Shown in pieces: positions 1-35,787 of a DNA stretch of 35,787 nt. This stretch comes from a virus. Each line of letters starts with the position of its first letter. The first letter of the stretch is position 1. The notes beneath the pieces are model-generated. The model searched no databases, was not told where the DNA came from, and saw nothing but the letters and a program-made list of their open reading frames with translations. The DNA is taken from positions 1 through 35,787 of the IMG/VR virus record IMGVR_UViG_3300024054_000039; one strand, given 5' to 3'. Both the position numbers and the translations under genes were made by a program.

Positions 1-181
1 TTCTGTTCTATTGTTGTATTCCAATCCTCAACAACGAACGTTGAACCTGCGGCTGGTATTGTTCCAAAAACCTTTGACGAATCACTTCTGCTATAATTAT
101 TTCTCATATCAACAATTCCGCCGACAAGCGTTGTGTTTGTATTCCAAATAAGCATGAACCTATCAATCCCAGTTCCTCCCG
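1..181. repeat. Terminal direct repeat, left copy
   Basis: These 181 bases recur at 35607-35787 with one difference, T at 100 against C at 35706. The spike reading frame continues through the join once the copies are merged, which indicates a circular or circularly permuted molecule of about 35,606 bp. The copies could instead be true terminal redundancy; read data would separate the two. Confidence 0.95.
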
Positions 182-1109
182 TGACCCTCATTATTTTACC
201 GTCATAAGCTCCTGCTCCTGCGACCCTCGTCACCGGCGTAAATACCGCTGTTGTATCCTCGATATAAGAACGATTGGCACCAGTGGCAGTTCTTTGAGCC
301 AAGACGTTAGTCATTGTTCCTTTAATGACTATCCAAAAATTACCAGTAGGATTTTTTCCGCTAATAATTACTTGTTCGTTAAAAGTTCCTGCCGATAACT
401 GAATAACAATGTTTCCCGAGAATGTTGGTGGCAGTTGGTTAATGCAGAAACGCAAAGACCCAAATGCTTCATCTATTGAAGGGCCGTAGCCAAACGATAA
501 CGTTTCCCCGTTGTCAAGCGCTGCAGAATTGCAATAAAGTGTCGATTGACCAAAGGCAAAAATCGGTTGCCATAAATAAATATCTGCCGAGCCACCACCC
601 GCAAAAAATTCTTCATGCAAGCCAGAAATCGCAAAAGAAAAGGTAGTTGCTATTTTGAACGTGTTGTCAGTCAACCGTATAACATAATACGGGATTTCTG
701 TACTTAAATATAATGGAACAATAGATCCTGCTGAAAAATATATTAAATCGCCCGTGCTTAATCCGTGAGAATTCGCTGTAATAATGCTATTAGCCTCGTC
801 CCAAGAAACAACCGACTTTCTAATGGCTTGATACAGCCAATCTCTGCCTATCGGAGTGTGCCTGAACCATTGTCCGTTCGCAGGAGAAGTTGGTAATATC
901 GAACCATTATCGCACGCCATAGCAACCGCTTTAAATCCAGCGAAGCTTTGGTCGCCGATAAAAGCCCTTGTTCCGTCCGTCCTTATATATTGTGCATGGT
1001 CATCGTCGGAAAGACCGGTAAGCAAATCGTGGTCCCTGGTCGTTAAATCGCCTAAACTATTCGGCACTTTATCAAATGGCGGTGTAATTGGATTAAAAAC
1101 AGATTTCAT
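1..1109 (-). CDS. Tail spike/fibre, N-terminal part (continues at 34847-35787)
   Basis: The ATG at 1109 overlaps the TGA of the upstream gene. The frame is open to the window edge and continues in frame in the right-hand copy, giving about 622 residues; this part covers residues 1 to about 369. Near residues 28-42 is the motif HDLLTGLSDDDHAQY, a hallmark of phage tail-fibre N-terminal regions, which probably attaches the spike to the virion. It is followed by Gly/Thr-rich beta segments that lead into the beta-helix of the right-hand part. Inferred role: receptor binding or surface-polymer recognition. The full-length gene is visible only by closing the circle, so a linear annotation would report two fragments. 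Confidence 0.85.
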   Translation of the reverse strand, partial: MKSVFNPITPPFDKVPNSLGDLTTRDHDLLTGLSDDDHAQYIRTDGTRAFIGDQSFAGFKAVAMACDNGSILPTSPANGQWFRHTPIGRDWLYQAIRKSVVSWDEANSIITANSHGLSTGDLIYFSAGSIVPLYLSTEIPYYVIRLTDNTFKIATTFSFAISGLHEEFFAGGGSADIYLWQPIFAFGQSTLYCNSAALDNGETLSFGYGPSIDEAFGSLRFCINQLPPTFSGNIVIQLSAGTFNEQVIISGKNPTGNFWIVIKGTMTNVLAQRTATGANRSYIEDTTAVFTPVTRVAGAGAYDGKIMRVTGGTGIDRFMLIWNTNTTLVGGIVDMRNNYSRSDSSKVFGTIPAAGSTFVVEDWNTTIEQ

Positions 1110-1909
1110 ACTATAGCTACGTTGTATAAATAATCATAAGAAAGACTAGTACGACCGGTCCAATTAGTAGTGTAATTAGATGTGCCCGCCGCATAGCGAT
1201 ATGCGTCTGCTCCAGCCGATATTGATTCCCTTAAAATAAACCAGTTCCCAGATAAATCTACAAATCCATAATAGTTTGGAGAGGCGTCGGAATCAATATC
1301 GGCGGCTCTGTATTTTGCCAATTTATCCTGATTAGTGGGTGTCGTGCCTGTCGAAGCTCCTCCGCTTGGGCTTGCAGTAATCATTTGCCCTCCTCCGAAG
1401 TCGCTAACTATTTTTCCTTTTGCGTCATAAATCTTTACCGCCAAGGCGTTATCAGGCTTGGTGTGTTTTGAAAGACTTACCTCTTGTGCCTTTGCTTTTA
1501 TCTGAACTGATAGCCACTTAAACCCGCCAGAAATTGCGTCGATAACGTCTTTGTCAGAAAACTCCTTATACCAGTCTGGTTTTTTCAGCTTAATATCATT
1601 GACGACCTCAACATCTTTTTGCGGATTTAATACCGTTACCTCTTTGACTGGATTTTCAACGACCACATCAACTTTGTTAGCAATCTCTACTCCTCCCTTA
1701 ATCTTAACCTCGTCAATCTGATTGGATATTTTAATCTCACCAGGAAACACAATATTTTTAAGCGTTTCGGCAAGACCCTTGAAGACAGATAATATCCCCG
1801 ACAAATCATTTGCGTTATCAAGCTGATTTTTCACTGTCCGTCTTTCGTCCCTCTCTGCGACTGCGTCCTTTAATTTTTTTTTTAACTCTTTATCCATAGC
1901 TTTAAGCAT
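1106..1909 (-). CDS. Virion-associated protein with beta-strand repeats
   Basis: 267 aa. The start overlaps the end of the portal gene by 8 bases and the stop overlaps the spike start (ATGA). Residues 1-55 are charged and helical. Residues 55-115 carry a repeated pattern of alternating Val/Ile ending in Asn (such as VENPVKEVTVLNP), predicted to form beta ladders. After a linker and an S/G/T-rich stretch, the last 70 residues form a compact aromatic domain containing SPNYYGFVDLSGNWFILRE. Similar C-terminal domains occur in phage structural proteins encoded next to portals. Its position between portal and spike suggests a head- or tail-decorating or adaptor protein. The exact role is not known. 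Confidence 0.7.
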   Translation of the reverse strand: MLKAMDKELKKKLKDAVAERDERRTVKNQLDNANDLSGILSVFKGLAETLKNIVFPGEIKISNQIDEVKIKGGVEIANKVDVVVENPVKEVTVLNPQKDVEVVNDIKLKKPDWYKEFSDKDVIDAISGGFKWLSVQIKAKAQEVSLSKHTKPDNALAVKIYDAKGKIVSDFGGGQMITASPSGGASTGTTPTNQDKLAKYRAADIDSDASPNYYGFVDLSGNWFILRESISAGADAYRYAAGTSNYTTNWTGRTSLSYDYLYNVAIV

Positions 1910-4154
1910 TTTTTATTATTTCCTCGACAACGCCGACAACTTCCTTTTCAACCTCGCCCTTTATTTGGCTAGTCTGCTTTCTTACCTCGGCTTTTATTTT
2001 TTGCTCGGTTATAATATGCTCATAGCTTTTATCTCCCTCTAAAACTGGTGTAATAACGCAACGGCAATTTGAGTGCAAGGCTCCTGCTGTAATTGGCATA
2101 TAATCTATTGCCATTGACGACCCGTCCAACCCGACCAAACTATCGCCAATACCGAAATAGTTTTTGCCAATTGGTTGGACTACGCCGTGCATAGCTCCAC
2201 ACCAATTACAAACCCTCTCATCAATGGCGGTCCACCATTGCTTGCCGACAACGACGCCCGACTGCTTCCAACCCTCCTCAAGCCCGAAGTTCGCAGATCG
2301 CATAGTTTCCGAGCGGGCAATCCTTTCAGCCCTATAAACTTTCATATCGTCAAACAAAGCGTTAATGCGGGCGGTCATTTTATCAATGCCCTCACCCTCT
2401 TTTTCTGCCTCTGCTAGGCTCGCTCTCAATTTCTGGTATGTGCTATCGACAATAACCTTACTTGCCTTGCCGACATTTCGCTCAATAAAGCTCTTAACTC
2501 TCGGGGCTTCAATGTCAAAAAGCCTCGAAGTCCCGACTATTTTCAATGCTTCCTCACCGCTTGATAGGATATTTGCCATTTCTGCCTCGGTCAAAATGCT
2601 CACGATAGCGTCCAAAGAGGTTTCTTTGTTCAATAATTCGCTCGCTTTTGCCTTAGTTTCCCCGATATTTCCCGACTTTTTAATGGTCAAATTATGGATA
2701 ACCTCGTTGGCTTGACGCTCAAATTCATCAATAATTTCCCGTTTAATGTATTCCTCGGTCGTTTCAGTCCGTTTCATCAGCCCCTTGTGGATTTCCTCGC
2801 CGATATGTTCAAAGTCCTCGGTGGCTAAAATGCCCCCAATTTCGCCCGCTAGCTTGTTTATCATCTTCCCGTCGGCTTTAGGCTCGTTAGCGTCGCCTTG
2901 CCCGTCCTGTGGCTCACCGTTTGGCTCTGGGTCGGCGGTAGGCTCTGGTTTTTCGCCAGCCATACCGATTGGCGTCATTCCCATACCGACAAGCAACACG
3001 TCCCCGCCGTCAACTGGGTCGTAGCCCTCCATTTCTCTGACCTCATTTACGGTCAACCATTTATTTACGGCGATATTGTATTCGTCAATCTTCGCTTTTC
3101 TGTCCTCTGGCACGGGGTCTTCCAAAACAAACTTTACGCCAAGGGTCGGATAATATCGGTTAATATAAAATTCATTCAAAACATCAACAAAATCTTCCAT
3201 TTTAGGCTTGACAGTAAAGCGTAAAAAGTGCCATAAAGCGGACTGGCTGTTGCTCAAATTGACGTCTTCCGAAATCATCAATCCTTTCGGGACGCCGAAT
3301 ATGGTAAAAATCTCATCTCTACCAAAACGCCTCTGCTCGATAAAGTCCATTTCCTTTTGGTTGAAGTTCCATTTGCTCATTTTCAGCCCGCCCGACAGAA
3401 TAGCTGGCTTGTGTGCCTTGTCAGCCCCCTTGTGCTTACGCTCCCATTTTTCAATGGTTTGGTTATATTTTGCGTCGTCCATTTGCCCGTCATATTCCAA
3501 AACAATGTCTGGGCGGGCTGAATTTTTGAAAAACTTATTGTTCCATTTCTTGATTTCGTTGTCGGTGTCGATTGCCTCCGCTCCTGCCTGCGTAGATCCG
3601 ACTGCTCCTAAAATAGACTTCGGGTTAAAATCCAAAAACGGTATAACCTCCTCGGGCTTAAATTCTATCTGCTTGCCGTTTATGGTGTAAATATATTTCA
3701 AAATAGGCTTTGAAATGTCGCCCGAATTAACAATTTTGACCAAATCTGGCCTTAAAATCCATATTTCTGCGGGCTTGTCGCTCTTTTCAAACTTCGGGAT
3801 ATACCAGAAACACTTGCCTAAAAGCTCCAAATAGCTCTGCGTTGCCTGTAAAAGCTTGCTCCAAGTCTGCAAAGAGTTCGGTCTATCAAGCACTCTCATA
3901 ATTTCCGCCTTTTCCTTGCCCTCATATTCCCTATCTCCTTTCATCAGCTCAATCTGCATTGTGGAAAACTCTTGAGCAATTAACTTGATACATCGGAAAA
4001 CCCACCCCTTATACTGGGATAGGCTATCGTTGTTAAAATGAAAGTCGCCCCCGTTAAAATTTACGTCTTTCCAAGTAAAATCTACCTCATCACTAAAGCT
4101 CTTTGCGACTGTTTGCTCCTTACCTCGGTTAAGTATTTTGTCTAAAAATCCCAT
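1902..4154 (-). CDS. Portal protein fused to MuF-like head morphogenesis domain
   Basis: 750 aa, almost twice the length of a plain portal. Residues 1 to about 400 look like an HK97/SPP1-type portal (early YKGWVFRCIKLIAQEF, then FGRDEIFTIFGVPKGLM). After an acidic Pro/Gly linker and a helical region, residues about 560-705 match the MuF/SPP1 gp7 minor head domain: ARSETMRSANFG, W..A.DERVCNWCGAMHG (Cys649, Cys652) and HSNCRC near 694-699. In most phages portal and MuF are separate genes. The portal forms the dodecameric DNA channel and MuF proteins are packaged minor head components, so the fusion would place about 12 MuF copies at the vertex. The start is preceded by ATAAAATATG and no Shine-Dalgarno site. 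First gene after the late leader/terminator. Confidence 0.92.
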   Translation of the reverse strand: MGFLDKILNRGKEQTVAKSFSDEVDFTWKDVNFNGGDFHFNNDSLSQYKGWVFRCIKLIAQEFSTMQIELMKGDREYEGKEKAEIMRVLDRPNSLQTWSKLLQATQSYLELLGKCFWYIPKFEKSDKPAEIWILRPDLVKIVNSGDISKPILKYIYTINGKQIEFKPEEVIPFLDFNPKSILGAVGSTQAGAEAIDTDNEIKKWNNKFFKNSARPDIVLEYDGQMDDAKYNQTIEKWERKHKGADKAHKPAILSGGLKMSKWNFNQKEMDFIEQRRFGRDEIFTIFGVPKGLMISEDVNLSNSQSALWHFLRFTVKPKMEDFVDVLNEFYINRYYPTLGVKFVLEDPVPEDRKAKIDEYNIAVNKWLTVNEVREMEGYDPVDGGDVLLVGMGMTPIGMAGEKPEPTADPEPNGEPQDGQGDANEPKADGKMINKLAGEIGGILATEDFEHIGEEIHKGLMKRTETTEEYIKREIIDEFERQANEVIHNLTIKKSGNIGETKAKASELLNKETSLDAIVSILTEAEMANILSSGEEALKIVGTSRLFDIEAPRVKSFIERNVGKASKVIVDSTYQKLRASLAEAEKEGEGIDKMTARINALFDDMKVYRAERIARSETMRSANFGLEEGWKQSGVVVGKQWWTAIDERVCNWCGAMHGVVQPIGKNYFGIGDSLVGLDGSSMAIDYMPITAGALHSNCRCVITPVLEGDKSYEHIITEQKIKAEVRKQTSQIKGEVEKEVVGVVEEIIKNA

Positions 4155-4171
4155 ATTTTATCGAATTATTT

Positions 4172-4218
4172 AGTAAAAAAGCAAAAGAGGACAACGGGGT
4201 TATTCGTTGTCCTCTTTT
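4172..4218 (-). terminator. Intrinsic terminator before the portal gene
   Basis: A perfect 14-bp stem pairs 4205-4218 with 4183-4196 around an 8-nt loop. On the minus strand it is followed by GC and a run of six T. It lies about 100 nt downstream of the promoter at 4322-4349 and just upstream of the portal start, so transcripts from that promoter must read through it to express the late genes. Confidence 0.88.
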
Positions 4219-4315
4219 TCGTCGACTTATCCCAAAGGGCAAGCTCGAATAAAGTCAGACTATTGCTTTTTGCGGGAGTTGAAAACTAGAAAGCCAATGT
4301 TTTCAAATCTATGTC
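4175..4315 (-). ncRNA. Structured late leader RNA (about 140 nt)
   Basis: No reading frame is apparent between the promoter and the terminator. The predicted transcript contains hairpin A (6-bp GAAAAC/GTTTTC stem, 4281-4304), hairpin B (7-bp stem with one bulged T, 4224-4256) and then the 14-bp terminator stem. The segment could be a free small RNA or the leader of the late operon. Its layout matches the lambda pR'-6S RNA-tR' arrangement, in which a short transcript is made constitutively and an antiterminator permits read-through. No known RNA family was recognised. Confidence 0.6.
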
Positions 4316-4321
4316 AATTAT

Positions 4322-4349
4322 ATTATAGCATGCTTGGCGAGAAAGTCAA
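4322..4349 (-). promoter_or_regulatory. Sigma70-type extended -10 promoter (late control)
   Basis: The -35 TTGACT (4344-4349) is separated by 16 nt from a consensus -10 TATAAT (4322-4327), directly preceded by TGC (an extended -10 element). It sits between two intrinsic terminators and points toward the portal gene. Confidence 0.85.
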
Positions 4350-4356
4350 TGCGAAC

Positions 4357-4383
4357 AAAAAGGGGGCGTGAAAATCAGCCCCC
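4357..4383 (-). terminator. Intrinsic terminator ending the early/terminase transcript
   Basis: A 6-bp GC-only stem, GGGGGC/GCCCCC (378-383 with 362-367 of the 4000s), has a 10-nt loop and is followed on the minus strand by TTTTT. It begins 8 bases after the stop codon of the last gene of the upstream operon and ends just before the late promoter. Confidence 0.85.
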
Positions 4384-4390
4384 ATGGTTT

Positions 4391-4618
4391 TTAAGACGGT
4401 GTGTCTTCCCGCTTTTTTCTATTGAAAAGCTCGACAAAGCATACATAACATAGTCCGTGTGAGGCAGGATTTTGTTTTGAGCACGGAACAAACCGATCTG
4501 CGCAAATAATAAATCTCGAACAGTCTTCGCAGTCACGAGTTTTTGGGTTATAGCACCCGTAGACTGCCTCGTGTTGTGGCTTGCCGTCCTCGTTGCACTT
4601 TACGCAAATCCTAAGCAT
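4391..4618 (-). CDS. Cys-rich small protein with canonical Shine-Dalgarno
   Basis: 75 aa with Cys pairs in ICVKC, DCEDC and LCYVC plus three further Cys, so probably zinc-binding. The start at 4618 is preceded by AAAGGAGG at suitable spacing, unlike nearly all other genes here. It overlaps the upstream gene by 19 bases and is the last gene before the early terminator, a position often held by late-gene activators or antiterminators in lambdoid phages. A regulatory role is therefore a positional hypothesis only; no homologue was recognised. Confidence 0.7.
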   Translation of the reverse strand: MLRICVKCNEDGKPQHEAVYGCYNPKTRDCEDCSRFIICADRFVPCSKQNPASHGLCYVCFVELFNRKKREDTPS

Positions 4619-4782
4619 TGGTCGCCCTCCTTTTGTTCAAGACATTCTTCGGGGTCCGGGTCATTGAGACCAAGCACCACCGTGCAACGAAACTCGCACC
4701 CGTTACACACCCGTCGCTCTTTGACAGGGTTATACGCTCCAAGAATACAAACGCCTCGCCATTTGGGGGTCAGCTTTTCCAT
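4600..4782 (-). CDS. Cys-rich small protein with canonical Shine-Dalgarno
   Basis: 60 aa if translation starts at the ATG at 4782, which is preceded by GAGGAGG seven bases upstream; the ATG two codons earlier fits the ribosome site less well. Cysteines include VCNGCEFRC and two near the C-terminus (ECLEQ, QCLGF), suggesting a zinc knuckle. It overlaps the next Cys-rich gene, so the two may be translationally coupled. No function recognised. Confidence 0.7.
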   Translation of the reverse strand: MEKLTPKWRGVCILGAYNPVKERRVCNGCEFRCTVVLGLNDPDPEECLEQKEGDQCLGFA

Positions 4783-4797
4783 TGTCAATCCTCCTCG

Positions 4798-5004
4798 TTA
4801 AATTAAAGAGCGAATATCGCTGTCCAGTATCTTTTTGAAAATCGGGTCTTGCTCGATACGCTTGACAGCCCTTACGCTATTCATCATAACATTTCCGTCT
4901 TGGATTAACAAATTCAATTCGCCGTAGCCAAATTCCCGAATAAAACAAATCAGTCTTACCTCGGTTTCGCTCAAATTGAAATTACTAATCTTTTTGTTTG
5001 ACAT
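4798..5004 (-). CDS. Small DUF2292-like protein
   Basis: 68 aa with the start chosen at MSNKK (4004 residues of context upstream give only a weak alternative ATG four codons earlier, inside the terminase stop region). The core (FIREFGYGELNLLIQDGN...) resembles the short DUF2292/YezD pattern, in which a Tyr-Gly pair precedes two beta strands ending at a DG turn. It lies directly after the large terminase. Function unknown; the family match is by eye and moderate. Confidence 0.6.
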   Translation of the reverse strand: MSNKKISNFNLSETEVRLICFIREFGYGELNLLIQDGNVMMNSVRAVKRIEQDPIFKKILDSDIRSLI

Positions 5005-5009
5005 TATGA

Positions 5010-6437
5010 TTACCAAATATCTGGCTCGATTTCCGCATTATAGGTCAAAGCAGAAGCGTCGGCGATATTCGGGCTTTTATTCCCCCTCGCCTTATATTCC
5101 TCTTTCGGCTCAATTTGGATTTTCTCGCTAGAATTTATTTTATATTTTATCCCCAACAGCTCATAGAATTGCGGGTTATAAACTATTTTTATATTTTTCT
5201 CTTTAATATCGGTCGCCAAGTCCCAAAAGTTCTCTGCCTTGACGTTCGCAAATCTCATTCTGTTTACCGCCGTCATTCCCCAAGAAATGCCCCGCACGTT
5301 CATACCAAGCTCAAGACATCTGTCGGTTACGCCCCCGCCGACCCCCGTATCATCAACGTTTGCGACAATCGAGTATTCCTCATAATCATAATCTGGCTCT
5401 TTTTTAATCTCGTAAAAATACTTCCTATCCATTAACCTGTCGATTTCCCGCACCTGCGTCATTGTGTCTTTCGACTGGTTTGTGCTGTCGAGCCACATAT
5501 ATCCGTCCCGTCGGCAAACATACGCACTCGGGTCTTCCCCTCGCCCTATATCTGCCCCTACGAACATTTTGCCCTCCAAGTCGAGCGGGACATCATCAAG
5601 GCTGTCGATAAAGCAATCTTCAAGCTCCTGCTTCGTAATTAGGTATCGGTAGCCTCTGGCGTCAATGCCGTCCCGATCTGGGAATTTGCAACCAAACAAA
5701 ATGTCAAAAAGCGGTTTCTTCTTAGCCTCGTTGATAAATTCCTCGGTATATCTGCCCTCTTTCAGCCCCTCGATATAGTCGATAAAAATAGTGTGATAGG
5801 TCGGGTCAATAGTGGAATTATAAAAATGGCTATACGGTGGCTCGATATAAAACGGGTTTCCGATTTTGCAATAAAAAGCGTTTTCGCCCTTGCCCGCAAT
5901 CATACGAAACACGGTAGCCTCGCTGTCGTCCGATACTAAACAAGCCTCGTCCATAATTACATTACTCGCCCCCGCACCCATTGCAGCCTCGATTTTCTTT
6001 TTACTGTTGCTCTCGTTGGTCGATAATGCGAAAATACCGCCCCCGTTCCTCAAAATAATCCTGTCCTTGCTTTCTTCCATTTTCAACCGCTCTAGCCTAG
6101 TGTTCTTTTCCAACTTCGTCGCCCATAGCGGGTTATCGCCCAAATGATAAATAAAATACCTCATCAGCAATTTTGACTTATCACCCGACGGGGCAACGAC
6201 CGCCGTTACCTCCCCGTAAACGCAAGCAAGCACAATACAGGCGAGTGCCACAGTCAAGGTTTTGCCATATTGAGTAGAGGCTAGAATTACAACCCTCTTG
6301 TGTTTTCTGAAAACTATGGCTTGAAAAACCTCTCTCTGTTTTGGCGATATCACCTCCTTGAAAGGGCGACCGTCAACAATAAACTGGCTTAAATAATAAT
6401 CGGTCAATAATTCTGTTTGATTATTCTTTAACTGCAT
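5010..6437 (-). CDS. terL: Terminase large subunit
   Basis: 475 aa, a normal TerL length. The N-terminal ATPase has a Walker A-like ASTQYGKT (53-60) and Walker B NVIMDE (159-164). The C-terminal RNase H-like nuclease shows acidic residues at VGADIGRGED (Asp296), NVDDTG (363-364) and IADAS (Asp461). TerL docks on the portal, pumps DNA into the prohead and cuts the concatemer. It overlaps the small subunit gene by 17 bases. It belongs to the transcript that ends at the early terminator, so packaging enzymes are separated from the portal by the late control region. Confidence 0.95.
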   Translation of the reverse strand: MQLKNNQTELLTDYYLSQFIVDGRPFKEVISPKQREVFQAIVFRKHKRVVILASTQYGKTLTVALACIVLACVYGEVTAVVAPSGDKSKLLMRYFIYHLGDNPLWATKLEKNTRLERLKMEESKDRIILRNGGGIFALSTNESNSKKKIEAAMGAGASNVIMDEACLVSDDSEATVFRMIAGKGENAFYCKIGNPFYIEPPYSHFYNSTIDPTYHTIFIDYIEGLKEGRYTEEFINEAKKKPLFDILFGCKFPDRDGIDARGYRYLITKQELEDCFIDSLDDVPLDLEGKMFVGADIGRGEDPSAYVCRRDGYMWLDSTNQSKDTMTQVREIDRLMDRKYFYEIKKEPDYDYEEYSIVANVDDTGVGGGVTDRCLELGMNVRGISWGMTAVNRMRFANVKAENFWDLATDIKEKNIKIVYNPQFYELLGIKYKINSSEKIQIEPKEEYKARGNKSPNIADASALTYNAEIEPDIW

Positions 6438-6972
6438 TCTCGTGGATAATTTTAAGTAGCGTTTCGTTATCTTTTTGCAACTTCTCTACCAAAGCAGAAA
6501 TGGCGACGTTGTCGCTCTCTTGGCGTTCGACATAGCCTCGGTCTTTGCATTGAGTAGCGAGGAAATATCTAACCGCCCAATCATCACCCTTAATCATTTT
6601 CGAGTATAAAATGTTTTCCGCCAAATCTTTCATTCCCTGCCTCTCGTTGTTCATCGCCTGTAAAAGCTCTTGGTCTTGTTTTATAAAGTCGTCCATTGTG
6701 TTCCAAGCGACGCCGAAATTTTTTCTTATCGGGTTAATCAAACCGCCCGACCCAATAATTGCTTTCAAAACATTGTCCCTGTTCAAGTCCAATAATCTCA
6801 CCTTACGCTTACGCTCTTTTTTCGGTTTTTGCTCGGTATTCACAACATTTCCAACATTTCCAATTTTCTTTTTCGCCTTATCGCTAACCCTAGCGACTTT
6901 CTTAATTTCCGCCCTCACTTCTTCCTTTGTGGCTTCTTTCCAATTCCCGCTTTGAATTGGTTTCTTTGGCAT
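6421..6972 (-). CDS. terS: Terminase small subunit (probable)
   Basis: 183 aa directly upstream of TerL with a 17-base overlap. A lysine-rich N-terminal tail (1-60) is followed by a helix-turn-helix-like region (about 62-100, DNVLKAIIGSGG...FGVAWNTMDDFI), then a helical segment for oligomerisation ending in a coiled coil. This matches the DNA-recognition architecture of TerS proteins, which bind the packaging site and load TerL. The assignment rests on position and fold pattern. Start context CAATAATATG. Confidence 0.8.
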   Translation of the reverse strand: MPKKPIQSGNWKEATKEEVRAEIKKVARVSDKAKKKIGNVGNVVNTEQKPKKERKRKVRLLDLNRDNVLKAIIGSGGLINPIRKNFGVAWNTMDDFIKQDQELLQAMNNERQGMKDLAENILYSKMIKGDDWAVRYFLATQCKDRGYVERQESDNVAISALVEKLQKDNETLLKIIHENAVKE

Positions 6973-6979
6973 ATTATTG

Positions 6980-7555
6980 TTATTTTTTCTTCATTTTGTA
7001 GCTTTCCTTGTTAATGAAGAATTTATTAAAACACTCGGGGCAACAAACCTCCATTAGGTTTTCTTCTGCCCTCTCGGTTAAATTACTAAATTTCGTGTCT
7101 AGGTTTTCTTTCGCCCCCTCGAGATCTACGCCCTTTACGTCCCGAGCCCATACGGTTTTCTCAATCATCTCTTTTAAGTTCTCGGCGAAAAACTCCTGCA
7201 TAATCCCCAAATCCTCAATTTCCCGCAATTCGATTTTCAAGTCCTCTGTCCATTCTGCGATTTCGTTGGTCTTATTGTCGGCAATACGGTATTGCTTGAC
7301 TTTCTGGTCTGGCATATCGAGCGAAATAATCACCTCTGCCTCGGAATATCCAAGCTCGAGCAACGCCTTATAGCGAGTATGCCCCGCAATAATTACGTTT
7401 TTCTTATCGACCACAATGTATTGGTTATATCCGTAAAGCTCAATCGAGCGTTTTACGACATCGACCGCCTTGTCGTTTTTTCTCGGATTTCGCCAATACG
7501 GTTTAATGTCCGATAATTTCAGAATTTTTACCTCTGTCTTGTATGGTTTTTTCAT
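6980..7555 (-). CDS. ParB-like nuclease-domain protein with C-terminal zinc knuckle
   Basis: 191 aa starting at MKKPY, where the upstream AAAAATATG fits the genome's start pattern (a start four codons earlier is possible). Residues 8-75 match the ParB/Srx-like domain: ILKLSDIKPYWRNPRK and the phosphate-binding loop IIAGHTRYKAL (55-65). The C-terminus has CCPEC, likely a metal site. Such ParB-like proteins often precede phage terminase genes and may act with DNA-modification enzymes; CTP binding or nuclease activity is not shown here. A second ParB-like protein lies at 7852-8499. Confidence 0.85.
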   Translation of the reverse strand: MKKPYKTEVKILKLSDIKPYWRNPRKNDKAVDVVKRSIELYGYNQYIVVDKKNVIIAGHTRYKALLELGYSEAEVIISLDMPDQKVKQYRIADNKTNEIAEWTEDLKIELREIEDLGIMQEFFAENLKEMIEKTVWARDVKGVDLEGAKENLDTKFSNLTERAEENLMEVCCPECFNKFFINKESYKMKKK

Positions 7556-7559
7556 ATTT

Positions 7560-7850
7560 TTATACACGGCGAAACCTAACTACGCCTAAATTATTTGTTA
7601 ATTTCATTATATCCTTTGGCAGATTTTCGTTAAAGATAATCTTAATACCGTATAAATACTTTGCGACGCCAGTTATTGCGTGTCCCTCGGTTTCGCTGTT
7701 TTTTATTTTCTGAAAAAAGTCGTTTAACTTTTCAGAATTGTGCTCTACTTCCACCAAATACAAATTATCGTCTTTTCTCATTTTACCGATTGCCTCGAGT
7801 ATCTGGTCGAGTTGCAATTCGGTGTATTTATTTTTTGAGTGTGTGTGCAT
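7560..7850 (-). CDS. Hypothetical protein between two ParB-like genes
   Basis: 96 aa, mixed alpha/beta and soluble, starting after AATAATATG. The N-terminus is helical (YTELQLDQILEAIGKMRK) and the middle is acidic. It is packed 1 base from the upstream ParB-like gene and 4 bases from the downstream one, so it is probably co-translated with them. No family recognised. Confidence 0.7.
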   Translation of the reverse strand: MHTHSKNKYTELQLDQILEAIGKMRKDDNLYLVEVEHNSEKLNDFFQKIKNSETEGHAITGVAKYLYGIKIIFNENLPKDIMKLTNNLGVVRFRRV

Positions 7851-7851
7851 A

Positions 7852-8499
7852 TTATTTATTAAGCTCGGATTTCCTCAAAGCAATTTGCTTGTCGGTTTCC
7901 CAAGACTTTTTATATTCAACGCTTTCAAATAATTTTGAAAATCCCGTAATGTGTTTGAGCCTCAAAAGTTCTTCTTCCTCAAGCCCGATTTCGTTGCAAA
8001 TCTGCTCGTCCGACCAGCCATTATCCAACATAGAGAAAACCATTGAGCCCATACCGTCAACGCTGTGCTTTCCTCTGGCTCGATTGTGGCGGACGGTTGA
8101 CGCCATACGGTCGTTAATATCTTTCTCGAGAACGACGACGGGCAAAAAGCCTTGATTGCGGTCGTAAATATCCTTATTCGTTTTCATTGTCAAATAGCGG
8201 TGAAAGCCGTCAACAATGACATACTTGTCTTGCTCGGCGTCGTAGATCGCCACGACTGGCTGGGTGTATCCGTCGTGCGAGATTGACGTGTGCAATAACT
8301 TCATCTCATTGGTGGCGACGCTGTTCGGATTGTAGTCATTGGCAATCACTTTATCAATCGGGATACGGCGGGCGAAGTCAACGGGATTTCGCAACGGGTC
8401 GCAATTATCGAAAATGAATTTGCGGATAGAATTTAGGAAAGCGATTTTGTCGTCCGCCCCGTCATACGCTTGTTTTATTTTATCAAAAAGTTCTGTCAT
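7852..8499 (-). CDS. IbrB-like ParB-domain protein
   Basis: 215 aa. Residues 45-115 carry a ParB-type domain, with RIPIDKVIANDYNPN and the loop VDGFHRY (96-102). A helical region follows, including a helix-turn-helix-like stretch (SDEQICNEIGLEEEELLRL). It overlaps by 4 bases the PAPS-reductase-like gene, the same pairing as IbrA/IbrB in E. coli strain ECOR-9, where the pair raises expression of prophage immunoglobulin-binding proteins. The biochemical role is unknown; by analogy with Dnd systems a nucleic-acid modification or regulatory role is possible. Confidence 0.85.
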   Translation of the reverse strand: MTELFDKIKQAYDGADDKIAFLNSIRKFIFDNCDPLRNPVDFARRIPIDKVIANDYNPNSVATNEMKLLHTSISHDGYTQPVVAIYDAEQDKYVIVDGFHRYLTMKTNKDIYDRNQGFLPVVVLEKDINDRMASTVRHNRARGKHSVDGMGSMVFSMLDNGWSDEQICNEIGLEEEELLRLKHITGFSKLFESVEYKKSWETDKQIALRKSELNK

Positions 8500-9605
8500 A
8501 TTTTTAGTTTTATACCGTGTTCTCTGGCGTAAAATTGAGCCACAGTATTATTGAAATTACTTAATTTAGTGCATTCAATGTCGTTGGCGATTATCGAATT
8601 GGTTACGACCTTGGCTGCCTTTTCCATAGCCTCCTTATCTCCAGCGAAAATTTTATCAAAGTTTCTGATATAACGGCGGAAAGTCTTTTTGTGGGCTTCC
8701 TCGGTCAACAATTTATCGAATAAAAAATCCCGATACTCAAGCCAGCTTTTGAACATAAAGGGCAGTTTTTTCGGGAAAAAATCAGCCGACCCCATTTTCC
8801 CTGCCGTGTCTATCCCGTGAAGACGCTTTGTCAATCCATTGTAAAGCTCTTTGTCAACCTCCTGCAAATAAAAAAGCGACTGCACCGCCGTTTCGTGGTG
8901 GACGTTAGACACCCGCATATTTTGGACGGGGACGCCCAATCTGTATTGATAATCGTAAATCTCGTTATATTTCCAGCCGTTATCGTGTATCGCTTTCCAA
9001 ATATCAGTAAAACTCCAATCGTAAAGCGGATAAAAAGTGTATTGCCCGACTTTCTTGTCTAGCACTTTCCCCCAAGTTATCCATTTGTAGGTCTGACGCT
9101 CGGTCAAAGCCATACTTCTCGACGGGCTTTCTTCGGCACGAACGCCCGATATATAGCAAAACTTCTCGCCTTTATACAAAGTCCTGCCGATTGCCGTAAA
9201 AAGCTCGGCAAATCTATCAGTCCCAAAAATGTTTTCCTTGATTGAGTTCGGCTCTTTTTCCCGCAACCATTCCGCCCCGTCTTCCCAACAATGAAGCCAG
9301 CTATGCTTATGACTTGTGGCGTTCAAAATTTTAATCTGGCATTGTATCCAAATAGGATTAACGCCCTCTGTCGCCATAACCTCACGGACTAGCTCAATCG
9401 TCTTATTCCATTCAGCCTCTTGGTCTACAAAAATTACGTCCAGATTACGACCCCGCTTTTTGCACTCGTTCAAAACTAGATTAAACGTTACCGTGCTGTC
9501 TTTCCCGCCAGAAAAACCGACGGCGACGTGCTCAAACTCGTCTAGGATATAATTTATCCGCTCGATTGCTTTTTCATAGACATTTTTATTGCTATAAAAT
9601 TTCAT
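8496..9605 (-). CDS. IbrA-like PAPS reductase-family protein
   Basis: 369 aa starting at MKFYS after AAAAATATG; a longer frame upstream exists but overlaps the neighbour. The PP-loop SGGKDST (32-38) places it in the adenine-nucleotide alpha-hydrolase / PAPS-reductase superfamily. YISGVRAEESPSR near the middle and a Trp/Tyr-rich segment (FYPLYDWSFTDIWKAIHDNG) are typical of CysH/DndC relatives. The long C-terminal extension matches IbrA/DUF3440 proteins. It may adenylate or transfer sulfur to a nucleic-acid target, but no [4Fe-4S] motif is evident and the reaction is unknown. Paired by overlap with the IbrB-like gene. Confidence 0.88.
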   Translation of the reverse strand: MKFYSNKNVYEKAIERINYILDEFEHVAVGFSGGKDSTVTFNLVLNECKKRGRNLDVIFVDQEAEWNKTIELVREVMATEGVNPIWIQCQIKILNATSHKHSWLHCWEDGAEWLREKEPNSIKENIFGTDRFAELFTAIGRTLYKGEKFCYISGVRAEESPSRSMALTERQTYKWITWGKVLDKKVGQYTFYPLYDWSFTDIWKAIHDNGWKYNEIYDYQYRLGVPVQNMRVSNVHHETAVQSLFYLQEVDKELYNGLTKRLHGIDTAGKMGSADFFPKKLPFMFKSWLEYRDFLFDKLLTEEAHKKTFRRYIRNFDKIFAGDKEAMEKAAKVVTNSIIANDIECTKLSNFNNTVAQFYAREHGIKLKI

Positions 9606-9883
9606 ATTTTTGCCCTGTTCAAAATTATTGTTTCCTCGACTGGGTCGCCGTATGTCCAATACTTCTTGCCCTCAAACTCAAAATAAACAAAAACTTTTTT
9701 ATAAAATCTTTGCTCATACCCATAATCTCGGATAAATTGCGTAATTTCCTCGAACAATTTTTGGTCTGGACGGCTCAATTTGTCCTTGACCAAATACTCG
9801 TGCGGGGCTGTGGTGGCGTATGTCTTGGCGAATATCCATTGATTACGCTCGATAAATTTTACGTATTTTTCTGGCAATTCCAT
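9602..9883 (-). CDS. Conserved hypothetical protein in IbrA/IbrB cluster
   Basis: 93 aa, overlapping the IbrA-like gene by 4 bases (ATGA). Aromatic-rich motifs stand out: FAKTYATTAPHEY in the first third and KKYWTYGDPVEETIILNR at the C-terminus. I associate this pattern with small proteins encoded beside phage PAPS-reductase genes, without a known function. It also overlaps the methyltransferase gene by 25 bases, so three neighbouring genes are translationally linked. A partner subunit role is an inference. Confidence 0.75.
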   Translation of the reverse strand: MELPEKYVKFIERNQWIFAKTYATTAPHEYLVKDKLSRPDQKLFEEITQFIRDYGYEQRFYKKVFVYFEFEGKKYWTYGDPVEETIILNRAKI

Positions 9884-10437
9884 ACCTCTAAATTTAATTC
9901 CTTGTTCACTATGATTACATAGTGGCTGTATTTATAAAATCTCACTTTTGAAAATGAGCCGAATTCTTTTTCGATGTCAATGTCTGGGACGGTTTCGTGC
10001 GGGGTTATTCTGCTACGGTATCCTGCTTGATAGTGCATAAAAAAATACAACTGCGATCTACGGCATAAGAATTTCAGCCGTTCTATTTCTTTCGGTGTCA
10101 GATATGCGACAGAGCCGAATAATGATATTACGTTGCCAAATACCCCGTCCCAACCAATAGACAAATCAGTCGTCTTTGCTTTTCTGAATAGGTGTTGCGG
10201 GTGTTTTCGTCTGGCTACGTCGAGCATTTTTTTACTCGGGTCAATCCCAAGATATTTGAGCGGGTCAACCTTGATTAAGTCTAGGAAAAGCCCCGTCCCG
10301 CACCCTATATCAAGCGTCTTACCGAGTGGGATATACCCTTCGATAAGACTTTTGATAAATTGATTTTCTTTTTGGCACTCGTCGTCCGAATAAAAATTGT
10401 CGTAATTTTCAGCAACGGCGTCGTATAGTTCAGCCAT
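9859..10437 (-). CDS. Class I SAM-dependent methyltransferase
   Basis: 192 aa. Motif I LDIGCGTGLF (42-51) and the following acidic loop LGIDPSKKML (63-72) define a Rossmann-fold SAM methyltransferase, and DGVFGNVISLFG sits where motif IV is expected. No DNA-methylase DPPY/NPPY motif was found, so the substrate is unlikely to be adenine or cytosine N4 in DNA. A small molecule, modified base or sulfur/sugar derivative is possible given the adjacent PAPS-reductase-like gene. Start context AAAATATG. Confidence 0.85.
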   Translation of the reverse strand: MAELYDAVAENYDNFYSDDECQKENQFIKSLIEGYIPLGKTLDIGCGTGLFLDLIKVDPLKYLGIDPSKKMLDVARRKHPQHLFRKAKTTDLSIGWDGVFGNVISLFGSVAYLTPKEIERLKFLCRRSQLYFFMHYQAGYRSRITPHETVPDIDIEKEFGSFSKVRFYKYSHYVIIVNKELNLEVWNCQKNT

Positions 10438-10573
10438 ATTTTTTGATTACCTCGACTACTAGCTCAATCCCCTTACAAAGATTTCCGCCAGAATATCCGA
10501 GTTTCTGGGCAATACGTTTAGCACTTAGCCCTTTATCTTTTAGCTTAATTATTTTTTGCTCTTTTTCGTTCAT
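10430..10573 (-). CDS. Small helix-turn-helix protein
   Basis: 47 aa starting at MNEKEQ (10573). A longer frame upstream would read through the tRNA and is rejected. The sequence KGLSAKRIAQKLGYSGGNLCKGIELV reads as a compact helix-turn-helix of the homeodomain-like/transposase type. It begins 5 bases after the tRNA and overlaps the methyltransferase gene by 8 bases. Possibly a small DNA-binding regulator. Confidence 0.65.
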   Translation of the reverse strand: MNEKEQKIIKLKDKGLSAKRIAQKLGYSGGNLCKGIELVVEVIKKYG

Positions 10574-10577
10574 ATTG

Positions 10578-10648
10578 TTGCTCGGGCGGGAATTGAACCC
10601 GCAACTGTGGCTTATGAAACCACCGTGATACCGTTTCACTACCCAGCT
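10578..10648 (-). tRNA. Degenerate tRNA with CAT anticodon (Met or Ile2)
   Basis: The cloverleaf has U8-A9, D stem GTGA/TCAC with GG in the loop, anticodon stem GTGGT/GCCAC with loop TTCATAA (anticodon CAT) and T stem GCGGG/CCCGC with loop TTCAATT. The acceptor pairs AGCTGGG with CCGAGCA, leaving mismatches at 1-72 (A:A) and 5-68 (G:G). No CCA is encoded. Three G-C pairs in a row, as in initiators, are absent, so it is elongator Met or lysidine-type Ile(ATA). The two acceptor mismatches raise the possibility of a decaying or tRNA-like element. Confidence 0.75.
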
Positions 10649-10651
10649 AAA

Positions 10652-10682
10652 TGGCACAGCAGGAGTGATTTAAGCTGTGCCA
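10652..10682 (-). other. Hairpin immediately 5' of the tRNA
   Basis: A perfect 9-bp stem TGGCACAGC/GCTGTGCCA with a 13-nt loop lies 3 bases upstream of the tRNA. The arm sequence occurs a third time, inverted, at 10841-10851 (ATGGCACAGCA on the minus strand) inside the upstream gene. It may be a tRNA-processing signal or a protein-binding palindrome. The rest of 10683-10818 holds no convincing gene; it contains a perfect DnaA-box sequence TTATCCACA at 10783-10791. Confidence 0.6.
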
Positions 10683-10818
10683 ATTTTCCCCACGCCTTTG
10701 AGTATCCAAGTTTTGTCGCCCGCCCTATGTTCACTCGAAACGGGGTTTTGTCTTGGTCAAAACGATTTTTCAGGTCGTCGAGTTATCCACAACCATTTCG
10801 TCGGCGTGGACGATATGG

Positions 10819-11127
10819 TTATTTCTGTCTTTCAAGTTCGTGCTGTGCCATTTTCTCGCCCTCCATTTGAGCTTGCCGTTCCTTTTTTTCCTGCATTTTT
10901 TTCAATGCTAGGAAAGTCCCCGCAATTTCCTCGCCAATCATCTGCAACTGCTCAAATTTCAAGCTCGGGTCAAAATAAAGTTTTATCTGCGTCGGGCTTT
11001 TACCCTCATAATCAACTCCTTTGACCTTGACCGCAAAAACCATTTCGCCCGTCTTGTCTTCAAATTTAATTTTACTGCCAAGCCATTTTCTTAATCGGAA
11101 AAATAGCTCTGTTATTTTCCAAGTCAT
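10819..11127 (-). CDS. Hypothetical protein with charged helical C-terminus
   Basis: 102 aa after AAAAATATG. The first 55 residues look alpha/beta (KIKFEDKTGEMVFAVKVKGVDYEGKSP). The last 30 form a Lys/Glu-rich helix likely to be a coiled coil. No enzyme motifs are seen. It is the last clear coding gene before the tRNA-containing gap. Confidence 0.65.
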   Translation of the reverse strand: MTWKITELFFRLRKWLGSKIKFEDKTGEMVFAVKVKGVDYEGKSPTQIKLYFDPSLKFEQLQMIGEEIAGTFLALKKMQEKKERQAQMEGEKMAQHELERQK

Positions 11128-11137
11128 ATTTTTATGG

Positions 11138-11239
11138 TTAGGTGAATGGTAGCCAAAGTGTCGTCCCTATATCCTCTCGCAGAAATCCTTGTGGCTCTTG
11201 CTTGTGCAAGGAAAAAACGAGAACCCCAGCCCCGCTCAC
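11138..11239 (-). CDS. Possible 33-aa ORF with GTG start
   Basis: A frame from GTG at 11239 to TAA at 11138 sits exactly between two genes, sharing one base with the upstream stop and ending 10 bases before the next start. The peptide begins VSGAGVLVFSLHKQEPQG. There is no ribosome site or recognisable domain; it may be merely an open intergenic stretch. Confidence 0.3.
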   Translation of the reverse strand: MSGAGVLVFSLHKQEPQGFLREDIGTTLWLPFT

Positions 11240-11523
11240 TATTGTTTTGGATTTTCTTTATAAATGGCTTTCGGGAAAAACATAATACTGCCATTTATTT
11301 TTTTAATTTCGATATTTTCGTCGTTAAATAATACACCCTCCTCGTCAATCTCGTCCGCCACGCTTTGCAGCGTCGCTTTGTGAGCCTCGAAGCCAGAGTG
11401 TAGCTCCTCATAAACCGACAAAAGTGCTTCGTGCTTTTTCAAAAAATCAAAATAATCCTTTGTAATTCGAGATAGGTTTTTCATCAGAATAACCTTGTCC
11501 TCGTGTTTTTGTGCGTCTAGCAT
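11239..11523 (-). CDS. Hypothetical helical protein
   Basis: 94 aa after AAAAATATG, largely helical and acidic in residues 1-65 (DYFDFLKKHEALLSVYEELHSGFEAHK), then a short beta-rich end (IKKINGSIMFFPKAIY). It overlaps the upstream HNH gene by 7 bases. No family recognised. Confidence 0.65.
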   Translation of the reverse strand: MLDAQKHEDKVILMKNLSRITKDYFDFLKKHEALLSVYEELHSGFEAHKATLQSVADEIDEEGVLFNDENIEIKKINGSIMFFPKAIYKENPKQ

Positions 11524-11960
11524 ATTTTTAGTCTTTTAATCTCTTGCTCTAGGGCAATTTTAATTAAATTATAATCGTTTTTACACGGGCTAAAAGCTCT
11601 CATTCTTAGCTTGTCATAAAATTCTCGTGTCCGCACCCCGTTGGCGATTATTATTTCCTTGAACTCTGGGTCGTGGTGGGCTGAATTTTCATTTAGCGTA
11701 TGGTGTCCAGAGCATAAACACATTCCGTTGTCTGGGTCGAACTTCGTAGATCCGTGTATTCTCGAATAAATATGGTGCGGGTTAAGATATTCTCTATTTC
11801 CTCGCCGACAGCCTGGGTATTCGCACCGATAACCTGCTCTTAAAAAAACTACTTCCCGCCACAAATCGAGCAAACATCTTTCTGACGGTCTATCCAACAA
11901 AGTCGATACCTTAATCTTTTGGTTTTTCCTCGGCTTGTATATTTGGTATCCCTGTGGCAT
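11517..11960 (-). CDS. HNH endonuclease
   Basis: 147 aa. The Cys-Cys zinc pair (RCEYPGC) leads to LNPHHIYSR, then a DPDNGMCLCSGHH segment that completes the beta-beta-alpha metal fold, with HH as the catalytic His region. The architecture resembles free-standing phage HNH nucleases and NinG-like recombination proteins. Lying within the replication/recombination block, it may process DNA junctions or assist packaging. It overlaps the upstream gene by 50 bases, which is unusually long but both frames look coding. Confidence 0.85.
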   Translation of the reverse strand: MPQGYQIYKPRKNQKIKVSTLLDRPSERCLLDLWREVVFLRAGYRCEYPGCRRGNREYLNPHHIYSRIHGSTKFDPDNGMCLCSGHHTLNENSAHHDPEFKEIIIANGVRTREFYDKLRMRAFSPCKNDYNLIKIALEQEIKRLKIC

Positions 11961-12216
11961 TTTTTTGTGGCTCTCTTTTTACCGCTTTCAAATAGAAAAA
12001 TGTTTTTTCGCCGTCATTTTTCGGCTCGATTGTGTAAAAATTGTCGCCTTTTAATTTATATTTCTTGACCACATTTTGAAAATACTCGTTTTTTCTTTTC
12101 TCGAACGTAGCCTCGATTGATTTTATCTCGTTCATTTTAGCGACGTCTTCCTCGTCGAGCCTTATTCCGTCGCCGTAAACCTGCTTTTGATACCCGAATA
12201 AGATTTTATTAAACAT
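11911..12216 (-). CDS. Hypothetical protein
   Basis: 101 aa. The N-terminal half is charged and helical (DEEDVAKMNEIKSIEATFEKRKNEYFQNVVKKYKL). A short beta region follows (NFYTIEPKNDGEKTFFYLKAV), with a disordered Pro/Glu/Lys tail that overlaps the HNH gene. No domain recognised. It is 4 bases from the upstream gene. Confidence 0.65.
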   Translation of the reverse strand: MFNKILFGYQKQVYGDGIRLDEEDVAKMNEIKSIEATFEKRKNEYFQNVVKKYKLKGDNFYTIEPKNDGEKTFFYLKAVKREPQKNATGIPNIQAEEKPKD

Positions 12217-12220
12217 AGTT

Positions 12221-12568
12221 TTATTGAATTAACTTTTGATTATTTCCTAGCTTGAGATTTACCCCCTCGAAAATATCTTTTAATTTAACAAATTGTGGCA
12301 ACTCTTTTCTATACCCTCCGTTAAAGCCATACTTTTCGTTCTGCTCGTTTTCGTGCTTTATCCGATTAAATTCCTCGTAATAAAATTTTAGCCTGTCCAC
12401 GTCCTCGCAGATCCCGACAAAAAAGCTCGGGTTAATTATTCCTCGACGCACTTTTACGGCGTGTCCGTTTGTAATTCCGCTTAAAACGCTCGCCACCTCG
12501 TCTTCATCAATTTGGACGTCGCCGTTTTTAATGCTCATTCGGACTAAATATGCTTTTGGTTTTTCCAT
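12221..12568 (-). CDS. Hypothetical protein following the replication initiator
   Basis: 115 aa, starting 4 bases after the initiator-like gene. The middle shows alternating hydrophobics (HAVKVRRGIINPSFFVGICED) suggesting a beta sheet, then a charged helix (RLKFYYEEFNRIKHENEQNEK). No motif assigned. The context suggests a replication accessory role, which is inference only. Confidence 0.65.
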   Translation of the reverse strand: MEKPKAYLVRMSIKNGDVQIDEDEVASVLSGITNGHAVKVRRGIINPSFFVGICEDVDRLKFYYEEFNRIKHENEQNEKYGFNGGYRKELPQFVKLKDIFEGVNLKLGNNQKLIQ

Positions 12569-12572
12569 ATAG

Positions 12573-13331
12573 TTATAATCCGATTATTTCTTTACCCTTT
12601 GTTTTGGCAAAAACCTGCCGATATTCGACCGATTTCATTACCCAAGTAGCCAACCTCCGCCCGACCTCAAAGGTTTTCTCGGTTTCCCAACGCTGCTTTT
12701 TCCCGCTCGGCGTCAATTCAGTCCAGTAATTTTTGAATTTGACCATTTCAGATATTGCCCTCGGGCGTGGCATTCCTTTGCTTTCCAAATAATTAACCGC
12801 CTTAGTTTGCAGATCGTCCTCGTTGTTAAAAAACTTAATGGCTTTTTGTTTTGGGGTGTCCTCTAACTCTTTATTACTATTATAATCAGTATTGCTATTA
12901 TTATCTTTATTACTTATGGTGTCGGTTTTCGCACCGTGCGGTTTCTGCACCGTGCCTAAATCGCACGGTGCGGTTTCCGCACTCTGGCTAATGTTAGCTA
13001 ATAATTCATACTCTAATCTGCCGTTATTTAATTTATTCCTCTTTATGTATCCGACGTTTTCCAGTTCTGACAATCCAGATAATACCGCCCTCCTGCCGTC
13101 GCTTGATTGTCTTGCTATCCTGCCAGCCTCGAAATCCCACCCGTCTGGCTTGGAAAATAAATATGCGTATAGCCCCTTTGCCTTAAACGACAATTTTTCG
13201 TCGTTTAATAGCTCATTAGAAACTTGGGTAAACCCAGTTCCGTGTTTTCTTAATGTCGACATAAATTTTGTGCCAATTACGGAAGAACCAACGCTGGGTC
13301 TAATCACGTCCCCTCGCTGATTTTCCGCCAT
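12573..13331 (-). CDS. Replication initiator-like winged-helix protein
   Basis: 252 aa. Residues 32-115 form the winged-helix domain often found in phage replication proteins: FTQVSNELLNDEKLSFKAKG, LYAYLFSKPDGWDF and GLSELENVGYI. An Asn/Ser/Asp-rich linker (about 140-165) leads to a helical C-terminal domain (FFNNEDDLQTKAVNYLESKG...ATWVMK) that could bind a helicase loader, as in lambda O or DnaD-type proteins. The start ATG at 13331 is preceded by a structured leader and its own promoter, so expression appears separately controlled. No helicase or polymerase gene accompanies it. Confidence 0.75.
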   Translation of the reverse strand: MAENQRGDVIRPSVGSSVIGTKFMSTLRKHGTGFTQVSNELLNDEKLSFKAKGLYAYLFSKPDGWDFEAGRIARQSSDGRRAVLSGLSELENVGYIKRNKLNNGRLEYELLANISQSAETAPCDLGTVQKPHGAKTDTISNKDNNSNTDYNSNKELEDTPKQKAIKFFNNEDDLQTKAVNYLESKGMPRPRAISEMVKFKNYWTELTPSGKKQRWETEKTFEVGRRLATWVMKSVEYRQVFAKTKGKEIIGL

Positions 13332-13349
13332 AACTGGCGATTAGTAAAT

Positions 13350-13468
13350 TGTTAAAAAGCTTGCCAACTAAAAACCCTCAATTTCCAGAGCAATAGCTTG
13401 TCATATTGCCAGCCCCTTGCGGGACTACGGGCTGAAAATTAAGGGTTGTTAGCCGACAAGCTGTGCAT
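13350..13468 (-). ncRNA. Structured leader RNA with pseudoknot and competing outer stem
   Basis: A 16-bp helix pairs 13432-13447 with 13373-13388 (two G:U pairs). Inside are a 5-bp hairpin with a GCAA tetraloop (412-425) and a 6-bp hairpin GCAATA/TATTGC (390-409). The latter's loop can pair over 7-8 bp with 13455-13462, forming a pseudoknot. The same 5' strand can instead pair with 358-363 (AGCTTG/CAAGCT), extended by CTAAC/GTTGG, closing the element next to TTTTT. The two states are mutually exclusive, as in an attenuator or riboswitch. No known class was recognised; this 158-nt gap contains no gene. Confidence 0.65.
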
Positions 13469-13474
13469 AACTTA

Positions 13475-13503
13475 ATCTTACCACATTATTTAGTTTTCGT
13501 AAA
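13475..13503 (-). promoter_or_regulatory. Extended -10 promoter for the replication leader
   Basis: A -35 TTTACG (13498-13503) and -10 TAAGAT (13475-13480) are separated by 17 nt, with TGG directly before the -10. The -35 lies in the end of the upstream coding sequence. The start point would be near 13468, so the leader structure begins within a few bases of the RNA 5' end. Confidence 0.7.
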
Positions 13504-13693
13504 GCATTTGTTTTCCACCGTTTTCATACTCTATCAACACGTTTTTCCACTTTTCCTCTCTTTTTAATATAGCGGGGATATTCTCGATTATGTTGCCTAT
13601 CGTCGATCTGCTCCAAGTTTTTACCCGATTATTACAACATTTCAATTTACATTCCGCCGTTATGTAGGTGATTTTATTGCGGTTTTGCGTCAT
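13490..13693 (-). CDS. Hypothetical basic protein
   Basis: 67 aa after AAAAAATATG, with three cysteines in AECKLKCCNNR and a basic segment that may bind nucleic acid. It overlaps the upstream gene by 20 bases and its end contains the -35 of the replication promoter. No family recognised. Confidence 0.6.
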   Translation of the reverse strand: MTQNRNKITYITAECKLKCCNNRVKTWSRSTIGNIIENIPAILKREEKWKNVLIEYENGGKQMLYEN

Positions 13694-14369
13694 ATTTTTT
13701 GCTTAAATTCTCAAACCGCTCGATTATCCCTGTCAAATTCTGCTCGCCGATAATCCTCTGCACCATTTTATAGTCCGCATATTCCTTGGTCAACTTCGCT
13801 CTGTTCTCTGCCTCGAGCCTTGAACAGCCTTTTTTATCAATTATTTTTGTTATTTCAGCATTGAAAAGCTGGCTTTTATAAACATAGTATCGGCTCAACA
13901 AAAGCTCATAACTCAAAAATTTAGTAGAGGTATCAAGCCAGTATGACGGCGGGATAGGTTTTTTATTTTTATCTTGGTTGTGTATGTTGTGCCGTAGATT
14001 GTTTAATTCGGTTTCAATATAATTCACGACCGACATTGCTTTTTCTTCCTCGTCCTGCGTCCACTCAATGCCCGCCATAAGCTCTTCCGCCGACGGCGGG
14101 GCGTCAGCCTCGTTTATTATCTTACCGCCGAATACGGCGATTAAGTTATTAACCAGCCCCTCGCCAATTTCCTGCTCACTCTGTAAAAACTCGGTTAGCT
14201 CGGCTGTGGTTTCGTCTGTCACCAAACCGCTCGCCAACATTTTCTCGAGCATAGGCTGTAATTTTTTCTGGTGATAAGCTTCACGGATTTTAGACAATGG
14301 CTGTCCGCAGATCTCGTGTTCTTTTGTTTCCTCGACCTTTTCCTCGGTCAGTTTTTTTGCTCTTGGCAT
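13674..14369 (-). CDS. Hypothetical helical protein, early region
   Basis: 231 aa starting at MPRAKK (14369); an ATG four codons earlier is less favoured because of the longer overlap. Residues 30-80 are a helical, acidic region (PMLEKMLASGLVTDETTAELTEFLQ) and the C-terminal half is helical with many Tyr (YELLLSRYYVYKSQLFNAEI). It looks like a coiled-coil or scaffolding-type protein involved in recombination or replication, but no motif supports a specific function. It overlaps the upstream small gene by 22 bases. Confidence 0.65.
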   Translation of the reverse strand: MPRAKKLTEEKVEETKEHEICGQPLSKIREAYHQKKLQPMLEKMLASGLVTDETTAELTEFLQSEQEIGEGLVNNLIAVFGGKIINEADAPPSAEELMAGIEWTQDEEEKAMSVVNYIETELNNLRHNIHNQDKNKKPIPPSYWLDTSTKFLSYELLLSRYYVYKSQLFNAEITKIIDKKGCSRLEAENRAKLTKEYADYKMVQRIIGEQNLTGIIERFENLSKKYDAKPQ

Positions 14370-14494
14370 AGTTTTAAGCATTTATTACAAGGATTTTCTT
14401 TGACGGTCGCCGTCATTGTCGCCGAAGTAGCGACGTCAATCATCAGTAAAACCCAGATAACAAATAAAATTGAGAAAATAATTAAGTTTTTCAT
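14348..14494 (-). CDS. Small secreted or membrane-anchored CxxC protein
   Basis: 48 aa, too short for ordinary gene finders. Residues 2-21 are hydrophobic (NLIIFSILFVIWVLLMI), followed by a short polar tail with NPCNKCLKLC. It overlaps the upstream stop (ATGA) and runs 22 bases into the next gene. The topology suggests an inner-membrane anchor with a small metal- or thiol-binding tail outside. Function unknown. Confidence 0.6.
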   Translation of the reverse strand: MKNLIIFSILFVIWVLLMIDVATSATMTATVKENPCNKCLKLCQEQKN

Positions 14495-14664
14495 ATAAAT
14501 TCGTGGTCTAATTTTTGCTCGCCGTGCTTTTTACAAATCCCTATCGCCTTTACCTCGCCAAGCCCATTGATTAAAACCGATTTTACTTTTACGAATTTAC
14601 CGCACACGTGGCAATTATTATGTATCCACACGTCGCCGTCGTTTTTAGTTTCGTATCCAATCAT
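14491..14664 (-). CDS. Small zinc-binding protein
   Basis: 57 aa. Potential ligands are CHVCG in the first half and CKKHG near the end, the spacing of a small zinc ribbon. It overlaps both neighbours by 4 bases (ATGA at each end), indicating coupled translation. No known function. Confidence 0.65.
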   Translation of the reverse strand: MIGYETKNDGDVWIHNNCHVCGKFVKVKSVLINGLGEVKAIGICKKHGEQKLDHEFI

Positions 14665-14972
14665 ACGATTATTTTTTCCCTTACTAGGTGGCGACCTAAT
14701 TCATAAGGGATTTTGGCGTGTATGGCATAGGCATCGGAAAACCTAAATTTTAATTCTCTAAGCCTGTTTTCAATCCGGCTTTCAAACATAAACGGATATT
14801 TTTTGTATAATTCGCTCATCCGTGCCGTAGCTTCATAGCCGACAAATTCTCCGTATTGTTCACGCTGAAAGTCGCTTGCACGCCACCATTTTGCAAATCG
14901 GTAATCTTTCCCCGACATATAATCCCTAAACATAATCACCAGTATTTTTTCGTGTTGTTTTAATTCCGACAT
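14661..14972 (-). CDS. Hypothetical protein of the recombination module
   Basis: 103 aa, rich in Arg/Lys/Tyr. The pattern FRDYMSGKDYRFAKWWRASDFQ, then YEATARMSELYKKYPFMFESR, resembles a winged-helix fold in which the final strands (ENRLRELKFRF) form a wing. It directly follows the exonuclease gene and may bind DNA in the same pathway. No firm family match. Confidence 0.65.
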   Translation of the reverse strand: MSELKQHEKILVIMFRDYMSGKDYRFAKWWRASDFQREQYGEFVGYEATARMSELYKKYPFMFESRIENRLRELKFRFSDAYAIHAKIPYELGRHLVREKIIV

Positions 14973-14975
14973 AGA

Positions 14976-15746
14976 TTATAGTGTGGCTTCGTAGTTTTTA
15001 ACAAATAATTTTGTCTTAAAAACCAAGAAGTCTTTATCAACGTTTTTAATTTCTTTGGCTGAAAAATCGCCCTTGTTGCGGTCGATATAAAATATCCAAC
15101 CGTTGCCGTATTTACGCCCGCTTTCCTCGGTGTCGGCGGATTGATAAGCCGATAATTGATAGCGGTCTTTCGGAAATTCTTTTTTTGGAATTTCCTTGAC
15201 TGTCTTAAAATCCCCTGCGTGGAATATCTTGTGATCTTCGTCCGCCATTGTAAAAGTGCAGTCCATAATTCCGATATATTCGTGCGTAATTGAATAAACA
15301 ATTTTTTCACTCTCTACAAATCTTATCCCGTGAGCCTCTACCATTTTTAGAAACGAAAGGACGCCGTTTAACACAAGCTCGTCTTCTGGCAGTTTCGGGT
15401 TTTTGCCTTTAATATGCCCCTCAATCCAGCGGTGGATAGACGACCCTACGTTTGCCAACTCTTTTCTGTGTGTTTTCCAAGCACCACGCTCGCTCTCTAT
15501 CACAATGTCGTCGATAACCTCGCCGTCCTTATACCGCCTTTTAAGATTATCAATGGTGATACCGACCCCCCAAGAGATAATCCCGTCGAAGTTTACGTCT
15601 AATACGCTCGTTACTGAATACTTTGCTCTTTTCCCATTCACTTTGTATGTGTGCTTGTAGTCGTTATATTCAACCTTTATTTTCCCGCCGTAAAGCTCTA
15701 CCTCGACGACATCGCCCTCTCGGGTTATATTTCTTGTCGTCTTCAT
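14976..15746 (-). CDS. PD-(D/E)XK exonuclease (RecB/lambda-exo-like)
   Basis: 256 aa. The order of motifs is that of RecB-family nucleases: GSSIHRWIEGHI (His105), EYIGIMDCTF (Asp162), HAGDFKT (Asp179, Lys181) and YQLSAYQ (Gln197). It lies 1 base downstream of the Rad52-like gene. The pair is a standard phage recombination module in which the exonuclease resects an end and the annealase pairs the exposed single strand. Length is normal for Cas4/lambda-exo relatives. Confidence 0.9.
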   Translation of the reverse strand: MKTTRNITREGDVVEVELYGGKIKVEYNDYKHTYKVNGKRAKYSVTSVLDVNFDGIISWGVGITIDNLKRRYKDGEVIDDIVIESERGAWKTHRKELANVGSSIHRWIEGHIKGKNPKLPEDELVLNGVLSFLKMVEAHGIRFVESEKIVYSITHEYIGIMDCTFTMADEDHKIFHAGDFKTVKEIPKKEFPKDRYQLSAYQSADTEESGRKYGNGWIFYIDRNKGDFSAKEIKNVDKDFLVFKTKLFVKNYEATL

Positions 15747-15747
15747 A

Positions 15748-16623
15748 CTATTTTTTGATTAGTAAATTAGCCATAGCCATTTTACACATCTTGGCGGTTT
15801 TGTTATTAAAGTCCTGCCACTCCATACCAGTTTTTTCTTTCAACAACGCTAAAGCCTCTTTCTGATTTTTCGCTCCCATTTTATGAAGCTCGTTTTTTAA
15901 TTTCAACAATTCTTTTTTTGCCTCGTCGCCCGTGTCTAATGCTTGAGTTCTTTTGCCCTCAATAAGCTCTTGATTTATTTCCTTAAATTCATTCGCCCCG
16001 TAAATGTCTGACGCAATACCAAGCTCACTCGCACATTTTTTCAGTGCGTCGGTCGCACTTGTTTTCAAGTCGTTCGCATAGTCCATAATACCAGAGCCCT
16101 TTTTATATTTTATTTCTGCCCCCCCGTATTGCTCTTTTACTACTACGGTTTCGACCTCTGTTTTTTTGCATATTTCCGACGCCTCAATTTTATCAACTCC
16201 AGCTTTCATCAACTCTAGCATTAACTTTCCGTCATAAGTGTTTTTCACATATTTTATCGACAACCTGCCCAAGCTCCAAACAGAAATGATTTTACCGTTT
16301 TCCTCAACAAAGCCCTTGTCTAGTATTTGAAAGTCCCATAACCAGCCGAAAGAAAAATTTAATACCTTTTTGACATAAACGCCCGTAACATAATTCCATT
16401 GCCCACCTCCCTTTCCTGGGCGTGTATGAACGTGCTCTTTTGGCGTCCTTTGCATTACTTGTAGTATTTGGTTTTGCGTAAACGGCGTTTCTACCAACGT
16501 CAATTTACCCTTTGGATCTTCAAGAGCCTTAATTCTCTCTTGATAGATTGCGAGCTGGGTTTCCAACTCGGCTACCGCCTCTTTAGCGACCGTCGGTTTG
16601 GTCGTGGCTTTCTTTTTTGGCAT
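15748..16623 (-). CDS. Rad52-like single-strand annealing protein
   Basis: 291 aa. Residues 45-210 match the Rad52/Sak pattern: PFTQNQILQVMQRTP, a Gly/Trp region WNYVTGVYVKKVLNFSFGWLWDF, then a beta segment (VWSLGRLSIKY) and DYANDLKTSATDALKKCASELGI, the conserved helix in which Asp and Lys face DNA. A basic N-terminal tail precedes the core and a helical C-terminal domain (about 225-291) may bind SSB or the exonuclease. Start context AAATCTATG. Confidence 0.85.
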   Translation of the reverse strand: MPKKKATTKPTVAKEAVAELETQLAIYQERIKALEDPKGKLTLVETPFTQNQILQVMQRTPKEHVHTRPGKGGGQWNYVTGVYVKKVLNFSFGWLWDFQILDKGFVEENGKIISVWSLGRLSIKYVKNTYDGKLMLELMKAGVDKIEASEICKKTEVETVVVKEQYGGAEIKYKKGSGIMDYANDLKTSATDALKKCASELGIASDIYGANEFKEINQELIEGKRTQALDTGDEAKKELLKLKNELHKMGAKNQKEALALLKEKTGMEWQDFNNKTAKMCKMAMANLLIKK

Positions 16624-16627
16624 AGAT

Positions 16628-16831
16628 TTATTTAATTATTATCCCCCGAATAGTATTCGGTTTGATTTCAATTAACTCTTTGGTTTCCAGTATCCGCAAT
16701 ACTTGAAATACCCTCGTCTTTGATATGCCGACCTTTTTAGCAATCTCGCTATAAGACGGGGCATATCCTTTGCACTTAGAATACTTTTTAATGTATTCAA
16801 GCACCTGTTTTTCTCTTTCCAGAATATACAT
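16628..16831 (-). CDS. LexA-like winged-helix regulator without peptidase domain
   Basis: 67 aa starting at MYILE after AAAAATATG; an ATG six codons upstream has poorer context. Residues match the LexA N-terminal domain throughout: LEREKQVLEYIKKYS, YAPSYSEIAKKVGIS, VLRILETKELIEI and a final RGI. The S24 self-cleaving domain is absent. It has its own promoter 22 bases upstream, consistent with an autoregulated transcription factor acting on early or recombination genes. Confidence 0.8.
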   Translation of the reverse strand: MYILEREKQVLEYIKKYSKCKGYAPSYSEIAKKVGISKTRVFQVLRILETKELIEIKPNTIRGIIIK

Positions 16832-16859
16832 ATTTTTAGTTATTAACACCCATATTTTT

Positions 16860-16888
16860 ATTCTAGCATAGTGTTAAGTTTTCGGCAA
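16860..16888 (-). promoter_or_regulatory. Extended -10 promoter for the LexA-like gene
   Basis: A -35 TTGCCG (16883-16888) is separated by 17 nt from a -10 TAGAAT (16860-16865), with TGC directly before the -10. The element is inside the end of the upstream gene. Flanking bases (CAAAGACTTG before and into the -35, CGAAA after) are shared with the early promoter at 20866-20894. Confidence 0.75.
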
Positions 16889-17096
16889 GTCTTTGTTTAT
16901 AAGTTTTTGCGTCGTAAACCTCTATGTTCTCTGGGGCTTTTATTTGAAGTCCACAATTTTTACAATTTATGGCTATCACTTTTTTGCTTATGGTTTCACC
17001 ACGATTATTGTCTTCCCCGTGTATTATCCCCTCTGCTGGCTTTCCGCAACGACATTTTATAAAAGCCCCTTTAATCCACTTAGCGTTTCTAGCCAT
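16863..17096 (-). CDS. Zinc-ribbon protein
   Basis: 77 aa starting at MARNA after AAAAATATG. The ligand pairs CRCG and CKNCG are separated by about 30 residues, with a hydrophobic strand in between, a classical zinc ribbon. It is basic at the N-terminus. Its 3' end carries the promoter for the next gene. No function assigned. Confidence 0.7.
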   Translation of the reverse strand: MARNAKWIKGAFIKCRCGKPAEGIIHGEDNNRGETISKKVIAINCKNCGLQIKAPENIEVYDAKTYKQRLAENLTLC

Positions 17097-17100
17097 ATTT

Positions 17101-17274
17101 TTATACTTCAAACGTGTCGATACGCTCTACTATATCAGCTTCGACGCCGTTTATTACATATTTTTCGTGGCTCATAAACGCTTCGTCTATTATTCGGTCA
17201 ACGTTGTCGACATCTGTTTTTGTTATTTCGCCAGAAATTTTTTCAAAAACAATTCTCATCACAATTTTTGACAT
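17101..17274 (-). CDS. Hypothetical protein
   Basis: 57 aa starting at MSKIV after AATAATATG. The sequence alternates beta and helix (VMRIVFEKISGEI; DNVDRIIDEAF; VEADIVERIDTFEV). No motif recognised. It follows the HNH cassette's hairpin. Confidence 0.6.
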   Translation of the reverse strand: MSKIVMRIVFEKISGEITKTDVDNVDRIIDEAFMSHEKYVINGVEADIVERIDTFEV

Positions 17275-17286
17275 ATTATTTTTTAT

Positions 17287-17325
17287 AATACTTTTCAACA
17301 TTGGCAATCCATTGTTAAAAGTATT
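17287..17325. terminator. Hairpin downstream of the HNH gene
   Basis: A 9-bp perfect stem, AATACTTTT/AAAAGTATT, extends through a bulge by 4 bp. The plus strand continues into TTTTTT, so it would serve as a terminator on that strand. On the minus strand no T run follows, and the hairpin more likely stabilises or punctuates the HNH message. It starts 3 bases after the HNH stop. Confidence 0.5.
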
Positions 17326-17327
17326 TT

Positions 17328-17690
17328 TTAAGAATTAGTGTGAAGTATTTTATGGTGTTTTGAACACAACCATATTACCTCTAGTGGATTATTATAGTCG
17401 AAGTGATGTGCTTCCGACCTTTTTTCTCCGCAATATATGCAGGGAAGTTTTTTTATTTTTCCAGATCTCAATGCGTCTTTTATTATCCACCTTGCTTTTT
17501 TCTTTATAGACGGTCTTTTGTGCCAATACTCTTTGTAATAATTAGCATAATGTTCCTTGTTTTTATTCCTATTTATTTTATTTTGTTTCATCAAACACTC
17601 CTTGCAAATGTTCATTATACTATTTCTCTTTGAATACTTATATGCGTTATTGGCGGTTATTTCTATGCCACAAGTTTTACAATTTTTCAT
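17328..17690 (-). CDS. HNH endonuclease, probable homing-type cassette
   Basis: 120 aa. An N-terminal zinc finger (CKTCG...CKEC, 4-35) is followed by a Lys/Tyr-rich middle and an HNH core, CIYCG...AHHFDYNNP...LCSKHH. This two-part architecture is common in free-standing phage HNH nucleases. The gene is noticeably richer in A/T than its neighbours and has its own promoter and a 3' hairpin, which together suggest a recently inserted mobile cassette within the early operon. Homing activity is inferred. Confidence 0.85.
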   Translation of the reverse strand: MKNCKTCGIEITANNAYKYSKRNSIMNICKECLMKQNKINRNKNKEHYANYYKEYWHKRPSIKKKARWIIKDALRSGKIKKLPCIYCGEKRSEAHHFDYNNPLEVIWLCSKHHKILHTNS

Positions 17691-17719
17691 AATGTTATAA
17701 TTTATAATTATTATTTATA

Positions 17720-17748
17720 ATTATAGCATAAACCTACTTATTGTAAAA
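17720..17748 (-). promoter_or_regulatory. Extended -10 promoter for the HNH gene
   Basis: A consensus -10 TATAAT (17720-17725) is preceded directly by TGC. The -35 TTTTAC (17743-17748), 17 nt away, is weak. The predicted start is about 23 bases before the HNH start codon. The -35 lies in the endolysin gene's last codons. Confidence 0.65.
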
Positions 17749-18354
17749 CTTTTGGACATTTTTGACCCAACTATCACAATGTGTTTTTGAGAATTTTCCA
17801 CCAACCCATTTTTGGCATATTTCTTTAGCTGTTTCCCTGCCCTCGTCCAAATAATATAATCTTAATGTCTTGGCAACGGTTCTCGCCCCCGCCTTTTCAT
17901 TTATAAAACATCTTAAACTGCTACCGTCTTTTCTGTATTTCAGGTTTCCTCCTTTAAGACCCCATAAGTTAAAGCAATTTCTGTCAAATTCCTTGTAAAA
18001 ATTAGTCCCTAGTGAGCTTTCTGCGTTAGCTATCCCGACGATTAACTCCCAAGGAGTGCCAAACTCTTGGCTCGCCTCCCAAATTTCCTGCCCCATTGCC
18101 CCCAGATTGGTCAAGGTGGCGGGCAAAACTGGTTTGGGTTGTTCGGGCTGTTTCTTCGGGATAACTCTCGCTACGGTCAAATTCTGGCGATTTATGATAC
18201 CGTCAATCTCTTTGTCGAGCATATAAAACTCGTAAGAGAAAACACCAGATAAAGCAATGATTGCGAATAATGAAACAAGTATCTTAATTTTTAATTGTGC
18301 CTTTCGGCGTGATTTAGTTAAATAACGTTTTTTGTTTGTGTTTTTGTTCTCCAT
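17734..18354 (-). CDS. Membrane-anchored lysozyme/glucosaminidase-like endolysin
   Basis: 206 aa. A very basic N-terminus (1-21) precedes one hydrophobic segment (about 24-41), which could be a signal anchor. A Pro/Gln linker (about 66-80) leads to a lysozyme-like domain: TPWELIVGIANAESSLGTNF with Glu112 as the likely acid, then NCFNLWGLKGG, and RTVAKTLRLYYLDEG. This matches SLT/glucosaminidase folds that cleave peptidoglycan glycan strands. It lies among early genes rather than beside the holin candidate, and overlaps the upstream gene by 37 bases. It could act in lysis or be delivered during infection. Confidence 0.8.
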   Translation of the reverse strand: MENKNTNKKRYLTKSRRKAQLKIKILVSLFAIIALSGVFSYEFYMLDKEIDGIINRQNLTVARVIPKKQPEQPKPVLPATLTNLGAMGQEIWEASQEFGTPWELIVGIANAESSLGTNFYKEFDRNCFNLWGLKGGNLKYRKDGSSLRCFINEKAGARTVAKTLRLYYLDEGRETAKEICQKWVGGKFSKTHCDSWVKNVQKFYNK

Positions 18355-18737
18355 ATTTTTGAATAATTACGCCACTTTGCTCTATTTTCTGGTGACGAAG
18401 AATACCATTTTTTACTGTTTTCTACGACATACTTATTAAAGTCTGGCGATATTTTTCTTTTTCTTTTAGCATATTTCCTTTGTGTTATTCTCCTTTGCTC
18501 GATAAATTCAACGTTTTCCTTGTTTCTTTCTAGTCTTTCTCTCGCTGATATTCTCCCCCGCTCTCTTTTTTTCTCTCCCCCCAAGTGATAATAAACAAGT
18601 GCGGTGGATATATCGAATTTTTTTGCTAAAAATTTTATTGAGTTCCCAAGACCTCTTAGAAAAATTAAACTTTCTATGTCTGACTTTAACATTTTTTTTC
18701 TGTTGTCAAGCTGTTCTGGCATTCTTGGATAATCCAT
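18318..18737 (-). CDS. Basic helix-turn-helix protein
   Basis: 139 aa and strongly basic. Residues 17-54 form a helix-turn-helix (SDIESLIFLRGLGNSIKFLAKKFDISTALVYYHL). The rest is Arg/Lys-rich (RGRISARERLERNKENVEF, KRKRKISPDFNKYV), similar in character to DNA-binding regions of homing or recombination proteins. Like the HNH gene it is A/T-rich relative to the operon. No catalytic motif found. Confidence 0.65.
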   Translation of the reverse strand: MDYPRMPEQLDNRKKMLKSDIESLIFLRGLGNSIKFLAKKFDISTALVYYHLGGEKKRERGRISARERLERNKENVEFIEQRRITQRKYAKRKRKISPDFNKYVVENSKKWYSSSPENRAKWRNYSKIWRTKTQTKNVI

Positions 18738-18741
18738 ATTC

Positions 18742-19395
18742 TTAATTCAAGCTCTCGACCTGCTCGATTTTTACGCCCGCAATTTCACGGACGCCCGATC
18801 TGACGGCTTGATTTATTTTAACAATATCGACGCTTAGAAATTCCCTTGGGACTGACATCTCGTCCAATACGGTTGCTTTCCAAGTCAATCTGGTTTTCAA
18901 AGTCCCTGCGTTGGTTATGATTTGCTTTTTCTGTTTCAAATCGACCTCGGGTGTAAAATCCTGCGGGACTTCCGCCATTGCCATTTCTTTTTCAATTCCT
19001 TTGAGCTTTTTAGCCTCCGCCATTTTCTTTGCCTGTTCTGCCTCAAATTCTTTGCGTTGGCGTTCTTCCTCGGCTCGGCGTTCCTCTGCAATGCGGGCGT
19101 TCTCTTTACGTCGATAGTCGATAATTTTACCGCTTATCAACGTTTCAGCGTCTTTCAACGGTTGGACGGCTAATTTGAAGCGGTCATTGATTGCCTTGAC
19201 TTGGTCGTTTAATGGTTTTACAAAAAACGTTCTCAATTCCTCTGATCTTTTAATTCTTGCCTTTATCCCGACAAGAGCCTCGCTCGCTTCGACTAGGCTT
19301 TTCTCGCCCTTAATGATAAATTTCTGGTTAGTGTCCAAAACCCTGTTGCTCTCTGTTTGGATTTCGACTAGCTTGTTGTTTAATTCGATTGACAT
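18742..19395 (-). CDS. DUF1351-like coiled-coil protein
   Basis: 217 aa. A long helical region (about 5-130, with AEERRAEEERQRKEFEAEQA) is followed by a compact C-terminal domain, LTWKATVLDEMSVPREFLSVDIVKINQAV...GVKIEQVESL. This end is typical of the DUF1351-type proteins encoded with annealase and exonuclease in phage recombination loci, where the WK..V.D...VPREYL pattern is conserved. Its probable role is in phage DNA recombination. Start context AAAATCTATG. Confidence 0.7.
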   Translation of the reverse strand: MSIELNNKLVEIQTESNRVLDTNQKFIIKGEKSLVEASEALVGIKARIKRSEELRTFFVKPLNDQVKAINDRFKLAVQPLKDAETLISGKIIDYRRKENARIAEERRAEEERQRKEFEAEQAKKMAEAKKLKGIEKEMAMAEVPQDFTPEVDLKQKKQIITNAGTLKTRLTWKATVLDEMSVPREFLSVDIVKINQAVRSGVREIAGVKIEQVESLN

Positions 19396-19402
19396 AGATT
19401 TT

Positions 19403-19603
19403 TTAATTACTTATAAAAGTTAATTTATTATGTTTTCCGATTGAGTATCGGACGGTGTGATTTCGATTGTCGCCGTGCGACTTGCAAACGACCTCCAAAA
19501 CATCACCGATTATTTTATAGCTTTTATCCCCGTGAAACTCGACCGATTTCTTAGAGAAAAAAATTCTATTTGCTCTTTTTAGGCTCTCAATCGTTTTCTG
19601 CAT
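19403..19603 (-). CDS. Hypothetical small protein
   Basis: 66 aa starting at MQKTI; the longer frame upstream overlaps the neighbouring zinc protein and is rejected. The sequence is basic with beta-rich character (SYKIIGDVLEVVCKSHGDNR, TVRYSIGKHNKLTFI). It overlaps the upstream gene by 17 bases. No family recognised. Confidence 0.6.
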   Translation of the reverse strand: MQKTIESLKRANRIFFSKKSVEFHGDKSYKIIGDVLEVVCKSHGDNRNHTVRYSIGKHNKLTFISN

Positions 19604-19727
19604 ATTCGTCGTCTTGCTCGATATGGTCGTTTCTGTGAGCGTCGCAAATTCCGCAACAACCGAATACCTCCAAATCTTCCTCGCTGACAGATCCGCCACA
19701 TAACGGGCAAATTAGTTTATTATCCAT
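19587..19727 (-). CDS. Zinc-binding miniprotein
   Basis: 46 aa after TTAAAAATATG. Cysteine pairs CPLCGG and CCGIC are 19 residues apart and followed by an acidic tail (DDEYAEND), a compact zinc ribbon. Co-transcribed with other zinc miniproteins. Too short for routine ORF calls. Confidence 0.65.
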   Translation of the reverse strand: MDNKLICPLCGGSVSEEDLEVFGCCGICDAHRNDHIEQDDEYAEND

Positions 19728-19731
19728 ATTT

Positions 19732-19896
19732 TTAATTGTTTTTTTCTAAATATCTTTTTGTGTCGTAGTCGAAATTACTCTGCATATTCTCGACTAATTG
19801 ACCGCCACAAAGACTACATTTTCCGCTGTGATTATATTGGTCTATCCAATAATCACGCTGACATTTTTCACATTTAATTCTGATTGCGTCTTTCAT
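19732..19896 (-). CDS. Zinc-ribbon miniprotein
   Basis: 54 aa. KCEKCQRDYW and KCSLCGGQL give two CxxC pairs, 15 residues apart, of the rubredoxin/zinc-ribbon type. A basic tail follows. It overlaps the upstream gene by 23 bases and ends 5 bases before the next. Confidence 0.65.
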   Translation of the reverse strand: MKDAIRIKCEKCQRDYWIDQYNHSGKCSLCGGQLVENMQSNFDYDTKRYLEKNN

Positions 19897-20344
19897 CTTG
19901 TTTGCTCAAAATTCTATCAACGACTGCGTGTCCACCCTTATAAAGCTCTGGGAAAATTATTGTTTCGCTGTCGTCCCGATCTACGAAAACTATTTTTGAT
20001 AAAATTTCGTTGCTAGGGCTTAATGCGTTGTCGAGAATAAATTGTTTGATAATGTCTATTGCCCCGCCGTCCCTCGACCCGACGTTAATGCAAGCGTTCC
20101 CAGCGAATACAACGTTTCCGCTCGACCTTTCAATTTCGCTGTCTGATATTATCGGCAAATTATGACCAACGAATACTAGACATTTTGTTAGGTCTGGCAA
20201 ATAAAATTCTTTTCTTTTTCCCTTAATTCTAAAAACAAGTCTTTCGTTCATTTTTCTTGTAATTTCAATTTCTCTTTTAACCGTGCTGGCGATAAAACCG
20301 ATTTCGAATATGGTTAGTTTGTTGCCGATTTTTATATCTTGCAT
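19874..20344 (-). CDS. Hypothetical protein, early region
   Basis: 156 aa after AAAATCTATG. Beta-rich in the first half (GNKLTIFEIGFIA, LVFRIKGKRKEFYLPDL, LVFVGHNLP) and helical later (GAIDIIKQFILDNAL). There is a Gly-rich turn (NVGSRDGGAID) but no P-loop or metal motif. Unknown function, in the first third of the early operon where host-takeover or anti-defence proteins often occur. Confidence 0.65.
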   Translation of the reverse strand: MQDIKIGNKLTIFEIGFIASTVKREIEITRKMNERLVFRIKGKRKEFYLPDLTKCLVFVGHNLPIISDSEIERSSGNVVFAGNACINVGSRDGGAIDIIKQFILDNALSPSNEILSKIVFVDRDDSETIIFPELYKGGHAVVDRILSKQDERRNQN

Positions 20345-20350
20345 AGATTT

Positions 20351-20488
20351 TTATTCTGCGGTTGCGATTAGATATTCTAGCTCGACAACCTTGCAGATTT
20401 TATTGAATAAATTGGCTTTCACTTGCTGGCGGATTTCCCGCAATAACTTTGTTTGGATTTCATTTTGTTTTTGTTTTTGTGTTTTCAT
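20351..20488 (-). CDS. Small coiled-coil protein
   Basis: 45 aa after TAAAAAAAATATG, predicted almost entirely helical and basic (MKTQKQKQNEIQTKLLRE, then NLFNKICKVVELEYL). Six bases from the next gene. Unknown function; missed by longer ORF thresholds. Confidence 0.55.
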   Translation of the reverse strand: MKTQKQKQNEIQTKLLREIRQQVKANLFNKICKVVELEYLIATAE

Positions 20489-20495
20489 ATTTTTT

Positions 20496-20651
20496 TTATT
20501 TAGTGTATAACCCCGAATACTGCTTGAAGTGGTTGACGGTCATCTCGGCGACATCGGCGACCTCTTGCGTTGACATTTCGGCGTATTTGTCGCTTATCAA
20601 TTCCCCGAAAATCGCCTTGAATAACTGCTCTACTAATTTGATATTGTCCAT
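20496..20651 (-). CDS. Small helical protein
   Basis: 51 aa starting at MDNIK after TAATATG; a longer frame upstream overlaps the first operon gene. Predicted helices (KLVEQLFKAIFGELI, TQEVADVAEMTVNHF) could form a helix-turn-helix. One base from the upstream gene. No family recognised. Confidence 0.6.
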   Translation of the reverse strand: MDNIKLVEQLFKAIFGELISDKYAEMSTQEVADVAEMTVNHFKQYSGLYTK

Positions 20652-20652
20652 A

Positions 20653-20811
20653 TTATTTGATATTCGCTTGAGTGTCGTAATAATGAAACGCACACCCTTT
20701 GCAAACTATTATCTCTTTGTCCTCGCCCCGTCTTTTTAGCGTGTTGCTTATCCCCTCATTTGTCCCGTCGCATAATGGGCGACCGCAGATTTCACATTTT
20801 AATTCTGACAT
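20653..20811 (-). CDS. First early gene: zinc-binding miniprotein
   Basis: 52 aa. CEICGRPLC and CKGCAFHYY give CxxC pairs, a zinc-ribbon pattern. It begins about 50 bases after the predicted start of the early transcript, with AAAAAAATTATG before the ATG and no Shine-Dalgarno. As the first product of the early operon it is a candidate regulator or host-takeover protein, by position only. Confidence 0.65.
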   Translation of the reverse strand: MSELKCEICGRPLCDGTNEGISNTLKRRGEDKEIIVCKGCAFHYYDTQANIK

Positions 20812-20865
20812 AATTTTTTTTGTTATTGTCTTCGGGTTATTCCCCTCTCGACCCTCTTGCTTATC

Positions 20866-20894
20866 ATCTTAGCACCTCGTTCAGATTTCGTCAA
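20866..20894 (-). promoter_or_regulatory. Early extended -10 promoter
   Basis: A -35 TTGACG (20889-20894) lies exactly 17 nt from a -10 TAAGAT (20866-20871), with TGC directly before the -10. It follows the late terminator and points into the early operon. Shares CAAAGACTTG, CGAAA and TGC with the promoter at 16860-16888. Confidence 0.85.
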
Positions 20895-20916
20895 GTCTTT
20901 GTTAAGTAAATAGACA

Positions 20917-20960
20917 AACAAAAAAGACGCTTCGGAATTTTCGCAAACCCTTGCGTCTTT
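20917..20960 (-). terminator. Late operon terminator
   Basis: An 8-bp stem AAAGACGC/GCGTCTTT encloses a 22-nt loop. On the minus strand it is followed by a T run (GTCTTTTTTG). It ends the tail-gene transcript some 70 nt after the protease gene. The remainder of the 212-nt gap (20820-21031) contains the early promoter and no gene. Confidence 0.75.
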
Positions 20961-21031
20961 CTTGCAACTTTGTTTTTGCCCACGACTAAATGGGATTGCC
21001 TAGTAGAGGGTTAATCCTCAAAACCAAGCAC

Positions 21032-22060
21032 CTAAAAATCAAGTTTAGGTAGAGTTTTCCACAGGATATCCGAGATAGACGAGGATTGCTCTTTGCCCTC
21101 TAGCGTGATTTTGTTCTGCCGGCACTTATCATCAAGGAGAATTAGCGCACCCCTGTCTTTTGAAAGTATGGGTCGTAATTTACCTTGCATAATCCGACCA
21201 AATTGACCAGTTGTTTCGTTCCTCACCCACTTCAAATCATTGTAGTGGATAAATTTTGCTGTGTCCATAATTTTTTCGTTAAATGTTATTTTATACCCGA
21301 TATAATTGAACACAAAATCTTTGCCGTATTTCTTATCTCGTGTCGAATAGCTGTCGTCAATGAGATCTACGTCGCCCCCGTCTTCCTCGCCATAACACAT
21401 AACGGCATGATTAGTCATGCCGATTGGTTTCAACACTCCAGGCCCGTCGGCGTATCTGACAATGCACTGTAATGGCGAAGTCATCAGCCCCTTGCTTTTA
21501 TCCTCGACATAAAACCAGTTTATCGTTATCCGTTCCTCGAATTCCTTTGCCAAATCAAACATTTCCTGCGTTATCGCCTCACTATTGTAATATCCGCCTT
21601 TTGTCGGATCTGGGTTTTTATACTCGCCGACGTTCGTATATGGCAACATTTTTTCTGGTATCAGATATTTAGCCAAGGCATTATTGGCTTTATACTGATA
21701 TGTTCCAGTTAGCGGGACAATCTCTGCAAAATTGGCTGGCAACCTGTCGGAAAAATTAAAACTACCATTTTCGATATAGCCTTTTTCTCTGACCCAATTC
21801 TCGATTTCTTGCGGAATTGAGTTTGTCCAAAGATGATAATTGAGCAATGTTTCAATGCAGTCAGAACCACTGAATAAAGTGCAGGCACTGGTTTCATAAC
21901 CTTTATTCTGAATTTCGTGGCTTGGTCTGTATCTATCCCAATTTTTAAACACCATTAGGATAGGTAAATCGACCGCCGACGTAACGCCTGCGATCTGCGG
22001 GTTTGGCTCATATCCATGAATTACGCCCGAATATTCTTGTGGTATATCGTTTTTTTTCAT
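21032..22060 (-). CDS. Papain-like cysteine protease, tail module
   Basis: 342 aa. The sequence shows a papain-fold layout: nucleophile region YETSACTLFSG (Cys60), then NHAVMCYGEEDGG (His218) and VDLIDDSYS (Asp235/Asp236) where papain has its Asn. The N-terminal 40 residues have no signal peptide and look like a propeptide or virion-docking segment. It begins 1 base from the Gly-rich fibre gene and is the last late gene, so it is probably a virion or tail-tip component. It might cut host surface proteins or peptide cross-links, or process a tail protein. Catalytic assignment is by motif only. Confidence 0.7.
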   Translation of the reverse strand: MKKNDIPQEYSGVIHGYEPNPQIAGVTSAVDLPILMVFKNWDRYRPSHEIQNKGYETSACTLFSGSDCIETLLNYHLWTNSIPQEIENWVREKGYIENGSFNFSDRLPANFAEIVPLTGTYQYKANNALAKYLIPEKMLPYTNVGEYKNPDPTKGGYYNSEAITQEMFDLAKEFEERITINWFYVEDKSKGLMTSPLQCIVRYADGPGVLKPIGMTNHAVMCYGEEDGGDVDLIDDSYSTRDKKYGKDFVFNYIGYKITFNEKIMDTAKFIHYNDLKWVRNETTGQFGRIMQGKLRPILSKDRGALILLDDKCRQNKITLEGKEQSSSISDILWKTLPKLDF

Positions 22061-23170
22061 TTAAGCTTGAATTTGATAAACTAAGCCATCGGCACCGTTA
22101 TTCCCTACGTTTCCGTTGTTGCCAGGCGAACCAGCGCCAGTTTCCGTTCCGCCAATGCCATACGTTGCGCTCCCCGCTCCGCCGCTGGACTGAATAATTC
22201 CACTATTTGTTAGCGTCTTATAAATCAAATAAACGATGCCTCCTGTTCCGCCATTTCCTCCAGCCCCTCCTCCGCCACCACCGCCATTACCCCAGCCATT
22301 GCCACCATTAGCCCCGTTACCACCATTTCCGCCATTGGCCTGAATATATTTTCCTGAATTATTGATTATGGTATTTGCGCAGATAAAAACCACTCCACCG
22401 TTACCGCCATTTCCTCCAGCCCCTCCTCCGCCACCACCCTGTCCGGTTGCGTCCCATGTGCCTCCACCACCACCGCCTCCAGCCGACGCGCCATTTTGAT
22501 TGCTACTCGTATAAGCAACAAACGAAAGAGCGTCGGAAATATATGCCCACAAAATAGCGAATAAAAGTAAAAATGGTTTTTTAGTTGGGGCTGTTATCGC
22601 ACCTGCACCGCCAGCAGTAGAACTTCCGCCCCCCTTTGTTCCGCTTCCAACGCCATTTCCACCGCTTCCACCCGCCACGCCAGCGTTACCAGATGAACCA
22701 ATACATTGAGTTTTAGACGAAGGTGTTGTGCCCGTAGAATTTCCCGCATTTCCACCATCACTTTTTGCACCGCCTATCCCACCATCAGCTCCATTTAACC
22801 CGACATCACCGCCTGGTATTGTTCCTGCAGATAATGCAGAACCACCTGCCCCGCCAGTTCCTACCGCCCCTCTATTTGTGCTGTCGGCATTTCCGCCTAC
22901 ATTTCCGTTACTGCCATTATTTCCATTTCGTGCGATAGTCCCATTATTTATCAAAGTTCCTTTCACAAAAATACGGTATCCATTCGGATTAAGGGTATAA
23001 CCAGAATTAACAGTCAAATTGTTATAATACATATCACGAGCCAAATTAGTGTTGCTCGAAATCGTAACATTACCGTCTGAACCGTCCCCAAAAATATCAA
23101 CACCAATACCAGCAAAATTAGCATTTAAGTCTGAAGCATTTAATTTTTCTCCCGCATTCCAAGTTTTCAT
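22061..23170 (-). CDS. Glycine-rich tail fibre / adhesin
   Basis: 369 aa. An N-terminal MKTWNAGEKLNASDLNANF is the common phage tail-fibre start. About half of residues 80-360 are Gly, Asn and Ala in polyglycine-II-like stretches (GGGGGGG), as in T4-type gp38 adhesins. An unexpected hydrophobic segment (KKPFLLLFAILWAYISDALSF, near residues 195-215) interrupts the glycine region. A 35-bp exact repeat (22248-22282 and 22404-22438) offers a site for recombination. It lies between the hub-side tail genes and the protease and is probably part of the receptor-binding tip. Confidence 0.8.
   Translation of the reverse strand: MKTWNAGEKLNASDLNANFAGIGVDIFGDGSDGNVTISSNTNLARDMYYNNLTVNSGYTLNPNGYRIFVKGTLINNGTIARNGNNGSNGNVGGNADSTNRGAVGTGGAGGSALSAGTIPGGDVGLNGADGGIGGAKSDGGNAGNSTGTTPSSKTQCIGSSGNAGVAGGSGGNGVGSGTKGGGSSTAGGAGAITAPTKKPFLLLFAILWAYISDALSFVAYTSSNQNGASAGGGGGGGTWDATGQGGGGGGAGGNGGNGGVVFICANTIINNSGKYIQANGGNGGNGANGGNGWGNGGGGGGGAGGNGGTGGIVYLIYKTLTNSGIIQSSGGAGSATYGIGGTETGAGSPGNNGNVGNNGADGLVYQIQA
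22248..22282. repeat. 35-bp direct repeat in the Gly-rich fibre gene, copy 1
   Basis: Identical to 22404-22438. The repeats are in the same orientation and exactly 156 bp apart, so recombination between them would remove 52 codons in frame from the Gly-rich fibre. Confidence 0.9.
22404..22438. repeat. 35-bp direct repeat in the Gly-rich fibre gene, copy 2
   Basis: Second copy of the repeat at 22248-22282. Confidence 0.9.
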
Positions 23171-23203
23171 ATATTTATATAAATTAAATTATTAAATATG
23201 TGT

Positions 23204-23419
23204 TTAATCATTAAAATTTTCATCGTCTTTTTCTCTGAATTTCTGATCGCAATCCGAAGTCTTTTTGAGAAAATGAGCGGGGCGGTTTACCTCGTCAAAA
23301 TCCTCGACAACGCCGTCGAGTTCCGCTTTTTTTACCTTGTGCCTAAACCCCAAAAAACTGGTTATTTCGTATGCCTCGACTTCGTCGGCGACTTCAATTT
23401 TTAGTTTAAGTATTTTCAT
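23204..23419 (-). CDS. Small acidic protein in the tail module
   Basis: 71 aa starting at MKILKLKI (23419), which overlaps the upstream gene by 14 bases. The first part is a beta-alpha unit (KIEVADEVEAYEITSFLG); the rest is charged. Possibly a tail assembly accessory. No family recognised. Confidence 0.6.
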   Translation of the reverse strand: MKILKLKIEVADEVEAYEITSFLGFRHKVKKAELDGVVEDFDEVNRPAHFLKKTSDCDQKFREKDDENFND

Positions 23420-23549
23420 AAGATAATAAATCAATTTCTCTTTTTATTTGGTCTTGCTCACGGTCTGCTTTTTTAATTTCTTCCCGCAACCAAATTTTCC
23501 TTTTTTGCAGATCGCAGTATTTTTCGTTTAACTCCAAAATCTTTTCCAT
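23406..23549 (-). CDS. Short coiled-coil protein
   Basis: 47 aa starting at MEKIL (23549), after the stop of the previous gene; the longer frame overlaps that gene and is rejected. The whole protein is a heptad-patterned, Lys/Glu-rich helix (LREEIKKADREQDQIKREID). Its small size and position suggest a tail assembly accessory. Confidence 0.6.
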   Translation of the reverse strand: MEKILELNEKYCDLQKRKIWLREEIKKADREQDQIKREIDLLSYENT

Positions 23550-23553
23550 ACGA

Positions 23554-24117
23554 TTAAACGCTCGCAAAGGTGTATTTGCAAGAAACAACCAACACGACCA
23601 AGTTAGTTTTTACCCAGTTTAAGCCAGCTAAGTGCGTCCATAACTGCCCTGTATTAGCCGAAGCCGTCCCGTCAATCACGTTGCCGAACTCCTTATATGT
23701 GCCTTGGCACTCTCCCTCGGTAAAATAAGCCGTCAAATAGGCGATATTCGAGCTATCAGTCGCCGAAGCAACGTTGTTTCGATATGCCTCGGTCGCTAAT
23801 TGAGTGTCGCTCGCCGTAGCCGTTGTCGTTCCAGTCCCTAAAAGCATTTTATTTATAGTCCCTGTGTATGTCGTAACCCCGGTCAATCTCTTGATTACCG
23901 CATTAAACCCAGCGTTGCAAACGACGTTTTTGTGTTCATCAACTTTGTAAAGACGTCCTAGCTGATAATTACGCATAATCTCTGGTTTTTGCTCCCGCCT
24001 TGATAGCAAAAACTTGTTCAAGGCGATCTGCCAATCTTTCAATTTTGACTGGTCGTAAAATTCGGCTTTAATCTCGCCTAGGATTTTTATATTTTCTGTT
24101 AATTGTGCTGTTTGCAT
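23554..24117 (-). CDS. Tail-associated protein
   Basis: 187 aa after AAAAATATG. A charged helical N-terminus (10-60) is followed by a beta-rich C-terminal domain from about residue 78: VCNAGFNAVIKRLTG, NKMLLGTGTTTATASDTQLATEAYR, YFTEGECQGTYKEFG. This pattern (a short GTG-Thr segment, then an ET/Y...EFG end) is typical of small phage tail-tip or fibre proteins. It lies between the hub and the fibres. Exact role not established. Confidence 0.7.
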   Translation of the reverse strand: MQTAQLTENIKILGEIKAEFYDQSKLKDWQIALNKFLLSRREQKPEIMRNYQLGRLYKVDEHKNVVCNAGFNAVIKRLTGVTTYTGTINKMLLGTGTTTATASDTQLATEAYRNNVASATDSSNIAYLTAYFTEGECQGTYKEFGNVIDGTASANTGQLWTHLAGLNWVKTNLVVLVVSCKYTFASV

Positions 24118-24127
24118 ATTTTTATAT

Positions 24128-25621
24128 TTAAGATAAATAACTACCGTCTAATAAAAACTCTCTTTTCGGGTCGCTGTGCCCTGTTGGCACATACGGGGCG
24201 AGGACGAAATCAGGTGGCGTGTTCGCCCCGAACGGGTCAACCACAATGTCTTCCGTGACGTTCACCTGCTCGTCTACTTGATTAATTGTAGTCAATGTTA
24301 TTTCTTCCGTAACTCTTATTTGTTCAGAAACCGAATAGCTTTTTTCAAGTACTTCGTTATCGTTCAAAACAATCTCGTCGGCACTCGATAGCAACAACTG
24401 CTGCAAGAAATTGATAATGCCCATTGTCCTCTGCGTGGCAATCTCTACTTCCCAAATTCCCGTGTCCTTGCCGAACATACGGAAATTGACCCGCTGTATC
24501 AAAAAGCTTTCCACCAATCCAATACCAGCCAAATTGACGCTGATAGTCTGACCACTGAACAATCCAGCACGGTATGTCCTGAAACCGCCATTACGTAGAC
24601 TATTGGCATAAGCGTCTAATTGAGCCAAGGCGAACTGCTGGGCTTCCTCGCTGGTCTTAATACTCTTATTAATCTTCTTGAACTCGAACACGCCATTTTT
24701 TGAAATACTTGAAGCGTCCTCAACCAAAACGATAATCGGTATCAATGGATAACCAGTCAAAACAACTGCCTGACCGTTGGTCGGTGGTGTGCCAAAGCGA
24801 ATATATTTTTGTTCGTAGTTCCAATAGCAATCGAAGCCAGTGGTGTCGATATTATCAATGCCCACCGTCTTGTTCGCACCAGCAACCGTTACGGTCGGAA
24901 GGTTGGCGAACTTATAGTCAGTACCGAAGTTGGCTTGGTTTCCGTCGGCAGTCCAGTACTTAGAGCGGGAAACGGTCGCAGTCTTTTCACCGCCCCTGAT
25001 AGTGACACGGTTTTTCAACTGCGTGTTGTCTTCACGATAACTGAAACTATCGTCAATGAAGTTACCGCTGTCGTCTGATAAAGAAAACGGTGCGGCTTCT
25101 TGGCTCTTAGGAAAGAAATGAACATCCTTGTTGTAATCTATGTACCAAGAATAGTTTACCTGCTCGGCCAACTGTTGAAGTGCTTGACTGACGCTCACGC
25201 TGTTGAACGCTATACTTTTAACATTGGTCGGGCAAGTAACGTTTGTGGTTGTAATGCCAGTACAATAGGTAGTGATAATGTCCTGAATTATGGCCGTGAC
25301 GGTTATATTATTATATCGCTCGGTGACCAACTGGCGATCAAGCTCGATTTGCCAATCCTTACAAATTACCTTGGTGGTCTTAGTCTTTTTGACATACGTG
25401 AAATCAAGGCTAATAACCTTACCAGAAAAAAGCTTAGTCGCCCCGTCCAAAATATCAATGGTATCATTAACGTTGATTGAAGCGGTCTTCGTGCCGTAGG
25501 TCTTTATTGCAAAAGTGGCTGTATTAACTATGTCGTTGATATTGTCTTCAATACCCAAAGTAGACCAATCAATCAGGTCTTTTCGGTCAGTTCCATTAAT
25601 TTTGACTTGTAGATTAAGCAT
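24128..25621 (-). CDS. Tail hub / distal tail protein
   Basis: 497 aa directly after the tape measure (1 base apart). Residues 1-90 are a beta-rich domain with WSTLGIEDNINDIVNTATF and DTIDILDGATKLFSGKV, similar to hub domains of the gp27/late-control-D type. Residues 110-200 form a second domain (ITVTAIIQDIITTYC...SVSQALQQLAEQVNYSWYID), as in baseplate hub LysM-like modules. The C-terminus has repeats of EQ(I/V)xVTE(E/D)I. Role: terminates the tube and connects it to the fibres. Family naming is by eye. Confidence 0.75.
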   Translation of the reverse strand: MLNLQVKINGTDRKDLIDWSTLGIEDNINDIVNTATFAIKTYGTKTASINVNDTIDILDGATKLFSGKVISLDFTYVKKTKTTKVICKDWQIELDRQLVTERYNNITVTAIIQDIITTYCTGITTTNVTCPTNVKSIAFNSVSVSQALQQLAEQVNYSWYIDYNKDVHFFPKSQEAAPFSLSDDSGNFIDDSFSYREDNTQLKNRVTIRGGEKTATVSRSKYWTADGNQANFGTDYKFANLPTVTVAGANKTVGIDNIDTTGFDCYWNYEQKYIRFGTPPTNGQAVVLTGYPLIPIIVLVEDASSISKNGVFEFKKINKSIKTSEEAQQFALAQLDAYANSLRNGGFRTYRAGLFSGQTISVNLAGIGLVESFLIQRVNFRMFGKDTGIWEVEIATQRTMGIINFLQQLLLSSADEIVLNDNEVLEKSYSVSEQIRVTEEITLTTINQVDEQVNVTEDIVVDPFGANTPPDFVLAPYVPTGHSDPKREFLLDGSYLS

Positions 25622-25622
25622 A

Positions 25623-27719
25623 TTATGGCAGCAAAGTATTCTGCTTTAATTTATTTACTAATAAATTACCAACCTTTTCAGCGGATTTGTCGTCAAGGAA
25701 GGTGTTGCCCTGAATAGTAACGTTGATAGCCTTAGCGTTGCCAAGGGCGGTAAGACGCTGGTTAATGTCCGCACCGCTAATCGTGTTGCTAGTAGTACCG
25801 CTTTTGGCACGGCTGATTGCGGCGGCAAGGGCGTTCCAGCGTTGAATTTCACGATTAACGCTATCGACAGTTTGCCTTTCACCTTCAAGCAAGAAGCGGG
25901 TGGCTTGCTTTTGGGCTTCGTCCTGTATCTCTTTCAATTTGGCATACTTAGCCAATTCCATTTTCAATTCACCTTCAAGCTTCTTACGCTGGACTTCATA
26001 GTCCTGTGCCATTAAAATCTGCTTTTGGTTAAGTTCCTCAATCTGACGTTCAAACTCGGTCAGGCCAGCAATACGACGTGCTTCTTTTACTTCGTTAAGA
26101 TAGGCGATTTCAATGGTTTTTTTAGCATTCAAGGCTTCTTGCTCACGTTGTAACTGGCTTTGAAGCTGGTTACGTTTGTCGGCGTCGTCTTCCTTAGCAA
26201 TGTTGGCTTTCAGTTCAGAAACCTTTTGTTCTTGCTCGACATAGGCGGTAGCGTAATCCTTACGCATACCAAGTTCGTCTTTGGCCTGTTTGACCATTAA
26301 TTCGTTGAGTTTGTCGGTTATTTCAACGATTTTGGTCTTTGTAGCCCCCATAGCGTCATTAACCTCGTTGAATGTACCTTTTACCTTGTCAGCATAGCTA
26401 GTGAGCTTGTCGGCCATTTTCTTGGCTTCGTCTGTACCCTTCTTGCTGCCCTCGACAATATCATTGGTAGCCTTGGTAGCGGCTTCGCCCAACTTGCCAT
26501 ATTCGGTCTTGATTTTAGTAAATCCGCTTTGGGTAAAGAACTCACCAACCGCACCTGCGGCCTGACCCCAAGCCTGACCAACGAAATCGGTTGTGGCCTT
26601 ATTGTTGACGCTGAAACGATTAAATTCGGCGGTCGTATTCTGTAACGCACCCGCAAACATTGTCTTGATAGTATTGCCAGCTTCGGTGAAGTTCCCAGTC
26701 ATTGCCTGACCGATAGCCCTGAAAACAGACTGTAATTGAGTTCCAAAACTTTTGAAATTGTTTATTCCGTCCTTAACCAAGGCGTACAACAACTTAGCCA
26801 CGTCGATAATCGTAGCCCCGAAACCAACGAAGGTCTTAATCACGGCGTTGACCATTAAGCCAAGAGCTTTGAAAAACGTAATAAGCCCGTAGATAGTGCG
26901 GCCAACATAATTAAAGCCTTTTGCGTCTGCTTGTAACCAATTCAAAATCTGTGCCAACTTATCAACGGCCATATTAGCGAATACCAACAATCCTTGACCT
27001 TGTATTCTTAAAAATACTTCCCAAGCACCTCTGATATTAGAAACACGACCCAAAAAAGTCTTGCTTTGTTCTTCCATTAATTTTCCGTTTTTGCTGGCTT
27101 GGCCGTAGTTGGCTTCCATAACTTTATTCAAGTCATTATACCCAATTTTGCCCTGCTCAATCATTTTGCTAATTTCATTAGTTGTCTTGCCCATACTTTC
27201 GGCCAGCAACTTGGTGATAGGTATGCCGGCGTTAAAGAATTGTAGGACTTCTTGACCCATTAACTTTCCCTTGACCTGAACCTGACCGAAAGCATTTACC
27301 ATTTGGTTAAGTGGGACTTTAGTCAATGAAGCGGCAGTGCCAAGCATTGTCATTTGCGGAATAATATCGGCGGCGGCAGTTCCATACGCTAATAAGCTTC
27401 TAGCACCAGCTTCGACTTCTGGTAAATCAAAAGGTGTTATATTGGCAAAGTCTTCCAACTGCTTCAAGAGCGTGTTGGCTTGTGCGGCACTTCCAAGCAT
27501 ATTGGAAAACGCAACCCTTGTCTGTTCAAAGCGGGCGGCACTGTCAATCATTTGCTTCCCCAAAAACGCAAAACCACCGGCAACGGCAGTAAGTGCCAGT
27601 CCAACTCCGGTGATACCTCCGCCAAATCCCTTAGCCTCATTGCCAACTTTATGAAAAGTTTGCGTAGCCTCGTCTTTGGCTTCAATAACTATTTGCATTG
27701 TTTTTCTTGCGTCTGCCAT
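25623..27719 (-). CDS. Tape measure protein
   Basis: 698 aa. Residues 30-50 contain a Gly-rich hydrophobic stretch and 60-260 match the TP901 tape-measure domain (LLKQLEDFANITPFDLPEVEAGARSLLAYG, FGQVQVKGKLMGQEVLQFFNAG). There are hydrophobic helices near 245-330, then a long coiled coil (about 460-620, ELKANIAKEDDADKRNQLQSQ). The family sets tail length at roughly 0.15 nm per residue, so a tail of about 100 nm is expected. It follows the frameshifted chaperone, which is its normal partner. Confidence 0.93.
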   Translation of the reverse strand: MADARKTMQIVIEAKDEATQTFHKVGNEAKGFGGGITGVGLALTAVAGGFAFLGKQMIDSAARFEQTRVAFSNMLGSAAQANTLLKQLEDFANITPFDLPEVEAGARSLLAYGTAAADIIPQMTMLGTAASLTKVPLNQMVNAFGQVQVKGKLMGQEVLQFFNAGIPITKLLAESMGKTTNEISKMIEQGKIGYNDLNKVMEANYGQASKNGKLMEEQSKTFLGRVSNIRGAWEVFLRIQGQGLLVFANMAVDKLAQILNWLQADAKGFNYVGRTIYGLITFFKALGLMVNAVIKTFVGFGATIIDVAKLLYALVKDGINNFKSFGTQLQSVFRAIGQAMTGNFTEAGNTIKTMFAGALQNTTAEFNRFSVNNKATTDFVGQAWGQAAGAVGEFFTQSGFTKIKTEYGKLGEAATKATNDIVEGSKKGTDEAKKMADKLTSYADKVKGTFNEVNDAMGATKTKIVEITDKLNELMVKQAKDELGMRKDYATAYVEQEQKVSELKANIAKEDDADKRNQLQSQLQREQEALNAKKTIEIAYLNEVKEARRIAGLTEFERQIEELNQKQILMAQDYEVQRKKLEGELKMELAKYAKLKEIQDEAQKQATRFLLEGERQTVDSVNREIQRWNALAAAISRAKSGTTSNTISGADINQRLTALGNAKAINVTIQGNTFLDDKSAEKVGNLLVNKLKQNTLLP

Positions 27720-27727
27720 ATAGAAGT

Positions 27728-28248
27728 TTAAAAGTCTTTAATTTTGCTCTGTTCTTTTCTTATTCGCTTGCTCTCCAACTCCATAATCTTCAAAAAAACT
27801 CTAATAACCTGACTGTCCTGCCGGTCAAGTTCTTCCGGCGTCCAGCCAAACTTCTCGCAAAGCAAATAATCTTCGTATTCGGGCAAAGGTTTTTCAACGG
27901 AAACGCCGAATACAATAAGGTCTTCCAGCGTTTCCTCTAATTCAAAGGGCGGTTATCACCCCTAATTTCGTCAATAGAACTAATAATTTTATCCACATCT
28001 CTTGCGTCCATAGCGTCCAAGGTTTCAATAGTAACCGGCAATTCAGCTCCGTTCACGGTAATTTTCTCAATCATTCCAATAAGGGCGGTGTCGTTCGCCT
28101 TATCCATAGCCTCCGGCTTAAATCCCTTGGCTACGCCTAAACTGTCAAAATCCACATTTTCGGTCAAAATGCGGGTAATCTCTTTTTTTAGTTTGCGTGT
28201 GTAAATCTCTTTGACTTCCACTACGCCGTTTGTAATGTTCACAATCAT
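27728..28248 (-). CDS. Tail assembly chaperone, -1 frameshift product (gpGT-like)
   Basis: Slipping one base back on CCCTTTG (27943-27949, zero-frame codons CCT TTG) opens a second frame for 71 residues to the TAA at 27728, giving about 173 aa in all. The extension (ELEETLEDLIVFGVS..., then YEDYLLCEKFGWTPEELDRQ and a basic C-terminal helix) resembles the T domain of gpGT, which recruits tail-tube subunits. The T frame has no good start codon, which supports expression by frameshifting. It stops 8 bases before the tape-measure start. Confidence 0.85.
27937..28248 (-). CDS. Tail assembly chaperone, short form (gpG-like)
   Basis: 103 aa, unframeshifted product between the tail-tube and tape-measure genes. 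Residues 1-15 are beta (MIVNITNGVVEVKEI) and the rest is helical. In lambda and relatives gpG coats the tape measure while the tube polymerises. It ends at TAG (27937), six bases after the slippery heptamer CCCTTTG at 27943-27949. Confidence 0.8.
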   Translation of the reverse strand: MIVNITNGVVEVKEIYTRKLKKEITRILTENVDFDSLGVAKGFKPEAMDKANDTALIGMIEKITVNGAELPVTIETLDAMDARDVDKIISSIDEIRGDNRPLN

Positions 28249-28271
28249 AGGTTTAATTTACTTATTAAGAA

Positions 28272-28305
28272 ACGGGGTAAGAGTAATGGCGTACCCTTAC
28301 CCCGT
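28272..28305 (-). terminator. Hairpin after the tail-tube gene (partial terminator or attenuator)
   Basis: A perfect 10-bp stem, ACGGGGTAAG/CTTACCCCGT, with a 14-nt loop lies 8 bases after the tail-tube stop. The minus strand continues TTTCTT, a short T-rich tail. It could lower expression of the chaperone and tape measure relative to the tube protein, which is needed in many more copies. Confidence 0.6.
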
Positions 28306-28312
28306 GTTATGC

Positions 28313-29284
28313 TTAGTAGCTGGTCTTCGTGTTGGTCAGCAAGGCGGTAATCATTTTGCTGTCAGCAGAAGAAAAGTAAGCCTTGAAGTTCAATGACTGG
28401 GTAACAATGCCCTTCAAGTCACGCTTCAATGAGTACTCGACGAACTTGGCGTTTGCCAAATCAATCTGCAACCCTGGGTTTGAAGAAGCACCGATTGTAA
28501 CGTCGGTATTCTGTAAGTCAATTCGCATTGCCTTCTTCGTGCCAGCCAAGGACAAAGCCTTGTAGGTAGCGTCGTCGTAGGTCAATTCTACGCTTCCGCT
28601 AACGGAAATCTGGCCGTTGTAGAAGTCTGACGGGTCTAAAGCACCAAGAACGTCGTCAGCTTCAACACCCTTGGAAATTTTTAGGTTCATACTGCGAAGG
28701 ACAATCGGTGAAGCGGCGGTCAAGCCAGTTAAATCGTTGGCGATCTTGAACACTGCGTGCTTGCCGATAAATATATTTTCAGCGATATATGCTGGCGAAG
28801 TGACGCTGGCCGCACCCTTCTTTCCTTTGAACTCGGCGATAAACTTGGCATATTCTTTTTGAGAATATTGAAGTTCAAGGTCGCTAACCATACAGTTAGG
28901 GAAAGCAAGGTGCTCGTTAGCACCGTTCTTAATATCAACGGTCAAAGACTGGTGCTGTGCGGACTGATTGACGCTGAACGTGTGGTTGTAAGCGGTGGTT
29001 TCCTTAACGGCACTGTTTACAGAACCAAGGGTGGCAAGCAAAATAAGACCGATAGACTGGTCTGAAATGTTGCCTTCGATTTTACCTTCTGCCCATTTCT
29101 TAATTACGTCAGCACCGTCGCTGTCCTCGATAACGCCGTTGCTCTGCTCGTTGGTCACGTAGTCAACCTTGTCGTCAAAGTCGACTGATAATTGTTTAAG
29201 CCAAAACCCAGGGGTAACCGCCGTGCCACGCACGGTTTCTTTACCAATACCTACGTTGACTTGTCTGCCGATAATTTTAGCCAT
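28313..29284 (-). CDS. Major tail tube protein
   Basis: 323 aa. The N-terminus (GIGKETVRGTAVTPGFWLKQLSVDF) matches the phage tail tube family, whose start carries a conserved GKET..GTAV.P segment. Beta-strand content is high and no sheath gene is nearby, so this is a non-contractile tail. It precedes the chaperone and follows the tail terminator, the normal order. A hairpin follows its stop. Confidence 0.88.
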   Translation of the reverse strand: MAKIIGRQVNVGIGKETVRGTAVTPGFWLKQLSVDFDDKVDYVTNEQSNGVIEDSDGADVIKKWAEGKIEGNISDQSIGLILLATLGSVNSAVKETTAYNHTFSVNQSAQHQSLTVDIKNGANEHLAFPNCMVSDLELQYSQKEYAKFIAEFKGKKGAASVTSPAYIAENIFIGKHAVFKIANDLTGLTAASPIVLRSMNLKISKGVEADDVLGALDPSDFYNGQISVSGSVELTYDDATYKALSLAGTKKAMRIDLQNTDVTIGASSNPGLQIDLANAKFVEYSLKRDLKGIVTQSLNFKAYFSSADSKMITALLTNTKTSY

Positions 29285-29298
29285 ATGTTTGTATTAAA

Positions 29299-29460
29299 TT
29301 AATTCTTAATTAAGATTGCTTTTAATTTTTCCAAAGCTTCTTCATAGGAAGTTGCTTTTACGGTTACACCGTGCTCGGGGAAAGAATAACTATTCTGAAC
29401 CCCACCTTTGGTTTCCACCTTGTCGGTTTCAACCGCCTTGTTTTTGTATGCTTCTTTCAT
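29299..29460 (-). CDS. Small protein between tail terminator and tube
   Basis: 53 aa, too short for usual gene calls. The central YSFPEHGVTVKATSYEEALEKLKAIL suggests a short beta hairpin followed by a helix. Its start follows a weak promoter-like sequence and the stop is 14 bases before the tube gene. Role unknown. Confidence 0.6.
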   Translation of the reverse strand: MKEAYKNKAVETDKVETKGGVQNSYSFPEHGVTVKATSYEEALEKLKAILIKN

Positions 29461-29477
29461 AGTAGTTAATTAGATTA

Positions 29478-29506
29478 ATTATAATAATTGATAAAGTACT
29501 TGGCAG
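29478..29506 (-). promoter_or_regulatory. Weak promoter-like sequence before tail-tube region
   Basis: CTGCCA (29501-29506) and a consensus TATAAT (29478-29483) are 17 nt apart, without the TG(C/G) extension shared by the other promoters. It overlaps the end of the tail terminator gene, in an A/T-rich stretch, so chance is a real alternative. Confidence 0.3.
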
Positions 29507-29904
29507 TTGATAACCAACTCGGCATAACGTATGAAACCGTTGTCGGCTGGCATTACGCCCCAGCGGGCGGGCACGGCCTGTACTTCTATCACTAAACCGC
29601 CTAGCGTGTAGTCGTTGTCAAAAGCGTCCGTAATTGCGTCGATAGCACTTGCCAGTATATCAATGCTGCTACCCTGCCCCGCACTTTCCATTTCTTGATG
29701 TACAATGACCCGAAAAACATAGCTTCGCATATTTTCCTGACTGGTTGAGAAATCGCTATCCATATCAGTCGGTTCAAAAGTAGCAGTTGGGTAACCTTCA
29801 AACGTAGTTCGGTGTTCGTCATAAACAAATGCCAGCGGCTTGCCTGTACCAGCCAAACCTTCCAGCTTACTTTTTATACTCGCTTTTATTGTTGTCCAAT
29901 TCAT
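29479..29904 (-). CDS. Tail terminator / head-tail joining protein
   Basis: 141 aa. The pattern KLEGLAGTGKPLAFVYDEHRTTFEGYPTATFEPTD, then RSYVFRVIVHQEM..., matches the lambda gpU/minor tail-terminator fold, a small alpha/beta ring that caps the tail. It overlaps the tail-completion gene by 4 bases and lies just before the tube genes. Assignment from order and pattern. Confidence 0.75.
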   Translation of the reverse strand: MNWTTIKASIKSKLEGLAGTGKPLAFVYDEHRTTFEGYPTATFEPTDMDSDFSTSQENMRSYVFRVIVHQEMESAGQGSSIDILASAIDAITDAFDNDYTLGGLVIEVQAVPARWGVMPADNGFIRYAELVINCQVLYQLL

Positions 29905-30374
29905 AAACTTTTAACAATGTTGGTTAATGCTTCCTCGAATATCTTGTCAATCCTTGCGTTGTTGTCGTCGATTGCTTTTGCCATATACGGTTTCGACTTG
30001 ACACCAGACTTGGAAATCTTGCGGGCTATCAAGAAAGCGATTTGTTTTACCTGCTTTTCGTTCTTTACACCGAATTTACGCCTGACCCAACCTTCCAGTG
30101 CCGAACTCGGCGGGAAGTGGGCGGCCTGACCTTCATGAACCGCTGCCGCATACTCTGTGTCAGATTTGACGCTGCCCCACCAATCGCCAAAGTTGACCTT
30201 CGTTTTACCCCGTAAGTTTCCCGTATCAATCGGGGCGTTCTTTATACTGTCACCCTGTAAAATAATTACCGTCCTCCTGATTGCCGTGTTTGAGTACTGC
30301 CGTGCCACCTCGGGGTATTTCCTTGATATTTCAACGAACTCGTCCCAATTTTTCACTGTTATACTCAACTTCAT
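29901..30374 (-). CDS. HK97 gp10-like tail completion protein
   Basis: 157 aa. Helical N-terminus, then the hallmark KNAPIDTGNLRGKTKVNFGDWWGSVKSDTEYAAAVHEGQAAHFPP, which defines the gp10/HK97 family (APxDTGxLR...YAxxVExG). It forms part of the head-tail interface. Overlaps its 3' neighbour by 4 bases and is spaced 1 base from the upstream gene. Confidence 0.9.
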   Translation of the reverse strand: MKLSITVKNWDEFVEISRKYPEVARQYSNTAIRRTVIILQGDSIKNAPIDTGNLRGKTKVNFGDWWGSVKSDTEYAAAVHEGQAAHFPPSSALEGWVRRKFGVKNEKQVKQIAFLIARKISKSGVKSKPYMAKAIDDNNARIDKIFEEALTNIVKSL

Positions 30375-30375
30375 A

Positions 30376-30681
30376 TCAAGATTTTATCCCTTTTATTAAA
30401 ATCAACCGCTTATAGCTAATCCCCCTCAATTCGTGTAGTCCTACACCCTTCACGTCGTAGTCCTCACTATTAATCGTCAGCCTGTCCGTTGCCTTAATAT
30501 CGACTTCACCGTCAACCACCAGCAGGAAGCCTTGCCCAATCTGTATGCTGTTTATCATTGCCATTTCGTCCGACATCGGCTTAAAAAATCCAAATCCGCT
30601 ACCGTATGATGAATACGTGGACTTCCCCGAGGCAATCGTCAATCTTTTGGTTGTATATTCCGTTGTGAAAGCTCCACGCAT
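30376..30681 (-). CDS. Head closure / stopper-like protein
   Basis: 101 aa, beta-rich. FFKPMSDEMAMINSIQIGQGFLLVVDGEVDIKATDRLTINSEDYDVKGV has the pattern of SPP1 gp16-type stoppers, in which a central ...DRLxIxGxxYxVxGV strand pair is conserved. It sits between the connector and gp10-like genes as expected. Start context CTAAAATATG. Confidence 0.78.
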   Translation of the reverse strand: MRGAFTTEYTTKRLTIASGKSTYSSYGSGFGFFKPMSDEMAMINSIQIGQGFLLVVDGEVDIKATDRLTINSEDYDVKGVGLHELRGISYKRLILIKGIKS

Positions 30682-30684
30682 ATT

Positions 30685-31272
30685 TTAGTAAATTATTTTT
30701 TGATATTTTGAAATTATTATTTTCTGTTCGGCGGTCATTTCTTTTTCATAGCTGACGCTCGCCCCGTCTATACTCTCGCTCGAAAACCCCTCTGATTTTC
30801 TCTTTGTGAATATCTTGCTGACGATCTGCTCTGCGACTATTGAAATGTCGTAAGGCAACGTGTGGTTAGCTGGCGTCGCAAAATCTATAACGTATCCTGC
30901 GACATAAGTAACCTTGATATTCCTAAATCCGATTGGCATTCCAGCCTCGAAGAATATGCAATTATTTCGGGCGTCTAACACATAGTAATTGACGTCAAAC
31001 GCCGTCCAAATTGGGACAGCGGGACTGCCCGAATTGTAGTAAACAGAAGTCAATGCGGTAATTGGAAATTGGTTTAGGAATAAAAACCTGCTATCTGCGC
31101 CGTCGTAAATCTCGTCGGCATAGGTCGCAGATTTGAATTGCCTGTTGCAAATACCCTCAAAGAAAGCTGATACTCCGTTAATGATATTATCAATCACGGT
31201 ATCGTGAGTAGTCCCGCTCAACCCGAGCAGGCTCTTTACTCTATCCTTAGTTGTAAGTTGAGTTTGAGCCAT
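30685..31272 (-). CDS. Head-tail connector (gp6-like)
   Basis: 195 aa. The N-terminal LTTKDRVKSLLGLSGTTHDTVIDNIINGVSAFFEGICNRQFKSATYADEIYDG is the classical HK97 gp6 / SPP1 gp15 adaptor helical domain, and the C-terminal helices (YDISIVAEQIVSKIFTKRKSEGF) complete it. It binds the portal after packaging and forms the surface for the stopper and tail. Confidence 0.88.
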   Translation of the reverse strand: MAQTQLTTKDRVKSLLGLSGTTHDTVIDNIINGVSAFFEGICNRQFKSATYADEIYDGADSRFLFLNQFPITALTSVYYNSGSPAVPIWTAFDVNYYVLDARNNCIFFEAGMPIGFRNIKVTYVAGYVIDFATPANHTLPYDISIVAEQIVSKIFTKRKSEGFSSESIDGASVSYEKEMTAEQKIIISKYQKIIY

Positions 31273-31277
31273 ATAAT

Positions 31278-31508
31278 TTATTCTTCGTCTTTTTTGTTTA
31301 CCTTTTGGACATAGTCCTTGCCAAAAGCTTTGGCTGCATCCATGTCCATTTCTACAATATCGGCAGGGATAGTCTTGTCGCCAACCTTGCGAGCTGGGTA
31401 ATACTGTCCGCCATTATAGCCGATAGATTGCAAAACCTTGAAAAAAGCCTTTCCGCCTTCATTTTTGGTTTCATGCGCGTTTTCAGCACCTTTGTTTTCG
31501 TTAGCCAT
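31278..31508 (-). CDS. Small hypothetical head-region protein
   Basis: 76 aa with a charged Asn/Glu-rich N-terminus, a beta segment (FFKVLQSIGYNGGQYYPARKVG) and a helical Lys tail. It lies between the major capsid protein and the connector, where small decoration or cement proteins are often encoded. No match recognised. Confidence 0.55.
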   Translation of the reverse strand: MANENKGAENAHETKNEGGKAFFKVLQSIGYNGGQYYPARKVGDKTIPADIVEMDMDAAKAFGKDYVQKVNKKDEE

Positions 31509-31509
31509 A

Positions 31510-31599
31510 AAATTACAGTTAATTTATTAGTCGTGGTGTCAAAGCACCGTGCGGGGGATCTTTATTTAATGGGAAAAACCCCCCAAGAAAACCGTTAAA
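31510..31599 (-). other. Stem-loop-containing spacer after the capsid gene
   Basis: This 90-nt spacer has on the minus strand a run of six G's (GGGGGGTTTTTCCC), a later CCCCCG run and a small hairpin CGGTG/CACC(A)CG. A GGGGG/CCCCC pairing with a long loop is possible. The location suggests an attenuator or RNA-stability element that favours capsid protein expression. No ORF is present. Confidence 0.4.
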
Positions 31600-32802
31600 C
31601 TAAGCTGCAGCTGTTTTCAAGCAAGAGAACGCAGTCGGCAAGCCCACAGTAAGAGCGATACGCTCTGTAACACGGACGGCAGATGAATTCTGCTCAAATA
31701 CCTTGTCAGTCCCGACAGTAGCGCTGTCAGAAGTGGCCAGGGTGATTTGCCTTCTATCACCTAACAATAAGTATTTCAAATTGCCGAAGATGATAAACTT
31801 GGTCGAAACAGCGGTTACGCTAGGCATTTTTTCCGACAGATATACCGGGTAACCCCAAATATAACCGACAACGCCAGTCGCAGCAATACCGTTCTGGGTA
31901 ATAACTGGATTAGCGGTAACAGCGATAAGCTGTGAATTTTCCCTAAGCAACTGTGCGATAGCCCAAACAGCTCTGTGCATAATGAAACCAGCACCACCTA
32001 AAGCCAACGGCTTAATCTGGGCAATCAAATTGCGTAGGTTATCAACTGTAACATCAGAGAAGGCTACCTTGGTCGCAGCCATAGTAATTGTAGTAACATT
32101 GCTGTCGCCCAAAATACCAGTGAAGGGTGAGCCAGTTCCAACCAAGCCCTGCTTGTCTTCCTCGCCAGCCATTGCTTCGCCGAAAAGTTCCATAAGAACG
32201 CCGCTGATTTCTGGGTTGCTGTCTTCCAACAGTTCGTTAGAAATTACGGTTAAACCTACGCAAGTCTTCGCTAAAAGCTGTGCATTTCCGAATACTGGGT
32301 CGCTAGCAGTTCCCGCAGTATTTTCACCAGGCCAGTAAACTGTAACGCTGGTGGTCAAGCGAGGAATGTTGCGAGTGTCGCTTGACATAGGAATTCGGCG
32401 AGCGTATTTACGCACCAAGCCAAAATCCTCTGCAATTCTCAACAGTTCTGCTGAAAATTCGTCTGGCACTAAGAAACCACCTGCGGTAGTTGTGCCTTCG
32501 ACCAGAGCCTTAGAGTGGATAGCTCCGATTAACTTGCGATTTTTGGTCGCAACAGCGTTGATAAATTTCATTATCTTGGCTGCACCCTCCAACTTAGACG
32601 GATCTTCCTCGTCATTACCGCCATTGCCCTCGCCCTCGTCTTCTGGGTCAAGAATGTTTTTGCGGTTGACTTTTTGCTCCTTAACAAAGCCAGCTTCTTT
32701 CATATAAGCCTCTACGCCGTCCTTAATCATTTCGGGCATAGCGGTTTTTAGAACATCGCCTACGACTTCGCCAAGAGCTGCTTTTAATGCTTCTTTGTCC
32801 AT
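31600..32802 (-). CDS. Major capsid protein (HK97 fold)
   Basis: 400 aa. The N-terminal 100 residues are a charged helical delta domain (scaffold, probably cleaved by the protease). The capsid core begins near STxGGFLVPDEFSAELL-like TTTAGGFLVPDEF and continues with PMSSDTRNIPRLTT, WPGEN, ELLEDSNPEIS and GTGSPFTGIL, all features of HK97-type MCPs. Gene order protease-MCP-connector is canonical. Maturation cleavage is inferred. Confidence 0.95.
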   Translation of the reverse strand: MDKEALKAALGEVVGDVLKTAMPEMIKDGVEAYMKEAGFVKEQKVNRKNILDPEDEGEGNGGNDEEDPSKLEGAAKIMKFINAVATKNRKLIGAIHSKALVEGTTTAGGFLVPDEFSAELLRIAEDFGLVRKYARRIPMSSDTRNIPRLTTSVTVYWPGENTAGTASDPVFGNAQLLAKTCVGLTVISNELLEDSNPEISGVLMELFGEAMAGEEDKQGLVGTGSPFTGILGDSNVTTITMAATKVAFSDVTVDNLRNLIAQIKPLALGGAGFIMHRAVWAIAQLLRENSQLIAVTANPVITQNGIAATGVVGYIWGYPVYLSEKMPSVTAVSTKFIIFGNLKYLLLGDRRQITLATSDSATVGTDKVFEQNSSAVRVTERIALTVGLPTAFSCLKTAAA

Positions 32803-32820
32803 ATAATTACTCTTAGTTAA

Positions 32821-33681
32821 TTATTTTTTTATTTTTTTTATATCACGCAACGCTTCACTTGCGAACTTCGCAAGGTCTTGCAATACTTCCTTTTTATCGG
32901 ATAAATACGCAAGTGTAGCGTCGTCAAAGGTTTTGGCTCGACCCTCGTCATTCTCGCCCTCGCTCTCGTCTTTTTTTTCGACCGAGCTATCGGCTTTTGA
33001 CTGTCCTAACCTCTGGCTGATTTCATAAAATTTACGGGAAATTCTTTCGTTCAGCTTTAATTCGACCTTATCAATTTTGCTATCTAATTTAATTGCTATT
33101 TTTTCCAAACGCTCTACCTTTTCCTCGATTGTCTTGCCATCGCCCTCAAATAATTTTCTGTCAAAGCCCTTTGCCGTCAAAAGCGTCAACGCCTCTGGGT
33201 TGGCTGGGACTGGGACGAACGAAAGCTCAAGCAATTCGACTGACTTCCAAATCCAAACGTCTTTATTGTTAATGCGGGCTGTTTCCCAAGCCAAACCGAT
33301 AAATCCGACCGATACGGTCTTCACATACCCCCGCTTGTAAAGCTGAAATACTTGCTCGGCTACTGGGTTTGCCTCTGCTGGGGCGAATTTCCCCTCTACG
33401 ACTAAATTACCGCCCTCCAAATAAACCTTTGTCGCCATACCAATCGGCAACGCTCGGCTGTCGTGAGCCCAAAGGATAACTGGATTTTTCAAATAATTAG
33501 CCAACTCCCAACCGCTTTGGTCGATAATCTCATTATCACGGTCGATACTCGAAGTCGAGGCAATAACCTTAAACGATCTATCGTCGCCTTGGGCTTTGAT
33601 AATCGCCATTACTTCTTGAAATTTTTTCTCGGTTAGCTGTGATTTTATTTTATCGGCTAACTCGGTTTTGATTTTAAGCAT
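32821..33681 (-). CDS. Prohead protease (S78/U35 family)
   Basis: 286 aa. Residues 30-170 form the protease domain: FKVIASTSSIDRDNEIID, NPVILWAHDS (His73), VKTVSVGF (Ser124) and a following ELSFVPVPANPEAL signature. The C-terminal region (about 180-286) is a charged coiled coil, possibly a scaffold. Such enzymes process the capsid delta domain after prohead assembly. Upstream of the MCP gene as usual. Confidence 0.95.
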   Translation of the reverse strand: MLKIKTELADKIKSQLTEKKFQEVMAIIKAQGDDRSFKVIASTSSIDRDNEIIDQSGWELANYLKNPVILWAHDSRALPIGMATKVYLEGGNLVVEGKFAPAEANPVAEQVFQLYKRGYVKTVSVGFIGLAWETARINNKDVWIWKSVELLELSFVPVPANPEALTLLTAKGFDRKLFEGDGKTIEEKVERLEKIAIKLDSKIDKVELKLNERISRKFYEISQRLGQSKADSSVEKKDESEGENDEGRAKTFDDATLAYLSDKKEVLQDLAKFASEALRDIKKIKK

Positions 33682-33704
33682 ATTATTGTTTTTTATGTGA
33701 ATAG

Positions 33705-33965
33705 TTAATTATCTATTTTCCGCTCGCCAGTCAAAAACTTTAGCGTCGCCTCTATCCCCGCTAGTCGTTCTTTTATCTCGAGAAACACTGGGTTGATATT
33801 TGACTGCTCGTTCTCTATTTTTTCAAATCTTTTTCTGCAACTGCTTGCGTCGCACTCTGGTCTTTCCTCAACTTTTTTAATTCTGCTTAGTATGCTATTG
33901 AAGATGAAACCGTATGCGGTTAATACTAGTCCAATAAGCACGGATACCAATGTTTCTTGAGACAT
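33705..33965 (-). CDS. Small membrane coiled-coil protein (possible holin/antiholin)
   Basis: 86 aa starting at MSQET (33965), which has the best start context (AATAAAAATATG) and avoids overlap with the small upstream ORF. A hydrophobic helix (VSVLIGLVLTAYGFIFNSIL, 7-26) is followed by a coiled coil with CDASSC in its first part. XhlA-like phage membrane proteins share the pattern helix plus coiled coil. It lies in a group of four small genes with membrane segments, probably the lysis region. Confidence 0.6.
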   Translation of the reverse strand: MSQETLVSVLIGLVLTAYGFIFNSILSRIKKVEERPECDASSCRKRFEKIENEQSNINPVFLEIKERLAGIEATLKFLTGERKIDN

Positions 33966-33969
33966 ATTT

Positions 33970-34065
33970 TTATTTTTGTGTGAAATAAATCTCATACAAA
34001 GCCCCTATTATAATAATATCGGCGAAAAGGCTAAAGATTATAAAAATCCATTTCAACAACTTCAT
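33970..34065 (-). CDS. 31-residue single-span membrane protein
   Basis: The frame from ATG 34065 to TAA 33970 encodes MKLLKWIFIIFSLFADIII..., a single hydrophobic helix followed by a short polar end. ATTAAAATATG precedes the start. It lies between two small membrane protein genes, 4 bases from each. Candidate lysis accessory protein. Confidence 0.6.
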   Translation of the reverse strand: MKLLKWIFIIFSLFADIIIIGALYEIYFTQK

Positions 34066-34068
34066 ATT

Positions 34069-34275
34069 TTAATAATTAGGTTTTGATTTTTCAATCCCAG
34101 CTCTCAACGTTATCACGCTTAACCCCTCTAAAATCAATTTATTGTCATTATGAGAATACCCGACAATCATCATCGCAATACCAACTATATAAGCCTTTTT
34201 CCCGGAGAGAAAATTTGCTGCCGCAATTGTCCAGCTTTCTGCAATACATATTAAATTTATAATTTTATCTGACAT
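34069..34275 (-). CDS. Holin-like small membrane protein
   Basis: 68 aa. The second half, GKKAYIVGIAMMIVGYSHNDNKLILEGLSVITLRAGIEKS, has a membrane helix, a short loop and a second amphipathic hydrophobic segment ending in a charged tail. This is common in small phage holins with the L...GL..I.LR.(A/G)I.K ending. It is the most likely holin here, though the endolysin candidate is in the distant early region. Confidence 0.65.
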   Translation of the reverse strand: MSDKIINLICIAESWTIAAANFLSGKKAYIVGIAMMIVGYSHNDNKLILEGLSVITLRAGIEKSKPNY

Positions 34276-34321
34276 ATTTTTTGTTTATTGCTTAATTGTT
34301 TTGTTAATTATTAGCAAAATT

Positions 34322-34540
34322 CTACTTAAATATCTCTTTATCGTCCTCGTCCTTAAAGCTATTGTAACAGTGGTATGGATTACGGAACAGCCAGTTAACA
34401 AACTTTTCGGCCCAGGTCCCTCGGTAGTTTTTGTAAAGCCGAGTAGATATACACTCATCAGGTGACCCAAACAAAAAAGTGTTGGCTAGCTGATCTAATG
34501 AAATAAGGATATTTTTGATGTATTTAACGAATAGTGCCAT
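34322..34540 (-). CDS. Small conserved phage protein near the holin
   Basis: 72 aa. The sequence contains SLDQLANTFLFGSPDECISTRLYKNYRG, then NWLFRNPYHCYNSFKDEDD, a pattern found in small proteins beside phage lysis genes: a D/E-rich turn (G.PDE..S.R) followed by an HC pair. The function of the family is not known to me. A start two codons earlier is possible but not preferred. Confidence 0.6.
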   Translation of the reverse strand: MALFVKYIKNILISLDQLANTFLFGSPDECISTRLYKNYRGTWAEKFVNWLFRNPYHCYNSFKDEDDKEIFK

Positions 34541-34549
34541 ATATTAAAA

Positions 34550-34825
34550 CTAACTTATCGTTACTCTCCCCACGCTAACACGAGCTTCTTGTTCTATTTG
34601 AGCGTTTAGGTCTGCCTTCTTTTGTTCTATGTAGGCGCTCATAATAGCTTCTCTAAAAACTGCCATAACAAAATCGGTTCGGCTCATCGGATTTGGTCCG
34701 TATATTGCAGCTCCGCTTCCGTCAATATCAATGACTGTTTGTTCTTGATAGCCGTTTCTTCTTGAGATTTTTTCAATCACATCAACAACTATTTCGTTTG
34801 GTATGTCCACTATAAATTGTGCCAT
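34550..34825 (-). CDS. Small hypothetical protein after the spike gene
   Basis: 91 aa after AATAATATG. Residues 1-45 are alpha/beta (MAQFIVDIPNEIVVDVIEKISRRNGYQ), followed by a beta segment and a long charged helix (KKADLNAQIEQEARVSVG). It begins 21 bases after the spike stop. Possibly a spike chaperone, by position only. Confidence 0.55.
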   Translation of the reverse strand: MAQFIVDIPNEIVVDVIEKISRRNGYQEQTVIDIDGSGAAIYGPNPMSRTDFVMAVFREAIMSAYIEQKKADLNAQIEQEARVSVGRVTIS

Positions 34826-34846
34826 ATTATTATTTGAAATTATTGA

Positions 34847-35787
34847 TTAAATGTCTGTTCCGCCGGCTTGTTGTGTTGCTGGATTTCTTGAACCTGAGGT
34901 GTTAGTTTGAGCGGTGTAGGCCACTCCAGTCTCCCACGCTTGAAACCTCGAAGATGTTCCGCCACCATACAAAACCCAATATGTCGCCCACGATGCCCCC
35001 GTTATTGGTCGGTTTGTTGCTCCTGAGGTGTGGGCTAGTATGCACTGGTAGGTTTGATTATCTGTTCCTAGCACGACAGCGCCGTTGGCAACTCCAACTG
35101 TAGTGTCACTATTCGAGTTCACCGAACCTGACGCCATGTCTATTCCATAAGTGCCATTGCCCCTCTTTATTCCCTTGCTTACTCCGAACCCTGATATTTC
35201 CACCCACGCATTGCCATCAGCGCCTATTCCAGAGAGGCTATTGTTTGTACATGCACATCCAAGGTCATATATCTTCGCCCCGCCTCTGGCCCGTATTCCT
35301 CTTCCAGCATTACCGTTAAATTGGCAGTTATTCACCCGAACAGTTCCCGAAGAAACGTTCAGGCCGTTTTGCGATGATGAATAACCATAACAACCATAAA
35401 GTTCAAGATACCCGTCTATTCCTACATCGAAAGCATTGGCGTTGGCTTTTGCTTTACATGCCTGGACCTCGGCAAATCCGCCATTACTGACATGTATTCC
35501 AAAATTTCCAGTGGTTGCTAACATGTGCAGATATTGAATGCTAATGTTCTTTTGTCCAGAAACTACGTTGATTGTTCCAGCCGAAGTGTTTTGCCCGGGG
35601 CAGCCGTTCTGTTCTATTGTTGTATTCCAATCCTCAACAACGAACGTTGAACCTGCGGCTGGTATTGTTCCAAAAACCTTTGACGAATCACTTCTGCTAT
35701 AATTACTTCTCATATCAACAATTCCGCCGACAAGCGTTGTGTTTGTATTCCAAATAAGCATGAACCTATCAATCCCAGTTCCTCCCG
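34847..35787 (-). CDS. Tail spike/fibre, C-terminal part (beta-helix; joins 1-1109)
   Basis: In-frame continuation of the gene that starts at 1109, up to the stop at 34847 (joined protein about 622 aa). The sequence shows short strand-turn repeats with regularly spaced Gly, Asn and small hydrophobics, typical of right-handed parallel beta-helices found in phage tailspikes and pectate-lyase-like folds. The last 80 or so residues contain YQCILAHTSG, an RPxTGxxW...YW pattern and a W..G..Y motif, seen in small carbohydrate-binding modules at the ends of phage tail proteins. Depolymerase activity is possible but no catalytic residues could be assigned. The internal ATG at 35761 is not the true start. 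Confidence 0.85.
   Translation of the reverse strand, partial: GGTGIDRFMLIWNTNTTLVGGIVDMRSNYSRSDSSKVFGTIPAAGSTFVVEDWNTTIEQNGCPGQNTSAGTINVVSGQKNISIQYLHMLATTGNFGIHVSNGGFAEVQACKAKANANAFDVGIDGYLELYGCYGYSSSQNGLNVSSGTVRVNNCQFNGNAGRGIRARGGAKIYDLGCACTNNSLSGIGADGNAWVEISGFGVSKGIKRGNGTYGIDMASGSVNSNSDTTVGVANGAVVLGTDNQTYQCILAHTSGATNRPITGASWATYWVLYGGGTSSRFQAWETGVAYTAQTNTSGSRNPATQQAGGTDI
35607..35787. repeat. Terminal direct repeat, right copy
   Basis: Right copy of the repeat at 1-181, with C at 35706 where the left copy has T at 100. On the minus strand this changes one spike codon (AGT Ser here, AAT Asn in the left copy), about residue 337 of the joined protein. The mismatch suggests population variation or a sequencing error rather than divergence of two functional repeats. 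Confidence 0.95.

Follow-up and report, generated by a model that had tools for sequence, protein, structure and literature searches.

A pseudoknotted, terminator-like leader RNA ahead of phage replication initiator genes: a candidate transcription attenuator

The window analysed here, a 35,787-nucleotide stretch of viral DNA (positions 1 to 35,787 of IMG/VR virus record IMGVR_UViG_3300024054_000039), carries its main genes on the minus strand. A 342-nt gap separates a 235-aa gene (13674–14381) from a 252-aa replication initiator gene (12573–13331, minus strand; HTH_36/DnaD-like, phrog_428, the HTH_36 match being weak), and the downstream half of this gap is occupied, on the minus strand, by a putative leader RNA for which the initiator is the first gene downstream. 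The upstream gene lies on the same strand as the RNA, with a promoter between the two. Elsewhere in the window, two ParB-like proteins and a PAPS-reductase-like protein adjoin the terminase (6980–7567, 7852–8499 and 8496–9659), and the phage carries a single tRNA-Met gene (anticodon CAT; 10577–10648, minus strand). Translation start in the host of this phage appears to be independent of Shine-Dalgarno pairing, since a Shine-Dalgarno-like motif precedes only 2 of the 33 window genes checked; many starts are preceded by A/T-rich AAAAAT.

The RNA is ~110 nt long, with a weak extended -10 promoter on its upstream side and the initiator on its downstream side. A 16-bp helix, b (5' strand 13432–13447, 3' strand 13373–13388, minus strand, with 13447–13432 pairing to 13388–13373), closes a three-way junction holding two abutting hairpins. 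Hairpin 1 (hp1; 13411–13426, minus strand) folds as AGUCCC-GCAA-GGGGCU with a GNRA tetraloop, and hairpin 2 (hp2; 13389–13410, minus strand) has the stem GGCAAUA/UAUUGCU and an 8-nt loop, UGACAAGC, that holds element a'. This a' (GACAAGCU, 13402–13395) is an 8-bp Watson-Crick match to element a at the 5' end of the RNA (AGCUUGUC, 13462–13455, minus strand), for which two partners are available: the hp2 loop, giving a pseudoknot, or a 3' outer strand. Pairing with the latter is part of a 14-bp outer stem between 13449–13462, which includes a, and 13358–13371 (a'', UUAGUUGGCAAGCU, minus strand), the competitor of a'. A first U-run, absent from the description given by an earlier sequence-only reading of this DNA, directly follows helix b (13370–13374, minus strand), in the same position as the U-run of two related leaders discussed below (L030 and L039), and a second, UUUUU, follows the outer stem (13354–13358, minus strand), with 22 nt between it and the initiator's ATG. 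The features that the sequence-only reading had named, namely the promoter, the 16-bp helix, the three-way junction, the GNRA hairpin, the loop-5' pairing, the outer stem and the TTTTT, are all present on the minus strand.

Folding of the minus strand gives a z-score of -6.18 for a 151-nt segment and -7.26 for the 123-nt RNA, with 0 of 200 shuffles as good in either case, whereas the plus strand of the same region reaches only -1.54. The plus strand folds poorly because the stems contain G-U pairs, which become A-C mismatches on the other strand, and this difference argues for selection on the minus-strand RNA; a DNA cruciform was rejected because of the poor plus-strand folding. The crossing pair formed by a (9 bp) and b (16 bp) scores 55.4 (a score for which sub-helices were split in the window), a value that none of 2,000 dinucleotide shuffles attained, and among the 374 scan segments of the phage the two overlapping ones that contain this pair take the first and second places.

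The promoter read from the sequence is of the sigma70 type (13475–13503, minus strand), with a -35 element TTTACG (13503–13498), a 17-nt spacer and an extended -10 element TGG-TAAGAT (13480–13475), i.e. TTTACG-17-TGGTAAGAT. The 17-nt-spaced extended -10 promoter proposed earlier is thus present, but it is weak, combining 8 of 12 consensus bases with the TG and being equalled by 24 of 300 shuffles; stronger promoters lie 19–29 nt before element a in five leaders of other phages (L002, L030, L045, L059 and L028). Transcription would be expected to start near 13468, and a DnaA-box match, TTATGCACA (13462–13470, minus strand), overlaps this expected start. In the window as a whole, DnaA-box matches (TTWTNCACA; both strands, between 3960 and 31982) number 10 against 4.0 expected, with 0 of 100 shuffles reaching 10. 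An origin role for the region is possible: a short transcript at a DnaA-box origin would open the DNA or prime replication, and the hairpin would end that transcript. Consistent with such a role are the neighbouring gene, an initiator, and the over-representation of DnaA boxes (TTATNCACA) near leaders of this kind (5 seen vs 0.51 expected, P=2e-4), where they lie beside the promoter in the window, L039, L040, L062 and L024. Most such leaders have no box, however, no iterons were found at the window locus, and a primer would not need an elaborate conserved pseudoknot, leaving an origin element improbable as an account of the RNA.

No close sequence relatives of the RNA were found by blastn against phages and plasmids, and a search of viral contigs for the exact pattern of the window pseudoknot returned three matches, all judged by eye to be chance matches inside coding sequence. 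A Rad52-like protein used as bait yielded no relatives, and the terminase alone one short contig. Relatives were sought via proteins, using the terminase together with the C-terminal domain of the initiator, and 82 leaders entered the analysis. This C-terminal domain is common to many phages whose initiators have quite different N-terminal domains; in whole bacterial genomes it was found in 1 of 380 from the phylum of a Collierbacteria metagenome-assembled genome (MAG) and in 1 of 395 from the phylum of a Bacteroidia MAG.

Folding of the interior of stem b identified one architecture in the window and three other phage contigs: L059, L039 (a Ca. Collierbacteria MAG contig) and L030 (the terminase relative G005). 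From 5' to 3' it consists of element a, stem b, hp1 abutting hp2, an hp2 loop complementary to a, the return strand of b, a U-run and the initiator; in L059 the U-run lies partly inside the stem. A strict descriptor of this architecture, with a of at least 7, matched 4 of 77 initiator leaders against 0 of 5,806 control windows and 0 of 3,040 shuffled leaders, counts that overstate significance because the descriptor was shaped on the four examples. The descriptor allows trimming of stems (a version without trimming missed the window), and over all 2.04 Mb of the loci it gave one further match with a of at least 7, a low-scoring, coding, chance match. The majority of the 77 leaders do not fit it, and eight named phages with related initiators showed no similar element.

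Element-wise alignment of the four members leaves 133 of 136 cells paired, a proportion partly built in, since pairing was the basis on which the elements were picked; the informative part is that 29 of 34 pair positions are doubly changed at near-random identity, the stems being 25–40% identical among the four. Compensatory changes, for which the sequence-only reading had proposed looking in related phages, are thereby found for both the 16-bp helix and the loop-5' pairing. The sole recurrent sequence is the hp1/hp2 junction ...UG|GC(A/G)..., with no gap between the hairpins in any of the four. The outer stem fared differently as a general feature, since the 5' strands of L059, L039 and L030 have no long 3' partner. 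On this sequence evidence, the window RNA is genuine and under selection, and its fold has been conserved; what is conserved appears to be a pseudoknotted terminator, and the explicit two-state switch, given the missing 3' competitor in the other three members, appears to be a feature of the window. The same data bear on the idea that this is simply the terminator of the upstream operon, its loop matching the 5' end by chance, which would account for a strong hairpin and U-run downstream of a same-strand gene (13674–14381); the crossing-helix score reached by 0 of 2,000 shuffles, the recurrence of the same pseudoknotted fold in the same slot and the promoter between the upstream gene and the RNA all stand against it, and it is given very little weight.

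Beyond the strict architecture, visual inspection of several leaders shows a promoter followed by two interleaved helices and a U-run ahead of the initiator. A crossing-helix detector, designed after inspection of the window, L002 and L020 and with its U-run rule relaxed from a stricter first version, gave 22 of 82 leaders a score that no more than 2 of 200 shuffles equalled, some of the 22 being near-duplicates. A score of at least 55 was reached by 13 of 76 leaders and by 5 of 2,679 control windows drawn from the loci of these leaders (p = 1e-17), an enrichment that leader composition may explain in part because the control windows are mostly coding DNA; composition is addressed by the per-leader shuffles. 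A stronger check comes from scans that were not pointed at the initiator: the sole above-threshold region in the 38 kb of G009, a terminase relative, lay directly ahead of an initiator of a different type, Phage_rep_O, and the single hit in L020 was likewise the initiator leader; L025 gave one hit, and L021, L010 and L026 (relatives or fragments) gave nothing above threshold. Individual loci add side observations. If the initiator is called as the longest ORF in L028 (3490), L065 (3466) and L045 (3490), its start is placed within the leader RNA, and the real start appears to lie downstream. In L029 (~3400–3560), a crossing-helix leader without a U-run is visible by eye before an ORF resembling a GIY-YIG-type nuclease, the detector result not being significant. 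In L036, short interleaved helices just before 3487 end at the initiator start codon, with 0 of 60 shuffles as good when the U-run rule is left out.

The N-terminal domains of the initiators that follow the RNA include HTH_36 and Lin1244_N as well as others, and this diversity weakens the earlier suggestion of an initiator-binding element. Autogenous feedback is common for replication proteins, and a site directly before the initiator gene would be well placed for it. The same RNA design nevertheless precedes initiators with different N-terminal DNA-binding domains; binding through the C-terminal domain that they share would still be conceivable, but a search with that domain did not find the Phage_rep_O protein of L024, and the chance that the RNA is an initiator-binding site is put as slim.

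A second form of leader is found in phages with Bacteroidetes-type promoters, where the sequence of the leader is recognisable and the loop of a 5' hairpin pairs with the loop of the terminator hairpin. This 7-bp loop-to-loop pairing is intact in 35 of 35 distinct leaders, rows that had been preselected for at least 7 nt of complementarity, and the three variable pairs have all changed compensatorily; in a pairing-blind model built because of this preselection, 49 of 49 high-scoring hits keep the loop pairing and chance hits do not. The initiators behind these leaders again carry several N-terminal domains, one of them (L120) being 36% identical to the window's over 150 aa. Against the covariance model of the Bacteroidetes-type kissing-loop leader (R1), the window gave no match at E <= 1, and the two forms share only the principle. 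In 296 genomes from the phylum of the Bacteroidia MAG, model R1 returned only weak, unconvincing matches (32–34 bits). The Bacteroidetes-type family (L070/L073/L085 and about 45 further leaders, L118–L230) is absent from Rfam.

In almost all of 42 Bacteroidetes-type leaders, the distance from U-run to start codon is 9–15 nt, and in the window it is 22 nt. No promoter would fit into so short a stretch, so that the initiator would have to be read through the RNA, making it a leader in cis. The same spacing weakens the earlier alternative of a stand-alone regulatory RNA, a small phage RNA acting in trans from its own promoter and terminator, whose position before the initiator would be incidental. 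Its own promoter, very stable fold and terminator-like end would suit such an RNA, as pseudoknots and closed ends suit a long-lived one; yet the start codon is too near the U-run for a separate promoter, the RNA keeps its place before the initiator even where the initiators are unrelated, and there is no conserved sequence to serve a common target, so that a stand-alone RNA is considered unlikely.

Comparison with the Rfam 15 covariance models found only the tRNA in the window, and nothing in the relatives except a sub-threshold SAM-SAH match in L040; neither the window RNA nor its counterparts were matched, in agreement with the earlier description of a promoter-driven, pseudoknotted, terminator-like leader RNA before the initiator that was not recognised as a known riboswitch or small RNA. 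The L040 match, a SAM-SAH riboswitch-like segment at 666–718, scores 23.9 bits against a gathering threshold of 40 and lies away from the leader. No description of such an RNA was found in open-licence papers. The closest known parallels include the transcription attenuators that govern replication initiators of plasmids of the pT181 and pIP501 type, which are set by antisense RNA from the opposite strand. As in the present RNA, the leader is structured, its terminator stands immediately ahead of the initiator, and the 5' strand has alternative partners (here, in the window), but the conserved pairing here is a pseudoknot and not an antisense target. A consensus scan of 12500–15000 detected no plus-strand promoter near the RNA, promoter-like sites occurring only near 13861, and an antisense attenuator was rejected on that ground.

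Among other structured RNAs, HDV-like ribozymes share interleaved helices with a hairpin between them, an assignment rejected because a' lies in its own hairpin loop, whereas the self-cleaving ribozyme has the 3' strand of P1 directly after P3, and because Rfam gave no match. The phi29 packaging RNA similarly combines a three-way junction with loop pairing, but that pairing is between molecules and its role is in packaging, not before an initiator, and the window RNA again has no Rfam match to it. The fluoride/crcB and ZTP/pfl riboswitches contain pseudoknots. In both, a structured leader overlaps a terminator (PMC2864571). A metabolite riboswitch was rejected for the RNA here, as only the ...UG|GC(A/G)... 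junction recurs in the four members and no conserved binding-core sequence is seen. The epsC motif is also a pseudoknotted RNA in a 5' leader (PMC2864571); leaders of the epsC/EAR type differ in standing before other genes, the fold here includes the terminator stem, and there is no Rfam match. The HK022 put RNA, about 70 nt with two stem-loops, lies at the start of a phage early transcript just downstream of PL (PMC9378689), and is alike in being a structured RNA at the start of phage transcripts. The put RNA, which binds the zinc-binding domain of the RNA polymerase beta' subunit, differs in that it suppresses downstream termination, with no terminator described inside it, whereas the window RNA is a three-way junction of ~110 nt that ends in a terminator-like hairpin.

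Taken together, the anatomy is consistent with an attenuator leader, with a same-strand promoter, albeit a weak one (24 of 300 shuffles as good), upstream of the structure, and with a terminator-like hairpin and the U-runs 13374–13370 and 13358–13354 read from the sequence before the coding region, no promoter intervening. The favoured reading, to which a probability of roughly 0.6 is assigned, is that the RNA would be a pseudoknotted attenuator, acting in cis on transcription of the initiator gene and retained through exchanges of initiator domains. It would form the 5' leader of the initiator mRNA, in which the long stem b, closing the three-way junction, would act as a terminator-like hairpin just before the start codon, and hp2 would present its 8-nt loop to the 5' end of the RNA. 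Initiator would be made only from transcripts that read through the structure, so that the attenuator would limit or time its synthesis. Large multi-branched hairpins in which stem b encloses roughly 40–60 nt depart from the textbook intrinsic terminator, and transcript start and end, termination and attenuation are all inferred, as is a tuning role for the pseudoknot.

Simulated folding of the growing chain suggests formation of a:a' at 75–90 nt and of b at about 95 nt; in the window, the outer stem would follow from 105 nt and drive a out of the loop. Since the loop-5' pairing would already exist when the 3' strand of the terminator emerges, it would most likely tune how often the terminator is completed, and in general the pseudoknot may delay, stabilise or expose the terminator. 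In the window, a:a' competes with the outer stem, and the further 3' strand would take the 5' end from the loop and complete a 30-bp terminator. The predicted energies are -55.7 kcal/mol for the outer-stem state, and -38.8 nested plus -10.6 for a:a' for the pseudoknot state, loop costs being ignored; the greater stability of the former suggests that the window would end as a completed terminator unless something holds the pseudoknot. The switch proposed by the sequence-only reading is only partly supported: the mutually exclusive outer stem is present in the window, and L059, L039 and L030 have no such competitor. A further and improbable elaboration is a dose-sensing, antisense-free control in which terminated leaders would accumulate as phage copy number rises and, acting in trans, base-pair with nascent leaders, the 5' strand joining the terminator loop; if true, a single RNA would combine the parts of regulator and target in the phages of several bacterial phyla.

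To our knowledge, how the amount and timing of the replication initiator are controlled in lytic phages is mostly unknown outside a few models, and this RNA probably represents a type of replication-gene control in phages that had gone unrecognised. The Bacteroidetes-type leaders, being compact and cleanly covarying, are directly testable and deserve a family entry of their own. Leader RNAs of this kind would explain false N-terminal extensions of initiators in gene calls, and offer a route to phage initiator genes, and possibly origins, in metagenomes. If the attenuator reading is true, these phages share a portable, unrecognised layer of control, fixed in the initiator slot while the sequence of the RNA and the DNA-binding domain of the initiator change.
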